Under the pieces are notes generated by a model. That model had not been told where the DNA came from. It worked only from the letters and a program-made list of their open reading frames with translations, and made no database searches. From assembly GCA_015056055.1 (NCBI GenBank), contig SVHC01000002.1, positions 1 to 64,000 of the forward strand: a stretch of 64,000 bases of DNA, read 5' to 3'. This document shows, piece after piece, positions 1 through 64,000 of the stretch. Source of the stretch: Clostridiales bacterium (GTDB lineage Bacteria; Bacillota; Clostridia; Christensenellales; Aristaeellaceae). A program made the translations under genes and the position numbers. Each line of letters begins with the position of its first letter. Within the stretch, counting starts at the first letter, position 1.

Positions 1-26
1 TCAGACCTCTGACAAACCCTGCAAAT

Positions 27-70
27 GCAAAAATCCTTACGAATGGAAGGAAAGACGTAAGGATTTTTGC
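27..70. terminator. Rho-independent terminator-like hairpin
   Basis: Perfect 15-bp arms (27-41 and 56-70) with a 14-nt loop. A-tract and T-tract on the two sides make it usable in either direction. Confidence 0.75.
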
Positions 71-278
71 TTGCTGTATCAAGAATAGCGGACGGTCGCG
101 CAGCGTCGTCGCGCGGACCGGCGGATTCGAAGGAATACGCCGGTATTCTTGCTGTGTCAGCAGCACTTGCAGGCTGCGGTCACTTACGTCCATGTAAGCT
201 CCCTTGACTGCAAGTTTGCTTCCTTGCCTTGCAGGCTTTTTCAGGCTCTGGCAAATCGTTGCCTTTGTCAACGATTTG

Positions 279-309
279 AAACGGCATGACTTGGTTCATG
301 CCGTTTTTT
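279..309 (+). terminator. Rho-independent terminator
   Basis: 11-bp arms AAACGGCATGA / TCATGCCGTTT with a 6-nt loop, followed by a run of T. It isolates the pst operon from upstream transcription. Confidence 0.8.
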
Positions 310-330
310 TGTATGCAAACATTTGCCGAT

Positions 331-358
331 TTGACATGGATTGCACATTTCATGTATT
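331..358 (+). promoter_or_regulatory. Possible pstS promoter
   Basis: TTGACA at 331-336 and TGTATT at 353-358, 16 bp apart. The -10 match is weak. A Pho box would be expected here for PhoB control, but no clear set of direct repeats could be assigned. Confidence 0.3.
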
Positions 359-446
359 TTTGATTTCACTTGTCGCCCTTAAAATGATAACTGCAACGAA
401 GAGAAGAAGGAAAAAACAAATGGTTGTCTGAAAGGAGAAATTGACA

Positions 447-1259
447 ATGAAGAAGATTATTACCGTGATGATGTGCCTGATTATGGCGGTTTCCATGCTT
501 GCAGCTTGCAGCAATGATGGCGGAAAGCCAAAAGGGTCCGTGTCTACCGATGGTTCTACCTCCATGGAAAAGGTGATCGGCGGACTGGGTGAAGCGTTTC
601 AGAATAATACCGGAATTACTTTTACCTACAATCCTACCGGTTCGGGCTCCGGAATTAAGGCGGTGCAGGAAGGCAGATGTGACATTGGATTGTCTTCCCG
701 CGATTTAAAGGCAGAGGAAAAAGAAGCCGGTTTGACGGGAACCGTTCTGGCTTATGACGGTATTGCAATTATCGTAAATCCGGAAAATCCGGTATCGGAT
801 CTGAGCCTGGAGACCATTGCCAGGATTTATACCGGTGAAATCAAGAATTGGTCCGAGGTTGGCGGCAATGATGCCGAAATCGTTCTCATTGGTCGCGAGG
901 CTGGTTCGGGTACACGCGATGGATTTGAGTCCATTACCGATACCGAAGATGCCTGCAAGTATCGTCAGGAGCTGACTTCCACCGGCGATGTTATCACTAC
1001 CGTTTCACAGAATCCCGGTGCAATCGGATATGCTTCCGTAGCCTCTGTAAAAAGCAGCGTAAAGGCAGTAAATGTAGATGGTGTTGCTGCCACAGAGGAG
1101 AACATCAAAAACGGCAGCTATGTAGTGCAGCGTCCCTTTGTGCTGGTTACTAAGGATAATACAGAATTAAGCGAAGCAGCCCGGATGTTCTTTGATTACA
1201 TCACTTCTTCCGATGCGAATGCGATCATTTCCGCAGCCGGTGTGGTTCCTGCCAACTGA
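447..1259 (+). CDS. pstS: Phosphate ABC transporter substrate-binding lipoprotein PstS
   Basis: This is the extracellular phosphate receptor of the high-affinity Pst importer. A lipoprotein signal peptide ends in the lipobox LAAC, with Cys21 as the lipid anchor. Mature-protein motifs that match phosphate-binding loops are GSTSMEKV, SGSGIKAV and REAGSGTRDGF. The ATG at 447 is chosen over an upstream in-frame TTG because AAGGAGA at 431-437 is correctly spaced to it. The length (270 aa) is normal for Gram-positive PstS. It is the first gene of a pst-pho operon and is separated from pstC by a stem-loop. Confidence 0.95.
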   Translation: MKKIITVMMCLIMAVSMLAACSNDGGKPKGSVSTDGSTSMEKVIGGLGEAFQNNTGITFTYNPTGSGSGIKAVQEGRCDIGLSSRDLKAEEKEAGLTGTVLAYDGIAIIVNPENPVSDLSLETIARIYTGEIKNWSEVGGNDAEIVLIGREAGSGTRDGFESITDTEDACKYRQELTSTGDVITTVSQNPGAIGYASVASVKSSVKAVNVDGVAATEENIKNGSYVVQRPFVLVTKDNTELSEAARMFFDYITSSDANAIISAAGVVPAN

Positions 1260-1271
1260 AAAGTATGCAAA

Positions 1272-1299
1272 GGCGACGGTTATTCGGATGACCGTCGCC
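1272..1299 (+). promoter_or_regulatory. Intercistronic stem-loop between pstS and pstC
   Basis: 9-bp perfect arms GGCGACGGT / ACCGTCGCC with a 10-nt loop, not followed by a T run, so it is unlikely to be a full terminator. Such structures after a binding-protein gene often protect its mRNA from 3' decay and keep the binding protein in excess over the permease. That role is inferred. Confidence 0.6.
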
Positions 1300-1320
1300 A
1301 ATTTACAATGAGGTAAGCCT

Positions 1321-2187
1321 ATGAGGAAAAATCAGGTTTTAGAAAAAGCGATCCATGGAATTTTTCTGCTGCTGGGATTGATCACTGTTGGCTGTGTGCT
1401 GTTGATCACGATATATCTGGTAATCTCCGGTATTCCGGCAATTCGCGAAATTGGTTTGTGGGATTTTCTGCTTGGAAAACAGTGGGCTTCTACGGCAGCT
1501 GAACCGAAGTATGGAATTCTTCCGTTTATTCTGACCAGCATCTACGGCACTGCCGGAGCAATCGCAATTGGAGTTCCGATTGGGTTTATGACGGCGGTAT
1601 ATCTGTCCAAACTTGCACCTACGAAGGTAAAATCCGCAATGCAGAATGCAGTAAGCCTTCTTGCCGGAATTCCGTCGGTGGTGTACGGCTTGGTGGGTAT
1701 GCTGGTGCTGGTTCCGGGCATCAGAAAGGTTTTTAATGTACCTGACGGGGCAAGTCTGCTTGCGGCAATCATCGTGCTGGCAATTATGATTTTGCCCTCC
1801 ATTATCAAAATGTCTATTACCGCATTGGATGCAGTTCCCAAAGAATACGAAGATGCGTCCCTTGCACTGGGGGCAACTCCGATTGAAACCTATTTCAAAG
1901 TTTCTGTGCCGGCTGCTAAAAGTGGTATTGCAACCGCGGTTGTGCTGGGCGTCGGTCGTGCCATTGGTGAAGCTATGGCGGTTATGATGGTTGCGGGCAA
2001 TGTGCCCAATATGCCGGATTCTTTGTTCCAAAGCGTCCGCTTCCTTACCACGGCTGTCTCCAGCGAAATGGCTTATTCCAGCGGATTGCAGCAGCAGGCA
2101 TTGTTTTCCATCGCGCTGGTATTGTTCCTGTTTATCATGCTTATAAATGCCACGCTGAACTTCTTCCTCAAGAGAGAAAAGGAGTAA
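1321..2187 (+). CDS. pstC: Phosphate ABC transporter permease PstC
   Basis: Inner-membrane permease subunit that pairs with PstA to form the phosphate channel. 288 aa, with a first hydrophobic helix at about residues 12-35 and about six membrane spans. The binding-protein-dependent permease (EAA) loop is visible around LDAVPKEYEDASLALGATP, where it contacts PstB. A GAGGT ribosome site precedes the ATG. It lies 61 bp after pstS and 3 bp before pstA, so it is cotranscribed. Confidence 0.95.
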   Translation: MRKNQVLEKAIHGIFLLLGLITVGCVLLITIYLVISGIPAIREIGLWDFLLGKQWASTAAEPKYGILPFILTSIYGTAGAIAIGVPIGFMTAVYLSKLAPTKVKSAMQNAVSLLAGIPSVVYGLVGMLVLVPGIRKVFNVPDGASLLAAIIVLAIMILPSIIKMSITALDAVPKEYEDASLALGATPIETYFKVSVPAAKSGIATAVVLGVGRAIGEAMAVMMVAGNVPNMPDSLFQSVRFLTTAVSSEMAYSSGLQQQALFSIALVLFLFIMLINATLNFFLKREKE

Positions 2188-2190
2188 CGT

Positions 2191-3048
2191 ATGTTGAAGC
2201 AATCGTTATCAAAGAAAAGAAAAAGATTCGAATGGATAATGAAGGGGATGATGTGGCTTTCGGCCGGAATAACTGCCGCACTGGTAATATTCCTTGTGGC
2301 ATATGTTTTGCTCAGGGGAATTCCGCACATCAGCTGGCAACTGTTGTCCACAAAACCCAGCTATCTGACAGAAAGCATCGGTATTTTGCCGGATATCCTG
2401 AATACGGTGTATATTGTAATTGTAACACTTTTGATTGTGCTGCCTCTGGGGGTGGGGGCTGCGATTTACCTGACAGAGTATGCATCCAATCAGAAGGTAG
2501 TAAGCGTTATTGAATATGCGGCAGAAACCCTTTCCGGTATTCCGTCCATAATTTACGGTTTGGTGGGTATGCTTCTGTTTTCAAACAATATGGGAACCTG
2601 CTTGATGGCAGGCGCGCTGACATTGGTAATTATGAATCTTCCAACGATTATGCGTACTGCGCAGGAGAGTCTTAAAACAGTTCCGCGCTCTTACAGAGAA
2701 GGAGCATTTGGTCTCGGTGCTGGCAAATGGAGGGTGATACGCACCGTGGTTTTACCGGGATGCGTGGATGGCGTTATTACCGGATGCATTCTGTCCGTAG
2801 GCCGCATTCTGGGTGAATCTGCGGCACTGCTTTTTACGGCAGGATTTGCCCATGCATTAAACGGCGTGATTGATGCTCTGGCAGCACCGGGCGCAACTTT
2901 AACCGTTGCACTGTATTTCTACGCAAAAGAACAGGGAGAGTTTGGTGTTGCCTTTGCAATTGCCGCGATTTTGATGATACTGACTATATTGATCAATTTT
3001 GCAGCTGCATTTGCGCAAAAACACTTCGCGAAAAGGAGAAAGATATGA
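2191..3048 (+). CDS. pstA: Phosphate ABC transporter permease PstA
   Basis: Second membrane subunit of the Pst importer, 285 aa. It has about six hydrophobic spans and the coupling-loop motif [16 protein letters not shown]. It shares the [17 protein letters not shown] segment with PstC, as expected for paralogous subunits. Its stop overlaps the start of pstB by 4 bp (ATGA), pointing to translational coupling. Confidence 0.95.
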
Positions 3049-3800
3049 GCGGTATTATAACGGCGAAAGATATGTGCCTGTGGTACGGCAATCACAAGGC
3101 TTTGAACAATGTAAGTATCGAAATTTCAGAAAAGAGCATTACTGCACTTATAGGTCCTTCCGGCTGCGGCAAGTCTACCTTTCTGAAAACTCTGAACAGA
3201 ATGAATGACCTGATTCCGGGTGTAAAAATTACCGGTGACATCCGCTATGGCGGAATGGATATTTTCTCCGGAGAGGTCGATGTGAACAACCTTCGCAAGG
3301 AAATCGGGATGGTGTTTCAAAAGCCGAATCCGTTTCCGATGAGCATATATGACAACGTTGCGTATGGACCTCGAACGCACGGCGTTACCAACAAGGTTGA
3401 GCTGGATGGAATTGTAGAACAGGCTCTGCGCGATGCGGCAATTTGGGATGAAGTAAAAGATCGGCTAAAGAAAAATGCGCTTGGTATGTCGGGCGGTCAG
3501 CAGCAGCGTCTGTGTATTGCAAGGGCGTTGGCGGTTAAACCGAAAATTTTGCTGATGGATGAACCCACTTCGGCACTTGATCCGATTTCTACCTCCAAAA
3601 TTGAAGAACTGGTAGTGGAGTTCAAGGAAAAATACACTATTGTCATGGTAACGCACAATATGCAGCAGGCTGTGCGTGTATCGGATTATACAGCGTTCTT
3701 TCTGCACGGCGAGCTGATCGAGTTTGATAAGACGGACTCGATATTCTCACAGCCCAAAGATCAGCGCACCGAAGACTATATCACCGGCAGATTCGGTTAA
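3045..3800 (+). CDS. pstB: Phosphate ABC transporter ATP-binding protein PstB
   Basis: ATPase that powers phosphate import. Walker [10 protein letters not shown] lies at about residues 38-46, the ABC signature MSGGQQQR follows, Walker B is ILLMDEP, and the switch His is in VTHNMQQA. The length (251 aa) and the [15 protein letters not shown]-loop region are typical of PstB. The start overlaps pstA by 4 bp and phoU follows after 12 bp. Confidence 0.97.
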
Positions 3801-3812
3801 AGGGAGGAACCT

Positions 3813-4457
3813 ATGAGGAATCGATTTGATGAGCAGCTTTTTGAATTGAACAGAGAAATTATCGAAATGGGGGCTATGTGCGAGGAGGCGATTTCCGCAG
3901 CTTCCGGGGCGCTGCTGGCAGGCAATGTGGAGCTGGCAGGGAAGGTAAAGGCTAATGGTCCTGCTATAGACCAGATAGAGCGTGATATTGAAAGCCGCTG
4001 CGTGAAGCTGCTTTTGCATCAGCAGCCGGTTGCACGTGATCTTCGGCAGATTTCAGCTGCGTTGAAAATGATTACAGACATGGAACGAATAGGCGATCAG
4101 GCAGAGGACATTGCCGAAATTGTGACGTTTTTGGAAGGACGTACGATGGAGGGCATGGCACTGATCGGCGAAATGGCGCGCGCAACCATTGAAATGGTAA
4201 CCGGCAGCGTGGATGCATTTGTGAAGAAAGATGTGGAAATGGCAAACTGGGTTATTGCGCAGGATGATGTTGTGGATGACTATTTTTCGCGGATAAAGTG
4301 TGATATAATTTCTATGATTGCAGAAAATCCCGCGGACGGTGAATTTGCCCTTGATCTTTTGATGATTGCCAAGTATTTTGAACGAATTGGGGATCATGCG
4401 ACCAACATTGCCGAATGGGTGATTTATTCCATAACGGGTATGCATAAGGAGGTGTAA
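3813..4457 (+). CDS. phoU: Phosphate signalling protein PhoU
   Basis: Negative regulator linking Pst transport state to the PhoR-PhoB kinase system. 214 aa with the two three-helix PhoU repeats, each marked by an acidic metal-binding segment of the E/DxxxD type (for example ITDMERIGDQAEDIA and IAKYFERIGDHATNIAEW). It lies between pstB and the response regulator, the usual place in Firmicutes. A GGGAGGA ribosome site precedes the ATG. Confidence 0.95.
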   Translation: MRNRFDEQLFELNREIIEMGAMCEEAISAASGALLAGNVELAGKVKANGPAIDQIERDIESRCVKLLLHQQPVARDLRQISAALKMITDMERIGDQAEDIAEIVTFLEGRTMEGMALIGEMARATIEMVTGSVDAFVKKDVEMANWVIAQDDVVDDYFSRIKCDIISMIAENPADGEFALDLLMIAKYFERIGDHATNIAEWVIYSITGMHKEV

Positions 4458-4459
4458 AA

Positions 4460-5140
4460 ATGATATGGTATGTTGAGGATGATGCAAGCATCCGTGACAT
4501 AGGAATGTATGCATTGAATTCTGCCGGATTTGAAACCCGAGGATTTGAGGATGGGATTTCACTCTGGGAAGCGCTGAAAGAGGAAAAGCCGGAATTGATC
4601 GTTCTGGATGTTATGCTGCCCGGAATGGATGGAATTGAGATTCTGAAAAAAATGAAGGAGTCCATTGAATACAGCACCATCCCGGTCATTATGGCAACTG
4701 CAAAGGGACAGGAATACGACCGAATCCATGGTTTGGATTTGGGGGCCGATGACTACATTGTAAAACCGTTCAGCATGATGGAAATGGTCTCCAGGGTAAA
4801 GGCAGTATTGCGCCGCAGTCAGCCACAGCATGTATCCAAATTGCTGAAGGTGGGCGGATTGATCGTAAATATGGATGAACACACGGTTGTCGTGGACGGA
4901 AAAAGAGTTCCGCTCACTTACAAGGAATTTGAACTGCTTCGGCTGTTTCTTTCCCATCCGGGAATGGCCTATACCAGAGAACAGCTGTTTTCACAGGTTT
5001 GGGATATGGATTATATGGGCGATTCCCGCACGCTGGATTCCCATATCCGTACGTTGCGACAGAAGTTGGAGGATTACGGCAAGATGATTGAAACTGTGCG
5101 CAATGTAGGGTATCGTTGGGAGACAAACTATGACGAGTAG
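4460..5140 (+). CDS. phoB: OmpR-family response regulator (PhoB/PhoP type)
   Basis: Transcription activator of phosphate-starvation genes. The receiver domain spans residues 1-115 with acidic residues D7/D8, phospho-acceptor Asp50 (LDVMLPGMDG) and the KPF motif. A winged-helix DNA-binding domain follows (about residues 130-225), ending in TVRNVGYRWE. It begins 2 bp after phoU with an AAGGAGGT site and overlaps the kinase gene by 11 bp. The partner kinase and the pst neighbours support the Pho assignment. Confidence 0.93.
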   Translation: MIWYVEDDASIRDIGMYALNSAGFETRGFEDGISLWEALKEEKPELIVLDVMLPGMDGIEILKKMKESIEYSTIPVIMATAKGQEYDRIHGLDLGADDYIVKPFSMMEMVSRVKAVLRRSQPQHVSKLLKVGGLIVNMDEHTVVVDGKRVPLTYKEFELLRLFLSHPGMAYTREQLFSQVWDMDYMGDSRTLDSHIRTLRQKLEDYGKMIETVRNVGYRWETNYDE

Positions 5141-6791
5141 GATTTTTAAATCGATTCTTTCTGTAGCGGTTGCCGTACTGCTGGCAAGCCTTGTAATTAT
5201 TACAGGCGTGCTTTACCGATATTTCGGCGACGTGCAGGAAGCACAGTTGAAAGACGAACTGAGTCTTGCTGCCGCTGGAGTGGAACAGCTTGGTGAAAGC
5301 TATCTGAAAAAACTGGATTCTGACCGCTATCGTCTGACATGGGTGGATACTGATGGCAAAGTTATTTTTGACAGTCACGCCAATGCAGCAGATATGGAAA
5401 ATCATGGGAAGCGCGAAGAAGTTCAAGAAGCGTTTATTTCAGGCACAGGCAGCAGTACCCGGCATTCCGTTACTCTGACGGAACAGACTATTTATGAGTC
5501 GGTTCGATTGAACGATGGCAGTGTGCTGCGAATATCTGTCAGCCGCGCAACCGCACTGATGCTGGTGCTTGGAATGATTCAGCCGATTGCAATTGTTTTG
5601 GTGATCGCGGTGGCGCTTTCTGCATGGCTGGCGCATGGTATGGCAAAACGTGTGGTGCAGCCGCTGAATAAACTGAATTTGGAAAAACCGATGGAAAATG
5701 AGGTCTATGAGGAACTGTCTCCGCTCCTGCATCGAATTCATGCACAGCATCTCGAAATAAACAGGCAGATGCGGGTATTAAAGCATAAGCAGGATGAATT
5801 CGAGAAAATCACCGGGAACATGAAAGAGGCTCTGGTTTTGCTGGATAGTTCGGGGAGGATTCTCAGCATCAATCCTGCGGCAGGCAGATTGTTTGCTACG
5901 GGTACCGATTGTATCGGAGCGGATTTCTTGACGATTGAGCGCAAACAGAATATGCGTGCGGCTTTGGAGGAAGCCGAACGGCAGGGGTATTCCGCTTTTC
6001 ATGCGGATAAGAATGGCAGAGAGTATCAGTTTGATTTGAGCCGGATTGATTCTGACGGAACAAATCGCGGCATGGTTGTTCTTGCATTTGATATTACCGA
6101 TCGGGTGAATGCGGAGAAACATCGCAGGGAGTTTACTGCCAATGTATCCCATGAGCTGAAAACACCACTTCAATCAATCATCGGTTCCGCAGAACTCCTG
6201 GAAAACGGAATTGTAAAGGCAGAGGATGTTTCGCGCTTTGTTGGTCATATACGCAAGGAGGCATCCAGGCTGGTGTGCCTGATCGAGGATATTATCCGCC
6301 TGTCTCAGCTGGATGAAGGTATCGAAATGCCCAGAGAAGATGTTTCGCTGAAAGTTCTTTCCGAAGAAATTTGCGAAACTCTTGCGGATGCGGCAAGGCT
6401 GAAAGATGTATCTTTGGAGGTCGTCGGTGATGACGGTGTGATAAGCGGCGTTCGCAGACTTCTGTATGAAGTGGTTTATAATCTTTGCGACAATGCTATC
6501 AAATACAACAATCCCGGCGGCAGTGTAAAAGTATCTGTCACACAAGATGCCGGTGAAGTTCTTTTGTGCGTGCAGGATACGGGTATCGGCATTGCGCCCG
6601 AACATCACGATAAGATATTTGAACGCTTTTATCGCGTTGACAAGAGCCATTCCAAGCAGTCGGGCGGTACCGGGCTGGGTCTTTCCATTGTGAAGCATGC
6701 AGTTCAGTATCATCACGGTAAAATCAGCATAGAAAGCGAAATGGGAAAAGGCACAACGGTTTCGATCCGGTTTGATCAAAAGAATAATTAG
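5130..6791 (+). CDS. phoR: PhoR-type sensor histidine kinase
   Basis: Membrane sensor kinase of the phosphate response, 553 aa. Order of parts: a membrane helix at about residues 7-29, an extracytoplasmic segment, a second helix at about 140-165, a linker, a PAS domain at about 225-320, the dimerisation/phospho-acceptor domain with His341 in VSHELKTPLQ, and the ATPase domain with N box (YNLCDNAIKYN), DTGIGI and GTGLGLSIV. It is the last gene of the operon, followed by a terminator. Confidence 0.93.
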   Translation: MTSRIFKSILSVAVAVLLASLVIITGVLYRYFGDVQEAQLKDELSLAAAGVEQLGESYLKKLDSDRYRLTWVDTDGKVIFDSHANAADMENHGKREEVQEAFISGTGSSTRHSVTLTEQTIYESVRLNDGSVLRISVSRATALMLVLGMIQPIAIVLVIAVALSAWLAHGMAKRVVQPLNKLNLEKPMENEVYEELSPLLHRIHAQHLEINRQMRVLKHKQDEFEKITGNMKEALVLLDSSGRILSINPAAGRLFATGTDCIGADFLTIERKQNMRAALEEAERQGYSAFHADKNGREYQFDLSRIDSDGTNRGMVVLAFDITDRVNAEKHRREFTANVSHELKTPLQSIIGSAELLENGIVKAEDVSRFVGHIRKEASRLVCLIEDIIRLSQLDEGIEMPREDVSLKVLSEEICETLADAARLKDVSLEVVGDDGVISGVRRLLYEVVYNLCDNAIKYNNPGGSVKVSVTQDAGEVLLCVQDTGIGIAPEHHDKIFERFYRVDKSHSKQSGGTGLGLSIVKHAVQYHHGKISIESEMGKGTTVSIRFDQKNN

Positions 6792-6795
6792 TACC

Positions 6796-6833
6796 GAAAG
6801 CACAGTTGCTCAAAATATGCGACTGTGCTTTCT
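6796..6833 (+). terminator. Terminator of the pst-pho operon
   Basis: 11-bp arms GAAAGCACAGT / ACTGTGCTTTC around a 16-nt loop, then a T-rich stretch. Confidence 0.75.
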
Positions 6834-6845
6834 TTGGGTTTATGC

Positions 6846-6874
6846 TTGCATAAAGGAAAAAAGATTGCTATAAT
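6846..6874 (+). promoter_or_regulatory. Sigma-A promoter of URO-D-like gene
   Basis: TTGCAT, 17-bp spacer, TATAAT (6869-6874). Transcription would start about 22 bp before the ATG at 6903. Confidence 0.7.
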
Positions 6875-6902
6875 TGTGCCATAATCGCAAGGAGGATGCA
6901 AC

Positions 6903-7976
6903 ATGACTGGCTACGAGCGCATGATAAACATTCTGAATCATAAACCGGTGGACCGTATCGCCGTGTATGAGCATTTTTGGGGCGACACGCATAAAACATG
7001 GGTAGAAAACGGATGGGTAAAGCAGACCGATAATTTTGACGATCTGTTTGGATATGATATGTCGGAATGCTGGGCATTCAATACGGTGGCAGATCTTGAT
7101 TTTGTGCCGCAGGTAGTGGAAGAAAATGAGCACACTATCGTTACTGTGGATGGAAACGGTGCGAAGCTGCGTACACACAAATATCACGATACTACGCCTG
7201 AACATATCGGATACCTTGTTGAAGACCGTGACGGCTGGGAGGAACATATCAAACCCCTTCTGAAGCCGGACCTTCGCCGCATCAATATCAAAGGCTATAA
7301 GGATGCAATGGAGCGCGCACACAAGGCAGGACGCTATTTTGTGCTGTCGGGTGTAAACGTATTTGAAATGATCCATCCGATGTGCGGGCATGTGAATATG
7401 CTGATGGGCATGGTGGAAGACCCGGACTGGATTCGCGATATGGTGGATACTTATGCGCAGCTGCAGATCGATTTGCAGGAGGAACTTTTTTCCATCGCAG
7501 GCAAGCCGGACGGTATCTGGTATTATGAAGACATGGGCTACAAGGGCAGCCCCTTTATGTCGCCTGCAATGTATAAAGAGCTGATTCAGCCCGGTCACAT
7601 CCGCACGATCGATTTTGCCCATTCGCAGGATATGAAGGTTATTATGCATTCTTGCGGATTTGTTGAGCCGCTGCTTCCGCATATGATCGATGCAGGCATT
7701 GATATGCTGCAGGTTATCGAAGTCAAGGCCGGAATGGACCTGTTGCGCATCCATAAGAATTATGGCGACAAGATCGGCTTTATGGGCGGCATTGATGTGC
7801 GTGCGCTGTATTCCAATGACAAGGAAATCGTGAACCGCGAACTGGAAGCCAAAATTCCGACCGTAAAGCAGGGCTTCTGCTACGCACTGCACAGCGACCA
7901 TTCCATTCCCAAAACGGTGAATGTCGATACCTACCGCCACTTTATTGAGTATGGCAAGGAACTTGGAACCTACTGA
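6903..7976 (+). CDS. Uroporphyrinogen decarboxylase (URO-D) family protein, MtaA-like
   Basis: 357-aa TIM-barrel protein of the URO-D/methyltransferase superfamily. In relatives such as MtaA and MtbA a His-X-Cys motif binds the zinc that activates a thiol for methyl transfer. Here His249 and Cys251 form that motif in MHSCGFVEPL. No heme genes and no corrinoid protein lie nearby, so heme synthesis is unlikely. A methyl- or alkyl-transfer role, or a sugar-linked role as in many gut Clostridia, is inferred only. It is monocistronic, with its own promoter and an exceptionally long terminator hairpin. Confidence 0.8.
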   Translation: MTGYERMINILNHKPVDRIAVYEHFWGDTHKTWVENGWVKQTDNFDDLFGYDMSECWAFNTVADLDFVPQVVEENEHTIVTVDGNGAKLRTHKYHDTTPEHIGYLVEDRDGWEEHIKPLLKPDLRRINIKGYKDAMERAHKAGRYFVLSGVNVFEMIHPMCGHVNMLMGMVEDPDWIRDMVDTYAQLQIDLQEELFSIAGKPDGIWYYEDMGYKGSPFMSPAMYKELIQPGHIRTIDFAHSQDMKVIMHSCGFVEPLLPHMIDAGIDMLQVIEVKAGMDLLRIHKNYGDKIGFMGGIDVRALYSNDKEIVNRELEAKIPTVKQGFCYALHSDHSIPKTVNVDTYRHFIEYGKELGTY

Positions 7977-8038
7977 TTTTTGACAATCAAAGGCGCTGAT
8001 ACAGATTGATGTATCAGCGCCTTTGATTGTCAAAAAAC
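7977..8038. terminator. Long bidirectional terminator hairpin
   Basis: Perfect 22-bp arms (7981-8002 and 8011-8032), extended by TTTT/AAAA to about 26 bp, with an 8-nt loop. Its core GGCGCTGATAC recurs in a second hairpin at 8271-8302. Confidence 0.85.
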
Positions 8039-8306
8039 GCGAATATCGTTTAGGCTAGAAAAGAAAAAATCCAATCCGCAGCGGCGGCGTGTACGGCGCG
8101 AGGAGCGAATTTTTTCGAAGGAGAGCCAGCGAACCGAAGAAAAAATCGCTACATTGCAGATTTCACGCCCGAAATCTTTATGATTTCAGTGAAATCTGGT
8201 GAGGGTGGCAGTGGCGGGGGAGCTTGCTTCCCCGCCACAAGTCTGTCAAAAATACTTTTTTGACAGACTGAGGCGCTGATACAAACCGGTGTATCAGCGC
8301 CTTTAA
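8039..8306. repeat. Intergenic array of stem-loops
   Basis: No gene is seen. Consecutive hairpins lie at 8158-8197 (AGATTTCAC / GTGAAATCT), 8211-8238 (GTGGCGGGG / CCCCGCCAC), 8240-8269 (13-bp AGTCTGTCAAAAA arms) and 8271-8302 (13-bp AGGCGCTGATACA arms). The last can terminate the minus-strand AraC gene. The segment 8197-8238 recurs in reverse orientation near 10011-10050, so at least part of the array is a dispersed repeat. Confidence 0.7.
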
Positions 8307-9107
8307 CTATTTGGAAGAAGAAAGAGGATTGTTCAGCGTTCTGTACTGTGTGGGGGTCATGCCGCAGGCGGATTGAAAAGCGCGGTTGAATGTGCGCTGA
8401 TTTTCAAATCCGCATTCATAGCAGATTTGCGTGACGGGGGTCGCATTGCTGGTGAGCAGAATACGTGCGCGGTCGATGCGCAGCGTATTCACATAAGAAC
8501 GGAAATTCATACCAAGCTGGGCATTGAAAAGATGGGAAAGATGGTAGCGGCTTGCACCAAGCACCTTTGCGAGGACATCCAGTGTAACGGGCTGATCAAA
8601 ATGTTCGCTGAGATAGCGCATAGCGTCCATCAGCAGGTCGCGCTCGCCTTCAGGATTGCTTTTTTGCAGGGTAAGCTTAGGAATGAGACGCGCAAGCAGT
8701 ACCTGAATGTAGGCGCGAATGACAGCTTCATTGCGGTCAGCGCGGCTTTCCTCCATAAGTGCGGCGATCATGGCGCGGATATCCGGATGAGAATTTTCTG
8801 CGCGCAGCACAGGATTTTTGGGATAGCGGGTCATAAGCGTGTTTCCGAAATCGGCGGATATATCCGGCGGGAATATCAGCATCAGACCGGAAGCACTGTC
8901 GTTGTTGCCGTAGGCATGCACGCGGTTGGAAAAGGCGATGGCGGTGTCGCCCTCAGTGAGGATGTATTCCTGACCGTCAATCCACATGAATGCAGGGCCG
9001 GAAAAGGCGTGAACAAGTTCTATATGTGAATGCAGATGCGGCGGAAAGGCATTGCCGATGGAGCCGATCTGAACGGAATGATGGTGCGTTTCATAAAATA
9101 GCTGCAT
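8307..9107 (-). CDS. AraC-family transcriptional regulator
   Basis: 266-aa regulator with an N-terminal cupin-type sensing domain (His-rich PPHLHSHIELVH near residues 23-34) and two C-terminal helix-turn-helix motifs (about residues 170-260, ending in the family signature FNRAFQSACGMTPTQYR). It is divergent from the ThuA-like gene at 9250 and shares its control region, so it probably controls the ThuA/oxidoreductase cluster in response to a sugar-like ligand. The target is inferred. Confidence 0.9.
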   Translation of the reverse strand: MQLFYETHHHSVQIGSIGNAFPPHLHSHIELVHAFSGPAFMWIDGQEYILTEGDTAIAFSNRVHAYGNNDSASGLMLIFPPDISADFGNTLMTRYPKNPVLRAENSHPDIRAMIAALMEESRADRNEAVIRAYIQVLLARLIPKLTLQKSNPEGERDLLMDAMRYLSEHFDQPVTLDVLAKVLGASRYHLSHLFNAQLGMNFRSYVNTLRIDRARILLTSNATPVTQICYECGFENQRTFNRAFQSACGMTPTQYRTLNNPLSSSK

Positions 9108-9133
9108 ATTCTTTCACCTCTGACAATAGTGAT

Positions 9134-9162
9134 ACTATATCACAGACCGCAACTTTTGTCTA
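9134..9162 (-). promoter_or_regulatory. Promoter of the AraC-family gene
   Basis: On the minus strand TAGACA, 17-bp spacer, TATAGT. It points away from the ThuA-like gene. Confidence 0.6.
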
Positions 9163-9170
9163 TAATTCAT

Positions 9171-9195
9171 GTTAAAAAATGCAATCGTTTTTAAC
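9171..9195. promoter_or_regulatory. Putative operator in the divergent control region
   Basis: Perfect inverted repeat GTTAAAAA-N9-TTTTTAAC, placed between the AraC promoter and a TATAAT box at 9206-9211 for the ThuA-like gene. Symmetry and position suggest a regulator-binding site. AraC proteins more often bind direct repeats, so a different regulator is possible. Confidence 0.45.
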
Positions 9196-9249
9196 GTGTG
9201 TGTCGTATAATGTGCGTAGATGGCAATTCATCAATAGGAGGGACTTAAT

Positions 9250-9972
9250 ATGAAAAAAGCATGGATCGTTCAGGGTGGATGGGATGGCCATGAGCCGCAT
9301 CTTACTTCCAAGCGATTTGCAGGTCTCCTGGAAAAAAACGGTTTTGAAGTAACGATTTTTGATACGCTGGATTGCTTTGCAGATCTGGATAAAATGATGG
9401 AACTGGATCTGATTGTTGCATGCTGGACCGGCGGCACTATCAATGGCGAATATACGCGCAATGTGGCCAAGGCTGTTGGCGCAGGCGTAGGTCTGGCAGG
9501 CTGCCACGGCGGCATGTGCGATTCCTTCCGCAATGATACCGAATGGCAGTTTATCACCGGCGGTCAGTGGGTAAGCCATCCGGGCGGAGACGGCGTGGAA
9601 TACATGGTAAACATTCGCAGGGGTTCCAGCCCCATTATCGAAGGCCTTGAAGATTTCAAGGTCTGCAGCGAGCACTATTATCTGCATGTTGACCCGGCTA
9701 TCGAAGTGCTGGCTACTACCCGTTTCCCGAATATTTCCTATTATCATGTTTCCAATAAGCCGATTGATATGCCCGTTATCTGGACGAAGTACTGGGGCAA
9801 TGGCCGCGTATTCTACAATTCTCTCGGCCATCATGACGATGTATTTGAAAAGTCTCCGAATGCCGAAATCCTGATGGAGCGCGGTATGCTGTGGGCAGCC
9901 GAAGGCAAGCAGTATGCTATTGACAACGGTCTGACCACTGAGCGCTTTGAAAACAACGCGAAGATGTACTAA
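9250..9972 (+). CDS. ThuA-like domain protein
   Basis: 240-aa protein of the ThuA (trehalose utilisation) family, a class I glutamine-amidotransferase-like fold. Visible features are the early GWDGHEPH, the central GVGLAGCHGGMCDSF that corresponds to the nucleophile-elbow region, and PVIWTKYWGNGRVFYNSLGHHDD, typical of the family near the end. ThuA proteins often sit beside Gfo/Idh/MocA oxidoreductases in sugar-glycoside pathways, as here. The exact reaction is unknown. AGGAGGG precedes the ATG. Confidence 0.8.
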   Translation: MKKAWIVQGGWDGHEPHLTSKRFAGLLEKNGFEVTIFDTLDCFADLDKMMELDLIVACWTGGTINGEYTRNVAKAVGAGVGLAGCHGGMCDSFRNDTEWQFITGGQWVSHPGGDGVEYMVNIRRGSSPIIEGLEDFKVCSEHYYLHVDPAIEVLATTRFPNISYYHVSNKPIDMPVIWTKYWGNGRVFYNSLGHHDDVFEKSPNAEILMERGMLWAAEGKQYAIDNGLTTERFENNAKMY

Positions 9973-10105
9973 AACGAATGTCAGGCAAAATTTGGCTGAC
10001 ATGTGGATGGGGGAAGTAAACTTCCCGCCACTGCCACACTCGCCAGACCGGTGAGAATGTGGTTCTTTAAGGGGAAATTATTTATAAAACGGACGGGAGG
10101 ATACC
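9973..10105. repeat. Intergenic stem-loops and dispersed repeat copy
   Basis: Contains ATGTCAG / CTGACAT hairpin (9978-10002) and GGGAAG / CTTCCC hairpin (10011-10026). The stretch that follows the second hairpin, CCGCCACTGCCACACTCGCC, resembles the reverse complement of 8200-8220. No gene is present. Confidence 0.55.
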
Positions 10106-11218
10106 ATGAAAAAAGTTAATGTTGCAATGATCGGTGTAGGCTGCATCAGCGGTATTTATCTGGAGAACATTACCAAGGTATTCAAAGAGATCGAGCTGAT
10201 CGGTGTCTGCGATCTGATCCGTGAACGCGCCGAAAATGCGCAGAAAAACTATAACATTCCCAAGGTTTATGAAACCATGCACGATGCATTTGCCGATCCT
10301 GAGGTTGATATTGTTTTGAACCTCACCCGCCCCTATGAGCACTACGAAGTGACCAAGGCGGCACTGGAAGCAGGCAAGCATGTTTATTCCGAAAAGCCCC
10401 TGGGCGCTGATCTGGCCGAGGGTATTGAACTGCGTGATCTGGCTGAAAAGAAGGGCCTGATGCTCGGCGGCGCACCGGATACCTTCATGGGCGCTGGCAT
10501 CCAGACCTGCCGTCGCCTGATCGATGATGGTTTCATCGGCACGCCTATCGGCAGCGCTGCTTTCCTGATCTGCAACGGTCATGAAAGCTGGCATCCGGAT
10601 CCGGAATTCTACTATAAGCGCGGCGGCGGCCCGATGTTCGACATGGGACCGTACTATCTGACCGCGATGATCAACCTGCTCGGCGGCGTAAGCGAAGTTA
10701 TGAGCGCAAGCAAAACTACCTTCCCGCAGCGCACCATCACCAGCCAGCCTCTGGCAGGCACGATTGTGGATGTTGATGTATCTACCTACATTTCCGGTAC
10801 CGTGAAGTATGATTCCGGAGCCATCGGCACCATCTTCACTACCTTTGATGTCAAGTTCCCCGGCGAAGCTACCCGCTATATCGAAGTATATGGCACCGAA
10901 GGTACCCTGTTTGTGCCCGATCCCAATGGCTTCAGCGGCCCGGTTAAGCTCTATCGTCCTGAGGAGGGTAAGCTCCGCGAAATGCCGCTGATGTATGATT
11001 ATGCCGATAACTCCCGCGCCCTGGGTCTTGCCGATATGGCAAAGGCTATTGTGGACGGCCGTGTGGCACGCTGCGATTATACGCAGACCTTCCATGTTCT
11101 TGAGATGATCGAAGGATTTGAAACCAGCTCCCGCGAAGGCCGCTGGGTAAAGATGAATTCTCACTACGAGCGTAAGCCCGCTATGGTTAAGGCGAAGCTC
11201 AAGGGTGTACTCGACTAA
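10106..11218 (+). CDS. Gfo/Idh/MocA family oxidoreductase
   Basis: 370-aa NAD(P)-dependent sugar or inositol dehydrogenase-like protein. The N-terminal Rossmann fold has GVGCISGIYL near residues 8-17. The family motif EAGKHVYSEKPLG carries the conserved Lys. The C-terminal half is the Gfo/Idh sheet domain with the GPYY-type active-site region (GGPMFDMGPYYLTAMINLLG). It lies 133 bp after the ThuA-like gene and 51 bp before a second family member. It probably oxidises or reduces a sugar derivative; the substrate is not predictable. Confidence 0.9.
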   Translation: MKKVNVAMIGVGCISGIYLENITKVFKEIELIGVCDLIRERAENAQKNYNIPKVYETMHDAFADPEVDIVLNLTRPYEHYEVTKAALEAGKHVYSEKPLGADLAEGIELRDLAEKKGLMLGGAPDTFMGAGIQTCRRLIDDGFIGTPIGSAAFLICNGHESWHPDPEFYYKRGGGPMFDMGPYYLTAMINLLGGVSEVMSASKTTFPQRTITSQPLAGTIVDVDVSTYISGTVKYDSGAIGTIFTTFDVKFPGEATRYIEVYGTEGTLFVPDPNGFSGPVKLYRPEEGKLREMPLMYDYADNSRALGLADMAKAIVDGRVARCDYTQTFHVLEMIEGFETSSREGRWVKMNSHYERKPAMVKAKLKGVLD

Positions 11219-11269
11219 GATTTGCAGGCAGTGCAGATTTCAGTTCTGAATTTAGGGAGGACAAAAACA

Positions 11270-12319
11270 ATGGCAATCAAGCTTGGTATTATTGGATTTG
11301 GCGGCATGGGCAGCTGGCATGCAGACGCTGTAAAAAAGGTTGATGGCGTTGAAGCTTACGCCGTATATGATATTGATCCCGAGCGCGTTGCAGCTGCGCG
11401 CGAAAAGGGCCTTAAAGGTTATGACGATCTGGCCAGCTTCCTGGCAGATGACGAGATCAATCTCGTTCTCGTAGCTACGCCGAACGATGTTCACTGCGAA
11501 CTGGTCTGCGCGGCTCTTAATGCAGGAAAGCACACCATCTGTGAAAAGCCCGTTGCAATGAATGTTGCAGAACTGGATCAGATGATCGCAACTGCCGAGA
11601 AGAACGGAAAGATCTTCTCCGTTCACCAGAACCGTCGCTGGGACAAGGACTTCGTTACTGCGAAGACCGTTTATGACAGCGGCGACCTTGGTAAGGTATA
11701 TGCAATCCAGTCCCGTCTGCACGGCACCGGCGGCATTATGCACGGCTGGCGCGGTGAAAAGGCACACGGCGGCGGCATGCTGTATGACTGGGGCGTACAC
11801 TTCTTCGATCAGATTTACAACATGGTCGGCTATGACAACATTGTCAGCGTAAAGTGCACCACCCAGAGCATCAAGAACGAGGAAATCGACGACTACTTCC
11901 ATGCGACAATCGATACCAAGCAGGGCATCGGTGTTGTCGTGGAAATCGGTACCTTTGTACTGCGTGAACAGCGCGTATGGAGCATCCTTGGCGATCAGGG
12001 CAGCATGTTCATCGATGACTTTGCCGCAAACGGCGAGATCATCAAGATCAATTCCATGATCGAACATGTACCGGTCATCCTGCAGACCTCTGCCGGTCCG
12101 ACCCGTACCTTTGCTCCCCGCCCGAAGGAGGTTAAGGAAACCAAGGCACTGCCCGAGTGCAATCCGGATTGGGTCGAATACTACGCCAATATCCGCGACG
12201 TGCTCGAAGGCAAGACTGATGATCTCATCGTTAAGCCCTGGCAGGTTCGCAAGGTTCTGCGCCTGATCGAGTGCTGCTTCGAATCCGCAGCAACCGGTAA
12301 GCTGGTAGCAGTAGAATAA
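11270..12319 (+). CDS. Gfo/Idh/MocA family oxidoreductase
   Basis: 349-aa oxidoreductase, the second in the cluster. It has a Rossmann motif GFGGMGSWH, the Lys motif AGKHTICEKPVAMN, and the C-terminal domain with GGGMLYDWGVHFFDQIYNMVG. The ATG at 11270 is preferred because AGGGAGG at 11254-11260 fits it; an in-frame upstream start at 11222 has no such site. Two such enzymes with a ThuA protein suggest a pathway that makes and uses a keto-sugar. This is inference. Confidence 0.9.
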   Translation: MAIKLGIIGFGGMGSWHADAVKKVDGVEAYAVYDIDPERVAAAREKGLKGYDDLASFLADDEINLVLVATPNDVHCELVCAALNAGKHTICEKPVAMNVAELDQMIATAEKNGKIFSVHQNRRWDKDFVTAKTVYDSGDLGKVYAIQSRLHGTGGIMHGWRGEKAHGGGMLYDWGVHFFDQIYNMVGYDNIVSVKCTTQSIKNEEIDDYFHATIDTKQGIGVVVEIGTFVLREQRVWSILGDQGSMFIDDFAANGEIIKINSMIEHVPVILQTSAGPTRTFAPRPKEVKETKALPECNPDWVEYYANIRDVLEGKTDDLIVKPWQVRKVLRLIECCFESAATGKLVAVE

Positions 12320-12333
12320 GAATTATATAAAAA

Positions 12334-12371
12334 ATTGCAGGCACAGCAGTTTCGGCTGCTGTGCCTGCAAT
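12334..12371 (-). terminator. Hairpin with T-tract on the minus strand
   Basis: Perfect 16-bp arms with loop TTCGG/A-type. The plus side is followed by GGTTAG, not T; the minus side runs into TTTTTTATA. It would end minus-strand transcription, although both flanking genes are on the plus strand. Confidence 0.55.
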
Positions 12372-12407
12372 GGTTAGATACTGTTTTAGAAGGCGAGGTG
12401 TGCTTTA

Positions 12408-13181
12408 GTGGCAGCACATGAAATGATTTATCCTGAACGCTATGAGGGGATGTATTCAGAACAGGAAGTAGAACTGAATAAACGCCTTTATGAAGAATGT
12501 ATAAAAGAATCGCCTGACTTTGCCCTGATTGAAGAGTTGCTAAAAATGGGAGCTGACCCTATGGGTCCAACGGCTGCATCCGGATGGGGACTGATGGAAC
12601 ATATCTATGGGGAAATGTTGATCGATTTGAAGGAAATCAACAGTGTACACTTGCCCCGCCTCACGGAATTATTCTTGAAATATGGTATGGATGTCGAAAA
12701 GCCCAGAGTTCCGTTTGATGAGGATAATAGTAGACCTCCGATGTGGGATTTTGCATTTTTAATGAATGAAAATACCATTTATGCTTTGGAGATGCTTTTG
12801 GATCACGGATTGTCGGCGGCAGCTGCTGCGGAAATGTGGAGCCATGAAGTATTTGACTTAATCAACATAGGGTGTGGCGATCTGGTTAACAACGAATCTT
12901 GGAATTATGAATGCATATGTTTTATAAAAATGCTGATGCTGTGCGCGTCGTATGAGCATGTGATTGAAAATGACGAAGATTTGCAAGGGTTTATAGGCTG
13001 TTCCTATAACGATTACGATCTCCGCAAGTTTAGAAAATGGGATGAATTTTACTGCGAATTTGATACATCGCATTGTCCTGGTAGACCGGAGTTTTATCGT
13101 TCCGTTGTGCGGATTTTTGAAAAGGCTAGCGGAAAAGAAGTGTGGAAATTTGGTGTGTGTCTTAATGAAGGCGAGTTTTAA
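12408..13181 (+). CDS. Hypothetical protein with ankyrin-like segments
   Basis: 257 aa, acidic and soluble, without signal peptide or membrane helix. The GTG at 12408 fits the GAGGTG site at 12395-12400. Two stretches, EELLKMGADPMG and ALEMLLDHGLS, resemble the second helix and turn of ankyrin repeats, but consensus TPLH positions are missing. Codon use is more AT-rich than in the flanking genes, hinting at transfer. Ankyrin-like single genes of this kind are sometimes immunity proteins, but no toxin is adjacent. Function unknown. Confidence 0.6.
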   Translation: MAAHEMIYPERYEGMYSEQEVELNKRLYEECIKESPDFALIEELLKMGADPMGPTAASGWGLMEHIYGEMLIDLKEINSVHLPRLTELFLKYGMDVEKPRVPFDEDNSRPPMWDFAFLMNENTIYALEMLLDHGLSAAAAAEMWSHEVFDLINIGCGDLVNNESWNYECICFIKMLMLCASYEHVIENDEDLQGFIGCSYNDYDLRKFRKWDEFYCEFDTSHCPGRPEFYRSVVRIFEKASGKEVWKFGVCLNEGEF

Positions 13182-13192
13182 CCGATATGGAT

Positions 13193-13229
13193 AAACCCTA
13201 CCCATGAGTGTTGACATGGGTAGGGTTTT
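13193..13229. terminator. Bidirectional terminator
   Basis: 12-bp arms AAACCCTACCCA / TGGGTAGGGTTT between convergent genes, with T-tract on the plus side. Confidence 0.8.
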
Positions 13230-13234
13230 ACGCT

Positions 13235-14143
13235 TTATGCTCCGATCAAAAGAAGCATAATCGGAATGGATGCAATGCAGGCGAGGGTGGCAATGGAAAC
13301 GCCCTTTGCGGCGACATCCACGCGTGCATCGTGCTTTTCGGCAAACATCTGGGTGGCGGATGCAGAAGGCATTGCGCTGCACAGTGCGAGAATGCCGAGC
13401 GGCAGACCGGAAATTCCCAGAAGCTTTGCGATCAAAAGGACGGTTATGGGGAAGACGAGCAGCTTGCACAGAACCGAAATCCACATTTTTCCATCCTTCA
13501 GGTGATGGAAGCGCAGCGTATCCATGCGTGCGCCGACGAGCAGCATGGAAAGCGGCGTATTCAATCCGCCGAGCTGATTGACGGTGGAAAGAATCGGTGT
13601 GGGTAGAGCGATGCGGGTGAGGAAGAAGAAAATTCCCAGGATGGAGCAGATGAATCCGGGGCTGAGGATGCCGCGCATAGCCTTTGCAGAAAGTCCGTTG
13701 TACATGGTGGAACACACTGTCCACAGGACGATATTAAATCCCGTAATGTATGCCGCGAGGAATACGGATGCGCTGTCGCCATATACAGCCTGAACGATCG
13801 GAAGGCCAATGTAGCCTGCGTTCGGCATGACTGCAAGCATCGTCAAAACGGGGGCAAGGCGCATATCCGCACTCTTGCGGAAAATGAGAAAAGCGCAGAT
13901 GACCGCTATGGAAAGAATGATAATGCTGCCGAAAAGCACTGTCAGAAACCCGGGGAGGACCTCCGGCGAATATTCGCGCTGGGTGGTCATCAGCATCATG
14001 GCGGGCCATGTGACCATCAGAATGGTGGTGTTGATGCCCTTTATCACCGGGTCGGTGAATATCTTTTTTGCGCGCAGCAGCAGGCCGATTCCTGCGATAA
14101 TAAACAGCATGATAATCTGATAAACGACGGGAAGAATATTCAT
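13235..14143 (-). CDS. AEC (auxin efflux carrier) family transporter
   Basis: 302-aa membrane protein with about ten hydrophobic spans and the central break typical of AEC carriers (PNAGYIGLPIVQAVYG). The family exports organic anions such as malate or amino-acid-like compounds. The start at 14143 (MNILPVVYQ) is chosen because AAGAGGT precedes it; the open frame runs much further upstream into the divergent spo0A region without a ribosome site. A second AEC gene is at 36822-37790. The substrate cannot be told. Confidence 0.85.
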   Translation of the reverse strand: MNILPVVYQIIMLFIIAGIGLLLRAKKIFTDPVIKGINTTILMVTWPAMMLMTTQREYSPEVLPGFLTVLFGSIIILSIAVICAFLIFRKSADMRLAPVLTMLAVMPNAGYIGLPIVQAVYGDSASVFLAAYITGFNIVLWTVCSTMYNGLSAKAMRGILSPGFICSILGIFFFLTRIALPTPILSTVNQLGGLNTPLSMLLVGARMDTLRFHHLKDGKMWISVLCKLLVFPITVLLIAKLLGISGLPLGILALCSAMPSASATQMFAEKHDARVDVAAKGVSIATLACIASIPIMLLLIGA

Positions 14144-14344
14144 GGCAAACCTCTTCAAAAGCATTTTTGCGTGAACGCACACAAACCCTATTGTACCCTC
14201 AAACAGAACGCGGTGCAAGCAAAATTTTGGTGCGCGGCAGGGGTGGAAATGTCGGTTTTTCGCTGTGACGGCAAATATGCCGTAATATCCGCGTATATTG
14301 GCGAATACACTATAGCAAACAGATATACGGGGAGGACAAACAGG

Positions 14345-15121
14345 ATGGATACGATAAAGATTATGCTGGCTGACGACAATCAGGGGATGCTGAAAATTTT
14401 GGAGGACTATTTCCGGGCAAAAAGCGACATTCGCGTGGTGGCATCTGTGACGGACGGGGCACAGGTAATGGCTGCTGTGTGCCAGCATATGCCGGATGTA
14501 TTGCTGCTGGATTTGATTATGCCCAGAAAAGACGGTTTTTCGGTGCTGGAAGAGCTTCATACGCTTGCGCCGGGCATGCGTCCGCGCGTGATTGTGCTGA
14601 CGGGACTTTTGCGGGATGACTTTGTAGCGCAGGCGTTTGAGTATGGTGTGAATTACTATATGGTGAAGCCGTTTGACCTGAATATCCTGTATCGGCGGAT
14701 TTGCTCCGTTGCAAAGGACGGAATCTTAGCGCCGCTTCGTATGGAGGAACTTGCGGAGCGCGATGATGGAGATGGGGATAAGGTTGCAAATATTTTTCTG
14801 ATGCTGGGAATTCCTGCGCATATCAAGGGCTATCAGTACCTGCGTGAAGGGGTGAAGATGGTGCTTGGTGACCATGATATAATCAACCGCATTACGAAGG
14901 AACTCTATCCCGGTATTGCAAAGCGCTGCCATACTACGCCCAGCAAGGTGGAGCGTGCCATGCGGCATGCGATTCAGGTGGCATGGTCACGCGGAAGGAT
15001 CGATTCTGTGAACCGCATGTTCGGGTGCGAAGTGTTTTCGGAAAACGATAAGCCGACAAACGGAGAATTTATTGCACTGATTGCAGATAAAATCCGAGAG
15101 GCGGCACAAAAAAGTGCATAG
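14345..15121 (+). CDS. spo0A: Stage 0 sporulation protein A, Spo0A
   Basis: Master response regulator for endospore formation. The receiver domain has D10/D11, phospho-acceptor Asp56 (LLDLIMPRKDG) and KPF. The C-terminal effector domain has the Spo0A-specific helix region MLGIPAHIKGYQYLREGV and the recognition region TTPSKVERAMRHAIQVAW. The ATG at 14345 follows GGGGAGG; 258 aa matches the family. No spoIVB, recN or other usual neighbour is next to it. It implies that the organism can sporulate or descends from spore formers. Confidence 0.95.
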   Translation: MDTIKIMLADDNQGMLKILEDYFRAKSDIRVVASVTDGAQVMAAVCQHMPDVLLLDLIMPRKDGFSVLEELHTLAPGMRPRVIVLTGLLRDDFVAQAFEYGVNYYMVKPFDLNILYRRICSVAKDGILAPLRMEELAERDDGDGDKVANIFLMLGIPAHIKGYQYLREGVKMVLGDHDIINRITKELYPGIAKRCHTTPSKVERAMRHAIQVAWSRGRIDSVNRMFGCEVFSENDKPTNGEFIALIADKIREAAQKSA

Positions 15122-15140
15122 CATCTTTGCGGGGAATAGG

Positions 15141-15169
15141 GTGACAAATTGTTGCAAAGATGATATAAT
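15141..15169 (+). promoter_or_regulatory. Promoter of tandem URO-D-like genes
   Basis: GTGACA, 17-bp spacer, TATAAT (15164-15169), upstream of the GAGGAG ribosome site of the first gene. Confidence 0.65.
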
Positions 15170-15205
15170 AAAGCGAATATATACGCCGTTTTGAGGAGAA
15201 TACAT

Positions 15206-16195
15206 ATGAACAGCAGAGAACGCTTTGAAGCATTTTTTCGTGGCGAAGGCTATATGGACAGACTTCCGGTATTCGAATGGGCCGGTTGGTGGGATAAGAC
15301 CGTGGCAGCATGGGAAGCACAGGGCATGCCGAAAGGTACGGATGTAACGGAATATTGGAAGATGGATCGCGACTGGCACATCTGGCTGCCGATTCGCAAT
15401 CACGATATTCCGCGGGAAAAATCCTTTGGCAGCGGCATTATCGAAACGGCAGAGGACTACGAAAATATCAAAAAGTACCTTTATACCGATGTGGCATTCG
15501 ATGATCTGCACCGTGCCATGCAGGATTATGTGCAGAATAAGAGCGATCGTCCGTGCTGGATTACGATGGAGGGCTTTTTCTGGTTCCCGCGTGATCTTCT
15601 GGGCATCGAAAATCACCTGTATGCGTTCTATGATGATCCGGAGCTGATCCTGCAGATCAACCGCGATCTGTGTGAGTTCCATAAAAAGTGCCTGGAAATC
15701 GTTTACAGCTATACGACGCCGCTGATTGCGAATTTCGCGGAGGATATGTCCTACAACAACGGACCGATGTGCTCGCGTGAAATGTATGATCAGTTCATTC
15801 TGCCCTTCTATAAGGAAATCGTTCCGATTTTGAAGGAACATAATGCGACGGTCATGATCGATACGGATGGCAACGTGGAACCGCTGATCCCGTGGTTCCT
15901 GGATGCCGGAATCGAAGGCGTATTCCCGCTGGAACGCATGGCAGGCGTGGATGTGAATCGCGTTCGTGCACAGTATCCCGATTTCTTTATGCTCGGCGGA
16001 TTTGACAAGACTGTGCTGCACAAGGGCAAGGAAGCAATCCACGCGGAGTTTGAACGTCTGCGCCCGGCAATTCAGTCCGGCAGATATCTACCCACTATGG
16101 ATCACCAGACCCCGCCGGATGCATCGCTGGAAAATTACGCCTACTATCGCCAGCTTCTGGAAGAATACTGCACGAAATACGGTGCAAGGAAATAA
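15206..16195 (+). CDS. URO-D-like protein, paralog A
   Basis: 329-aa protein of the URO-D superfamily, more diverged from MtaA-like enzymes than the gene at 6903. Where that protein has the His-X-Cys metal site, this one has Asp219-Thr-Asp221 (MIDTDGNVEPL), so thiol activation by zinc in the known way is unlikely. Other barrel signatures remain (SYNNGPM, GGFDKTVLHKG, DHQTPPDASLENY). The start at 15206 fits GAGGAG at 15193-15198. It is cotranscribed with a close paralog 28 bp downstream. Substrate unknown. Confidence 0.75.
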   Translation: MNSRERFEAFFRGEGYMDRLPVFEWAGWWDKTVAAWEAQGMPKGTDVTEYWKMDRDWHIWLPIRNHDIPREKSFGSGIIETAEDYENIKKYLYTDVAFDDLHRAMQDYVQNKSDRPCWITMEGFFWFPRDLLGIENHLYAFYDDPELILQINRDLCEFHKKCLEIVYSYTTPLIANFAEDMSYNNGPMCSREMYDQFILPFYKEIVPILKEHNATVMIDTDGNVEPLIPWFLDAGIEGVFPLERMAGVDVNRVRAQYPDFFMLGGFDKTVLHKGKEAIHAEFERLRPAIQSGRYLPTMDHQTPPDASLENYAYYRQLLEEYCTKYGARK

Positions 16196-16223
16196 TTGGA
16201 TTGGATAGATGGGAATATAAAAC

Positions 16224-17213
16224 ATGAACGGAAGAGAGCGCTTTGAGGCATTCTTTCGGGGCGAAGGATATATGGACCGGTTGCCTGTCTACGAATGGGC
16301 TCCCTGGTGGGGCGATACTGTTGCGGCATGGGAAAAAGAAGGTCTGCCGCCCCGGATTGATCTGACGGAATATTGGAAGATGGATCGCGACTGGCATCCG
16401 TGGATGCCGGTTCGGGGTATGGATTGCCCGAATGAAAAAACATTTGGCGGCGGCATCATCGAAACGGAAGAGGATTATGAGAATATCAAAAAGTACCTCT
16501 ATACCGATGATGCGCTTGCATGGGTGGAACGCGGCGTGAAGGAGTATGTTCAGGACAAAAGTGATCTTCCGCTGTGGATCACGCTGGAAGGTTTCTTCTG
16601 GTTTCCGCGCATGCTGCTGGGAATTGAAAACCATCTGTACGCGTTCTATGACGATCCGGACCTGATCCTGAAAATCAACCGCGACCTGTGCGAGTATCAC
16701 AAAAAGTGTCTGGAGATCGTTTACAGCTATGCGACGCCGATTTTTATGACATTTTGCGAGGATATGTCCTACAACAATGGTCCCATGCTTTCGCGTGAGA
16801 TGTATAACCGATTCATGCTGCCCTTCTATAATGAACTGATCCCGATTCTGAAGTCGCACGGAACGAAGGTTATGATCGACACGGACGGAGATGTTGAGCC
16901 GCTGATTCCGTGGTTCCTGGATGCGGGCATCGAAGGTGTTCTGCCGCTGGAGCGCATGGCAGGCGTGGATGCAAACCGCGTGCATGAAATGTATCCCGAT
17001 TTCTATATGATTGGCGGATTCGATAAGACCGTTCTGCACAGAGGCGAGGAAGCCATTCGCGCAGAGTTCGAGCGTCTGCTTCCCGCTATCAAATCGGGCA
17101 GATATCTGCCCAGCATGGACCATCAGACGCCGCCGGATGCATCGCTGGAAAACTATGCATGCTACCGCAGACTGCTGGAAGAATACGCCGTCAAATACGG
17201 AGCAAGGGAATAA
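16224..17213 (+). CDS. URO-D-like protein, paralog B
   Basis: 329 aa, aligned to paralog A without gaps and roughly three quarters identical by eye, so the pair arose by tandem duplication. The same Asp219-Thr-Asp221 replaces the His-X-Cys zinc site. Differences cluster in residues 26-75 and 93-107, which may tune substrate binding. A weak GGGA site precedes the ATG. A terminator follows. A shared pathway or a heteromeric pair is possible but unproven. Confidence 0.75.
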   Translation: MNGRERFEAFFRGEGYMDRLPVYEWAPWWGDTVAAWEKEGLPPRIDLTEYWKMDRDWHPWMPVRGMDCPNEKTFGGGIIETEEDYENIKKYLYTDDALAWVERGVKEYVQDKSDLPLWITLEGFFWFPRMLLGIENHLYAFYDDPDLILKINRDLCEYHKKCLEIVYSYATPIFMTFCEDMSYNNGPMLSREMYNRFMLPFYNELIPILKSHGTKVMIDTDGDVEPLIPWFLDAGIEGVLPLERMAGVDANRVHEMYPDFYMIGGFDKTVLHRGEEAIRAEFERLLPAIKSGRYLPSMDHQTPPDASLENYACYRRLLEEYAVKYGARE

Positions 17214-17225
17214 CACGAAAAATAT

Positions 17226-17262
17226 AACCCCAACCTGTTTTTAGTTGCAGGTTGGGGTTTTG
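17226..17262. terminator. Bidirectional terminator
   Basis: 12-bp arms AACCCCAACCTG / CAGGTTGGGGTT between convergent genes. Confidence 0.8.
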
Positions 17263-17264
17263 TG

Positions 17265-18020
17265 CTATTTTGTGGCGATCACGATCGGCTGATAAAAGCC
17301 TGTTTCCTCCGGGAATTTCCACTCCACCTTTCGGCATCCGGCCAAAAGAAGCAGGTTCGTCAGCTCTTCTCTGCGGGTTGCGCGGTATTCGCATTCGAAT
17401 TTGCTGACTTGAAGCGCATTTTCGTCGTCGATGATATATTGGATGAGTCTGTAATTATCACCTTCCCAGTGCCATGTCTGGAACGATACGCGCTGACCGT
17501 CAGCAGTTTTATGAATGTAGGGCGGGGAATATGGCGGTTTGTTTTGCAGCAGCGAGTTGTAATCCCGTATGCTTGCGACAAATATACCGCCCGGTGCGAT
17601 TTGGTTTACGATGCTTTGAACGGCGGAGTGCAGAGCGTCTTTTGTCAGCATGTGCGGCAGGGCGTTATCCATGGCGATTACGATATCAAACTGCTCGGAA
17701 AAGGTATGGGATAATGCGCAGAAGTCGGCATATTCAAACCGGATGGAAACGCCGTTTTTCGCTGCACGATTTTTTGCCTCCGCAAGTTCCGCGCTGCTTA
17801 TATCCGATGCGGTTACGGAATATCCAAGCGCAGCAAGGCCGATAGCCTGCGTTCCGATTCCGCAAGCGCAGTCAAGAATTTGGGCAGTGGTATGAAATCC
17901 CTGATTCCGGAAAATCCTGTCCAGAATTTCGGCCTGCTCATGTGTGGTGGACTCCCAGTCCAGAAAAAGCTTGTCATACTGAGAAGCCAGATTGTCATAA
18001 AAGGTCTGGATAATATTCAT
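17265..18020 (-). CDS. Class I SAM-dependent methyltransferase
   Basis: 251-aa cytoplasmic methyltransferase. Motif I ILDCACGIGTQAIGLAALGY binds S-adenosylmethionine, followed by acidic SDIS at the end of strand 2 and the post-I motif DIVIAMDNALPH. The start at 18020 (MNIIQTFYDNLASQYDKLF) matches the usual family N-terminus and has GAGGA upstream; an open frame continues 30 codons further without support. The methyl acceptor is unknown. Confidence 0.85.
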   Translation of the reverse strand: MNIIQTFYDNLASQYDKLFLDWESTTHEQAEILDRIFRNQGFHTTAQILDCACGIGTQAIGLAALGYSVTASDISSAELAEAKNRAAKNGVSIRFEYADFCALSHTFSEQFDIVIAMDNALPHMLTKDALHSAVQSIVNQIAPGGIFVASIRDYNSLLQNKPPYSPPYIHKTADGQRVSFQTWHWEGDNYRLIQYIIDDENALQVSKFECEYRATRREELTNLLLLAGCRKVEWKFPEETGFYQPIVIATK

Positions 18021-18045
18021 AGCTGTGCATTCCTCGCAGGATGGG

Positions 18046-18300
18046 TCATTTCTTTTGAATTTTGCCGATAATCCACTTGAAAAAGAGAATTGCGCCTGCA
18101 ATCGCGGCAACTTTGAGCAGGGAAACGGCGATGGTTGTAGTGATAAGAGGGACTATATCTTCTTTGGGCATTGTGGCGTAAATCGATACGATGTCCTTTT
18201 TTATCCACACGAATACGATGCAGAGTATAGCGATAATGCCGACGACAATTCGCCAGGGTTCTTTTTTGCGATTTCCCTTATTGCCCATATTGTGAAACAT
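18046..18300 (-). CDS. Small membrane protein, unknown
   Basis: About 80-84 aa with two predicted membrane helices (IVVGIIAILCIVFVW and the segment ending AGAILFFKWIIG) and Lys/Arg-rich ends. The start is uncertain: ATG at 18300 or 18288, neither with a strong ribosome site. It lies between the methyltransferase and the DUF6062-like gene on the same strand. No function is recognised. Confidence 0.5.
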   Translation of the reverse strand: MFHNMGNKGNRKKEPWRIVVGIIAILCIVFVWIKKDIVSIYATMPKEDIVPLITTTIAVSLLKVAAIAGAILFFKWIIGKIQKK

Positions 18301-18350
18301 CCACTCGATTTGGAAATGGCACAGGAAGAAATTCCTACGCCACAATAGAA

Positions 18351-19088
18351 TCAGTTTTCGGGCTTGACCAACATGGGTTCGCCAATGCATTTGCCGCGAA
18401 GTTTGTTGATGGAACGCTCAACCGCATCCTGACTGTTGCCCCAGGGCTTGGACTGATTGCGATAGTCGAATTTCTGCGTGAACCATTCCAGTTCGCCTTC
18501 TACGCGCTTGAGATTTTCGCGTTCGATGCGGACAAGGGTTTCCTGGAATTCGGCAAGACGCTTGCCGTGCAGGTGCTTGGGAGCCATTTCCATCACCTGG
18601 AAATAGTGCGGCAGGCAAAGTCCTTTGGATGCGGCGAAAGCGTCGCGGAAAGCCTGCTCGTCATTGTACATGCAAAGCATGGTATAGATATAGCGGCTCA
18701 TGGTGTAATCCAGACGCTCGCAAATGGTGCAGGAGGCAATCGCAGCCTTTGCACGCTCGTCGGACGGCGGAGCAGGTTTTTTGAAAAGGCCTCCCTTTTG
18801 CGGCGGATTGGACGCGGCAGCCTCAACCAGCGCCATGGTATCCTTCATATAGGTATGGGTAATCAGCGCAAGACTCAGGCGGTTGCCTGCATTGAACATC
18901 ATGTCGTAATGCTTGTGGCAGAAGCCGCGCTTATTGACCTCGATGCGCGTATCGGGCTCCATGACCGAAGCGCCAAGGTAACTGTCCACATAGATGGCTT
19001 CATTTTTCAGATGAATCTCGCAGAGCGGGCATTCGCAGTCGAGTCTGTATGCCTCCCAAATGGGCATGGTATCGATATGCTCTTTCAT
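18351..19088 (-). CDS. DUF6062-like Cys-rich protein
   Basis: 245 aa. It contains paired cysteines in CPLCEIHL (near residue 20), an FCHKHYDMM segment, CTICERLDY and LCLPHYFQV, an arrangement that suggests metal binding at two similar sites. It resembles proteins annotated as DUF6062 in Clostridia; this family name is from memory and not certain. Its ATG overlaps the scpB stop by 4 bp, so translation is coupled to a chromosome-segregation gene. Function unknown. Confidence 0.65.
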   Translation of the reverse strand: MKEHIDTMPIWEAYRLDCECPLCEIHLKNEAIYVDSYLGASVMEPDTRIEVNKRGFCHKHYDMMFNAGNRLSLALITHTYMKDTMALVEAAASNPPQKGGLFKKPAPPSDERAKAAIASCTICERLDYTMSRYIYTMLCMYNDEQAFRDAFAASKGLCLPHYFQVMEMAPKHLHGKRLAEFQETLVRIERENLKRVEGELEWFTQKFDYRNQSKPWGNSQDAVERSINKLRGKCIGEPMLVKPEN

Positions 19089-19597
19089 TCTTTCACCTCC
19101 GGATTGATATCTGGCAGCTGAGAAATATCTTCGATTCCAAAATGACGCAGGAACGAATCGGTTGTACCATAAAGGACGGGGCGCCCCAGCGTTTCGCGGC
19201 GGCCCATTTCACAGATTAACCCTTTGTTCAGAAGGGACTGCACGGAATAATCGCATTTTACGCCGCGGACAGCCTCGATTTCCGATTTGGTTACCGGCTG
19301 GCGATACGCGATGATGGAAAGTGTTTCCATCACGGCGGAGGTAAGCGGCATGCGCTGCGTGGGATTGAGAAGGGCTTCAACCGCACCGGCATACTCGGGT
19401 TTGATGGAAAGCTGCGCCTTGCCGCCAAAACGGTTCAGGCGAAGACCGCCGGATGCGTCCATTTGGTCGCGCATGGTATCCATGGCGGCGTTCATTTCCG
19501 TTTCCGTCAGGTTGAGTGCGTGGGCAAGGTCGCTTATTGCCACCGGTTCACCGGCGACAAACAGAATTGCTTGAATTTTGGCGCTGAGTTCGTCCAT
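19085..19597 (-). CDS. scpB: Segregation and condensation protein B, ScpB
   Basis: 170-aa subunit of the SMC-ScpA-ScpB condensin that compacts and separates chromosomes. It has two winged-helix domains; the conserved signature MPLTSAVMETLSIIAYRQP and GRPVLYGTTDSFLRHFG are clear. The partner scpA is not adjacent, unlike in many Firmicutes. Upstream on the minus strand a TATAAT box lies near 19638. Confidence 0.95.
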   Translation of the reverse strand: MDELSAKIQAILFVAGEPVAISDLAHALNLTETEMNAAMDTMRDQMDASGGLRLNRFGGKAQLSIKPEYAGAVEALLNPTQRMPLTSAVMETLSIIAYRQPVTKSEIEAVRGVKCDYSVQSLLNKGLICEMGRRETLGRPVLYGTTDSFLRHFGIEDISQLPDINPEVKE

Positions 19598-19698
19598 TTG
19601 GGCAGATTCCTTCCGTTCAAATACTCACTGCATTCATTATAGCATATCTTTTTTCCAAAATCTACGGTTGTATACAGGATATGTCCGGAGCGATTTCG

Positions 19699-19727
19699 TT
19701 GACAAGCTTCGGGCAGAAAGATATAAT
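19699..19727 (+). promoter_or_regulatory. Sigma-A promoter, DHS-like/kinase operon
   Basis: TTGACA, 17-bp spacer, TATAAT (19722-19727). Consensus in both boxes. Confidence 0.85.
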
Positions 19728-19761
19728 GGATATATAAACCGATTGGTAAAGGAGTGTTATT

Positions 19762-20727
19762 ATGCGGCGGCAGATGCAGCTGGATTTTTCGAATATTACT
19801 ACTTATTCCAGTGAAAACAGGCTGAACCTTGTGACGCTGGAATCCCTTTTGAATCCGGGTGAGGAGAAGCTCCCCCTCTGGACGGCGGACGATTTTGATA
19901 CCCTCGTATCCAAGGTGCGCGAAGCCAAAGAAGGCGGCCACGAGATCATTTTTTCCATGGGCGCGCATGTGATCAAAAGCGGCCTTTCTAAGTATTTGAT
20001 TGCCCTGATGAAGGAGGGTTATATCACTCACCTTGCCGGCAATGGTGCATGCAGCATTCACGATTTTGAAATCGCCTATCTGGGCGGCACGTCCGAGCAT
20101 GTGCCCACCGCAATTGAGGATGGTTCCTTCGGCATGTGGGAGCAGACCGGCCGCTGGATGAACGAGGCGATTCAGGAAGGCGTAAAGGAAGGATTGGGCT
20201 ACGGTGAAAGCCTTGGCCGCTATATCGACCGCAATCCCGAAAAGTTCCCGAATCGCGAAGAATGCGTCGTCTATCAGGCGTACAAGCTGGATATTCCCGC
20301 AACGTACCACATCGCGCTGGGAACCGATATTATTCATCAGCATCCCATTGTGGATTTTGAGGCGATCGGTAAGGCATCGGGCATTGATTTCCATAAGATG
20401 TGCTATTCTGTGGCACACCTTGATAAGGGCGTTTATATGAACTTCGGTTCCAGTGTAATCGGTCCCGAGGTATTCCTGAAAGCGCTGTCCATTGCAAGAA
20501 ATCTGGGCTATCCCACTTTTAATATTACAACGGCGAACTTTGACCTTCTGCCGCTGGGCGATTACCGCGTAAATCTGCCGGGTTCCAACCCGCAGTATTA
20601 TTACCGTCCGCGCAAGAATATCGTCAACCGCCCCGTCAGCTGCGGTGGTCAGGGATGGCATTTCTGCGGCGATCATAAGGAGACCATTCCGAGTCTCTAT
20701 GCGCACCTGAAAGGACTGGAAAAATGA
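19762..20727 (+). CDS. Conserved protein, deoxyhypusine-synthase-like
   Basis: 321 aa, cytoplasmic. The segment IIFSMGAHVIKSGLSKYLIALM followed by HLAGNGACSIHDFEIAYLGG resembles the NAD-binding core of a deoxyhypusine-synthase-like family found in bacteria beside heptose-kinase genes. Bacteria lack eIF5A, so a true deoxyhypusine role is not expected. It overlaps the downstream PfkB-type kinase by 4 bp (ATGA), meaning the two act together. AAGGAG precedes the ATG. The family link is from recall and moderate in strength. Confidence 0.6.
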   Translation: MRRQMQLDFSNITTYSSENRLNLVTLESLLNPGEEKLPLWTADDFDTLVSKVREAKEGGHEIIFSMGAHVIKSGLSKYLIALMKEGYITHLAGNGACSIHDFEIAYLGGTSEHVPTAIEDGSFGMWEQTGRWMNEAIQEGVKEGLGYGESLGRYIDRNPEKFPNREECVVYQAYKLDIPATYHIALGTDIIHQHPIVDFEAIGKASGIDFHKMCYSVAHLDKGVYMNFGSSVIGPEVFLKALSIARNLGYPTFNITTANFDLLPLGDYRVNLPGSNPQYYYRPRKNIVNRPVSCGGQGWHFCGDHKETIPSLYAHLKGLEK

Positions 20728-21743
20728 ACAGAATGACGAGAGAAAGGCTCTGCGAAATTCTGGATAAAATGCCTGCCTGCCGTGTGGGTATCATCGGCGA
20801 TTTGTGTCTGGATGCCTACTGGCATGCGGATATGACCAAAAGCGAACTTTCGCGCGAAACGCCGTTTTTTCCCATTCCGGTGACAGAGGAACGCTATTCC
20901 GCAGGAAGCGCGGGGAACGTGGCCTGCAATCTGCATGCGCTGCTTACGCATTCGCCCAAAGTGCTTGGCGTGATTGGCGATGACTGGCGCGGTGATATGC
21001 TCCGGCGTGTGTTCCGGCGTCAGGGTATCGAAACGGATGCAATCGTTGCTTCTGAAACGATTATGACCAATGCATACATAAAGCCGATTCGCCATGGATT
21101 CGGTGCGTGTGTTGTGGAAAGTGAGCGAATCGATTTCGTCAATTGCAGCGTTATCGGCGGCGTGGATGAAGAAAAACTTCTTGCAGAACTTGCAGCCATT
21201 GAGGGGAAAGTGGATGTTCTGTGCGTGAGCGATCAGATGGAATTCGGCTGCATAACGCCCAGAGTGCGCGAGGCAATTTGTGCTATGGGCGCGCGCGGTA
21301 TGCGCATTATTGTTGACAGCCGCGACAGAATTCATCTGTATTCCAATGTAATTCTGAAACCCAACGAACTGGAAGGAGCTCGCGCTCTGAACGGAGTGCT
21401 GCCCAAAGAGGGGCAGAGCCGTGAAGAACTTGCCGAAATCGCCCGTGCGCTTGCAGTAAAAACGAATTGCCGCGTGCTGATGACCATGGGCGGAAGCGGC
21501 AGCGTTTTCACGGATGGAAATGATCTTACTTTCTGCAATCCGTTCAGGGTCGGCAGGGAACTGGATATCTGCGGCGCGGGAGATACGTTCATGTCCGGTA
21601 TGGCATGTGCGCTGGCTGCGGGCGCGGAGCCGGGCGAAGCGATGCAGATTGCAAACCTTGCTTCCTCGATCACGATTCAGAAAATCGGTATCACCGGAAC
21701 CGCCACAAAGGCAGAAATGCTTGCTGCGTGGGATATGCAGTAA
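20724..21743 (+). CDS. PfkB-family sugar kinase, HldE/RfaE N-domain-like
   Basis: 339-aa ribokinase-fold kinase. Visible features are GDLCLDAYWHAD at the N-terminus, SAGSAGNVACNLHAL, the KPNELE motif and the catalytic GAGDTFMSGMACALAAG with Asp as base. The layout is closest to the D-glycero-heptose-7-phosphate kinase domain of RfaE/HldE, without the nucleotidyltransferase domain. It is coupled to the DHS-like gene upstream. The substrate may be a heptose phosphate or another sugar. Confidence 0.8.
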   Translation: MNRMTRERLCEILDKMPACRVGIIGDLCLDAYWHADMTKSELSRETPFFPIPVTEERYSAGSAGNVACNLHALLTHSPKVLGVIGDDWRGDMLRRVFRRQGIETDAIVASETIMTNAYIKPIRHGFGACVVESERIDFVNCSVIGGVDEEKLLAELAAIEGKVDVLCVSDQMEFGCITPRVREAICAMGARGMRIIVDSRDRIHLYSNVILKPNELEGARALNGVLPKEGQSREELAEIARALAVKTNCRVLMTMGGSGSVFTDGNDLTFCNPFRVGRELDICGAGDTFMSGMACALAAGAEPGEAMQIANLASSITIQKIGITGTATKAEMLAAWDMQ

Positions 21744-21772
21744 AGTATATACCGAAAAAAGACCATAGAATA

Positions 21773-21814
21773 AGCGTAAGCAATTTGCTTTGGCAGCTTG
21801 CTTACGCTCATTTT
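21773..21814. terminator. Bidirectional terminator
   Basis: 11-bp arms AGCGTAAGCAA / TTGCTTACGCT, then CATTTTAT on the plus side, between convergent genes. Confidence 0.7.
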
Positions 21815-21852
21815 ATAATTAGAGGGAATATGTTACTCCGTACGATGGTTTA

Positions 21853-22716
21853 TCAGGCTTTCGGAGTGATGCGCACCGGGAATGCGAAGGTTGCATTCGG
21901 GGCTACTGCGCGGCAGTGCGGCTTTTCGGTGAATTCGCCGGAAGCGTCGGTTGCATCGTCGATGCCGTACCAGGGCTCGATGCAGACGTAGCGCAGGGGA
22001 TAGATGGGCTTGCTCCACACGCCAAGGCAGGGTGCATCGCAGTATTCCACATGAACGGAGGAACCGTCAGCGCGCTCGAGGGTTACAGAGCGGGAACGGA
22101 TGTTTTCAAACATCAGGGCATCATCCTTGAACAGTTCGGAGGAAAGAGCGATGGTTCCGTTTTCTGCATTGAAGGTCTTCTTTGCGGGGGAAAGCAGGTC
22201 GGCGGGAATGTCCAGTCCGCGCAGGGTGAGGGTTTCGGGAACTTCCAGACGAAGGATATCGCCTTCTGCGCAGAAGAAGCCCGGATGTGCGCCGAGGCAG
22301 AAGTACATGTCCTTTTCGGAAAGATTGGTAACCTTGTGTTCCATCACCACGGAATCCTGACGGAAGTAGAGCAGGATGCGCAGTTCAAAGTTGAAAGGGT
22401 AGACCTTGTGAGTTTCTTCGTTATCGCGCAGCAGGAGACACACGCTGTCTTCCTTGACAGACTCTGCTTCGAATTCCATCTTGCGCGCAAAACCGTGCAT
22501 GGGCATGGGATAGTCTTCGCCGTAGATGCGGTTTTTGCCGCCCACAACGCGGCCGATGACGGGGAACAGCAGCGGAGACTGACCGCCCCAGACATTTGCA
22601 TCACCCTGCCACATGAATTCTCTGCCGGTTGCATTGTCCACGATGCTGCAAAGTTCCGCGCCGAGGGAACGGATGGAAGCAGTGAGGCGACCGTTGGTAA
22701 TGGTGTATGTGCTCAT
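21853..22716 (-). CDS. Aldose 1-epimerase family protein (LacX-like)
   Basis: 287-aa galactose-mutarotase-fold enzyme that interconverts sugar anomers. The conserved LFPVIGRVV segment, MPMHGFARKMEFE with the catalytic-region His, and LGAHPGFFC with the second His are seen. The length and these motifs fit the LacX subgroup. It is a single gene on the minus strand, divergent from the HAD phosphatase. The physiological sugar is not known. Confidence 0.88.
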   Translation of the reverse strand: MSTYTITNGRLTASIRSLGAELCSIVDNATGREFMWQGDANVWGGQSPLLFPVIGRVVGGKNRIYGEDYPMPMHGFARKMEFEAESVKEDSVCLLLRDNEETHKVYPFNFELRILLYFRQDSVVMEHKVTNLSEKDMYFCLGAHPGFFCAEGDILRLEVPETLTLRGLDIPADLLSPAKKTFNAENGTIALSSELFKDDALMFENIRSRSVTLERADGSSVHVEYCDAPCLGVWSKPIYPLRYVCIEPWYGIDDATDASGEFTEKPHCRAVAPNATFAFPVRITPKA

Positions 22717-22756
22717 GGAAATCGACTCCTTTGAATGCTTTCTGTGTTATGAAGCT

Positions 22757-22786
22757 ATTATACCATAGTCTGAGCGGCGCTGTCGA
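22757..22786 (-). promoter_or_regulatory. Promoter of the aldose epimerase gene
   Basis: Minus strand TCGACA, 18-bp spacer, TATAAT. It lies 10 bp from the divergent HAD promoter. Confidence 0.55.
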
Positions 22787-22795
22787 GGATTTTGC

Positions 22796-22824
22796 TTGAC
22801 AAAGAAATTGGCGAATACTATAAT
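22796..22824 (+). promoter_or_regulatory. Consensus sigma-A promoter of the HAD gene
   Basis: TTGACA, exactly 17 bp, TATAAT (22819-22824). It also shows that the gene cannot start at 22796. Confidence 0.9.
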
Positions 22825-22858
22825 TTATGCATTATGTGATGGTTTGGAGGGTTCACCT

Positions 22859-23623
22859 GTGAACGGAACGTGCAAAGCACCCAAGGCGATCATCTTTGAT
22901 TTTGACGGAACTCTTTCTACGCTCAGATGCGGATGGGAAGTTGTGATGCGCAAGCTGATGGGTGAAATCCTCGGCGAGTATATCACAATGGAAGAAATTG
23001 ATCGATTTATTGACGAATCCACCGGTATTCAGACGATTTTCCAGATGAAGTGGATTGCCGAGCAGCTGGAAAAACGCGGCATTGCGCCCCTTGATCCTTG
23101 GGATTACAAGGCAGAATACAACCGCCGCCTGATGCTGAATATCGAGGATAAAAAGCAGGCGCTGCTGTCTGGCGCATGTGAAAAAGAAACGTACCTGATG
23201 GCAGGCTCCGAAGAACTGCTCAAGATGATCAAGTCTCACGGTATCAATATCTATGTTGCCAGCGGCACCGACCAGCCGGATGTGCAGGCGGAAGCTGCGG
23301 CGCTGGGGCTTGATAAATATTTCACCGAAATTGCAGGTGCTCCTCTTCGCGAGGAAAAATGCTCCAAGGAAGCGGTTCTCCGTCGTCTGATTGCCCAGCA
23401 GGATATTCCCGCTGAAAACATTCTGATCGTTGGTGACGGTAAGGTGGAAATTGCACTGGGCCGCGAGGCGGGTGCACGCACGCTGGGTGTCGCCAGCAAT
23501 GAAAAGAATCGCTGCGGTATCGATGAAACGAAAAAAAAGCGTCTGGAAAATGCGGGCGCGGATCGCATCATCGGCGATTATCGGGATATTGCGGATCTGG
23601 AAGCTTGGATTTTCTGCGAATAA
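22859..23623 (+). CDS. HAD-superfamily hydrolase (phosphatase)
   Basis: 254-aa phosphatase. Motif I IIFDFDGTLS supplies the Asp nucleophile, motif II is VASGTDQPD, and motif III/IV is ILIVGDGKVEIALGREAG. A helical cap lies between residues about 30 and 110. The GTG at 22859 is chosen because GGAGGG at 22846-22851 precedes it and a perfect promoter occupies the upstream frame. Phosphoglycolate or sugar-phosphate substrates are typical; the precise one is not predictable. Confidence 0.85.
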   Translation: MNGTCKAPKAIIFDFDGTLSTLRCGWEVVMRKLMGEILGEYITMEEIDRFIDESTGIQTIFQMKWIAEQLEKRGIAPLDPWDYKAEYNRRLMLNIEDKKQALLSGACEKETYLMAGSEELLKMIKSHGINIYVASGTDQPDVQAEAAALGLDKYFTEIAGAPLREEKCSKEAVLRRLIAQQDIPAENILIVGDGKVEIALGREAGARTLGVASNEKNRCGIDETKKKRLENAGADRIIGDYRDIADLEAWIFCE

Positions 23624-23686
23624 GAATGTACAGGGCGTCAAGTGTGGCTTGGCGCCTTCTTAAATATATTGATAGGCAGTGAAGCT

Positions 23687-24595
23687 ATGAAACAGATAGC
23701 ACCGGATTACTACAAGGAATTTTCCTGCATTGCGGATAAGTGCCGCCACAGCTGCTGCATCGGCTGGGAAATTGATATAGATGAAGAAACAATACAGAAA
23801 TACCGTTCGCATGGCGGTGAATTCGGAGCGCGGCTGATGCGCGGCATCCATGAGGATGCGGACGGCGCACACTTCATTCTGGATGCGGATGAAAGATGCC
23901 CGTTTCTGAATACCTGCGGTTTGTGCGATATTTATCGGGAAATGGGCGAGGCGGCGCTTTCGCAAATCTGCACCGATCATCCCAGGTTTCGCTCTTTTTT
24001 CTCGGACAGGGTAGAAATTGGACTTGGGCTTTGCTGCGAAGCGGCGGCGGAGTTGGTTTTGAATCGAAAGGAAAAAATGCGCCTTGTCGAGATTGACAAT
24101 GACGGCGGGCGTGAACGTCTGACACGCGCGGAAAAGCAGATTCTTGCCCTGCGGGAAAAAATGCTGGATGCGGCACAGGATGATGCGCTTTCGCTGGAAG
24201 AGAAGTTTGAAACCGTACTTTCCCTTGCGGATATAGATGCGGCGGAGAGAAGTTTTTCGGAATGGATTGAAATCTATCGGGAACTTGAACGGCTGGATGC
24301 GGCATGGGGTGAAATGCTGGAAACGGCGCGTGAAACCGAACCGGATGGCGTGCACGATGGCATGTTTTCAAATCTTTTGACCTATTTTATCTATCGTCAC
24401 GTCGGCGAAAGTGAAAGTGTAGAAGATGCAGCGTTATATGCGGCATTTTCCGTGCACGCGGCGGATTTTGTGCGCAGGCTTTGCGCGGCAACCGGTGCGG
24501 ATACAAAAGAAAGAATTGCAGATGTTGTTCGCGCCTATTCCTCCGAAATTGAGTATTCGCAGGAAAATATGGATACGCTGCTGGAATTGGTATAA
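23687..24595 (+). CDS. FliB-like protein (flagellin lysine-N-methylase family)
   Basis: 302 aa. The N-terminal pattern CIADKCRHSCCIGWEID and the later CPFLNTCGLCDIYREMG form the Cys-rich site of the FliB/YkgJ-type metal-binding family, which may hold an Fe-S cluster or zinc. Known FliB proteins methylate flagellin lysines, but no flagellar gene is in this window and the protein is shorter than classical FliB. The ATG at 23687 has a weak ribosome site. The target may be a different surface protein. Confidence 0.7.
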   Translation: MKQIAPDYYKEFSCIADKCRHSCCIGWEIDIDEETIQKYRSHGGEFGARLMRGIHEDADGAHFILDADERCPFLNTCGLCDIYREMGEAALSQICTDHPRFRSFFSDRVEIGLGLCCEAAAELVLNRKEKMRLVEIDNDGGRERLTRAEKQILALREKMLDAAQDDALSLEEKFETVLSLADIDAAERSFSEWIEIYRELERLDAAWGEMLETARETEPDGVHDGMFSNLLTYFIYRHVGESESVEDAALYAAFSVHAADFVRRLCAATGADTKERIADVVRAYSSEIEYSQENMDTLLELV

Positions 24596-24603
24596 GGCAT
24601 AGA

Positions 24604-24641
24604 AAAAAGGCATCCCCGTATTGAAGCGGAGGATGCTTTTT
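24604..24641 (+). terminator. Terminator after the FliB-like gene
   Basis: GCATCC / GGATGC stem extended by A/T pairs, then TTTTT. Confidence 0.65.
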
Positions 24642-24670
24642 GATAGGGCGTTTTTCAATTTAAGAAAATT

Positions 24671-24699
24671 AAAAACGGACTTTCGAATGAAAGTCCGTT
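24671..24699 (-). terminator. Terminator of tRNA-Ala
   Basis: 12-bp AAACGGACTTTC / GAAAGTCCGTTT stem followed on the minus strand by TTTTAATTTT. It starts directly after the encoded CCA. Confidence 0.8.
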
Positions 24700-24775
24700 T
24701 GGTGGAGCATAGGAGACTCGAACTCCTGACCTCTACACTGCCAGTGTAGCGTACTACCAACTGTACTAATGCCCC
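24700..24775 (-). tRNA. tRNA-Ala (anticodon GGC)
   Basis: A full cloverleaf can be folded on the minus strand. The acceptor GGGGCAT pairs with ATGCTCC and contains the G3:U70 pair that identifies alanine tRNAs. The anticodon loop CTGGCAG gives anticodon GGC, reading GCC/GCU. The T arm AGGAG-TTCGAGT-CTCCT is regular. The CCA end is encoded. It has its own promoter and terminator. Confidence 0.95.
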
Positions 24776-24794
24776 ACGAATCAACGCGAGTATT

Positions 24795-24823
24795 AGTATA
24801 GCATAAGTGATGCGTGTTGTAAA
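24795..24823 (-). promoter_or_regulatory. Promoter of tRNA-Ala
   Basis: Minus strand TTTACA, 17-bp spacer, TATACT, ending about 20 bp before the mature tRNA. Confidence 0.75.
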
Positions 24824-24884
24824 TAGGTATCCTAAAAGTTTACAAATAAAAAACGCTTCTGACCGGAATAATGGCAATGCAGGT

Positions 24885-24913
24885 TTGACAGAGAGGGAAA
24901 ATAGGGGTATAAT
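24885..24913 (+). promoter_or_regulatory. Consensus promoter of the Mrp-family gene
   Basis: TTGACA, 17-bp spacer, TATAAT (24908-24913). Confidence 0.88.
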
Positions 24914-24974
24914 ATGCTTTGAGCATAAAAGCCAATAACTCCAAACGGAGCAAAATAACAGGGGGATTCCTAAA

Positions 24975-25805
24975 ATGAGCGAAAATTGCAATCATAACTG
25001 CGAAAGCTGCTCGGAAAAATGTTCCCAGCGCGATCCTAAGAGCTTTCTTGCAAAGCCGCATGAGATGTCCAATATCAAAAAGGTAATCGGCGTTGTTTCC
25101 GGTAAGGGCGGCGTTGGCAAATCCATGGTTACCGGTCTTATGGCAGTTCTTGCGCAGCGCGCAGGTCTGAAGACCGCCGTTCTGGACGCAGATATTACCG
25201 GTCCTTCGGTTCCGAAAATGTTCGGCCTGAAGGAGCGTGCCACCGCTGATGACAACGGTATCTATCCCGTAATGAGCGAAAAGGGCATCGGCATTATGTC
25301 TCTGAATCTTCTGATGGAGAACGAGACTGACCCCGTCGTATGGCGCGGCCCGATCATCGCCGGCACTGTAAAGCAGTTCTGGACGGAAGTTATCTGGGGC
25401 GATATCGACATCATGTTCATTGATATGCCTCCGGGAACCGGCGACGTTCCGCTGACGGTTTTCCAGTCCATTCCGCTGGATGGCATCATCGTTGTAACCT
25501 CCCCGCAGGAGCTGGTTGGCATGATCGTGGAAAAGGCCGTCAACATGGCTTCCATGATGAATGTGCCGATCCTTGGCCTTGTGGAGAACATGAGCTACTT
25601 CACCTGCCCCGATTGCGGCAAGAAGCACTCCATCTATGGCAACAGCCACATTGAGGAGATTGCTGCAAAGCACTCTCTGGGCGTTCTGGCCAAGCTGCCC
25701 ATCGAGCCCGCTCTCGCCGCTGCATGCGACGCAGGCAACATCGAAGGCTTCTCCGGCGACTGGATGGACGCCGCCGCCATGGAAGTTCTGGCACTGGTAA
25801 AGTAA
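24975..25805 (+). CDS. Mrp/NBP35-family Fe-S cluster carrier ATPase
   Basis: 276-aa P-loop ATPase that carries and delivers iron-sulfur clusters. The N-terminus is Cys-rich (CNHNCESCSEKC), the deviant Walker A is SGKGGVGKSMV, then DADITGPSVPKMFGL, PPGTGDVPLTVFQ and the C-terminal CPDC pair in SYFTCPDCGKKH that can bridge a cluster between subunits. These features are classic for the ApbC/Nbp35 class in anaerobes. It is monocistronic between a strong promoter and a terminator. Confidence 0.93.
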   Translation: MSENCNHNCESCSEKCSQRDPKSFLAKPHEMSNIKKVIGVVSGKGGVGKSMVTGLMAVLAQRAGLKTAVLDADITGPSVPKMFGLKERATADDNGIYPVMSEKGIGIMSLNLLMENETDPVVWRGPIIAGTVKQFWTEVIWGDIDIMFIDMPPGTGDVPLTVFQSIPLDGIIVVTSPQELVGMIVEKAVNMASMMNVPILGLVENMSYFTCPDCGKKHSIYGNSHIEEIAAKHSLGVLAKLPIEPALAAACDAGNIEGFSGDWMDAAAMEVLALVK

Positions 25806-25810
25806 AGTAT

Positions 25811-25849
25811 AAAAAGGACTCTGCTGATTGATTCGGCAGAGTCCTTTTT
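25811..25849. terminator. Bidirectional terminator
   Basis: 14-bp arms AAAAAGGACTCTGC / GCAGAGTCCTTTTT between convergent genes. Confidence 0.85.
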
Positions 25850-25853
25850 GCGT

Positions 25854-26513
25854 CTAAGCAGTCTTCTTTGCCACGATAATCGTAGTATTCCCGACGCGGA
25901 ATACCTTCTCGGCAGATTCAAAACCGGCTGCGAGGAACATGGAGATTTGATTTTCGATGGTGCAGGGCGTATCAAAGTGATAGAATTCGCCGGGAGAAAT
26001 GCCTTCTTCCCTGCGCAGGCGTTCGTTTTCGGCGAAGAAGAAATCTTCCTCTTCCTGCGTTTCTACCATATAATCGCATTCGATGTACAAGCCGCCGGGC
26101 ACAAGGGAATCGAAAATCCTGCGATAGAGGGCAATCTTATCTTCATGAGGAAAATGGTGCATGGTTTCAAAGGAGATGGCACAGTCGAAAAATTCTGCGC
26201 CAAAATCTGTTTTGAAATAATCACCGCAGATCAGATTCAGCGCCTTGTCCGGGTGTTTTTCGCGCAGTTTATCCAGCATTGCGCGCGTCATATCAATTCC
26301 AGTCACGTGCAAGTCGGGAAAGAATTTGAAGATTTCATCCAGTTCAAGACCGGTACCGCAGCCAAGGTCAAGAAGTGTCTCGGTGCCTGCGGGAATAAGG
26401 GAAGCCATTTTTATATAGCCTTCTCTGCAGCCTTCAACGTTTGCAAGCATATGTTCATCATAGCCTTCTACTCGTGCGGCAAAGAAGCTGTCCATGGATT
26501 CAAGCGGCGGCAT
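25854..26513 (-). CDS. Class I SAM-dependent methyltransferase
   Basis: 219-aa methyltransferase. Motif I LLDLGCGTGLELDEIF and the following TGIDMTRAML acidic end of strand 2 bind SAM. FDCAISFETMHHFPHED is the motif II/post-II region seen in small-molecule methyltransferases. AGGA precedes the ATG. It is the second gene of a minus-strand pair with the MazG-like gene, 22 bp apart. The acceptor is unknown. Confidence 0.85.
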   Translation of the reverse strand: MPPLESMDSFFAARVEGYDEHMLANVEGCREGYIKMASLIPAGTETLLDLGCGTGLELDEIFKFFPDLHVTGIDMTRAMLDKLREKHPDKALNLICGDYFKTDFGAEFFDCAISFETMHHFPHEDKIALYRRIFDSLVPGGLYIECDYMVETQEEEDFFFAENERLRREEGISPGEFYHFDTPCTIENQISMFLAAGFESAEKVFRVGNTTIIVAKKTA

Positions 26514-26535
26514 GGGGATTCCTCCGTTTCAAATA

Positions 26536-26862
26536 CTATTCTGCGCGGTTTACTGAATTTTCGGTTTTGAAACCTTCGGGATAGCGCTTTTTCAACTTTT
26601 CGATATTGCGGGCAAGAACTTCCTCCAGGTCAATGTCAAGCGCGGTGGCGGTTTCGGCAAGGTACCATGCCACGTCGCCGAGTTCCTTGATCAGTTTTTC
26701 GCGGTCGAGCTCATGTCCCTGAGCGAGATGCTTTTTCACAATGTCGATGGCTTCACCGGCTTCGCCGCAAAGACCCATCACGCCGTTGATCAGCACGTCC
26801 TTTTTGGAAAGGGCCGGATTCAGGGTAGTCATGGCCAGTTTCTGATATTCATTTATATTCAT
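26536..26862 (-). CDS. MazG-like nucleotide pyrophosphohydrolase
   Basis: 108-aa all-alpha NTP pyrophosphatase. The magnesium site is visible as GEAGEAID (EExxD-like) and the second pair KELGDVAWYLAE (ExxD). Small single-domain MazG proteins of this length remove abnormal nucleotides such as dUTP/dCTP analogues. A good GGAGG site precedes the ATG at 26862. Its promoter lies at 26905-26933. Confidence 0.9.
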   Translation of the reverse strand: MNINEYQKLAMTTLNPALSKKDVLINGVMGLCGEAGEAIDIVKKHLAQGHELDREKLIKELGDVAWYLAETATALDIDLEEVLARNIEKLKKRYPEGFKTENSVNRAE

Positions 26863-26904
26863 GGGATCATCCTCCGGAAAGTCCAGTTTGTAATGTGTAG
26901 AATC

Positions 26905-26933
26905 ATTGTAGCAGAAACAGGAAGTGTTTTCAA
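26905..26933 (-). promoter_or_regulatory. Promoter of the mazG-methyltransferase pair
   Basis: Minus strand TTGAAA, 17-bp spacer, TACAAT. Confidence 0.7.
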
Positions 26934-26992
26934 TGCACAGATATTGATGGAATGGGTTTTCCCTTAATTAACTTAAATAATATAAATAGCTG

Positions 26993-27021
26993 TTTACGTT
27001 TAACTTCAAATGCCGTATAAT
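26993..27021 (+). promoter_or_regulatory. Promoter of the PPi-phosphofructokinase gene
   Basis: TTTACG, 17-bp spacer, TATAAT (27016-27021), then AAGGAGCG before the ATG. Confidence 0.75.
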
Positions 27022-27069
27022 AGATAAGGATTCTTCTAAACAATTCAATTGTAAGGAGCGTTTAATAAG

Positions 27070-28728
27070 ATGAAACTGTCCCCTCTTCAGATTGCAAGAT
27101 ATCAGTACACTCCCAAGCTCCCGGGCATGCTGCGCAACGGCATTTCCGAGATTTGCGTAAAGAACGGTGATGCAACCGAAAGCGTTGCAGATCAGGAAAA
27201 GATCAAGGCTCTGTTCCCCAACACCTACGGCAAGAATGAAATCACCTTCCAGAAGGGTCAGAATACTTCCGAAGCCAAGAAGCAGGTTGTCGGCGTTATC
27301 CTGTCCGGCGGTCAGGCTCCCGGCGGCCACAACGTTATCTGCGGTCTGTACGATGCTCTGAAGGCCACCAACAGCGAAAACGAGCTGTACGGCTTCAAGG
27401 GCGGCCCCAGCGGCCTCATCAACGATGACTACATCGTATTCGATGATGAGTACATCAACCAGTACCGCAACACCGGCGGTTTCGATATCATCGGTTCCGG
27501 CCGCACCAAGCTCGAAACCGAAGAGCAGTTTGCCATCGTTGCAGAAGTTTGCAAGAAGCACGGCGTTACCGCAGTTGTAATCATCGGCGGCGACGATTCC
27601 AACACCAACGCAGCAGTTCTGGCTGAGTACTTTGCTGCCAACAACACCGGCGTTCAGGTTATCGGCTGCCCGAAGACCATCGACGGCGACCTCAAGAACG
27701 AGGATATCGAGTGCTCCTTCGGCTTCGACACCGCTACCAAGACCTACAGCGAGCTGATCGGCAACATCGAGCGCGACGCCAACTCCGCCAAGAAGTACTG
27801 GCACTTCATCAAGGTTATGGGCCGTTCCGCTTCTCACGTTGCACTGGAGTGCGCACTTGAGACCCAGCCGAACATCTGCCTGATCGGTGAAGAAGTTGCC
27901 GCCAAGAAGATGTCCCTCGCTCAGATCGCCGAATATATTGCAGATTCCGTTGCAGCACGCGCTGCCAAGGGCTGGAACTTCGGCGTTGCCATCATCCCCG
28001 AGGGTATCGTTGAGTTCGTTCCGGAGTTCTCCGTTCTGATCGCTGAGATCAACGAGCTGCTCGCAGGCGAAAAGGCCGATGCTTTCAACGCTCTGTCCAC
28101 CTGGGCTGAGAAGTACGCTTTCATCGAGCAGGGCCTGACCAAGGAGTCCATGGCTGTATTCGCCATCCTGCCCGAGGGCATTCAGCAGCAGCTGTTCCTC
28201 GAGCGCGACCCGCACGGCAACGTTCAGGTTTCCCTGATCGAGTCCGAAAAGCTGTTCTCCGAAATGGTTAAGGCAAACCTCGCAGCACGCAAGGCAGCCG
28301 GCACCTACAATGGCAAGTTCTCCGCTCAGCATCACTTCTTCGGCTATGAAGGCCGCTGCGCATTCCCGTCCAACTTCGATGCTGACTACTGCTACTCCCT
28401 GGGCTACAATGCATTCATGCTCATTCAGTATGGCTACACCGGATACCTCTCCAAGGTTTCCAACCTGTCCAAGCCTGCTGAGGAATGGGTTGCAGGCGGC
28501 ATGCCCATCACCAAGATGATGAACATCGAACGTCGCCATGGTAAGGACAAGCCCGTTATCCGCAAGGCTCTGGTTGAGCTGGACGGCGCTCCCTTCAAGT
28601 TCTTCTGCGAAAACCGCGAAGAATGGGCAGTTGAAACCTGCTTCACCTATCCGGGCGCAATTCAGTACTATGGCCCGACCGAGGTTTGCGACCTGACCAC
28701 CAGAACCCTCGCTCTTGAAAAGGCATAA
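27070..28728 (+). CDS. pfp: Pyrophosphate-dependent 6-phosphofructokinase
   Basis: 552-aa glycolytic enzyme that phosphorylates fructose 6-phosphate with PPi rather than ATP, reversibly. The GGDDS motif carries Asp175-Asp176, the second of which marks PPi dependence (ATP enzymes have GGDGS), and the PKTIDGDL segment contains the matching Lys and the catalytic Asp. [16 protein letters not shown] is the fructose-6-phosphate site. The length matches the long plant-type/spirochete subgroup. Codon choice is strongly biased (CTG, GTT, AAG, TTC), fitting high expression. Confidence 0.95.
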
Positions 28729-28745
28729 TTATATCGTTGGTTTTT

Positions 28746-28785
28746 CAGCTGCGCTGCCGTATAAACGGCGGCGCAGCTGTTTTTT
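28746..28785 (+). terminator. Terminator of the phosphofructokinase gene
   Basis: 15-bp GC-rich stem CAGCTGCGCTGCCGT / ACGGCGGCGCAGCTG with one mismatch, 4-nt loop, then TTTTTT. Confidence 0.92.
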
Positions 28786-28923
28786 GTGGATGGATTTAAT
28801 TTAACTCAGAAATAACGCAAAAAAGTGTCAGGAAATGGTGGTGAGCAGTAACTATATAGTGAAAGAAAAATAGCGGTATTTGCAAGGAATAATAGGCAAC
28901 AAACGGATATAGAGGTAAGAAAA

Positions 28924-29550
28924 TTGAGCGTGTGGAAACGTTGGAGCAAACGAAGACGAAAACAATACGATGAATATCGGCAGAAAATATATTCGCAGAT
29001 CTGGAACGAGCATAAGCAATTTATGTACAACTACGCCATGCGCCTTACATTGATCAGGGCAGAGGCGGAAGATCTGGTATCGAATGTGTGGAAGGTGCTG
29101 ATGGAAAATGCGGACGAAGTGCTTGGCATTATGGACGACTCCGTTCGCATGCGCAGCTATATAGGACGCGTGATGCTCTATGAAGGAATGCGGTTTCGAC
29201 GTGATACTGCGGTGCGGAACAAATATGAAGAGCTGTACGGCATAATGCAATCGAGCAACGGTGCAGTATCAGAGGCTGCGGGGGAGGAAGCCGTGTCCAA
29301 CATCCGTCAACAGGATATTATGCAGGCGATAAGGAAGTTGCCGCCCAAATATCAGACGGTGATCATGATGCGCTACTTTGAGGAAAAGTCGGGCGAGGAA
29401 ATCGCCGAAAGCCTGGGAGTATCACTTGCGAATGCGTATCAGTATATGAGCCGTGCGAAACAAAAACTGAAAGCGATATTGATTGAGGAAGGGATCATTG
29501 AAGAAGGATATGATTATGACGAAAAAGAGGAATCTGAAACAGAGATTTGA
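28924..29550 (+). CDS. ECF-type RNA polymerase sigma factor
   Basis: 208 aa. Region 2 spans about residues 30-85 (LIRAEAEDLVSNVWKVL) and region 4 about residues 130-190, where PPKYQTVIMMRYFEEKSGEEIAESLGVS contains the -35-binding helix-turn-helix. It starts with TTG at 28924, placed 7 bp after GAGGT; no better start is in frame. An acidic tail (residues 195-208) is unusual. It overlaps the next gene by 35 bp, so its partner is very likely the membrane protein encoded there. Confidence 0.85.
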   Translation: MSVWKRWSKRRRKQYDEYRQKIYSQIWNEHKQFMYNYAMRLTLIRAEAEDLVSNVWKVLMENADEVLGIMDDSVRMRSYIGRVMLYEGMRFRRDTAVRNKYEELYGIMQSSNGAVSEAAGEEAVSNIRQQDIMQAIRKLPPKYQTVIMMRYFEEKSGEEIAESLGVSLANAYQYMSRAKQKLKAILIEEGIIEEGYDYDEKEESETEI

Positions 29551-30292
29551 TTTGAAAACAGCGGCGCAGCTGCAGACGGAAATCGAGGATCTGCAAATAC
29601 AGCTTGCGCTGCGCAAGATGGAAGAAGCGGCTTACGAGAAAATCGCCAATGAGGAATTGGAAGCGTTTCACCGGGAAGATGTGGAAATGAAAGAGGCGCC
29701 GAAGGCTGAATGGAGCGATTCACGGAGCAAAGGATCCAGCCATGGTTCACACATTCCCCTGCGCGTGGCGATCGTATGCATTACATGCCTGATGGTTTTT
29801 CTGGCAGGAGCAGGAGCCGGTATTGCTGCCACAAATTATTTGCAGCTTCAGGTGGGAGTTTTTGCAGTAACGCATGAGCCGGATGCCATTAATTTCCAGT
29901 TTCAGACTGCGCCGGAATCCATTTCTGTCCCTGCAAGATGGCAGGGGAAGTATTTTCCGGCCTATATACCTGAGGGGTTTAGCTTAACAAAAATTGGGAA
30001 TAACAGTGCTCATTATGAAAATGTATATGGCGTCAAGATTGTTTTCAAAGAAAAAGATGCGGGTGAAGCGGTATATATAAATTCCGAAAATGCAATCATT
30101 ACACATGAGAGGATAGGAATGCGAATGGCGACAATATCTGAAATGGAAAATTTAATGATGGCAGTATTTAGCGAAGGCGACAGAATATTGTCTGTATACA
30201 TGACAGATTTGAATTTTGCGGGGGATAAAAATAAGGAGGAACTGTTGAAAATTACAGAAAACATCATGATGCTTAAAAAGAACAGCGATTAG
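29516..30292 (+). CDS. Membrane protein with DUF4367-like domain, putative sigma-factor partner
   Basis: 258 aa. Cytoplasmic charged and coiled-coil-prone N-terminus (residues 1-75), one membrane helix (about 80-105), and an outside domain with PARWQGKYFPAYIPEGFSL typical of DUF4367 proteins. No zinc anti-sigma motif is present. Start at 29516 fits AGAAGGA at 29499-29505. Its position suggests a sensor or anti-sigma for the ECF factor. The 3' half is AT-rich compared with its neighbours. Confidence 0.65.
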   Translation: MTKKRNLKQRFDLKTAAQLQTEIEDLQIQLALRKMEEAAYEKIANEELEAFHREDVEMKEAPKAEWSDSRSKGSSHGSHIPLRVAIVCITCLMVFLAGAGAGIAATNYLQLQVGVFAVTHEPDAINFQFQTAPESISVPARWQGKYFPAYIPEGFSLTKIGNNSAHYENVYGVKIVFKEKDAGEAVYINSENAIITHERIGMRMATISEMENLMMAVFSEGDRILSVYMTDLNFAGDKNKEELLKITENIMMLKKNSD

Positions 30293-30494
30293 TTTAGGAT
30301 GCATTGCCGGAGTTTGCGTCGTGACTGAGGGAGAGAAGTTCTTAAAAACACCATTCTGGCCAGTGGTTGTTTTTTCACCTCTCTATCTTTTGCTTCGAAA
30401 AATCCGCCGGTGCTGCGTCTGACAGATTCCGTCATGCATTCCGCGTAAGAGCAATCAATGAAGGGATTAAAAAATCCGTTCACTATTTTATTGT

Positions 30495-30540
30495 TTCAAA
30501 AAATAAGCCGGAACCCTGATCAATGGGCGCCGGCTTCATA
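30495..30540 (-). terminator. Probable terminator of the XRE/zinc-ribbon gene
   Basis: AAGCCGG / CCGGCTT arms with an 18-nt loop; the minus strand continues ATTTTTTG. Weak stem. The rest of 30293-30557 shows no gene. Confidence 0.45.
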
Positions 30541-30557
30541 GGAAAAACAGAAGGCAA

Positions 30558-30971
30558 CTATCTTATTGGCATCAATGCGGCATGCTGAAAGAAGTCCCAA
30601 TTCAATTTCTGCCCGCAGTTGCTGCAAAATGGCTGAAAGTCGCGCTCAATATTGCAATGGCAGCGTGGACATACGGGAAATGTCAAAAAAGTTGCATTGA
30701 AGGAACTGTGCACGCGGTAATGGGTGACGCGCATGGCGAGACGATAGGAGAGTTCCTCGTCATCGCTGGAAAATCCCAGCAGCTCATTGGGCGTCTTTTC
30801 AAGACCGATGCAGAGCTTTTCCAATGTGTTGACGGTCGGGGATGTTTTGCCGCGGGCAATGGAGCCGAAATATCTGGGACTGAGGTCGCAGAGTTCGGAA
30901 GCCGTTTCGTAGGAAAGTTCACGACTGTCGCAGATGCCAAGTACGGAGATAGAGAGGTTCTTGGAGAACAT
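30558..30971 (-). CDS. XRE-family HTH protein with C-terminal zinc ribbon
   Basis: 137 aa. Residues 18-66 form an XRE helix-turn-helix (SYETASELCDLSPRYFGSIARGKTSP). Residues about 98-125 contain CPRCHCNIERDFQPFCSNCG, two CxxC pairs of a zinc ribbon. The combination suggests a DNA-binding regulator with a metal-stabilised tail. It has no obvious operon partner and is convergent with the sigma-factor pair. The target is unknown. Confidence 0.75.
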   Translation of the reverse strand: MFSKNLSISVLGICDSRELSYETASELCDLSPRYFGSIARGKTSPTVNTLEKLCIGLEKTPNELLGFSSDDEELSYRLAMRVTHYRVHSSFNATFLTFPVCPRCHCNIERDFQPFCSNCGQKLNWDFFQHAALMPIR

Positions 30972-30995
30972 GGGAAGCCCTCGCCTTCTGTATAA

Positions 30996-31708
30996 AATAT
31001 ACAGTTAGCGTAGGGGCAACCCTGCGTTATCGACAGGAAGCATCGTGCCTGAATTCTTCAGGTGCGGTAAACTGCCAATATCGTTGACTTAAGGGCTGAG
31101 GGATATCCCTCAATCTCTCTCATCAGAGAGAGATTATAAACCTTCCGTGCTGACGCGGACGACGAAGGAGTTAAGCGGATGATATTGGCGAAAGGAGGGG
31201 GACGAACGTCTGTTTCGGTTGAGAAACTCGGCAATTTTGCGGCGAGCGGTTGGATGCGAATGGATTCCGCTCCACAAAAGCAGCAAGAGAATGTTGGACT
31301 GCAAATGCCGGATAGCCAATATATTGACGCAATTATGGCCAGGTGTCAAGGGCAAATATCCACAAATCGCAGAAAAACAGATCTTCCCGGAACGGAACAG
31401 AGAGATTTGAGGGTGAAAATCAGAGTGTACCACATCATTTGGGCTTTGGAGGGAATTTGCCGGATTCCTCGGTTCGACGAAGATGTGATGGGCGGACAAA
31501 GCGAACGCATCGGAATAGAGATGCGGAGAGGAAAACGATCATCCTTCTCTCCCTCAGTCACCTGCGGTGACAGCTCCCTCATCAGAGGGCGCCAGAGAAC
31601 TGCTCTATCAGAAGCAGTGGAACCGTAATTTTCTGAAATCTCTATTTCGGTCAAAGGGCAAAAATGCAGCTTCAACGGATTGCAACATACAATTGAGGAG
31701 GAAAACTC
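30996..31708. other. Gene-free region with palindromes
   Basis: No credible gene is seen. A 14-bp palindrome GAGGGATATCCCTC is at 31098-31111, followed by the hairpin AATCTCTCT / AGAGAGATT (31112-31135). A copy of a dispersed CTCCCTCAGT repeat is at 31547-31593. A 149-codon open frame at 31179-31628 runs into that repeat, lacks recognisable features and was not called. Confidence 0.5.
31547..31593 (-). repeat. Dispersed CTCCCTC repeat unit, copy 1
   Basis: CTCTCCCTCAGTCACCTGCG followed by GTGACAGCTCCCTCATCAGAGGG. The same unit, with variation, occurs twice in inverted order at 53132-53276 and in part at 54801-54835. Confidence 0.75.
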
Positions 31709-32122
31709 ATGAAGAAAAATATTATTCTGGCTTGGACGCTTCTGGCGATTCTGACTGTAGGATTGGCGGCTCCTGTTGGAGCGATGGCGGAGGACGGCAT
31801 AATGCCCCTGTACGATTATGTGGGTGCAATTGGTGCCGGGCTTTCCATTTCCGGTTCAACGGCATATTGCAGCGGTGATGTATTTCTCAATCGGATTCCC
31901 AGCAGCCTTAGTATGACGCTTACACTGCAGAAAAAGAACGGCGATTCCTGGGATTCATTTGCAAGCTGGAGCGATTCTGTGATTGGAGGTACCGATTTGG
32001 AAATGAGCGAAAGCTGCACCGTATCCAGCGGCACCTACAGGGTAAAGGTAAGCATCAGTGTTTGCCTGACAAACGGGGATTACGAGTATATCAGCGAATA
32101 TAGCCCGGAATCGACAAAATAG
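31709..32122 (+). CDS. Small secreted protein, unknown
   Basis: 137 aa. A clear signal peptide (KKN, then a hydrophobic core of about 15 residues, then AMA-E) predicts export and cleavage near residue 28. The mature part is small and beta-rich, with Cys49 and Cys98/Cys115 that could pair. It resembles short exported proteins of gut Clostridia (possibly DUF6147; recalled, not certain). GAGGAGG precedes the ATG. A terminator follows. Function unknown. Confidence 0.65.
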   Translation: MKKNIILAWTLLAILTVGLAAPVGAMAEDGIMPLYDYVGAIGAGLSISGSTAYCSGDVFLNRIPSSLSMTLTLQKKNGDSWDSFASWSDSVIGGTDLEMSESCTVSSGTYRVKVSISVCLTNGDYEYISEYSPESTK

Positions 32123-32156
32123 CTTCAACAGCGGCGCGAGGCAGCGCTGCTGGCAG

Positions 32157-32198
32157 CAAAATTCTCCCCTTGGCACAAGCCAGGGGGAGAATTTTATA
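32157..32198 (+). terminator. Terminator of the small secreted protein gene
   Basis: AAAATTCTCCCCTTGG / CCAGGGGGAGAATTTT stem, then TATAAAAAA. Confidence 0.8.
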
Positions 32199-32243
32199 AA
32201 AAACAGAAATCCCGGTTGCAAAGAAAAACTCACGCAGGAATGC

Positions 32244-32272
32244 TTGTGATGCAAAGTGTGATGTGATATAAT
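32244..32272 (+). promoter_or_regulatory. Promoter of the VUT-family gene
   Basis: TTGTGA, 17-bp spacer, TATAAT (32267-32272). Transcription would start near 32280, which disfavours the ATG at 32281 as start. Confidence 0.7.
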
Positions 32273-32313
32273 TCGATTGCATGTTTGACTATACTCAAGA
32301 CCGGGGATTTGAA

Positions 32314-33060
32314 ATGCTGAAAATAAAAAACTGGATTCGTCAGGAACGGGAAGGAATGGAGATACTGCTGCGCTGCGTTCCGGCGACGGTGGTGACTCTG
32401 TTCGTGGTGAGCGTTATCTGCATGAATCTGCTTGCGAATAAAACGCTTTTGCAGCTTGACTGGATTGCGCTGGATGGCGGAATATTGATATCGTGGCTGT
32501 CGTTCATGTGCATGGATGTGATTACAAAGCACTTTGGCCCGAAAGCCTCAAACCGGATTTCGGTGCTGGCATCGCTGATTAACCTGCTCACGTGCCTGAT
32601 CTTTTATGTGGCGAGCGCGATTCCGTCCAATGCGGGGGATTATTCGGCGTTTAATGGCATTCTGGGCGGAACATGGTTTATTCTATTGGGCAGCACGATT
32701 GCATTCCTTGCATCCGCAATGATCAATAACGGCCTTAACTGGTCGCTGGGCAAGGCGTTCCGGAAAGACCCGGATGGGAAGCTTGCCTATGCCGTGCGCA
32801 CCTATGTTTCCACGTTTGTGGGGCAGTTTCTGGACAATTTTATGTTCTCCATCATCGTGTTCGTATTTTTTGCACCGATCTTCTGGGACGGATTTTGCTG
32901 GACTCCCATCCAGTGCGCAATGTGCGCGCTGACGGGCGCGGTGGCGGAACTGATTATGGAAGTAATATTCTCGCCCATCGGGTACCGCATCACCACCAAA
33001 TGGCGGCAGAATGCAGTGGGCAAAGAGTACTTGGAATATATCGGAAAGGGTAAACTGTGA
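32314..33060 (+). CDS. VUT-family (queuosine-precursor-transporter-like) membrane protein
   Basis: 248 aa with about six membrane helices. The loop segments LASAMINNGLNW and STFVGQFLDNFMFS match conserved parts of the VUT/YhhQ family, whose members import queuosine precursors or other small molecules. The ATG at 32314 follows GGGG and leaves a normal leader. No queuosine genes are nearby. The gene is directly followed by an SDR gene 1 bp later, so they are probably cotranscribed. Confidence 0.75.
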   Translation: MLKIKNWIRQEREGMEILLRCVPATVVTLFVVSVICMNLLANKTLLQLDWIALDGGILISWLSFMCMDVITKHFGPKASNRISVLASLINLLTCLIFYVASAIPSNAGDYSAFNGILGGTWFILLGSTIAFLASAMINNGLNWSLGKAFRKDPDGKLAYAVRTYVSTFVGQFLDNFMFSIIVFVFFAPIFWDGFCWTPIQCAMCALTGAVAELIMEVIFSPIGYRITTKWRQNAVGKEYLEYIGKGKL

Positions 33061-33061
33061 T

Positions 33062-33715
33062 ATGAAAATTCTGATCACCGGAACCACGCAGGGAATCGGC
33101 AAGGGAATCGCGGAGCTGTTTCTGGCAAACGGGCATGAGGTTATTGGCATCGACCGCCGGGGGGCAGGCATCGTGCATGAAAACTATACCCACTATGAAT
33201 GCGACGTGCGCGATTATGATGCCCTGCCGCAGGTGGAAAATGTCAATATCCTGATCAACAATGCCGGTACGCAGAATGAGGACGATATTGATATCAACCT
33301 CAAGGCGCTGATCAGAATTACCGAAAAGTATGGCGTGCAGGCGGAGATTCGTTCCATCCTGAATATCGGTTCCGCCAGCGGTCACACCGGCGCGGAATTC
33401 CCGGAATACTGCGCCAGCAAGGGCGGCGTGATGGCCTATACCAAAAATGTGGCAATGCGCGTGGCACAGTTCGGCGCTACCTGCAACAGCCTCGATCCCG
33501 GCGGTGTGCTGACTCCGCTCAATGACTGCGTGGTAAATGATCCTGAACTTTGGGCCGAAATCATGGAGGAAACGCCTCTCAAACGCTGGGCAACGGTGGA
33601 GGAAATCGCGCAGTGGGCGTATTTTCTTACCGTGACGAATACATTCTGCACCGGTCAGAATATTCTCGTTGACGGCGGCGAGTCTATCAATTATAATTTT
33701 GTGTGGAAAGATTAG
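33062..33715 (+). CDS. Short-chain dehydrogenase/reductase
   Basis: 217-aa NAD(P)-dependent oxidoreductase. The cofactor motif TGTTQGIGKGIAE is at residues 6-18, NNAGT follows, Ser is in IGSASGHTG, and the catalytic pair is Tyr-X3-Lys in YCASKGGV. It is slightly shorter than most SDR enzymes, with a compact middle between NNAGT and the catalytic Ser. It starts 1 bp after the VUT gene stop. The substrate is unknown; the next gene is a sugar-isomerase-like protein. Confidence 0.88.
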   Translation: MKILITGTTQGIGKGIAELFLANGHEVIGIDRRGAGIVHENYTHYECDVRDYDALPQVENVNILINNAGTQNEDDIDINLKALIRITEKYGVQAEIRSILNIGSASGHTGAEFPEYCASKGGVMAYTKNVAMRVAQFGATCNSLDPGGVLTPLNDCVVNDPELWAEIMEETPLKRWATVEEIAQWAYFLTVTNTFCTGQNILVDGGESINYNFVWKD

Positions 33716-33752
33716 CGATTGCATCATACCTTAAATGAAAGGATGAATAGAA

Positions 33753-34577
33753 ATGAATGTCGGTATCGTTGTTATCCACTCTGCAGAAGGAATGAAGGAA
33801 AAGTTCGCGGATGCCGCAGCGCAGGGCTTTAAGCACTGTCAGCTGATCAGCTGGAATCCTGGCTTGTGGAATGATGCTTCCGCAGAGGAAATCAAAGCAC
33901 TGAGCACTGAATATGGCGTTGAGATCACCGCTTTCTGGTGCGGCTGGGTTGGCCCTATGCGCTGGAATTTCACCGAAGGTCCCGAAACGCTGGGCATTGT
34001 GCCGGTTGCTTACCGTGCACAGCGCGTTCAGAATCTGCTCGATGGCGCTGCATATGCCAGAAAACTGGGCGTTTGCGATGTTGTTACCCATATGGGATTC
34101 ATTCCCGAAAATATGTCCGACCCCAATTATCCCGGCGTTGTTGCAGCCGTTAAGGTCATTGCCCAGGAACTGAAAAGAAACGGTCAGAACCTGCTGTTCG
34201 AAACCGGTCAGGAGACCCCTGTCGTGCTGCTGCGCCTGTTTGAGGAGATCAACACCGGCAATCTCTATATCAATCTTGACCCCGCAAACCTGATTATGTA
34301 CGGTAAAGCCAATCCCGTTGATGCGCTGGATGTTTTCGGTGACTATATCCGCGGCGTGCATGCCAAGGATGGTCTGTATCCCACCAACGGCAAAGAATTG
34401 GGCGCGGAAGTAAAGGTCGGTACCGGTAAAGCCAATTTCCCCGCATTGCTCAAGGGGCTGAAGGAACATGGTTTCGACGGCAGCCTGACCATCGAGCGCG
34501 AAATCTCCGGTGAACAGCAGCTTATTGATATTAAGGAAACGCAGGAATATCTCAATAAGCTGATTGCTGATTTGTAA
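33753..34577 (+). CDS. Sugar phosphate isomerase/epimerase (xylose-isomerase-like TIM barrel)
   Basis: 274 aa of the AP-endonuclease-2/IolE-type TIM-barrel family. Metal-site residues are visible in LLFETGQE, NLDPANLIMYG, GVHAKDG and the closing SLTIEREISG. Such enzymes isomerise or epimerise sugars, inositols or keto-sugars. AAAGGA precedes the ATG. With the SDR upstream it forms a short carbohydrate module, possibly linked in function to the Gfo/Idh cluster at 9-12 kb. That link is inference. Confidence 0.85.
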   Translation: MNVGIVVIHSAEGMKEKFADAAAQGFKHCQLISWNPGLWNDASAEEIKALSTEYGVEITAFWCGWVGPMRWNFTEGPETLGIVPVAYRAQRVQNLLDGAAYARKLGVCDVVTHMGFIPENMSDPNYPGVVAAVKVIAQELKRNGQNLLFETGQETPVVLLRLFEEINTGNLYINLDPANLIMYGKANPVDALDVFGDYIRGVHAKDGLYPTNGKELGAEVKVGTGKANFPALLKGLKEHGFDGSLTIEREISGEQQLIDIKETQEYLNKLIADL

Positions 34578-34603
34578 TGACGGATTGTGAAAAGAATAGC
34601 AAT

Positions 34604-34650
34604 AAAAAAGGCGCTGCTGCAGAAGTGCAAATCTGCAGTAGCGCCTTTTG
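34604..34650. terminator. Terminator
   Basis: 17-bp arms AAAAGGCGCTGCTGCAG / CTGCAGTAGCGCCTTTT with one mismatch, flanked by A and T runs; usable both ways. Confidence 0.85.
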
Positions 34651-34651
34651 C

Positions 34652-34777
34652 TTAAATATTGTCATGGAAATAGTACATCAAGCCGGTTTGCGCATCGGAT
34701 ATTATGCGATACTGTCGCTCCAATAAAAGTCTCTGCGGAATCAAGTTCCAAGACTTATCTGAAAGGCAGAGCCACAA
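34652..34777 (-). pseudogene. Gene-tail remnant in frame after the next minus-strand gene
   Basis: Reading on past the TAA of the gene at 34778 in the same frame gives 41 more sense codons ending in TAA at 34652. The last part reads RIISDAQTGLMYYFHDNI, which resembles the true C-terminus of that gene (ALFDADTGLFIYIDQFG). It may be the leftover 3' end of a duplicated copy, or the gene may have acquired an early stop. Confidence 0.4.
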
Positions 34778-35359
34778 TTAGCCGAATTGATCAATGTATA
34801 TAAACAGACCGGTATCAGCGTCGAACAATGCAAATTCAAATCCTCGACCTGCATAGGGCCCAATTTGTTCCATAGGACCTTTGGCCACACGATTGTCGGG
34901 AGCATGAGGTTCGGTTGTTTCGCGATAATACCATGCATCAAAAACGATATCATCATCCAATAGCCGGGAATTATTATAGCCCCACATAATATTGCTGGCA
35001 AAATCCGAGTATTCCGATGCGGTTACGGGGGCGATATGCCAGTGATCGGTCTCTGAAATCATGCTAAGAATCGTCTGACAATCGTTGGAGTAGTCGAGCA
35101 TGAATTCTGTTTGCATGTGACTGTCGCGAAAGCCGGTATATCCATGCAGACTGAAATTAGGGGCATACTCGGCGGGTAACCCTGTAGATTCTAACGCACG
35201 TGCAGCATAACTGATGCTTGACATTCTATGGTTTTCCTGCAATATGCCAATAAACCAGCCAATTACTCCGGTTAAAATGAATAGCAGCAAAAAGCGTATC
35301 ACTTTACCAATACGACCGCAGCGCGGAGCAGCTGATGATGAGCATGATCTTTGATCCAC
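34778..35359 (-). CDS. Membrane-anchored protein, unknown
   Basis: 193 aa with one N-terminal membrane helix (VIRFLLLFILTGVIGWFIG) after a short basic, Ser-rich cytoplasmic end; the rest is predicted outside. The GTG at 35359 is preferred because AGGAGG lies 7 bp before it. The C-terminus ends in FALFDADTGLFIYIDQFG. No family is recognised. A related tail fragment follows directly in frame. Confidence 0.6.
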   Translation of the reverse strand: MDQRSCSSSAAPRCGRIGKVIRFLLLFILTGVIGWFIGILQENHRMSSISYAARALESTGLPAEYAPNFSLHGYTGFRDSHMQTEFMLDYSNDCQTILSMISETDHWHIAPVTASEYSDFASNIMWGYNNSRLLDDDIVFDAWYYRETTEPHAPDNRVAKGPMEQIGPYAGRGFEFALFDADTGLFIYIDQFG

Positions 35360-35472
35360 ACGAACTTCCTCCTGCACAGTTATTCACTTGCATTATAACA
35401 AACAATGCTAAAAAACACAATGTAATAAAAACACGCAACCCTTGTATCAAAAGTTGCGTGTTCATTGGTGTA

Positions 35473-35665
35473 CGCCCGGCGGGATGGCGGCTGCGCCGCG
35501 GCAAGGCCGAACCCGTTGCCGCACAAGTGCGTCAAGTGGGTCCGATAATCCCTGCCGGGTGCAAAAAAAAATGTACGCCCGGCGGGATGGCGGCTGCGCC
35601 GCGGCAGGCCGAATCCATTGCCGCACAAGGTGCGTCAAGTGAGTTCGATAATCCACGCCGGGTGC
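35473..35665. repeat. Two tandem ~103-bp repeats
   Basis: Copy 1 begins at 35473 and copy 2 at 35576, each starting CGCCCGGCGGGAT and sharing GGCGGCTGCGCCGCGGCA, a GCCGCACAA-GTGCGTCAAGT stretch and a CCGGGTGCAAAAA end. The leading CGCCCGGCGGGAT is identical to the 3' part of the tRNA-Arg gene at 35712-35724. No spacers or Cas genes occur, so this is not CRISPR. Confidence 0.8.
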
Positions 35666-35707
35666 AAAAATTCCCGGCACTACCCTGAAGGGCAGTACCG
35701 GGAATTT
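35666..35707 (-). terminator. Terminator of tRNA-Arg
   Basis: AAATTCCCGG / CCGGGAATTT stem with an inner CTACCCT / AGGGCAG part, then TTTTT on the minus strand, directly after the CCA end. Confidence 0.8.
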
Positions 35708-35782
35708 GGCGCGCCCGGCGGGATTCGAACCCACGGTCTTTCGAGTCGGAGTCGAACACTTTATCCTCTAAGCTACGGGCGC
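35707..35782 (-). tRNA. tRNA-Arg (anticodon CCG)
   Basis: The minus strand folds as a cloverleaf. Acceptor GCGCCCG pairs with CGGGCGC, discriminator G, CCA encoded. The anticodon stem TTCGA / TCGAA holds loop CTCCGAC, so the anticodon is CCG, reading CGG. The T arm is GTGGG-TTCGAAT-CCCGC. Its 3' end sequence is repeated twice downstream. Confidence 0.94.
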
Positions 35783-35804
35783 ATGCGCATAAGACGCATA
35801 TAAT

Positions 35805-35833
35805 ATTATACACCAAAATAGAGAAGGGTGCAA
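35805..35833 (-). promoter_or_regulatory. Promoter of tRNA-Arg
   Basis: Minus strand TTGCAC, 17-bp spacer, TATAAT. The same -35 (TTGCAC) is used for tRNA-Ser. Confidence 0.8.
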
Positions 35834-35860
35834 CCGGCTTGGAAAATTTAATATGGTGGG

Positions 35861-36820
35861 TCAGAGTGATTCGCTCAGCCAGTGCCCAACATCGGTTGAA
35901 ACGGGCAGGAGTCGTTCGCGCACATCATCTGCGCGGCAGGGGCATCCATCCAGAACCGAAGCGATTTTTGAGGCGAGGCATTCATCCATGGAATCGGTAT
36001 AGACCGAGAGGTCCGCGATATGACCACTGCAAACGGAGAAATGCACCTGAATACCGCCCCATTCGAACCGATTTTCCAGTGTGATATCTCCTTTGGGGGA
36101 AGCGGCAAAATTCCATTCCCACGAAGAATAGTGGCTTGCTCGCTCTTCAAGCCCGGGAAGGGTGGTATTGTCGAGATCAACCCTGTCGGCGGCGCCATAT
36201 TCGGCTTCGAACGCGCGGATAAGCGCATTTTTCATATCCGGCACGTTTACGGGAGCGATTTCCGAAAGGTTGATCACGCGCGAAGGAACAGACGCAACGC
36301 CCTTGCTTTTCAGCTTGGCGGGGTCGGGAATCAGATAGCGGCTGCCGCGCTGCATATCGGCATTCAAAAGGAGCGTTCCGTGATGGAGCGCGCGTTCCTG
36401 AACAAATCGGAATGCATTGCCGGAAAATTTGCGTCCGTTCACGGTCAAGTCATTTCTGCCGGAGGGTTCGGCTTCGATACCGAATTCGGCAAGTGCGCGC
36501 AGGATCACGCCGAGCTGGCGGGAAACATCATAATCTTCGCGCGGCATCAGAAAGGAGAAATTCAGGTTTCCCAAATCATGAAACACTGCGCCGCCGCCGG
36601 AAGGACGACGGGCAAGGGTAACGCCGTCTTTTTCCATCTGCGTTACGGCACACTCACGCCAGGCATTCTGACCGGAGCCGATAACCACAGTATTGGCATT
36701 CTGCCACAGCATCAGGGCAGCTTCATTTGCAGGGAGCGTTTCGGTGAGAATGGCTTCCAGAGCAAGGTTGCGGTGCGGATTGGTGGAGGAACAGGTGAAA
36801 ATGGTGGTATGTGCAATCAT
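35861..36820 (-). CDS. lplA: Lipoate-protein ligase A family
   Basis: 319-aa enzyme that attaches free lipoate to lipoyl domains through lipoyl-AMP. Conserved motifs are RRPSGGGAVFHDLGNLN (lipoate pocket) and GRKFSGNAFRF with the catalytic Lys. A C-terminal accessory domain (residues about 240-319) is present, as in bacterial LplA. The ATG at 36820 is 1 bp after the stop of the upstream AEC gene, so the two form an operon. No lipoylated complex genes are in the window. Confidence 0.9.
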   Translation of the reverse strand: MIAHTTIFTCSSTNPHRNLALEAILTETLPANEAALMLWQNANTVVIGSGQNAWRECAVTQMEKDGVTLARRPSGGGAVFHDLGNLNFSFLMPREDYDVSRQLGVILRALAEFGIEAEPSGRNDLTVNGRKFSGNAFRFVQERALHHGTLLLNADMQRGSRYLIPDPAKLKSKGVASVPSRVINLSEIAPVNVPDMKNALIRAFEAEYGAADRVDLDNTTLPGLEERASHYSSWEWNFAASPKGDITLENRFEWGGIQVHFSVCSGHIADLSVYTDSMDECLASKIASVLDGCPCRADDVRERLLPVSTDVGHWLSESL

Positions 36821-36821
36821 A

Positions 36822-37790
36822 TCAGAACCAGCCTTTTTCCAGAATGTACATGAGCAGGGGAAGGAAAGCCATGGTGAGAATCGTGGTAAGCACAGTGCCG
36901 CCGGCAGCGTATTCGTTGTCGGCGCCTTCACTGCCTGCCACAATGGAAGTGTTGGCCATAACAGGCATTGCGCTTTGCACGATGAGGGCGCTGCGCATCA
37001 CGGAAGACACGGTGCCAAACGGCAGCGAGCATAAAAGCAGCATGGCGGGCGCAAACAGGAAGCGCCCCAGCACGATAAGAATATAGTCCCAGCTCCAACG
37101 AAAACTCTTTGCACGCACCATGCGCATGAGAATTGCACCGGTGTACAACAGCGAAAGCGGAGTGACCATATTCCCTACATAGCCCGCAGCTTTCAGAACA
37201 AAATCCGGCATGGGGATGCTGAAATAAATCAGCACGGCGCACAGTACAAATGCAATCAGCGGCAGCGGGAAAACGCGGACAAGGAATTTTTTCGGTTCCG
37301 ACCGGATGGCGCTGAGCGGGCGGAAGTCCGGCTGCGCATCAGCAATGATCAAACTGTTGGCAACAGACCAGAAAAGGGAAGTGTTCGCGATATAGTACAG
37401 GAGTGCGTAGCTTACAGCGGAATCGCCGAACAATGCCGTCGTTACCGGAACGCCGATAAAAACGCAGTTGGAAAAGGCGAACATGCTTATAAATACGCCT
37501 CGTCTTCCGCGCGGAATACGAAAAATGCGGGTCATGAGTAAGCCCAAACCAATCATCGCAAGTACACACAGAAAGGAAATGCCGATTCCTGCGGCGTTTT
37601 CTACGAGCGCGTCATGCGTGAAATACTTGTACATGTTGCTCACGACCATAAGAGGAAATGCCACTTTTGTGGTGAGCTTTGCGAGCAGTGAGCTTTCCTT
37701 TTCGCCTAACCAGCCGATTTTGGCAAGATACATACCCAGCAGAATAATAAGAAGAATTACAATAACAATCGAAATAGCTCCGGCGATCAT
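36822..37790 (-). CDS. AEC (auxin efflux carrier) family transporter
   Basis: 322 aa, about ten membrane helices, with the AEC hallmark near the first-half end (AFSNCVFIGVPVTTALFG). It belongs to the same family as the gene at 13235-14143 but the two are clearly diverged. It is first in an operon with lplA. Transport of an organic acid is likely; a lipoate or octanoate link to its neighbour is only a guess. Confidence 0.85.
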   Translation of the reverse strand: MIAGAISIVIVILLIILLGMYLAKIGWLGEKESSLLAKLTTKVAFPLMVVSNMYKYFTHDALVENAAGIGISFLCVLAMIGLGLLMTRIFRIPRGRRGVFISMFAFSNCVFIGVPVTTALFGDSAVSYALLYYIANTSLFWSVANSLIIADAQPDFRPLSAIRSEPKKFLVRVFPLPLIAFVLCAVLIYFSIPMPDFVLKAAGYVGNMVTPLSLLYTGAILMRMVRAKSFRWSWDYILIVLGRFLFAPAMLLLCSLPFGTVSSVMRSALIVQSAMPVMANTSIVAGSEGADNEYAAGGTVLTTILTMAFLPLLMYILEKGWF

Positions 37791-37832
37791 ATCGAACCTC
37801 GATGCGTTTTTTTGAACTTCTATTACGGGTAT

Positions 37833-37861
37833 ATTATGCGCGAAAAATCAACACTTGTCAA
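37833..37861 (-). promoter_or_regulatory. Promoter of the AEC-lplA operon
   Basis: Minus strand TTGACA, 17-bp spacer, CATAAT. Its -35 occupies the same bases as the -35 of the divergent galactokinase promoter. Confidence 0.75.
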
Positions 37862-37883
37862 GCTGAGCAAAATGCGATAAAAT
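37855..37883 (+). promoter_or_regulatory. Promoter of the galactokinase operon
   Basis: TTGTCA, 17-bp spacer, TAAAAT (37878-37883). The overlap with the divergent promoter means both cannot be occupied at once. Confidence 0.7.
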
Positions 37884-37928
37884 GACAGTAATCAGCCCGA
37901 GGTATTGATGAAACAGGGGGATGGCTGC

Positions 37929-39161
37929 ATGCAGAAAACACTGGCAGATATGTATAAACTTTCCGGCGGCGAGCACAATGCCGCGCGCTATACGCTTTTG
38001 ATGAAAAAGTTCGCAGAACGCTACGGGCACGCTCCGGAGCAGATTGTTTCCGCACCTGGCAGAACGGAAATTGCCGGCAATCATACCGACCACAACCGGG
38101 GACGCGTTCTTGCAGCGGCAGTAACGCTGGATACGGTGGCGGCTGTAGCGAAAAATAGCGACAATTGCGTAAGACTGTATTCCGAGGGATTTGATAAACC
38201 CTTCTTTGTGGAACTGGCCGATTTGAAACCGGTGGACACTGAAAAGGGAACGACGGCGGCGCTGATTCGCGGTGTTGCGGCATGCCTGAAAGAAGAAGGA
38301 ATGGAAATCGGCGGATTTGATGCCGAGGTCACCAGCACGGTATTCCGCGGCTCGGGTCTGTCTTCCTCTGCGGCATTTGAGGTATTGCTGTGCGCGATTT
38401 TTGATGCGCTGTACGGCGGCTGGACGATGGATGCAAAGAAACGCGCTGTGATTTCGCAGAAGGTGGAGAACGTGTACTTCGGAAAGCCTTGCGGACTGAT
38501 GGATCAGATGGCAAGCTCCGTAGGCGGCATGGTCGCCATTGATTTCAAGGATGCGGATGCAAAAGTGCGCTCGCTGAATTACGATTTTGCGGCAAAGGGA
38601 ATCCGTCTGTGCGTTGTGCAGGCGGGCGGTGATCACGAAAATCTGACCGACGAATATGCTGCGATTCCTGCTGAGATGAAAATGGTGGCAAAGGCGCTTG
38701 GCGGCGAAGTGCTGCGCGATATCGACGCAGACGCACTGCTTGCGGCGATTCCTGCGCTGAAGGGCAAGGTGCCGGATCGCGCTATCCTGCGCGCGCTGCA
38801 TTTTATGGATGAGGACAGACGCGCGGCTCTTGCATTCGATGCGCTCGCGGGCGACGATTTGCCGGGATTCCTCAAGATCATTATCGAATCCGGCGAAAGC
38901 TCCTGGAAGCTTTTGCAGAATGTATATGTGCCTTCGGGCGAAAATCGCGAAATGGCTCTGGCGCTGGAAATGTCCGCACGCATGCTGAAAGGGCGCGGTG
39001 CATGGCGTATCCACGGCGGCGGCTTTGGCGGAACGATTCTCGCATTTGTGCCGGAGGATATGCTGGATGCCTATCGCACGCAGATGAACGCCGTGTTCGG
39101 CGAAAATGCCTGTGTGCTGCTGGATGTTCGCGCAGAGGGTGCGGCACACATTGAACTGTAA
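37929..39161 (+). CDS. galK: Galactokinase (GHMP kinase)
   Basis: 410-aa kinase making galactose 1-phosphate. The GHMP signature GRTEIAGNHTDHNRG lies near residues 42-56, ATP loop GSGLSSSAAFEVL near 138-150, catalytic Asp in CGLMDQM, and the C-terminal motif IHGGGFGGT. The N-terminal motif has the Firmicute-type GNHTDH in place of GEHTDY. The ATG at 37929 follows GGGGG; no gal operon partners are present. An amidohydrolase follows 18 bp later. Confidence 0.9.
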   Translation: MQKTLADMYKLSGGEHNAARYTLLMKKFAERYGHAPEQIVSAPGRTEIAGNHTDHNRGRVLAAAVTLDTVAAVAKNSDNCVRLYSEGFDKPFFVELADLKPVDTEKGTTAALIRGVAACLKEEGMEIGGFDAEVTSTVFRGSGLSSSAAFEVLLCAIFDALYGGWTMDAKKRAVISQKVENVYFGKPCGLMDQMASSVGGMVAIDFKDADAKVRSLNYDFAAKGIRLCVVQAGGDHENLTDEYAAIPAEMKMVAKALGGEVLRDIDADALLAAIPALKGKVPDRAILRALHFMDEDRRAALAFDALAGDDLPGFLKIIIESGESSWKLLQNVYVPSGENREMALALEMSARMLKGRGAWRIHGGGFGGTILAFVPEDMLDAYRTQMNAVFGENACVLLDVRAEGAAHIEL

Positions 39162-39179
39162 GAAAAGGGGGAAATACGT

Positions 39180-40328
39180 ATGATTCTGATTCGAAACGGA
39201 AAGCTTTTTACCATGGCACAGGAAGGATTTGTGGACGGCGGCGATATTCTGCTTGATGGCGGCAAAATCGTTTCTGTTGGACGCAATCTTTCTGCGGACG
39301 GCGCAAAGGTAATTGATGCAAACGGTCGCTATGTTATGCCCGGTATCGTGGATGCGCACTGCCACATCGGCATGTGGGAAGACGGAATGGGATCTGAAGG
39401 AGCGGATGGAAATGAAGTGACCGATCCCATTACGCCGCAGCTGCGCGCGATTGACGCAATCAATCCGGCAGACCATTGCTTTGAGGAAGCCTATCAGCAC
39501 GGCGTAACGCTGGCGGCAACCGGCCCCGGTTCGGCAAACGTCATCGGCGGTCAGTTTGTGGCAATGAAAACCTATGGCCGCAATATGGATGATATGGTTG
39601 TGAAAACGCCTCTTGCAATGAAGAGTGCCTTTGGCGAAAATCCCAAGCGCTGCTACGGCGGCAAGGGCAGAATGCCCGAAACCCGTATGGGAACGGCTGC
39701 AGTTATGCGCGAGGCTCTGTTTGCTGCAAAGGATTACATGGAAAAAATGGATGGTCCCGAGGACAAGCGCCCCACGTTCGATATGAGAAAGGATGCTCTG
39801 GCAAAGGTGCTGCGCCGCGAACTGCCCATCAAGATGCATGCACACCGCGCAGATGACATTCTGACCGCAATCCGTATCGCGAAGGAATTCAATCTGGATT
39901 TCACCATTGATCATTGCACCGAAGGTTATCTGATCGCAGATGAGCTGAAGCGCGCCGGAGCAAAGTGCATTCTGGGTCCGATGCTCACCGATCGTTCCAA
40001 GATTGAGCTGAAAAACATGAGCTTCAAGGCACCTGCTATTCTCCATAAGGCAGGCGTGAAAATCGCACTGATGACCGACCATCCCGTAATTCCGATGCAT
40101 TTCCTCGCAGTGCAGGCAGCTATCTGCGCGCGCGAAGGTCTGCCGGAGGAAGAGGCACTCAAGATGATCACCATCAATGCAGCCGAAATTCTGGGCATGG
40201 ACGATCGCTTCGGTTCCCTTGCTGCGGGCAAGGATGCCGACCTCGCCATTTACGATGCACATCCGCTGGATGCACGCGCCCATGTTACCCATACTCTGGT
40301 AAACGGCGAAGTGGTATACGAAAGATAA
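39180..40328 (+). CDS. Amidohydrolase family protein
   Basis: 382-aa metal-dependent hydrolase with a composite beta sandwich and TIM barrel. Metal ligands are seen in VDAHCHIG (HxH), the HAHRADD and IDHCTEG histidines and LMTDHPVIP (Asp). GSLAAGKDADLAIYD is the usual C-terminal motif. The layout resembles imidazolonepropionase/dipeptidase-like amidohydrolases in gut Clostridia. Cotranscribed with galactokinase; the substrate is unknown. Confidence 0.85.
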   Translation: MILIRNGKLFTMAQEGFVDGGDILLDGGKIVSVGRNLSADGAKVIDANGRYVMPGIVDAHCHIGMWEDGMGSEGADGNEVTDPITPQLRAIDAINPADHCFEEAYQHGVTLAATGPGSANVIGGQFVAMKTYGRNMDDMVVKTPLAMKSAFGENPKRCYGGKGRMPETRMGTAAVMREALFAAKDYMEKMDGPEDKRPTFDMRKDALAKVLRRELPIKMHAHRADDILTAIRIAKEFNLDFTIDHCTEGYLIADELKRAGAKCILGPMLTDRSKIELKNMSFKAPAILHKAGVKIALMTDHPVIPMHFLAVQAAICAREGLPEEEALKMITINAAEILGMDDRFGSLAAGKDADLAIYDAHPLDARAHVTHTLVNGEVVYER

Positions 40329-40337
40329 AAAGCATGC

Positions 40338-40367
40338 AAAAAGCCGCACCGTTTGGTGCGGCTTTTG
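40338..40367. terminator. Bidirectional terminator
   Basis: AAAAGCCGCACC / GGTGCGGCTTTT, 4-nt loop, between convergent genes. Confidence 0.88.
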
Positions 40368-40374
40368 TAATATG

Positions 40375-40917
40375 TTATTCTACGAAGATCGCGCTGTACC
40401 AGTTCTGCTGATCGGTTTCCGGGCAGGCGAGCGTTTCAATGGGAAGTCCCAGATCACGCACGGTCTTGAAAACGTCAATGCCGACAGAGTGGAATGCGGG
40501 ACGTGCCATTTTGGGGAAACGGCAGGGGGCATTTTCCACGCAGGCGCATTCATTGCAAAGCGCACAGTCGCTCATGGAGAATGCGAAATAATAACCGGCA
40601 TGGAACATGCGGGATTCGATCGCGAGGGAAATTTTGTGCGAAAGCGCCTTGTCATGCGTGTGCACGATAATGCCCCACTTATAGCGGGAAAGCATTTCGC
40701 GATATTCGGCGATGGAAACATTGTTCGCGCGGGAAGGGCAGGTATGATTGCGGCCCCAGTCGGAACAGCCGAACATGCACTTGAGCAGTGTGCGGGAATC
40801 AAAGGCGATATCGTCAATCGTGAAAAGTACGGCATCAGCTGCGCCCATATCGAGCGCTTCCTTAATGCAATCAGACGCTGCGCGCGAAGATTCGGCGGAT
40901 AACATTCTTTCGTCCAT
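40375..40917 (-). CDS. DUF2284-type metal-binding protein
   Basis: 180 aa with many cysteines: CMFGCSDWGRNHTCPSR near residues 47-63 and CALCNECACVENAPC near 122-136, a pattern like ferredoxin-type Fe-S ligation. This matches the DUF2284 family of predicted metal-binding proteins in anaerobes. The ATG at 40917 follows GAGGAG by 8 bp. It overlaps the end of the DnaJ-like gene by 47 bp, so the two are coupled. Confidence 0.8.
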   Translation of the reverse strand: MDERMLSAESSRAASDCIKEALDMGAADAVLFTIDDIAFDSRTLLKCMFGCSDWGRNHTCPSRANNVSIAEYREMLSRYKWGIIVHTHDKALSHKISLAIESRMFHAGYYFAFSMSDCALCNECACVENAPCRFPKMARPAFHSVGIDVFKTVRDLGLPIETLACPETDQQNWYSAIFVE

Positions 40918-41377
40918 AAAGCTGCTCCTCTGCCTGCTGATAGGCGATGCGGTATTCCTTGCAATCCGGTTTCTGGCGGGTGGATACGCCAAGATAGGTG
41001 ACTGCCTTCTGATATTCACCCAGCATATACAGCGCTCTGCCGAAAAGATAATTCCATTCGGCGCTGCGGCAGGCAGTGCTCATCAGAACACGGCGAGCAT
41101 GCACGGGCTGATTGTTATTCAAATGAGCAAGCGCGCTTTCAAGGCAATCGCGCTCTTCGCATATAACTTGTTTTCCGCCGAGCTGAGCAATGCACTCGGC
41201 ATAGGCGGTATTGATTTCGAGCATTTTAGCCTCCGCCCATGCACGTTCCGGACCTTCAGTAAAGCGATCCGGGTGCCAGCGGCGTGCGAGGGAGCGATAT
41301 GCCTGATGGATGACCTGACGATCCATGGTACGATCGATACCGAGCGTCTTAAACGGATCAGCCACGCACAACACCAT
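40871..41377 (-). CDS. DnaJ-domain protein
   Basis: About 165 aa. An N-terminal J domain is clear: FKTLGIDRTMDRQVIHQAYR followed by the HPD tripeptide in RRWHPDRF, which activates Hsp70/DnaK. The rest (residues about 70-160) is helical and could form TPR-like hairpins (LNNNQPVHARRVLM, WNYLFGRALYMLGEYQKAV). It lacks the Gly/Phe and zinc parts of classical DnaJ. The start is uncertain among 41386, 41377 and a GTG at 41365. Confidence 0.8.
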   Translation of the reverse strand: MVLCVADPFKTLGIDRTMDRQVIHQAYRSLARRWHPDRFTEGPERAWAEAKMLEINTAYAECIAQLGGKQVICEERDCLESALAHLNNNQPVHARRVLMSTACRSAEWNYLFGRALYMLGEYQKAVTYLGVSTRQKPDCKEYRIAYQQAEEQLYGRKNVIRRIFARSV

Positions 41378-41510
41378 CCTTATCATAAAAATTCCATATG
41401 TAATTATAAGGCATTTGCAGCCGTTTGTCATTCACACAGTGTTTTGTGCGCGTTAAAAGACAAAGAAGAAGGGGATATTTTTTGCTTGTCGAAAAATGTC
41501 TGTAAACATA

Positions 41511-41539
41511 TTTACAAGCGTGCGGGCAGGTAGTATAAT
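41511..41539 (+). promoter_or_regulatory. Promoter of the 41636 gene
   Basis: TTTACA, 17-bp spacer, TATAAT (41534-41539). Confidence 0.7.
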
Positions 41540-41635
41540 GTACTGTACATGTGTATTCATGTGATAACACAAGAACGGATGTGTTGAATCTTGCAGAAGA
41601 GCAAAGCAAGCCGCCGCGCCAGGAGCCGGAGGGCA

Positions 41636-42118
41636 ATGCGATACAATCGCATGGTCAGCTTTTTGCTTGTTTTGTGCGCGCCTGTCGGCCTATTGCTGAT
41701 GTGGCTGCGTCGGTGTACGTGGGATCGCGTTACGAAGTCGACGATTTCCGCGCTCGTTGCCGTATTGGTTCTGTGCTTCCTTTCTGTGCGTTTTCAGGCT
41801 CCTCAGTGGGAGCCGGGCGGAGTGGAGCTTATCGGCAACGGTACGCAGATCAAGGTTTACGGTCCGCCGATTCCGTCCGACCTTGCAAAGGCTGTTTCTG
41901 TGCAGCCCTCCAGCATTGTGGTTGTGATTGACGATACCGCGCCGACGCCCGTGCCGATTTACGTATACTGCAATACCGGCGGCAGGCAGTATCACTCTGC
42001 GGAGTGTGAGTATGTTTACCCGCATACTGCACGCGTAACGCTGCTTGATGCGCTCAATGGCGGATATTCGAAGTGCGGCAAGTGCAACGCTCCTTTTGAG
42101 TACGAGATCAACAACTGA
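41636..42118 (+). CDS. Membrane protein with C-terminal YHxxxC-CxxC motif
   Basis: 160 aa. Two membrane helices (about residues 6-24 and 35-53) are followed by a linker and a C-terminal module YCNTGGRQYHSAECEYV ... LLDALNGGYSKCGKC. This T-G-YH-C / GY-C-C pattern is common in secreted proteins and nucleases of Firmicutes and looks metal-binding. The ATG at 41636 fits AGGAG at 41621-41625; an in-frame TTG at 41591 is possible. It ends exactly where the convergent parB-like gene ends. Confidence 0.65.
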   Translation: MRYNRMVSFLLVLCAPVGLLLMWLRRCTWDRVTKSTISALVAVLVLCFLSVRFQAPQWEPGGVELIGNGTQIKVYGPPIPSDLAKAVSVQPSSIVVVIDDTAPTPVPIYVYCNTGGRQYHSAECEYVYPHTARVTLLDALNGGYSKCGKCNAPFEYEINN

Positions 42119-42919
42119 TTACCGCGCGGGGATGCGCGGGAGTGTGACGATAACGTCCACGGTATCTTCTTTTTCGATAACTTTGGCGCTGGCAGAAATG
42201 CCGGCGCTTTTTAAATCTTTCACAGTGTGCAAAACGGCATTCACATAAAGCCTGTGATCACGAATCAGCATTTTCAGCCTTGCATTTTCGCGAGGCTTTT
42301 TCATTTTTGCGATGTGGTCTTCCAATTCGCGCACATTCATTTTGCGGGCGATGGCTTCGTTCAATGCGCTTTCCTGTGCCTTTGGATTTTCAAGGGACAA
42401 AAGCGCGCGTGCGTGCCGTTCTGTCAGCGCATTTTCCGCAAGACGCGTGCGAATATGGAGGGGAAGTTTCAGCAGGCGAAGACGGTTTGCAATGGCGCTG
42501 GGGCTTTTTCCCAGCCGCTGCGCGAGTGTTTCCTGCTTGATCCCGAATTCATCCAGAATCTGCCGGTAGGCTTCCGCTTCTTCAAATACGTTGAGCTGCT
42601 CGCGCTGCAGATTTTCGATCAGAGCTATGAGCGCGGCGTCCGCACATGGAGCATTCAGGATGATTACATCCACGAATCGCTCATTCAGGAGGCGCAGAGC
42701 ACGCAGCCGGCGTTCGCCGGCGATCAGTTCAAATTCGTCGTGCGGGAGGCGGCGAACCGTAAGCGGTGAAAGAAGTCCGTATTGCCGGATGGAATCTGCA
42801 AGCTCCGCAATCATTTCCTCCGGGAAGGTCCGACGCGGCTGGCGCGGATTGGGGCGGATGCTTTCCAGAGCGATCCGACATACCGGGCGCGCAGGGCGCA
42901 GATAAGACGCTTTGTTCAA
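42119..42919 (-). CDS. ParB/Noc-family DNA-binding protein
   Basis: 266-aa relative of ParB/Spo0J and Noc. The CTP/arginine patch is visible as ELIAGERRLRAL and ENLQREQLNVFEEAEAY, and a helix-turn-helix follows (KQETLAQRLGKSPSAIANRLRLL). ParB proteins load onto parS sites and slide as clamps to organise origins. No parA, rsmG or origin genes are near, and no parS was found, so this is an orphan copy. The second TTG (42919) is preferred as start, with GGGAGG 6 bp upstream. Confidence 0.85.
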   Translation of the reverse strand: MNKASYLRPARPVCRIALESIRPNPRQPRRTFPEEMIAELADSIRQYGLLSPLTVRRLPHDEFELIAGERRLRALRLLNERFVDVIILNAPCADAALIALIENLQREQLNVFEEAEAYRQILDEFGIKQETLAQRLGKSPSAIANRLRLLKLPLHIRTRLAENALTERHARALLSLENPKAQESALNEAIARKMNVRELEDHIAKMKKPRENARLKMLIRDHRLYVNAVLHTVKDLKSAGISASAKVIEKEDTVDVIVTLPRIPAR

Positions 42920-42923
42920 ACGC

Positions 42924-42977
42924 AAACCTCCCAGCCATTACTGATTCGTTTCAGTATATTCAATGGCCGGGAGGTTC
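42924..42977 (-). promoter_or_regulatory. Stem-loop covering the ParB-like ribosome site
   Basis: On the minus strand AACCTCCCGGCCATT pairs with AATGGCTGGGAGGTT (15 bp, one G-U), with a 22-nt loop. The GGGAGG ribosome site lies in the 3' arm. A TATACT in the loop could instead be a -10 box, in which case the 5' arm would not be transcribed. Confidence 0.55.
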
Positions 42978-43032
42978 AATCCCAATCGACTTTTATTTTG
43001 CTTTCGGGAGATATGTATGGGCTTTTGTGGGA

Positions 43033-44208
43033 TCAAGCTGTGAATATGTGGGTGTACAGCGCGTCCATCAGTTCCTCAACCCAGATCCAGTTCTGCGAGA
43101 ATGTGCCATGGCTCAGCGGGGTTTCGGTGTGGCATTCGGTACCGTTGCAGATATAGACGATGCCGTCGCCGCTGGCTTTATCTACATAGTAACCGCTGAA
43201 CATACCATAGGCGCTGCCGGTATGGCCTGCATAGGGAAGGAAACGATCGCGAACAAGGCAGTTGCCGGGAACATCGGGAACAAGGATGCGCATGGCAAGA
43301 CCGTAGCACACTTCAAATCCGCCGTCGGTGTCGCCGTTGGTTCCGTCATAGGTCCAGACAGGCGTCATCATCTCTTTTACGCTTTCGGGAGAGATAATGC
43401 CCTTTCCGTCGGCAAGGAAGAATTCTACCAGTTTGATAAGCTCCGGAATATTGGCGCGCAGGCCGCCCTGCGGGCTGTAAAGAGAGCCGTTCACGCCGGG
43501 AAGAACTGCCTCGCGATCGGGATTGCGGGGGACGCATACACCCTTGTAATCGTCAATTGCACTCTTCCAGCCGCCATTGCCGTCGCCGTTGAAAACGGGA
43601 CTGAGCTTCTGGATTTCGGTTTCGTCAAAGTCACATACGTCAAAGGAACCCTTGATGCCCATGGGCTCAAGAATGTGACGGCGCGTGTAATGATTGAACT
43701 TTTCACCGCTGACTTTTTCGATAATGGCTCCCAGAATACCGAAGTTCAGGTTGCAGTAGCAGTAGTATCCGGGTGCTTCGTCGGCATAATACTTGTCGGT
43801 TTTGAAAAAATCCTTCGTTTTTCCGTCGATGGGCAGCCAGTAATCATCGTTATCGCGCAGGGAACTGGTGTGAGCCATCAGCATGCGCGTGGTAATGGGA
43901 GTATCGGGCCATTTGGGGTTGCGCAGGGAAAAGTCCAGATAATTGTTTACGTCCGCATCCAGGTCCAGAAGTCCCATATCGCGAAGACGCAGCGCACCGA
44001 TAACAACAAAGGTTTTGGAAACGGAAGCAACTCGGATGCGAGTATCCTTTTCAAAGGGGAGATTTCTTTCAAAATCGCGCATGCCCAGAGCGTGCTGGTA
44101 AACGACTTTTCCGCCGCGGATAGCAGCGACGCCCATGCCTGCAAGGCGGCGTCCGTCGTTGCGGTTCACGATGGATTCAAGTGCGCGATCCATGGCCTGT
44201 GTATTCAT
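43033..44208 (-). CDS. Serine beta-lactamase-like hydrolase
   Basis: 391 aa of the class C beta-lactamase/penicillin-binding-protein fold. Catalytic Ser-X-X-Lys is in RVASVSKTF near residues 61-69, the Tyr-X-Asn motif is in YYCYCNLNFG, and the third motif region is HTGSAYG. No signal peptide is visible, so it is probably cytoplasmic, as in esterase or amidase relatives. AAGGAGG precedes the ATG at 44208. Antibiotic hydrolysis cannot be assumed. Confidence 0.85.
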   Translation of the reverse strand: MNTQAMDRALESIVNRNDGRRLAGMGVAAIRGGKVVYQHALGMRDFERNLPFEKDTRIRVASVSKTFVVIGALRLRDMGLLDLDADVNNYLDFSLRNPKWPDTPITTRMLMAHTSSLRDNDDYWLPIDGKTKDFFKTDKYYADEAPGYYCYCNLNFGILGAIIEKVSGEKFNHYTRRHILEPMGIKGSFDVCDFDETEIQKLSPVFNGDGNGGWKSAIDDYKGVCVPRNPDREAVLPGVNGSLYSPQGGLRANIPELIKLVEFFLADGKGIISPESVKEMMTPVWTYDGTNGDTDGGFEVCYGLAMRILVPDVPGNCLVRDRFLPYAGHTGSAYGMFSGYYVDKASGDGIVYICNGTECHTETPLSHGTFSQNWIWVEELMDALYTHIFTA

Positions 44209-44257
44209 GATAAAAGGCCTCCTTATGGCTGAAAGTATGTTTTTACGTATGTTCTTT

Positions 44258-44286
44258 ATTGTAGCACATGGAGAAAAGAAATACAA
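44258..44286 (-). promoter_or_regulatory. Promoter of the beta-lactamase-like gene
   Basis: Minus strand TTGTAT, 17-bp spacer, TACAAT. Confidence 0.65.
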
Positions 44287-44331
44287 TCATTCTGTGATGC
44301 AATTCTTAATGATGGCTTTCGGGAAAATTAC

Positions 44332-44361
44332 TTGTACACGCCTTTGCGTATGTGATATAAT
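44332..44361 (+). promoter_or_regulatory. Promoter of the pyrB-pyrC-carA-carB operon
   Basis: TTGTAC, 18-bp spacer, TATAAT (44356-44361). The leader is only about 28 nt, too short for a PyrR-type attenuator, so control must act elsewhere or by start-site choice. Confidence 0.7.
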
Positions 44362-44395
44362 ACAAAACTGATAAATCGTGAAGGGGTGGAGAAAA

Positions 44396-45271
44396 TTGTC
44401 GAAGAATCTGCTTGCACTGAGTGATCTGGGCGTACAGGAAATTCAGAGTATGCTGGAGGAGGCTCAATTTTTTCGTGAGACGGGTCTTTATCCCCGTTTG
44501 GAGGGTAAGGTAGCCTGTAATTTATTTTTTGAATCGTCGACTCGCACCCAATATAGCTTCTGTGTTGCTCAGAATAAGATGGGTATGCGAGTCGTTTCTT
44601 TTGATCCGGCGAGCTCTTCGATGAATAAGGGCGAAACTTTTTATGACACGGTTAAGGTGTTTGACAGCCTGGGTGTAGATGTGATGGTTATCCGTCATCA
44701 GGAAAACGAATACTATCGCGAACTGCTGGGTCATATCCGTGCTCCGCTGGTAAATGGCGGCGACGGCACGGGCAACCATCCCACGCAGAGCCTGCTGGAC
44801 CTTCTGACCATCCGCCAGGAATTTGGCCGCTTTGAAGGCCTGAAGGTCTCTATCATTGGCGACGTTCGCTATTCCCGTGTAGCGCGCACCAACTACGAAG
44901 TAATGCGCCGTTTGGGCATGGAGGTTGTAATTGCAGGCCCCGAGGAGTTCCTTACGCCGGAATATCCTGATGAGGATGTAGATAAGGCGATCGCCACTTC
45001 TGATGTCGTTATGATGCTGCGCATTCAGAAGGAAAGGCAGACGCTCTGGCAGCGCTTCACGGAGGAACAGTATCATTCCGCTTATGGTCTGACTGCAGAG
45101 CGTGTAAACAAAATGAAGGAAAAGGCCATTATCCTGCATCCTGCGCCCTTTAATCGCGGCGTGGAAATTGCAAGCGAAGTGGTAGAGTGCGATAAGTCCC
45201 GTATTTTCCGCCAGATGGAAAATGGTGTGTTTGTTCGCATGGCGGCAATCCGCCGCGCGGTGGAAGACTAA
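44396..45271 (+). CDS. pyrB: Aspartate carbamoyltransferase, catalytic subunit
   Basis: 291-aa enzyme joining carbamoyl phosphate and aspartate in pyrimidine synthesis. The carbamoyl-phosphate site FFESSTRTQYSF and GDGTGNHPTQSLLDLLTI are conserved, as is VIRHQENEYYRELL, close to the Bacillus protein. The TTG at 44396 is chosen: it gives MSKNLLALSD and follows GGTGGAG; an in-frame GTG six codons upstream overlaps that site. No pyrI is seen. The stop shares one base with the pyrC start. Confidence 0.93.
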   Translation: MSKNLLALSDLGVQEIQSMLEEAQFFRETGLYPRLEGKVACNLFFESSTRTQYSFCVAQNKMGMRVVSFDPASSSMNKGETFYDTVKVFDSLGVDVMVIRHQENEYYRELLGHIRAPLVNGGDGTGNHPTQSLLDLLTIRQEFGRFEGLKVSIIGDVRYSRVARTNYEVMRRLGMEVVIAGPEEFLTPEYPDEDVDKAIATSDVVMMLRIQKERQTLWQRFTEEQYHSAYGLTAERVNKMKEKAIILHPAPFNRGVEIASEVVECDKSRIFRQMENGVFVRMAAIRRAVED

Positions 45272-46479
45272 TGGGCGCCCGTGTATATGCCGGCGGTCAG
45301 GTTTATCGCAACGGCAGACTGGATGAGCTTGACATCTGCGTAGAGGATGGAATCATCACTGCAATCGGAAAGGATCTTCCCGGCGAAGACCGCGTGGACT
45401 GCACCGGCAAGATCATTACGCCCGGCTTTATCGACCTGCATGTGCATCTGCGTGAGCCGGGATATGAAAAGAAAGAGACCATTGCTTCCGGAACAGCGCT
45501 TGCGAAAAAGAGCGGCTTTCAGACTGTGTGCGCCATGCCGAATCTGAATCCCGCGCCGGACGCACCTGAAACTGCCGATGTGGAGCTTGCTGCAATTCGC
45601 CGCAGCGCCGAAATCGATACGCGCATTTACGGTACGATTACCCGTGAGCGTGCCGGTAAGGAACTGTCGGATATCGAAGGTCTTGCGCCTTTTGTGTGCG
45701 GATATACGGATGACGGCAGCGGCATTCAGAGCGAAGCTCTGATGGAAGAGGCGATGCTTGCCATCAAAAAGACCGGGCATTTCCTGGCTGCTCATGTAGA
45801 GGATATGGCATTGGTACCGAAGGGTGGCTGCATCCGCGAGGGCATTGCGTCTGAAAAGTTCGGCGTGGTAGGTATTCCGCCGGAGTCCGAAACGCAGCAG
45901 CTTCTGCGCGATCTGAAACTTGTGGAGAAGACGGGCGTGCGCTATCACATGTGCCATATCTCCGCAAAGGAAAGCGTTGAAGCCATCCGCGAAGCTAAGC
46001 AAAAGGGTCTGCCGGTAACGTGCGAAGTTACGCCGCATCAGCTGTGCCTGTGCGACGAGGATATTACCGAGGATAACGGCCGGTTCAAGATGAACCCGCC
46101 GCTGGGAACGCAGGAAGACCGCCGTGCGCTGATCATCGGTGTTCTGGACGGAACGATCGATGTAATCGCTACGGACCATGCACCGCATACGCCTGAGGAA
46201 AAGGGCAGGGGACTGGCGCTTTCCGCGTTTGGCGTATCCGGATTTGCAACGGCATTTGCCGCCAGCATTTCCGTGCTGCCGATTACGGTTGTACTGCAAA
46301 AGATGATTGATGCACCCGCGCGCATTCTGGGAATGGGTGATGTTACCCTGCGCGAGGGAATGAAGGCATGCTTTAACATCCTGCATATGAATCCCTGGAC
46401 CGTATGCAGCGAGGGAAGAAGCACTCCGTTTGAGGGAATGACGCTTACAGGAGGTTGCGAATGCAGAATCGAAAATTGA
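45271..46479 (+). CDS. pyrC: Dihydroorotase
   Basis: 402-aa zinc amidohydrolase closing carbamoyl-aspartate to dihydroorotate. The metal ligands are in DLHVHLREPGYE, later His in AAHVED and CHISAKES, and catalytic Asp in VIATDHAPHTPEEK. The length and motif order match class I (Bacillus-type) enzymes. It starts within the pyrB stop (TAATG), so translation is coupled. Its 3' end overlaps carA. Confidence 0.94.
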   Translation: MGARVYAGGQVYRNGRLDELDICVEDGIITAIGKDLPGEDRVDCTGKIITPGFIDLHVHLREPGYEKKETIASGTALAKKSGFQTVCAMPNLNPAPDAPETADVELAAIRRSAEIDTRIYGTITRERAGKELSDIEGLAPFVCGYTDDGSGIQSEALMEEAMLAIKKTGHFLAAHVEDMALVPKGGCIREGIASEKFGVVGIPPESETQQLLRDLKLVEKTGVRYHMCHISAKESVEAIREAKQKGLPVTCEVTPHQLCLCDEDITEDNGRFKMNPPLGTQEDRRALIIGVLDGTIDVIATDHAPHTPEEKGRGLALSAFGVSGFATAFAASISVLPITVVLQKMIDAPARILGMGDVTLREGMKACFNILHMNPWTVCSEGRSTPFEGMTLTGGCECRIEN

Positions 46480-47540
46480 TTTTTGAAAACGGCCGCGTAT
46501 TTGAAGGCGAAGGCTTCGGTGCGAAATGCGACGCAGTATGCGAAGTTGTGCTCAATACGGCAGTAGTCGGCTATCAGGAAATTCTCTCTGACCCGAGCTG
46601 CTATGGTCAGCTGGTAGTAATGACCTATCCGCTGATCGGCAATTACGGTCTGACGGACGAGGATTATGAGTCCCGTACGCCGAAAATCGGCGGCTTTGTT
46701 GTGCGTGAATATAACGATGCGCCCTCCAACTACCGCTATACCCGCACGCTTGCGGACGTAATGGCGGAGAACAACATCCCCGGTATTGCAGGCGTTGATA
46801 CCCGCGCAATCACCCGCATGATCCGTGATGAGGGCGGTATGCGCGCGATCCTTACCGATCTGCCGGTTGAAGAAGCGATGGCAAAGCTGCGCGCTTCCGA
46901 AGTCCGTAAGGATCAGGTTGCATGTGTGGGCAGCAAGAGCGTATGGTATTCCCGCACCGCAAACTATAAATACAATGTGGTTGCTGTGGATTGCGGTATG
47001 AAGCAGAGCATCGTTCGCCGCCTCAATGAAAAAGGCTGCAACGTGATCGCTGTGCCCTATAACACCTCCGCAGAAACCGTTATGTCCTTTAAGCCGGACG
47101 CACTGCTTATTTCCAACGGTCCGGGTAATCCGGAAGATGTGCCCGAGGTAATTGAGCTTGTGCGCGCACTGCAGGGCAAGATGCCCATTTTCGGCATCGG
47201 TCTTGGACATCAGATCATTGCGCTGGCAAACGGCGCAACTGTAAGCCGTCTGAAGTTCGGTCAGGGCGGAAGCGGCCCTGTTAAGGAGCTTGCCACCGGC
47301 AAGGTAGAGCTGGCTTCCAAGCATCAGAGCTACACCGTTGATGCAGACAGCGTTGCGGGCACCAAACTGACGATTACCCATGTGAACCTGCTGGACAACT
47401 CCGTTGCCGGACTTGCCTGCGCAGAGGAGAAGGTATTCTCCGTTCAGTATCAGCCTGAAAGCGCACCCGGCCCGCAGGACAGTGATTATCTGTTTGACCG
47501 CTTTATCGCCATGATGGAGGAGGGACGCAGGAATGCCTAA
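46461..47540 (+). CDS. carA: Carbamoyl-phosphate synthase small subunit, glutaminase site lost
   Basis: 359 aa with both normal parts: the N-terminal CarA domain (residues 1-150) and a class I glutamine-amidotransferase domain (170-355). In active CarA the nucleophile lies in GICLGHQ and the catalytic His in QYHPE. Here these read FGIGLGHQ (Gly247, codon GGT) and VQYQPES (Gln331, codon CAG); the Glu is kept. The substrate loops also differ ([17 protein letters not shown]). It should not hydrolyse glutamine. The ATG at 46461 fits AGGAGG at 46450-46455. The frame is intact, and it overlaps carB by 8 bp. Confidence 0.93.
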
Positions 47541-50500
47541 GCGTACAGACATTAAGAAGATTCTGGTTATTGGTTCCGGTCCGATCGTCATCGGCCAGGC
47601 GGCTGAGTTTGACTATTCCGGCACGCAGGCCTGCCTCGCTCTGAAGGAGCAGGGCTACACCGTTATCCTGATGAACTCCAACCCGGCGACTATCATGACC
47701 GATACCAACATCGCCGATAAGGTATACATGGAACCCCTTACCCTGGAATACACTGCGAAGATCATCCGCAAGGAGCGTCCGGATGCACTTCTGCCCACGC
47801 TGGGCGGCCAGACCGGTCTGAACCTTGCCATGCAGCTGCACAAGAAGGGCGTTCTGCAGGAGTGCCAGTGCGAAATTCTGGGTACCGGCTTTGAGTGCAT
47901 CGAAAACGCCGAGGACCGCGAACTGTTCAAGCAGCTGTGCATGAAGATTGGCGAGCCGGTTATTGCTTCCGACGTTGCCAACACCGTGGAAGAGGCGCTG
48001 GAAATTGCCCGCAAGATCGGCTATCCCGTTGTTCTGCGTCCTGCATTCACGCTGGGCGGTACCGGCGGCGGCTTTGCCGATAACGAGGAAGAGATGCTCG
48101 CCCGTATTGAAAACGCGCTGCATCTGTCCCCGGTAAGCCAGGTTCTGATTGAAAAATCCATCCGCGGCTATAAGGAAATCGAATTCGAGGTCATGCGCGA
48201 TAAGAACGATACCGCGCTGGCCATCTGCAGCATGGAAAATATGGATCCCGTCGGCGTTCACACGGGCGACTCCATCGTAGTTGCTCCCAGCCAGACGCTG
48301 ACCAACAAGGAATACCACATGCTCCGCGATGCAGCGCTGCGCCTGATTCGCGCGCTGGAGATCGAGGGCGGCTGCAATGTGCAGTTTGCACTGGATCCGT
48401 ATTCCATGAATTACTATGTTATCGAGGTTAACCCGCGCGTATCCCGTTCTTCCGCTCTGGCATCCAAGGCCAGCGGTTTCCCGATTGCAAAGGTCAGCGC
48501 ACTGATTTCTGTCGGCTTTACGCTGGAAGAAATTCCGCTGGCAAATGCAAATGCCAACTTCGAGCCCGCTCTGGACTATGTGGTATGCAAGGTTGCCCGC
48601 TTCCCGTTCGATAAGTTCGATAAGGCGTCCCGCAATCTGTCCACCCAGATGAAGGCCACCGGTGAAGTTATGGCTATCGGCCGTACCATGGAGGAGAGCA
48701 TCCTGAAGGCCGTGCGTTCTCTGGAATCCGGCGTAACGCATATCTGGCTGAAGAAGTTTGACAGCTTCACCACCGAGGCTCTATTTGAAGAAATCAAAAA
48801 TCCCACCGATGAGCGTCTGTATGCCATTGCAGAGCTGCTGCGCCGCGGTGCGGACCTGAACGATATTTGCGATGCTACGAGAATTGACTATTTCTTCATC
48901 TCCAAGCTGCGCAACATCGTTGATATGGAAGCAGTCATAAAGGCAAATCCGAAGAATCTGGATGTACTCCGCCGCGCAAAGCGTATGGGCATCTCGGATA
49001 TCTACATCGGCAAGTGCTGGGGCATGACCGAATCCGAAATGTACCTGCTGCGCCGTGACAATGGAATCAGGCCGGTATATAAGATGATCGATACCTGCGC
49101 AGGCCAGATTCCGTCCTACATTCCGTACTTCTACTCTACTTACGAGCAGGAGAACGAATCCATCGTTACCGATCGTCCCTCCGTTATCGTTCTGGGCGCA
49201 GGTCCGATCCGTATCGGTCAGGGCGTTGAGTTCGACTATTCCACCGTGCATGCCATCTGGGCAATCCGCGAGGCGGGATACGAGGCTATCATCATCAACA
49301 ACAACCCCGAAACGGTTTCCACGGACTACACGGTCAGCGATAAGCTCTATTTCGAGCCGCTGACGGTCGAAGATGTTATGAACATCATCGATATGGAGAA
49401 GCCCTTCGGCGTTATCGTTTCCCTGGGCGGTCAGACGGCCATCAACCTTGCAGACCGTTTGGACAAGCTGGGCGTTCCGATCATCGGCACGGACGTTGCC
49501 GCTATCGAGCGCGCCGAAAACCGCGACAGCTTCGAAAAGACCATGAACCAGCTGGGCATCCCGCAGCCCGAAGGCTGTGCCGTAACCCGCATTGAGGACG
49601 GCGTTGCCGCAGCTGCCCGCATCGGCTATCCGGTTCTGGTTCGTCCTTCCTACGTTCTGGGCGGCCGCGCGATGCAGATCGTTCATGACGAGGCATCTCT
49701 GCGCCACTATCTGCAGTCCGCAGTTCTGGTCAGCGAAGATCAGCCCGTTCTGGTTGACCGCTATGTCAGCGGTAAGGAACTTGAGGTTGACGCTGTCTGC
49801 GACGGCGAGGATGTATTCATTCCCGGTATCATGCAGCACGTTGAGCGCACCGGTGTTCACTCCGGTGACTCCATCAGCGTATATCCGACCTTCTCCGTAA
49901 GCGAGGAAGCAAAGAACACCATCATCGACTACACCAACCGCCTGGGTATAGGCATCGGTATCAAGGGACCGTTCAACATCCAGTTCATCGTGGATGAGAA
50001 TGACAAGGTGTACGTCATTGAGGTTAACCCGCGTTCTTCCCGTACCGTTCCCTTTATTTCGAAGGTCACCGGCATCAATCTGGCCAACATGGCAACCAAG
50101 GTTGCAATCGGTCAGACGCTGAAGATGCAGGGCTACGGCACCGGCATCGCAAAGGAAAAGGATCGCTGGTATGTCAAGGCTCCGGTATTCTCCTTTGCAA
50201 AGATCCGCGGCGTGGATACCTATCTGTCGCCGGAAATGAAGTCTACGGGCGAAGCCATCGGTTACGATACTACGCTGACTCGCGCTCTGTACAAGGCGCT
50301 GCAGGCGGCAAATATGCGCGTTGCAAACTACGGCACCGTATTTGTCACCATCGCAGATGCAGACAAGCCGCGCGCTCTGCCGCTCATCCGCCGCTTCTAC
50401 GATCTCGGCTTCAACATCGAGGCTACCGCAGGCACTGCACGTTTCCTGCGCGAAAACGGCGTGCGTACCCGCGTAAAGAAGAAGATCAGCGAAGGCAGCG

Positions 50501-50715
50501 ATGAAATTCAGGAATCTCTGAAGATGGGTCACGTTACCTACGTGATCAATACCCTCAGCGAAACCAGCGGCGATACCCATCGCCAGGATGGCTTCCTGAT
50601 CCGTCGTTTCGCGGTTGAAAACAACGTTACCATATTTACTTCGCTCGATACCGTAGGCGTTCTCCTTGATGTACTTGAGGAGATCACCATGAGCGTTTCG
50701 ACGATTGCAGACTAA
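47533..50715 (+). CDS. carB: Carbamoyl-phosphate synthase large subunit
   Basis: 1060-aa synthase making carbamoyl phosphate from bicarbonate, ammonia and two ATP. Two homologous ATP-grasp halves are complete ([12 protein letters not shown] in the first, [14 protein letters not shown] in the second), each with the NPR metal motif ([16 protein letters not shown] and [12 protein letters not shown]). The C-terminal MGS-like allosteric domain starts near residue 940 and ends in [16 protein letters not shown] loop after GFTLEEI is about four residues shorter than in E. coli. It is the last gene of the operon. Confidence 0.96.
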
Positions 50716-50723
50716 TATAGAAA

Positions 50724-50765
50724 AAACAAACTGTCGGCTGCTGTTGCGGTCGGCAGTTTGTTTTT
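50724..50765 (+). terminator. Terminator of the pyrimidine operon
   Basis: ACAAACTG / CAGTTTGT stem with an imperfect inner stem, then TTTTT. Confidence 0.75.
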
Positions 50766-50779
50766 GGTGCAAATATGTT

Positions 50780-50808
50780 TTGCACTTTTTCGCGGATTGT
50801 GATATAGT
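50780..50808 (+). promoter_or_regulatory. Promoter of the GH78 gene
   Basis: TTGCAC, 17-bp spacer, TATAGT (50803-50808). Confidence 0.7.
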
Positions 50809-50844
50809 ATAAAGAGGTACTAATCCATATAAGGAGGACCAAAG

Positions 50845-53034
50845 ATGACTGCAATGAATCATCCTTTTGGCGACGCCAAATGGATCGGTGGAACCGAGGA
50901 AGTCGTTTCTCCCATTATTCTGCGCCGCTTTAACGCAGAAAACGTTTCCCGCGCGACCCTGTATATCACGGGTCTTGGATATTTCGAAGCAAAAATCAAT
51001 GACAAGCTGGTATCGGAAGACCGCTTTGTTCCGCTGGTATCCGACTACGAACCGCGTGATCTTTCTAAATTTGCCTATCCGCTGCATGATACGCTGACCC
51101 ATCGTATTTATTACAATGTGTACGATGTTACCGCTCTGCTTGCAGATGGCGCCAATACGCTTGCGATTCAGCTGGGCAACGGCTTCTACCGTCAGACTGA
51201 GCGCAACTGCGAAGGTAAAGTCGATTTCGGCGATACGCTGAAGGCGCTCTATGCACTGGAACTTGAAACGGCGGACGGCATCGTGAAGCTGTATTCCGAC
51301 GGTACCGAAACCTGGAAGGAAAGCGAAATTACCTATAGCAACCTGTTCATCGGTGAAAAGATCGATGCACGTGTTCAGGGCGAGGAAAAGCCTGTTTTCA
51401 TCCTGCCGACTCCTGAAGCCACTCTCACCGAGCAGACCGGCACGCCGGACCGCGTAATCCGCCGCATCAAGCCCAAGTTCGTAGGCTATTGCGAAACCCG
51501 CGCCATTTATGACGTGGGTGAAAACATCACCGGCGTGGTTCGCGTTCACACCTCTGCTCCTGCAGGAACGGAGATTCGCATGGCGTATTCCGAGGAACTG
51601 CAGAAGCATCTGGAACTGAACTTCTGCTCCATCGGCTGGGAGTGCATCGGTGCATCGGGTCTTAACCAGATTCCGCGTGATGCATTCATTACGGACGGAA
51701 CTTCCCGCTGGTTTGAGCCGAAATTCACCTGGCACGGTTTCCGCTATTTTGAAGTCGGCGGCCCGGTGGATGATCTGGAAGTGCTCGTAATCCACAGTGA
51801 TGTTCCGGTTACTTCGACCTTTGACAGCCCCTCCGAGGGTCTGAATTTCCTGTTCGATGCATACATCCGCACCCAGCTGGATAACATGCACGGCAGCATT
51901 CCGTCCGACTGCCCGCATCGCGAGCGCCTTGGCTACACCGGCGACGGTCAGGTCTGCGCGCCCACCGTTATGATGATGATGGACAGCCGCAAGTTCTATG
52001 ATAAGTGGATTCAGGACATTCTGGATGGTCAGGATGTAAACAATGGCCATGTGCAGCACACCGCACCCCTCATGGGCGGCGGCGGCGGCCCGGGCGGCTG
52101 GGGCTGTGCCATCGTTCTGGTTCCGTATGCCTACTATAAGCAGTACGGCGATACGGCGATGGTGGAGCACACCTACGAGCCCATGCGCCGTTATATGGAC
52201 TATCTGGAGACGCGCAGCGAAAACGGCCTTGTCGTCCGCGAGGAAGAGGGCGGTTGGTGCCTGGGCGAATGGGTAACGCCGGGTCCTAACGTTCTGCCGG
52301 TTCCGTTCGTAAATACCTGCTATTATCTCAAGTGCCAGAACCTGCTCGTCGAAATGGCAAAGGCCATCGGCAAGGAGCAGGATATTCCGGCATACGAGGC
52401 AAAGATTGCCGAGCTCACCGCTGCAATCAAGGCGAACTACTATGACGCCGAAAAGGATACCTACTGCGGCGGCGTACAGGGCGCGGATGCCTTTGCTGTC
52501 TGGGCGGGTCTTGCAGGCGCAGAAATGGCTGCCAAGCTGGCGGAGAAGTATCTGGAACTCGGCCGCTTTGATACCGGCTTCCTCTGCACCGATATTCTGA
52601 CCGATGTTCTGATGGAGTACGGTTACGGCGATGCAGTTCTGAAACTGCTTGAAGGCGAAGGAGTGGGCACCTTCCTTTATATGAAGAGCAAGGAAGCTAC
52701 CACCATCTGGGAAACCTGGCATGGCACGGTATCCCACAACCATCCCATGTTCGGCGCTTGCGCACGCCAGCTGTTCACCGGCTTCCTCGGTATTCGCCAG
52801 AAGAAGGGCACTGTGGGTTATAAGACGATTGAAATCGCTCCCCGCATTCCCGAGAAGCTCGATTACGCCTCCGGCAGCATCGAAGCGCCTCAGGGCAAGA
52901 TCAGCGTAAGCTGGAAAAAGGTTGACGGAAAGGTCAACTTCGAAGTGCAGATTCCCTGCGGCATTGATGCCGAATTCGTCTACGGCGGCGAAAAGAAGGC
53001 TCTTTCCTGCGGCATGAATGCATTTGCGCTGTAA
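50845..53034 (+). CDS. Alpha-L-rhamnosidase (GH78)-like glycoside hydrolase
   Basis: 729 aa. N-terminal beta domains (residues 1-330) include the carbohydrate-binding YITGLGYFEAKIND fold. The (alpha/alpha)6 catalytic barrel carries the GH78 hallmark SDCPHRERLGYTGDGQ near residue 355 with the catalytic acid, and EGGWCLGEWVTPG further on. C-terminal beta domain with APQGKISVSWKKVDG. No signal peptide, so it cleaves imported rhamnosides in the cytoplasm. No rhamnose catabolism genes are adjacent. Rich in preferred codons. Confidence 0.88.
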   Translation: MTAMNHPFGDAKWIGGTEEVVSPIILRRFNAENVSRATLYITGLGYFEAKINDKLVSEDRFVPLVSDYEPRDLSKFAYPLHDTLTHRIYYNVYDVTALLADGANTLAIQLGNGFYRQTERNCEGKVDFGDTLKALYALELETADGIVKLYSDGTETWKESEITYSNLFIGEKIDARVQGEEKPVFILPTPEATLTEQTGTPDRVIRRIKPKFVGYCETRAIYDVGENITGVVRVHTSAPAGTEIRMAYSEELQKHLELNFCSIGWECIGASGLNQIPRDAFITDGTSRWFEPKFTWHGFRYFEVGGPVDDLEVLVIHSDVPVTSTFDSPSEGLNFLFDAYIRTQLDNMHGSIPSDCPHRERLGYTGDGQVCAPTVMMMMDSRKFYDKWIQDILDGQDVNNGHVQHTAPLMGGGGGPGGWGCAIVLVPYAYYKQYGDTAMVEHTYEPMRRYMDYLETRSENGLVVREEEGGWCLGEWVTPGPNVLPVPFVNTCYYLKCQNLLVEMAKAIGKEQDIPAYEAKIAELTAAIKANYYDAEKDTYCGGVQGADAFAVWAGLAGAEMAAKLAEKYLELGRFDTGFLCTDILTDVLMEYGYGDAVLKLLEGEGVGTFLYMKSKEATTIWETWHGTVSHNHPMFGACARQLFTGFLGIRQKKGTVGYKTIEIAPRIPEKLDYASGSIEAPQGKISVSWKKVDGKVNFEVQIPCGIDAEFVYGGEKKALSCGMNAFAL

Positions 53035-53131
53035 GCTGTTGGATGGATAAAATTTTATATAATATAATGAAACTGTTTGTACCCCTGTCCGGTACGCAAT
53101 GCTGTTGATTTAAGGTTTGAATGAGCGGCAG

Positions 53132-53276
53132 AGGCCTCCCTCTGATGAGGGAGGTGTCAAAACGTGAGTTTTGACGGAGGGAGAGAAAAATAGCTCCAAG
53201 TGTGAATGCATACACGGAGCTGAAAAATCTCTCCCTCAGTCAGCTTCGCTGCCAGCTCCCTCGTCAGAGGGAGCCC
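53132..53276. repeat. Inverted pair of dispersed CTCCCTC repeat units
   Basis: Left unit 53132-53183 (CCTCCCTCTGATGAGGGAGG, then GTCAAAACGTGAGTTTTGAC and GGAGGGAGAG). Right unit 53229-53276 is its reverse complement with variation (CTCTCCCTCAGTCAGCTTCG ... CCCTCGTCAGAGGGAG). Between them AGCTCC / GGAGCT closes a small hairpin. The structure resembles bacterial REP doublets. Confidence 0.8.
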
Positions 53277-53352
53277 TCATTCAAATGTTTGAATTAATGG
53301 CATTGCTGCTTTGGAAGGGGTCGCTGTTTTTTAATGACTATGCTTCCGTCCC

Positions 53353-53380
53353 TTGACAGCGCAGGCATACGGAGTATAAT
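53353..53380 (+). promoter_or_regulatory. Promoter of the MATE gene
   Basis: TTGACA, 16-bp spacer, TATAAT (53375-53380). Confidence 0.8.
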
Positions 53381-53415
53381 AGTATGTATGCGAAGAATTT
53401 ACAGGAGGGGACAGG

Positions 53416-54792
53416 ATGAAATTTAAACGGGCAAAAAAACAGTACGAAATGGACATGTGCACCGGCCCTCTTGTGCCGAAATTGTTGCGCTTTGCTCTGC
53501 CGCTCATGCTGACGGGCATACTGCAGCTTCTTTATAATGCGGCGGATGTTGTGGTTGTAGGTCGATTTGCGGGAGATACGGCGCTTGCTGCGGTAAGCTC
53601 CACGGGTTCACTGATCAACCTGATTGTAAACGTATTTATGGGCCTTTCTGTGGGTGCCAGCGTAATCACGTCGCGGTATTACGGAGCGGGTGATTACAAA
53701 TCTGTCGGTCAGACGGTGCATACCTCCATTGGCATCAGCTTGATTTGCGGCCTGATCGTAACGATTTTTGGCGTCGTGATGGCGCGGGAACTGCTGATTC
53801 TGATGGATTCTCCGCCGGATGTTCTTGACCAGGCGACGCTGTATGTGCAGATTTATTTCGCCGGCATGATTCCCAACATGCTGTATAACTTTGGCGCTGC
53901 AATCCTGCGCGCCGTGGGCGATACGAAGCGTCCGTTGTATTACCTTTCCATTTCCGGTCTTGTGAATGTACTTTTGAACCTGCTGTTTGTAATCGCGTTC
54001 CACATGGGTGTTGCGGGCGTTGCGTTGGCGACGATCATTTCGCAGGTGATTTCTGCAATTCTGGTTACGGTTTGCCTCATGCGCACGGAAGGCGCGATTC
54101 ATCTGGATTGGAGCAAGGTGCGCATTCATTGGAGGAAGCTTGGCGAAATCGCCAGAGTCGGTCTTCCGGCGGGCTTCCAGGGCGCGGTATTCTCCATTTC
54201 CAACGTTTTGATTCAGTCCTCCATCAACTCCTTCGGTTCGGCTGTTATGGCAGGTAACGGCGCAGCATCCAATATCGAAGGATTTGCCTATACGGCAATG
54301 AATGCCTTCCATCAGGCAGCGGTATCCTTCACCAGCCAGAATGTGGGTGCAAAGAAGTATGATGCGATCAACAGGATTTTGATCAGCTGTCTGATTATCG
54401 TGGCTGTGGTTGGTCTTGTGATGGGCAACGGAATTTATCTCCTGGGCAATGTGCTTGTCGGTATCTATACGCCCGACCCGGTGGTCATTCAGTATGGTAT
54501 AGACAGGCTTTCCATCGTCTGCACCACGTATTTCCTGTGCGGTATGATGGAAGTTGTGGTAGGCTCTCTGCGCGGTATGGGCGCGTCTGTTACGCCGATG
54601 ATCGTGTCTGCTTTGGGTGCATGCGGACTGCGCATTCTGTGGATTTATACCATCTTTGCCGCAAACCGCACAACGCAGATGCTGTTTATCTCCTATCCGG
54701 TATCGTGGATTCTTACGACTGCCGTGCATATCATTTGCTATATTGTAATTCGTAAGCGACTCATTCGTAGGAATACGCTTGCGGAGGCGTAG
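53416..54792 (+). CDS. MATE-family efflux transporter
   Basis: 458 aa with twelve membrane helices in two similar halves. The N-terminal MCTGPLVPKLLRFALPLML and the later GIPNMLYNFGAAILRAVGDT-like segment (GMIPNMLYNFGAAILRAVG) are typical of NorM/DinF-type exporters in Clostridia. It exports cationic drugs or metabolites using Na+ or H+. GGAGGGGA precedes the ATG. Monocistronic. Confidence 0.92.
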   Translation: MKFKRAKKQYEMDMCTGPLVPKLLRFALPLMLTGILQLLYNAADVVVVGRFAGDTALAAVSSTGSLINLIVNVFMGLSVGASVITSRYYGAGDYKSVGQTVHTSIGISLICGLIVTIFGVVMARELLILMDSPPDVLDQATLYVQIYFAGMIPNMLYNFGAAILRAVGDTKRPLYYLSISGLVNVLLNLLFVIAFHMGVAGVALATIISQVISAILVTVCLMRTEGAIHLDWSKVRIHWRKLGEIARVGLPAGFQGAVFSISNVLIQSSINSFGSAVMAGNGAASNIEGFAYTAMNAFHQAAVSFTSQNVGAKKYDAINRILISCLIIVAVVGLVMGNGIYLLGNVLVGIYTPDPVVIQYGIDRLSIVCTTYFLCGMMEVVVGSLRGMGASVTPMIVSALGACGLRILWIYTIFAANRTTQMLFISYPVSWILTTAVHIICYIVIRKRLIRRNTLAEA

Positions 54793-54823
54793 GGGTTAAA
54801 TTCCCTCAGTCATCTAACGATGT

Positions 54824-54860
54824 AAGCTCCCCTTGGACAAAGTCTAAGGGGAGCTTTTTG
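54824..54860 (+). terminator. Terminator of the MATE gene
   Basis: 14-bp arms AAGCTCCCCTTGGA / TCTAAGGGGAGCTT, then TTTTTG. The stem is built from the dispersed repeat. Confidence 0.85.
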
Positions 54861-55189
54861 TATCCGGGAAAGCATTTTTCTTGGGTGATAAAATATTTCA
54901 AAACTATGAAAAGTGAATGGGGGCGAATAATTTGTTCGTAAGAAAATGAAGCAAAAACATGAAAATATCCCTGAAAAACCAAAAAATTCCAAAAACATAG
55001 GATTTTTTCAAACATACTTCTGCCATGCAAAAAAATACTCTGCTCCAAGTCTGACACAGAAATAAACACGGTATGAATGTGGTGAAAAATCGAATAATAT
55101 TCTACTGTTTTGGAAATGTTAAAAATCGAACGCGAAATCGAACATACAACTTGATATGGAAACGTTGCTAAAAAAACCATGAATCGTAT

Positions 55190-55218
55190 TTGCTATATAC
55201 CACAAAAATCACTATAAT
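55190..55218 (+). promoter_or_regulatory. Promoter of the surface-protein gene
   Basis: TTGCTA, 17-bp spacer, TATAAT (55213-55218), with AT-rich DNA directly upstream. Confidence 0.7.
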
Positions 55219-55290
55219 AATACTCGAATGATCGCTCATGGCGCATGGCCAATAACAAACGAGCGAAACAATTTAAGGAGGTTCATTACT

Positions 55291-56241
55291 ATGAATCGTA
55301 AAATCGTTGCCCTGCTGCTGGCTGTTATGCTGGTAGCCTCTTCCGTTGCTGCTTTCGCAGCTGAGCGTGCAGATCAGTATGTTATCACCAACAATGGCGT
55401 TCTCGTTGTTCCTGGCAACGGCGATCCGGCCTACGAAGTCAACTGCGACGAAATCCACGCTGACAGCATCGAAGAAGCTAAGCAGATTCTTGAAGAAGTT
55501 AAGAAGGTTAAGATTCTCGGTCACTACTCCTTTGGTGCTAACAAGTTCCTCTACTCTTATGTGAATAATGATGGCGAGACCTGCTACGCTCTCGTAACCA
55601 TCACTGCTGAGCACAGCAAGGGTGACAACCTGTACACTGACAACTCTGGTCTGCCTACCTCTGGCACCGACAGCTTCAACCACTACTACACCAACTACAG
55701 CGATTCCAGCCTGATCGGCTCCGTTACCTTCGATGCTAAGGCTTTCGGCAACGGCGTTGCATTTGAGCACACCGCTAAGAAGCTCTTCACCATCAACGTG
55801 AAGTATGATTGCGTTGCCCTGATCGCCATCAAGGACGACGAAGGCCGCCTCTACCCGGTTAACGGCGCTTCCTGGTCTGCCAAGGACAATGCTTATGCTA
55901 TCAACCTCGCTAAGGGCGACAACACCATCTCCTGGTTCGGCACCGACGGCGCTGGCTACCATGCAGATGCTGACAAGGATCATCCCAACACCATGGAGCT
56001 CCGCGTTGACATGACCGTTAATACTGTTGAGACCAAGCTGGATAACTCTCCTGAGAAGTCTGACGATGTTGAAATCCGTTTCGACTACGTCGTACGTCAC
56101 GGCGCTGCTCACCACGTTGCTTCTGACGCTGCTTCCGCTCCCAAGACCGGTGACGCTGGCATGGCTTACATGACCCTCGTTGCTCTGATCGTTATGATGG
56201 GCGCTGCAGTTGTCGTTACCCGCAAGGTTCGCAACTTCTAA
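55291..56241 (+). CDS. Secreted, wall-anchored-type surface protein with PKTG motif
   Basis: 316 aa. A signal peptide (KIVALLLAVMLVASSVAAFA) is followed by a Ser/Thr/Asn/Asp-rich extracellular part. The C-terminus has APKTGDAGM, a hydrophobic span of about 20 residues and a basic end RKVRNF, a sortase-type sorting signal with Ala in place of the usual Leu. The start at 55291 follows AAGGAGG; codons are strongly biased to GCT, CTC/CTG, AAG, ATC, as in highly expressed genes. No known domain is recognised. It may be a major surface protein. Confidence 0.75.
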   Translation: MNRKIVALLLAVMLVASSVAAFAAERADQYVITNNGVLVVPGNGDPAYEVNCDEIHADSIEEAKQILEEVKKVKILGHYSFGANKFLYSYVNNDGETCYALVTITAEHSKGDNLYTDNSGLPTSGTDSFNHYYTNYSDSSLIGSVTFDAKAFGNGVAFEHTAKKLFTINVKYDCVALIAIKDDEGRLYPVNGASWSAKDNAYAINLAKGDNTISWFGTDGAGYHADADKDHPNTMELRVDMTVNTVETKLDNSPEKSDDVEIRFDYVVRHGAAHHVASDAASAPKTGDAGMAYMTLVALIVMMGAAVVVTRKVRNF

Positions 56242-56280
56242 GAAAACCTAAAGTGGCCATGTGCCACTGGGCGATTCATC

Positions 56281-56319
56281 AACCACACCCCGCCGAGCAT
56301 TCGGCGGGGTGTGGTTTTT
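56281..56319 (+). terminator. Strong terminator of the surface-protein gene
   Basis: 16-bp arms AACCACACCCCGCCGA / TCGGCGGGGTGTGGTT with loop GCAT, then TTTTA. Confidence 0.93.
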
Positions 56320-56324
56320 ACGCA

Positions 56325-56356
56325 CAAAAAACCTCCTCTTGCAAACAAGAGAAGGT
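56325..56356 (-). terminator. Terminator of the XRE regulator gene
   Basis: CCTTCTCTTG / CAAGAGGAGG stem with one mismatch on the minus strand, followed by TTTTTT. Confidence 0.7.
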
Positions 56357-56370
56357 GGAGTACAATATTC

Positions 56371-56715
56371 CTACGGATTTTGCCGCTCGCTATTCGGGCG
56401 GGTACGCTTGCTTTTGAAAAACAGATATTCCATATAGCTTGCCAGTTCCGGTATGGCATCATCGGGAAAGTGCTCAGGCAGGCGGAGATACCGATGCTGC
56501 AGGGAAGTGGGAATGGGAAAATCAGAAAGCCCCAGAAGATAATCCACGGAAACATTGAAATATTTTGCGATGGCAATTTTAATGGAATCAGGCGGTTCAC
56601 TTTTGTTGCGTTCGTAGGATGAAATAGAGTGCTTATTAATATTCAGAATTTCGGCAAGTTCATCCTGTGTCAAATTGGCATCCTTACGCAGGTCATATAG
56701 GCGTTCTCCTATCAA
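56371..56715 (-). CDS. XRE-family transcriptional regulator
   Basis: 114 aa. The N-terminal 65 residues form an XRE/Cro-type helix-turn-helix (LYDLRKDANLTQDELAEILNI ... SYERNKSEPP, then FNVSVDYLLGLSD). The C-terminal tail has no recognised domain. It is divergent from the response-regulator gene; the shared control region has a TAGAC-N6-GTCTA palindrome that either protein could bind. Confidence 0.88.
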   Translation of the reverse strand: MIGERLYDLRKDANLTQDELAEILNINKHSISSYERNKSEPPDSIKIAIAKYFNVSVDYLLGLSDFPIPTSLQHRYLRLPEHFPDDAIPELASYMEYLFFKSKRTRPNSERQNP

Positions 56716-56781
56716 TGATATGCAACCCTTTCATGTTTATACATACATTATAGGTGGAGGCAGGCAGAAAAGTAAAAAAAG

Positions 56782-56810
56782 TAGACAAATAAGTCTAAAT
56801 AGTGTATAAT
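56782..56810 (+). promoter_or_regulatory. Promoter and palindrome before the response-regulator gene
   Basis: TAGACA, 17-bp spacer, TATAAT (56805-56810). The inverted repeat TAGAC-AAATAA-GTCTA (56782-56797) covers the -35, so a bound protein would block the promoter. Confidence 0.65.
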
Positions 56811-56870
56811 ATAGAATATAAATCTACTTTTGGGCGACTAAGTAGTAAATCAGCACTTGTGAGGTGTGAA

Positions 56871-57584
56871 ATGGACGAACATGGTGAAATCCGCGTTTTG
56901 GTTGCGGATGATGACCCGAATGTGCATCAGATGCTCAGTCCTTATTGCAAACGGGAAGGATACAAAATGTTTAATGCCTATGACGGCTTGCAGACACTGA
57001 GACAGGCACGCGATGCAAATCCGGATATGATTATTCTGGATATCGTAATGCCGGGAAAGGATGGGCTGGAGGTTTGCCGTGAAATCCGAAAGACTTCCAA
57101 TGTGCCGATTATTATGCTTTCTGCCCGGGATGAGGAATTTGACCGGCTGCTGGGGCTTGAAATGGGCGCGGATGATTATGTGACAAAGCCGTTCAGCCCG
57201 CGCGAGGTTGTTGCAAGGGTAAAAACCGTTTTGCGCAGAGTGCATGAGAAGCGTGAGACAAGCGAATCCGGCGGCGCACGTATCGTGATAGACAATCTGG
57301 ATGTTGATGTGGGCTCCTATATTATCCGCTTGGATGGGGAAGTTATTCCGTGTACGCCGCGTGAAATTGATATTGTGTGGACATTGGCGAACAGTCCCGG
57401 CATGGTATTCAGTCGGGAAAATCTGCTGAAAAATATATGGGGATATGATTTTTCGGGTGGAACACGCGCGGTGGACAGCCATATAAAGCGGATTCGCGCA
57501 AAGCTTTGCAAGGAAGGAAATAAGTGGGGCATTTCCACTGTATGGGGCGTTGGATACCGGTTCGAGAAAAATGGCGATATATAA
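56871..57584 (+). CDS. OmpR-family response regulator (orphan)
   Basis: 237 aa. Receiver with acidic D13-D15, phospho-acceptor Asp57 (ILDIVMPGKDG), KPF, and a winged-helix domain ending in STVWGVGYRFEK. The start at 56871 fits GAGGTG. No histidine kinase gene is adjacent: proS follows in convergent orientation. It must be served by a distant kinase or by cross-talk. Confidence 0.9.
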   Translation: MDEHGEIRVLVADDDPNVHQMLSPYCKREGYKMFNAYDGLQTLRQARDANPDMIILDIVMPGKDGLEVCREIRKTSNVPIIMLSARDEEFDRLLGLEMGADDYVTKPFSPREVVARVKTVLRRVHEKRETSESGGARIVIDNLDVDVGSYIIRLDGEVIPCTPREIDIVWTLANSPGMVFSRENLLKNIWGYDFSGGTRAVDSHIKRIRAKLCKEGNKWGISTVWGVGYRFEKNGDI

Positions 57585-57629
57585 AAACAGAGTCTGAATC
57601 TGTTCTGTAGATTCAGACTCTGTTTTTTG
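57583..57629. terminator. Bidirectional terminator
   Basis: 18-bp arms AAAACAGAGTCTGAATCT / AGATTCAGACTCTGTTTT, loop GTTCTGT, then TTTT. Confidence 0.92.
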
Positions 57630-57647
57630 TGTGGATTTGAAATCGAT

Positions 57648-59375
57648 TTACAGACGGCAGTTCAGCTTTGCAAGTTCATCGGTGACATAACCGGTAACGA
57701 AATCCACAGCTTCGTCCACGGGCTTGCGAACCTGCATGGACTTATCGCGGGTGGAGATTTCAACGGTGCTGTCCTTGAGACCCTTGGGGCTGACGATTAC
57801 GCGAACCGGTACGCCGAACAGGTCTGCATCAGCGAACATAACGCCTGCGCTGACGGGACGGTCATCCCAGATGACTTCCACGCCCTTGGCGGTGAGCTCG
57901 TCATAAATCTTCTGAGAGGTAGCTGCAACGTCCGGATTGTCGGCGCGCATGGAGCACAGGTGCACATGCCACGGAGCGATGGAGATGGGCCAGATGGGAC
58001 CGTAATCATCGCGGTGGGATTCGCATACGGAAGCAGCCAGACGGCCAACGCCGATGCCGTAGCAGCCCATGATGGGATGCTTCAGGCTGCCGTCCTGATC
58101 GACATAGGTCATATCCATGCTCTCGGTGTACTTGGTGCCGAGCTGGAAGATATTGCCGACCTCGATACCGCGGGAAGTGTAGATAGAGGGCTTGCCGCAA
58201 ACGGGGCAGATGCCGCCGTCGTATGCCTTGGCAATGTCAACGTATTCAACCTTGCCCATTTCGCGCTCGATATTGAATCCGGTATAGTGCATATCGGTTT
58301 CGTTTGCGCCGGTAGCAAACCAGTTGATGCCCTTGAGGGATGCATCGTAGACTACGCGTACGCCTGCGGGCAGACCCTTCGGGCCGATGAAGCCTGCGGT
58401 CAGGCCGCATTCGGGGGTGATTTCGGCAGCGTGAACCTCTGCCTTGATGTAGTTGCGCAGCTTGGTTTCGTTGATGTCCAGATCGCCGCGCAGGAAGGCT
58501 ACAACGTACTTGTCGGTCAGGTTTTCCTGATATACAACAGCCTTGCAGGTGGCGGTGGCGGGAATCTTCAGGAATGCGCAAAGATCTTCGATGGTCTTTA
58601 CATCCGGGGTGGCAACCTTTTCAAGGTCTGCGATTTCGCCGGCTTCGTTGTTTACGATGCAGGGAGCTGCCTCCATGTTGGCGCGGTAGTCGCAGTCATG
58701 GCACAGCACGATGGTATCCTCGCCGACTGCGGTCAGAAGCATGTATTCGTGAGAAACCTTGCCGCCCATCATGCCGCTGTCGGAAGCGACGGCAACAACC
58801 TCAGGCACGCCTGCGCGCGCGAAAATGCGGTTGTAAGCCTCGTAGCAGATGGCGTAGTAACTCTCAAGGTCATCCTGGGAAGTGTGGAAGGAATAGGCAT
58901 CCTTCATCGTGAATTCACGAACACGAATCAGACCGCCACGGCAGCGGGGCTCGTCGCGGAATTTGGTCTGAATCTGATAGATCATGAAAGGATACTGGGT
59001 GTAGCTGTCAGCAACGTCGCGAACAAAGTGAACGGAAGCTTCTTCGTGCGTCATGCCGAGAACCATATCGGCGCCGGAACGATCCTTGAAGCGGAGCAGC
59101 TCGCTGCCGATGGAATCAAAGCGGCCGGATTCACGCCAGAGCGTAGCGGGCATGGCAACGGGGAACAGAAGTTCCTGACCGTCGATGCGATCCATCTCCT
59201 CGCGGATGATCTTTTCGATCTTCGCGGTGATGCGCTTGGTGACGGGGAACAGGGTGAAGATACCGTTGCCGACGGGCTTGATGTAGCCGCCGCGCATCAT
59301 CAGCGCCTGGCTGGAAATCTGGCAATCGGCGGGCGTTTCCTTATAACGCTTGGAAACGAGATTCTTGAGTTTCAT
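57648..59375 (-). CDS. proS: Prolyl-tRNA synthetase
   Basis: 575-aa class II synthetase charging tRNA-Pro. Motif 2 region TKFRDEPRCRGGLIRVREF, the bacterial proline signature GMTHEEASVHFVRDV, motif 3 GCYGIGVGRLAASV, and an editing (INS) domain between motifs 2 and 3 (about residues 225-395) are seen, with a C-terminal anticodon-binding domain (APWHVHLCSM onward). The length matches bacterial-type ProRS. It is controlled by a T-box leader. AGGAGAGGA lies before the ATG. Confidence 0.96.
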   Translation of the reverse strand: MKLKNLVSKRYKETPADCQISSQALMMRGGYIKPVGNGIFTLFPVTKRITAKIEKIIREEMDRIDGQELLFPVAMPATLWRESGRFDSIGSELLRFKDRSGADMVLGMTHEEASVHFVRDVADSYTQYPFMIYQIQTKFRDEPRCRGGLIRVREFTMKDAYSFHTSQDDLESYYAICYEAYNRIFARAGVPEVVAVASDSGMMGGKVSHEYMLLTAVGEDTIVLCHDCDYRANMEAAPCIVNNEAGEIADLEKVATPDVKTIEDLCAFLKIPATATCKAVVYQENLTDKYVVAFLRGDLDINETKLRNYIKAEVHAAEITPECGLTAGFIGPKGLPAGVRVVYDASLKGINWFATGANETDMHYTGFNIEREMGKVEYVDIAKAYDGGICPVCGKPSIYTSRGIEVGNIFQLGTKYTESMDMTYVDQDGSLKHPIMGCYGIGVGRLAASVCESHRDDYGPIWPISIAPWHVHLCSMRADNPDVAATSQKIYDELTAKGVEVIWDDRPVSAGVMFADADLFGVPVRVIVSPKGLKDSTVEISTRDKSMQVRKPVDEAVDFVTGYVTDELAKLNCRL

Positions 59376-59404
59376 GGGATGTCCTCTCCTTCAAATTTGG
59401 TAGG

Positions 59405-59655
59405 GACGAAAAAAGCTCCGCCCCGTGTTGCAGGGGCGAAGCATTGCTTCGCGGTACCACCTTGCTTCAACGCATGTATGCGTCCTCAAAAGCCCTGTAA
59501 CGGGAGCACCCGGCAGGATTTCATCCGGGATGCACCCGCAATGCGTTCTCCTGCACACTCGGGAGGCCGGAGCACATCACAGCCGAACGCGCGCCTTCCA
59601 CCTGCGGCGCACTCTCTGAAGAACGGCAAATGCGGCTTTCTCCGTCAACGTGCCC
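59405..59655 (-). ncRNA. T-box leader (proline) of proS
   Basis: The minus strand carries the conserved T-box AGGTGGTACCGCG (59450-59462) that pairs with the uncharged tRNA acceptor end. It is preceded by a Stem I region with CAGAGAGTG and GCAGGTGGAAG motifs and followed by a terminator hairpin (59410-59446) with TTTTTT. A CCC triplet in the 3' side of Stem I (near 59558-59563) may be the specifier; the exact bases are not certain. Confidence 0.9.
59410..59446 (-). terminator. T-box-regulated terminator
   Basis: GCTTCGCCCC / GGGGCGGAGC stem and TTTTTT on the minus strand. It competes with the antiterminator formed by the T-box. Confidence 0.88.
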
Positions 59656-59659
59656 TACT

Positions 59660-59688
59660 ATTATAGCAGAGGAAGGGAAAAGTTTCAA
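59660..59688 (-). promoter_or_regulatory. Promoter of the T-box/proS transcript
   Basis: Minus strand TTGAAA, 17-bp spacer, TATAAT. Confidence 0.8.
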
Positions 59689-59764
59689 GCATAAAATTTA
59701 TGCTTGGTTGTGTATGATTTGAACTCTTATAGTTTTAGTGAAATCGTGCGCTTTGGCTCACGGT

Positions 59765-59910
59765 GAAAGAATTCACTTCGTGAATTGTGAAATTTTCTGC
59801 TTCGTAGAAGGCAAAATTAAATCCACCCACTCGCCGTCGAGGCGAATTTCACACGCCGCAGGTGTATTTCACATTGCGAAGAAATATTTCACCCACACGC
59901 AAGGGTGGAA
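59765..59910. repeat. Array of mini-hairpins with tight loops
   Basis: No gene. Successive short stems: AATTCAC-TTC-GTGAATT (59770-59786), TTCTGC-TTC-GTAGAA (59795-59809), TCGCC-GTCGA-GGCGA (59831-59845), ACAC / GTGT (59851-59865), CACCC / GGGTG (59890-59907). AATTTCACA/ATTTCAC recurs between them. The whole stretch looks like an intergenic repeat element. Confidence 0.65.
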
Positions 59911-59917
59911 TTAGTTG

Positions 59918-59949
59918 AAAAAAGCACTTGCTTTCGCAAGTGCTTTTTT
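59918..59949 (-). terminator. Terminator of tRNA-Ser
   Basis: 13-bp arms AAAAAAGCACTTG / CAAGTGCTTTTTT, 6-nt loop, right after the CCA end. Confidence 0.9.
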
Positions 59950-59950
59950 C

Positions 59951-60043
59951 TGGCGGAGGAGGAGGGATTCGAACCCTCGAGACGCTTTTGACGTCTACGC
60001 GATTTCCAGTCGCGCGCCCTCGACCAAGCTAGGCGACTCCTCC
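59951..60043 (-). tRNA. tRNA-Ser (anticodon GGA)
   Basis: 93 nt on the minus strand. Acceptor GGAGGAG pairs with CTCCTCC, discriminator G, CCA encoded. Anticodon stem CGCGA / TCGCG with loop CTGGAAA gives anticodon GGA, reading UCC/UCU. A long variable arm (AGACGT ... GCGTCT) confirms a class II tRNA. Confidence 0.95.
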
Positions 60044-60092
60044 AAGATATTCTGTTGTTGATGACCGGTGGTCAACCGCGCCAACGGAAAGT

Positions 60093-60121
60093 ATTATAGC
60101 ACAAACCACCTGTGAGTGCAA
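60093..60121 (-). promoter_or_regulatory. Promoter of tRNA-Ser
   Basis: Minus strand TTGCAC, 17-bp spacer, TATAAT. Confidence 0.8.
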
Positions 60122-60192
60122 TAGGCAAAATGGCATTTTACTATCAATTAACAAATGTCTCAGGAATGTCTAATTCTTCTAATTGTAGCTGC

Positions 60193-60222
60193 TTGATTGG
60201 GGAAAGAAGAATATGATAAGAT
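60193..60222 (+). promoter_or_regulatory. Possible promoter of the acyltransferase-GT2 operon
   Basis: TTGATT, 18-bp spacer, TAAGAT. AGGAGG follows before the ATG at 60248. Confidence 0.4.
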
Positions 60223-60247
60223 ATAGACCTGAGTAGGAGGCAATAGA

Positions 60248-60787
60248 ATGTTTGCGCGTTTTTTCAGGGATATCTTTTTATTTGTGGCAGAGATTCTGCA
60301 CATTGTTCTGGTCTTTGGCGTGGTATCGTGGATCATGTTTCTTTTGGGAATGGCGATTCCGCGAAGCAACTTTGATTTTGAGGATGCATTTTATCAGCCC
60401 AGAAAGTGGGAGAAGAATGGCCGGATTTATGACCGGCTGAAAATTCGGCTCTGGAAAGACCGTATGCCGGATATGAGCAAATTTATCACGCGTATGTATC
60501 GGAAAAAACTGGCCGGTTTCCGGAATGCGGAACATATCCGCTGCCTTTTGAACGAAACCTGCTGTGCGGAACTGATTCATGTGCTTAGCATGGTTATCAG
60601 CCCGATATATATTTTGCTTCTGGATGGAATATCGGGCGTGATTGTGATGATTCTGAATTTTCTGGGGAACATCCCGTTTGTTCTGATTCAGCGCTACAAT
60701 CGCCCCCGTCTGGCACAGATTCTTTATAAGCTGGAAAAAGCAGAACAGGCAAAGGGAGAAAAAGAAAAGAAGGAAACGGTGAAATGA
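60248..60787 (+). CDS. CrtO-like membrane acyltransferase
   Basis: 179 aa. Membrane helices at about residues 8-36 and two more at about 118-152 surround a conserved core, QPRKWEKNGRIYDRLKIRLWKDRMPD. That core matches glycosyl-4,4'-diaponeurosporenoate acyltransferase (CrtO), which acylates a sugar on a carotenoid in staphyloxanthin synthesis. No carotenoid genes are visible, so it probably acylates another glycolipid. The Lys/Glu-rich tail overlaps the GT2 start by 4 bp (ATGA). Confidence 0.75.
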   Translation: MFARFFRDIFLFVAEILHIVLVFGVVSWIMFLLGMAIPRSNFDFEDAFYQPRKWEKNGRIYDRLKIRLWKDRMPDMSKFITRMYRKKLAGFRNAEHIRCLLNETCCAELIHVLSMVISPIYILLLDGISGVIVMILNFLGNIPFVLIQRYNRPRLAQILYKLEKAEQAKGEKEKKETVK

Positions 60788-62013
60788 ACTGGCTGATTGC
60801 GATTTGTTCAGGAATCGGTATGCTTTTCGGGCTGCACTTTGTAATCATCGGGATTGCCGGTGCAATGAAAAAACAGCGCTTTGTACCCACGGCCGAGCCG
60901 CAGAAAAAATTTGCCGTGATTGTGGCCGCACGCAATGAGGAAAGCGTGATCGGCGAATTGGTTACCAGCCTGAAAAACCAGAACTATCCTGAAAAGCTTT
61001 ATGACATATATGTGTTTCCGAATAACTGCTCGGACGATACTGCCGGAGCAGCGGAGAGGGCAGGGGCAAAAGTGCTTTTTCCGGATGGCGTAATTCGCTC
61101 AAAGGGCGATGTTTTGCATTTTGCCTTTGAGAGTCTGCTGGATGCGCCGGAAATGTACGATGCGTTTGTGATTTTTGATGCGGACAATATCGTGGACAAA
61201 GACTATCTGCAGATTGCAAATGATACTCTGGTCAGCGGCGCACATGCAGGACAGGGATACCGTGACAGCAAAAATCCGCATGACAACTGGCTTACCGGAG
61301 GTATGTCGATCTTTTTCTGGATGATGGACAGCCTTTATAACCGGATGCGCAGCAGAATCGGTATGGCGGCGGCTTTTAACGGAACGGGCGTTATGCTGGA
61401 CCGCGAGGTCATTCGTGCCATTGGAACAAAGACTTACACGATGACTGAGGACCTTGAACTGTGTGCGCTGTGCGCCCTGCACGGATATAAGATCGAGTGG
61501 ATGGAAAAGGCTGTGACATACGATGAGCAGCCGCTGGGATTTGTGGATTCCTTCCGGCAGAGAAGACGTTGGTTCGCGGGTTCTGCGCAGTGTTTCCGGA
61601 GATATGCATTCAGACTGTTTGCCTGCGCAATGCAGGAAAAAAACAGCGCGGCTTTCGATATGGGGGTTATTTTCTGCGGAACACCGGTGCAGCTTATCTC
61701 TCTTGTGCCGGCGCTTGCGACGATTACAGGGGTTATTTCGGGGCTGATTTGTGGTGATATCGGCTTTGGATGGCTTGCTGCATCTCTTGCGGCACTTGGT
61801 ATAGCTGCGTGGTGCGCTGCGTCCCTTTTTGCATGGTTTGTATGCAGGATGGAAAAGAAACTTTCTCTCGGAATGGCAAAGGGAATTGCGCTGTTTCCGC
61901 TGTTTCTGGTGACGTGGTTTGCGGCAAATATTTCAGTCTTCGTGGCTGGAATTCCGAAAAAATGGAAGGAAATTCAACGGGGAACCAAACAGAATCAAAC
62001 TTTAGAAGGCTAG
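60784..62013 (+). CDS. Family 2 glycosyltransferase, membrane-bound
   Basis: 409 aa. An N-terminal helix is followed by a GT-A domain with VIVAARNEESVIGELV, the DxD-like FDADNIVD, the acceptor-binding TEDLELC and QRRRW in the product-binding site, then three or four C-terminal helices (about residues 295-390). It is a processive-type or lipid-acceptor transferase. Translational coupling to the CrtO-like gene suggests a two-step glycolipid pathway: glycosylation, then acylation. Confidence 0.88.
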   Translation: MNWLIAICSGIGMLFGLHFVIIGIAGAMKKQRFVPTAEPQKKFAVIVAARNEESVIGELVTSLKNQNYPEKLYDIYVFPNNCSDDTAGAAERAGAKVLFPDGVIRSKGDVLHFAFESLLDAPEMYDAFVIFDADNIVDKDYLQIANDTLVSGAHAGQGYRDSKNPHDNWLTGGMSIFFWMMDSLYNRMRSRIGMAAAFNGTGVMLDREVIRAIGTKTYTMTEDLELCALCALHGYKIEWMEKAVTYDEQPLGFVDSFRQRRRWFAGSAQCFRRYAFRLFACAMQEKNSAAFDMGVIFCGTPVQLISLVPALATITGVISGLICGDIGFGWLAASLAALGIAAWCAASLFAWFVCRMEKKLSLGMAKGIALFPLFLVTWFAANISVFVAGIPKKWKEIQRGTKQNQTLEG

Positions 62014-62019
62014 AACAAG

Positions 62020-62057
62020 CAAACACCCGCGCTGCATGAACAGCGCGGGTGTTTTTG
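62020..62057. terminator. Bidirectional terminator
   Basis: 14-bp arms AAACACCCGCGCTG / CAGCGCGGGTGTTT, loop CATGAA, then TTTT. Confidence 0.93.
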
Positions 62058-62065
62058 TATAAAAG

Positions 62066-62779
62066 CTATTCCTCATTTGCAATCGAAACGCCGGACTGAC
62101 TTATGACAGAAAGCACACGGACGTAATTCTGCTTGCTTACAGGGATTGTGATGCCGCCGGTGATAATAATCTGGCGGTTTTTCTTATCAAGCATTTGAAC
62201 ATGACGCAGATTCACCAGATAGCTCTTGTGGCAACGAATATATCCATGCAAGGCGAGACGGTTTTCGACAATATCCAGTCGGGCGGGAAATCCTTCCGAC
62301 GTGCCTGTGACGAGGCGGGGATAGACAATCTTTGCCTTGCTTTCGAAATAGAGGATGCTGTCGTGGCGGATTCGAGAAAGCTGCTGGCGGTTTTCGACGA
62401 TAAAGAATGTGGATTCCCAATTGCGGTATCGGGTAAACTGACGCAGCACGGAGAGAATCTGTTCATCGTCATAGGGGGGGAGAATGCAGCCCAACGGGCG
62501 TGTCCACAAAAGCTCCTCCAGACCTGAAGTGCGTCCTTCCAGGATAAAGGCAAGCTCTGTCTGCCGGGAAGCGGTGCGTAGGGCTGCGGCATGGGTGTGC
62601 GGCATGCCGAGGAATATAAGATCAAAATCAGCGGCCTGATCGGTTGCGGTATCCACATCGGGAAGTATTTCCACGGTGCAGGAAAGCGCGCTGCTTACTT
62701 GCGTAAACAGCGCGCCAATTCTTGCCGCCAGGCGCTGGGCGGACGTAAGGTCCGCGTCAAACACCGCGATTTTCCACAT
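62066..62779 (-). CDS. LytTR-family regulator with degenerate receiver
   Basis: 237 aa. Residues 1-115 have the length and fold pattern of a response-regulator receiver but read DFDLIFLGMPH, so the phospho-acceptor Asp is Gly58. The conserved Lys motif is also absent (ILPPYDD instead of KP). Residues 135-235 form a LytTR DNA-binding domain (SILYFESKAKIVYPRL, FIRCHKSYLVNL-type segment). It probably does not respond to phosphorylation. It lies 1 bp after a large surface-protein gene on the same strand. Confidence 0.85.
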   Translation of the reverse strand: MWKIAVFDADLTSAQRLAARIGALFTQVSSALSCTVEILPDVDTATDQAADFDLIFLGMPHTHAAALRTASRQTELAFILEGRTSGLEELLWTRPLGCILPPYDDEQILSVLRQFTRYRNWESTFFIVENRQQLSRIRHDSILYFESKAKIVYPRLVTGTSEGFPARLDIVENRLALHGYIRCHKSYLVNLRHVQMLDKKNRQIIITGGITIPVSKQNYVRVLSVISQSGVSIANEE

Positions 62780-62780
62780 G

Positions 62781-64000
62781 TTACTTCATGGCTGCAGCGT
62801 AGATGCCGTCGTTCTTATATACGCCAACGATGCTGCGGCGGACATTGTCATTCTTAACCAGTTCGCTGAGCAGGCGAGCCTCACGCAGTTCGACCAGCAG
62901 AGTGGAGTCGATGCCGAGTACACGCAGGGAAGAGGCCTTTTCAACGGTATTGGTGAGGTAAATGTCTTCCATGGAGAATACTACATATGTGCTGCCTGCA
63001 ACTTCGCTCATATCCAGCTGCATGGAACCATCATCCAGATAGGCATTGATGCGGTATGCGTCGGTTACAGTCAGCTTGGACTCGAGGAGCTGGCGCTCGC
63101 TGAGAGAAGTGTTTTCTTCGGTTACGGGAGCGATGCTCATGATGAGCTTTGCATCGTCAGTATCCAGCTTGGCATCCTTCAGATCGCTCTTGGCGTTCTT
63201 GGAGGTCAGGATGTCCAGGTTGACCATTACGATACCGCCGTCTACTACAAGAGCCAGGAAATCAACGCCGGCCTTGTTCAGGTCAGAGATCTGTTCGTAG
63301 GTCAGAGAGAGCTGACGGAAGTTGTAGATGCCTGCGTCGGAGAGAGCGTCGATTGCCAGAACGCCGTCCTTATTGCCGATATTGGCCATGCAGACATTGT
63401 AAGCAGCGGATACGCCATCCTTATCGGTGAGCAGTGCGCCGTAGTTGTCTTCATCCACAACGAGCTCATTCAGACCGTTTACGTTTGCGGAAACGGAGCT
63501 GGTGAAGTCGTACTTGGTGGTCTTCTGATTTACGAAAGCGGACTGTGCAAGGATAGAGGACTTGATCGCGTCGTGGGTGACGGTTTCGCCCAGATGAGAT
63601 ACGGCGGTGATGGTGCCGGTCTCAAATGTGGCAATAGAGCCGTATTCCACTGCAGCGCTCAGGTTGAGGTAGAATTCAACGGTGAGCTTTTCGCCCTTCT
63701 TGATGGCGTTCGCGCCATTGGTGTAAACGCGAAGCTTGTTGTTCTCATAGGTCATGGTCCAGCCGAGGCTGTTGATTACATTTACCAGAGTGAGACCCTC
63801 GGTGAAGGAGTAATCCATCGAGAAGCCGGCCAGATGACCGGATACAGCGGTGATGTCCATCGTGTACTTCACGGTGCTGCCGGGGAGTGCGCGACGGGCT
63901 TCGGGGGTAGCGGTAACGGTGAAGGAGGGCAGGGTGGAAACGATGGTAAGATCAGCTGCGAGATCCGGAGCAGTTACCTGATACTTATCGGCAGACTGCA
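62781..64000 (-). CDS. Large surface/secreted protein, 3' part only
   Basis: The reading frame is open to the window end, so at least 406 C-terminal residues are present and the start is outside. Part of it, PGSTVKYTMDITAVSGHLAG followed by a FSMDYSFTEGLTLVNV strand pattern, resembles a cohesin- or Ig-like beta sandwich. No sorting signal or membrane helix ends the protein (last residues GIYAAAMK). It lies 1 bp upstream of the LytTR gene, an operon arrangement. Function unknown. Confidence 0.7.
   Translation of the reverse strand, partial: QSADKYQVTAPDLAADLTIVSTLPSFTVTATPEARRALPGSTVKYTMDITAVSGHLAGFSMDYSFTEGLTLVNVINSLGWTMTYENNKLRVYTNGANAIKKGEKLTVEFYLNLSAAVEYGSIATFETGTITAVSHLGETVTHDAIKSSILAQSAFVNQKTTKYDFTSSVSANVNGLNELVVDEDNYGALLTDKDGVSAAYNVCMANIGNKDGVLAIDALSDAGIYNFRQLSLTYEQISDLNKAGVDFLALVVDGGIVMVNLDILTSKNAKSDLKDAKLDTDDAKLIMSIAPVTEENTSLSERQLLESKLTVTDAYRINAYLDDGSMQLDMSEVAGSTYVVFSMEDIYLTNTVEKASSLRVLGIDSTLLVELREARLLSELVKNDNVRRSIVGVYKNDGIYAAAMK

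Follow-up and report, generated by a model that had tools for sequence, protein, structure and literature searches.

The carbamoyl-phosphate synthase (CPS) encoded in the pyrimidine operon of this Clostridiales genome likely uses ammonia only, with free NH3 as its inferred nitrogen donor and with a small subunit, CarA, whose glutaminase is predicted to be dead and which would be kept as a structural subunit. The operon lies in the window, by which we mean the whole 64,000-nucleotide stretch of DNA that was analysed, and its CarA has lost both the nucleophilic Cys and the catalytic His of the class-I amidotransferase site. The only other CarA found in the genome has lost both as well, and losses of the same kind recur across the family and the class.

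Results

The window CarA lacks both glutaminase catalytic residues

The window is situated on contig C40 of a 2.83-Mb assembly (G000) that comprises 80 contigs, with 95% completeness and 2.84% contamination. Gene order predicts an operon, pyrB-pyrC-carA-carB, in which all genes lie on the + strand and their ends overlap. The genes and the altered parts of carA, the latter placed by alignment, are as follows.

44378..45271, + strand: pyrB, 297 aa, the catalytic subunit of aspartate carbamoyltransferase (NCBIfam NF002032, 342.6 bits, cut-off 263)
45271..46479, + strand: pyrC, dihydroorotase, 402 aa, overlapping the start of carA (TIGR00857, 320.6 bits, cut-off 279.05)
46461..47540, + strand: carA with a dead glutaminase site, 359 aa plus stop (TIGR01368, 396.5 bits, cut-off 307.35)
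47199..47201, + strand: GGT codon for Gly247 in the position of the nucleophile (Cys269 in E. coli)
47256..47276, + strand: altered glutamine-site loop FGQGGSG (relatives FGHRGGNH, one residue longer)
47316..47342, + strand: altered glutamine-site loop SKHQSYTVD (relatives SQNHSYAVD)
47451..47453, + strand: CAG codon for Gln331 in the position of the catalytic His (His353 in E. coli)
47533..50715, + strand: carB, CPS large subunit, 1060 aa, overlapping the end of carA (TIGR01369, 1465.8 bits, cut-off 1027)

Elsewhere in the window, positions 40375-41019 of the - strand encode a short protein similar to the C-terminal portion (DUF2284) of arsenite methyltransferase selenoproteins, at a score far under the model cut-off.

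The initial annotation had described an intact 359-codon carA frame within an intact operon, in which the Cys motif GICLGHQ was changed to GIGLGHQ and the His motif QYHPE to QYQPE. Translation and gene order bear out the frame and the operon; the translated motif reads FGIGLGHQ with GGT at the Cys codon, and CAG stands at the His codon. Alignment with E. coli CarA, for which solved structures exist, and among 192 CarA frames (duplicate genes L005, L006 and L202 and frames under 90 bits left out) places both substitutions in the catalytic columns. At the corresponding codons, the same-genus genome G001 carries TGC (Cys) and CAT (His). The further claim that the oxyanion and glutamine-binding loops also depart from consensus stood in part: the two glutamine-site loops do differ (in a wider frame, KFGQGGSGP against KFGHRGGNHP in relatives, and KHQSYTV against QNHSYAV), whereas the oxyanion strand SNGPGNP is unchanged, relatives having either SNGPGDP or SNGPGNP. 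Ser47, which we take to have an active-site role in E. coli CarA, is retained, and the columns of Asn311 and His312 are changed.

The protein possesses both domains by which CarA is recognized, the N-terminal PF00988 (CPSase_sm_chain) and the class-I GATase domain PF00117, and its predicted fold is that of E. coli CarA. The window CarB aligns with E. coli CarB along its length (residues 1-1039). Mutants of E. coli C269 were reportedly made in 1986, and structure 1c30 is, by its title, the C269S mutant of the E. coli enzyme. Class-I amidotransferases require a thiol to form the glutamyl-thioester; because the window CarA has no such thiol, no glutamyl-thioester would form, and glutamine hydrolysis is excluded with high confidence. 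A review describes Cys269 and His353 as essential for glutamine hydrolysis in E. coli CPS (PMC6245113). Neither of these residues, which mark a CPS-II, is found in the window protein (Gly247 and Gln331 instead), which, judged by its sequence, is a CarA by descent but does not qualify as the small subunit of a glutamine-hydrolysing CPS. The loss escapes automatic naming, because the dead CarA exceeds the cut-off of an NCBI model named for the glutamine-hydrolyzing CPS small subunit. Another genetic code was considered and set aside; no variant code is known to read GGT or CAG differently.

The second CarA of the genome has lost the same residues

The initial annotation had proposed a search for a second, active carA. 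A second carA was found, on contig C77 in the order argF-carA-carB, and in this copy too both residues are lost, with AIGLGNQ at the Cys motif and DFYPA at the His motif. No intact CarA was present in G000 among the TIGR01368 or PF00117 matches, and both CarA frames and both CarB frames are intact. In G001, the only other member of the genus that was compared, Cys and His are intact in both CarA, which share 74% and 59% identity with the G000 copies. The two G000 paralogues sit on different branches of the CarA tree, each beside its intact G001 counterpart; their losses were thus separate and, since both G001 copies are intact, recent and parallel, having followed the species split.

An error of sequencing, assembly or binning could mimic a loss of this kind, and the fragmentation, completeness and contamination of the assembly given above leave some room for one. 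However, two paralogues on two contigs have both residues changed along with the surrounding loops, and the same kind of change appears in other assemblies; we regard an artefact as extremely improbable.

A PF00117 scan of G000 picked out six proteins that carry a class-I amidotransferase domain: the two CarA, HisH, two peptidase-C26-like proteins and the GMP synthetase GuaA. The Cys is intact in HisH and in the two peptidase-C26-like proteins, and PurF looks intact by eye. Judged by these sequences, other enzymes of the cell probably still draw on glutamine, whereas its two CPS cannot.

Other amidotransferases of the two genomes were observed alongside. The sole whole GuaA found in G000 (contig C29; L212, 1450-2994; L262) has a full-length glutaminase domain in which the Cys and His places are changed (LALGCPAM and LQFFPEN). 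G001 has a dead-domain GuaA copy (L216) in addition to a canonical one (L209), the latter beside a PyrG with intact motifs. Across 17 genomes searched, in which not every match was given a locus, GuaA (L261-L285, L223) occurred as canonical copies, as whole frames of about 334-421 aa in which nothing matches the glutaminase part, as truncated copies of 433 and 449 aa, and as full-length but dead copies; the 14 dead full-length loci, 12 of them besides those of G000 and G001, have Gly at the Cys place as read by eye, unaligned. Near the start of contig C80 of G000, a GuaA remnant of about 60 codons with an in-frame stop (L286) resembles the glutaminase-less GuaA of relatives. CTP synthase (PyrG) was not found in the G000 assembly, which may be due to an assembly gap. 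No GlmS over the family cut-off was detected in G000 or G001, and it was present in 14/14 control genomes; glucosamine-6-phosphate might be made another way, or scavenged, in these two genomes.

Dead CarA recurs in the family and the class

The initial annotation had suggested looking for the same changes in related genomes. The same kind of change recurs in other assemblies of the family and the class, and the window is not a one-genome curiosity. The family sample comprised 151 genomes, 101 of which furnished 112 CarA with a readable Cys column; 94 of these CarA are intact, 17 are without Cys or His and one is cut short. Every CarA that was read is dead in 14 of the 101 genomes, and two further genomes combine one dead and one intact copy. 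Named loci were the best 80 of 160 confirmed matches, picked by similarity to the window CarA; among them L024, L026 and L027 are also Cys-less, all in the order pyrC-carA-carB. All 58 named loci that fall outside the pyr-type group (L030-L086, L088), a set that proved a poor control, keep Cys and His.

Confinement of the loss to the window's family was rejected by a control drawn evenly from the class (60 genomes, G000 among them). This control yielded 53 CarA from 45 other genomes, of which 39 are intact and 14 lack the Cys (11 Gly, 2 Asn, 1 Ser); 11 of the 45 genomes have only dead CarA and three have dead and intact copies together. These counts leave unread the CarA fragments G180:C205 (residues 2-134; class control), those of G075 and G124 (family) and some others at contig ends, and L023 and L193, which end before the His, were excluded from His scoring. 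Gut samples are named in the record titles of relatives, among them rumen, deer rectum and cattle cecum, and the CarA of G053 is the same as that of Candidatus Pullichristensenella stercorigallinarum (L083=L171). Ammonia is plentiful in the gut.

These counts bear on the possibility that ammonia is supplied in trans, with a different glutaminase subunit docking on either CarB or CarA. Such a subunit could be sought among the intact-Cys proteins of amidotransferase fold in G000 (HisH and the two peptidase-C26-like proteins), and the five genomes with one intact and one dead CarA, three in the class control and two in the family, also speak for it. Yet the intact-Cys proteins have other expected roles, G000 has no intact CarA that we could find, and the 14 family and 11 control genomes have no live CarA among those read; supply in trans is, in our estimation, very unlikely.

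Separate losses favour Gly and leave CarA under constraint

On a tree of 233 CarA from which the active-site columns were excluded, the 33 rows without Cys form 19 groups and require at the fewest 19 changes, a number that is approximate in either direction, the tree being a quick one with dead rows on long branches. A 180-row tree, from which three fragments (L199-L201) and nine identical rows were left out, was equally quick, has its dead rows listed on long branches and gives 12 as the fewest changes. In the larger tree six Cys-less rows keep the His and one His-less row keeps the Cys, so either residue can be the first to be lost.

Gly is the substitute in 16 of the 19 groups. Of the seven missense codons that a single-base change can make from a Cys codon, one encodes Gly, and against this flat expectation of 1/7 the excess has a binomial P of 2e-11; with p=0.3 it is 1.5e-6. 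A strained nucleophile elbow may favour Gly, or Gly may aid the entry of NH3, for instance as a side entrance to the tunnel.

The 180-row set contains 20 CarA that lack Cys or His, and in these the active-site columns rank among the most often lost: the Cys is kept in 1/20, Ser47 in 2/20, the His in 3/20 and Glu355 in 7/20; mean retention is 90% over 27 conserved N-terminal columns and 75% over 50 GATase columns. Pairwise dN/dS between Cys-less CarA was 0.10, 0.14 and 0.18 in one clade, 0.06 and 0.13 in two class-control pairs and 0.39 in L181/L185; in the pair L351/L352 synonymous sites are saturated. Cys-less CarA is thus under purifying selection in most informative pairs (0.06-0.18, with one at 0.39). 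In CarB beside one of the low-dN/dS Cys-less groups, dN/dS was 0.01-0.04. The CarA change on the window branch is about twice that of its sister (0.25 against 0.12), which relaxed constraint would give likewise; the CarB branch is not faster (0.18 against 0.16).

Constraint of this kind could also reflect a new regulatory role, such as the sensing of glutamine or a nucleotide, with no hydrolysis, that keeps the dead CarA for more than mere structure. In the Cys-less CarA of one clade, constraint on the GATase part is similar to that on the N-terminal part, and part of the glutamine pocket, namely the oxyanion strand and Ser47, remains in the window CarA. However, structure alone explains the constraint, and among the 20 dead rows the columns of Asn311, His312 and Gln273 are altered as well, in 5, 6 and 8 rows respectively, the first two being altered in the window CarA too; a new regulatory role strikes us as having little probability.

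Relatives retain CarB where no CarA is found

CarB was found over cut-off in 108 of the 151 family genomes; in 15 of the 108 no CarA was found, and nine of these 15 genomes are at least 90% complete. Counted over the whole sample, 48/151 genomes have no CarA match better than E 1e-40. We chose 20 carB loci for lying away from any carA: in 16 of them carB follows pyrC and no carA was found, and the remaining four are a pyrB-carB locus with a short frame between the genes, an argF-carB locus and two solitary divergent CarB. Of the 20 loci, 11 come from genomes with pyr-type CarB in which no CarA was found, four from genomes with an intact arg CarA and two from genomes with only a dead arg CarA, and three have the divergent CarB type; for the four, the intact arg CarA could in principle serve the pyr CarB. 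As a side observation, L303, L305 and L306 represent a further type of CarB, with only 44-48% identity to the window CarB; they stand alone or next to argF, and no adjacent carA was found.

The 17 pyr-type CarB without CarA group together with an SH-aLRT support of 99, and their sister group comprises 37 CarB with CarA, which indicates a single loss rather than many. Of 157 columns conserved in both CarA-bearing CarB types, eight are changed in most CarA-less CarB, and these eight are 95-96% kept in CarB beside dead CarA, which we read as a sign that dead CarA still docks on CarB. Since the CarA-less CarB are one clade, the eight changes may be merely marks of descent rather than of a lost interface.

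Decay offers another account of the dead CarA, in which pyrimidines and arginine are taken up, the CPS genes are unneeded and CarA is turning into a pseudogene. The faster CarA branch, the 48 family genomes without a CarA match, the dN/dS of 0.39 in L181/L185 and a stop inside carB in the relative G042 all point in this direction, and some cases may indeed be real decay, G042 with its stop and L181/L185 with their weaker constraint among them. The intact CarA and CarB frames of G000 argue against decay, as do the low dN/dS of Cys-less pairs in three groups and of the CarB beside one, the prevalence of Gly as the substitute and the retention of CarB in relatives without CarA; as an explanation for the window operon, decay appears to us unlikely.

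Discussion

Taken together, a model for an ammonia-fed CPS emerges. In it, the nucleophilic thiol and the catalytic His of CarA are gone, as is part of its glutamine pocket, while the fold and, probably, the surface that docks on CarB are kept. CarB would make carbamoyl phosphate from bicarbonate, two ATP and free cytosolic NH3, with CarA as a structural, possibly allosteric, subunit, and high gut ammonia may have made loss of the glutaminase tolerable or even useful. Both the role of NH3 as the in vivo donor and the binding of dead CarA to CarB are inferred. The initial annotation had already proposed a glutaminase-dead CarA as the structural or allosteric partner of an NH3-fed CarB, and at the level of sequence this proposal is supported by the dead second carA, the intact frames and operon, the alignment of CarB and the relatives with pyrC-carB.

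The biochemistry of the E. coli enzyme counts against this reading. Although E. coli CarB can make carbamoyl phosphate from NH3, a review states that the ammonia concentrations which E. coli CPS needs for this are very high and likely irrelevant to physiology, and gives glutamine as the preferred donor for this enzyme and, by extension, for all bacterial CPS (PMC6245113). A precedent is human CPS1, which is ammonia-only with the Cys replaced by Ser, and takes NH3 from solution, perhaps via an alternative tunnel; E. coli CPS may have such a tunnel too (PMC4655335).

A wider scenario, towards which we lean only slightly, joins these observations: about 20 origins of ammonia-only CPS in Clostridia, mostly by Cys to Gly, with the His, Ser47 and pocket lost before or after; CarB alone in part of the family; and, in the window's lineage, a shift of CPS and GMP synthetase together that would amount to a genome-wide shedding of glutaminase use in ammonia-rich guts, Gly perhaps being favoured by a relaxed elbow or by a side entrance for NH3. 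Among the literature matches listed, judged by title and with most subscription journals outside their scope, we found no report of a bacterial ammonia-only CPS, Cys-less CarA, CarB without CarA or loss of the glutaminase. If the ammonia-only reading is right, a sizeable minority of these bacteria use free ammonia at the CPS step for pyrimidines and arginine, which would bear on how the metabolism of gut communities is modelled, on how glutamine-analogue inhibitors are used and on views of how vertebrate CPS-I evolved. The repeated losses, together with intact copies in a sister species, provide natural replicates for what CarB needs to work on NH3.

Among known systems, bacterial CPS-II as typified by E. 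coli CarAB possesses Cys269 and His353, both of which are gone in the window CarA. Vertebrate CPS-I (CPS1) resembles the window CPS in that a GATase domain is present without its catalytic Cys. CPS1 is a single chain, mitochondrial and activated by N-acetylglutamate, whereas the window CPS is encoded by separate carA and carB in a bacterial operon; in CPS1 the Cys has become Ser, while bacterial dead CarA mostly carries Gly, occurs in pyr and arg operons and stems from many separate losses. Judged by sequence, the window CPS would work like vertebrate CPS-I and, with its two chains, is not a member of that type. Single-domain NAD synthetase is likewise an ammonia-using branch of a family that elsewhere has a glutaminase, with ammonia as the physiological donor (PMC3376133); its single-domain form is held to be ancestral, whereas the CarA glutaminase was lost secondarily here. 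CPS III of Alcolapia fish has shifted convergently towards ammonia through a glutamine-site change, with the Cys-His-Glu triad kept and only one glutamine-binding residue missing (PMC7657897), whereas the window CarA has lost the Cys and the His themselves.
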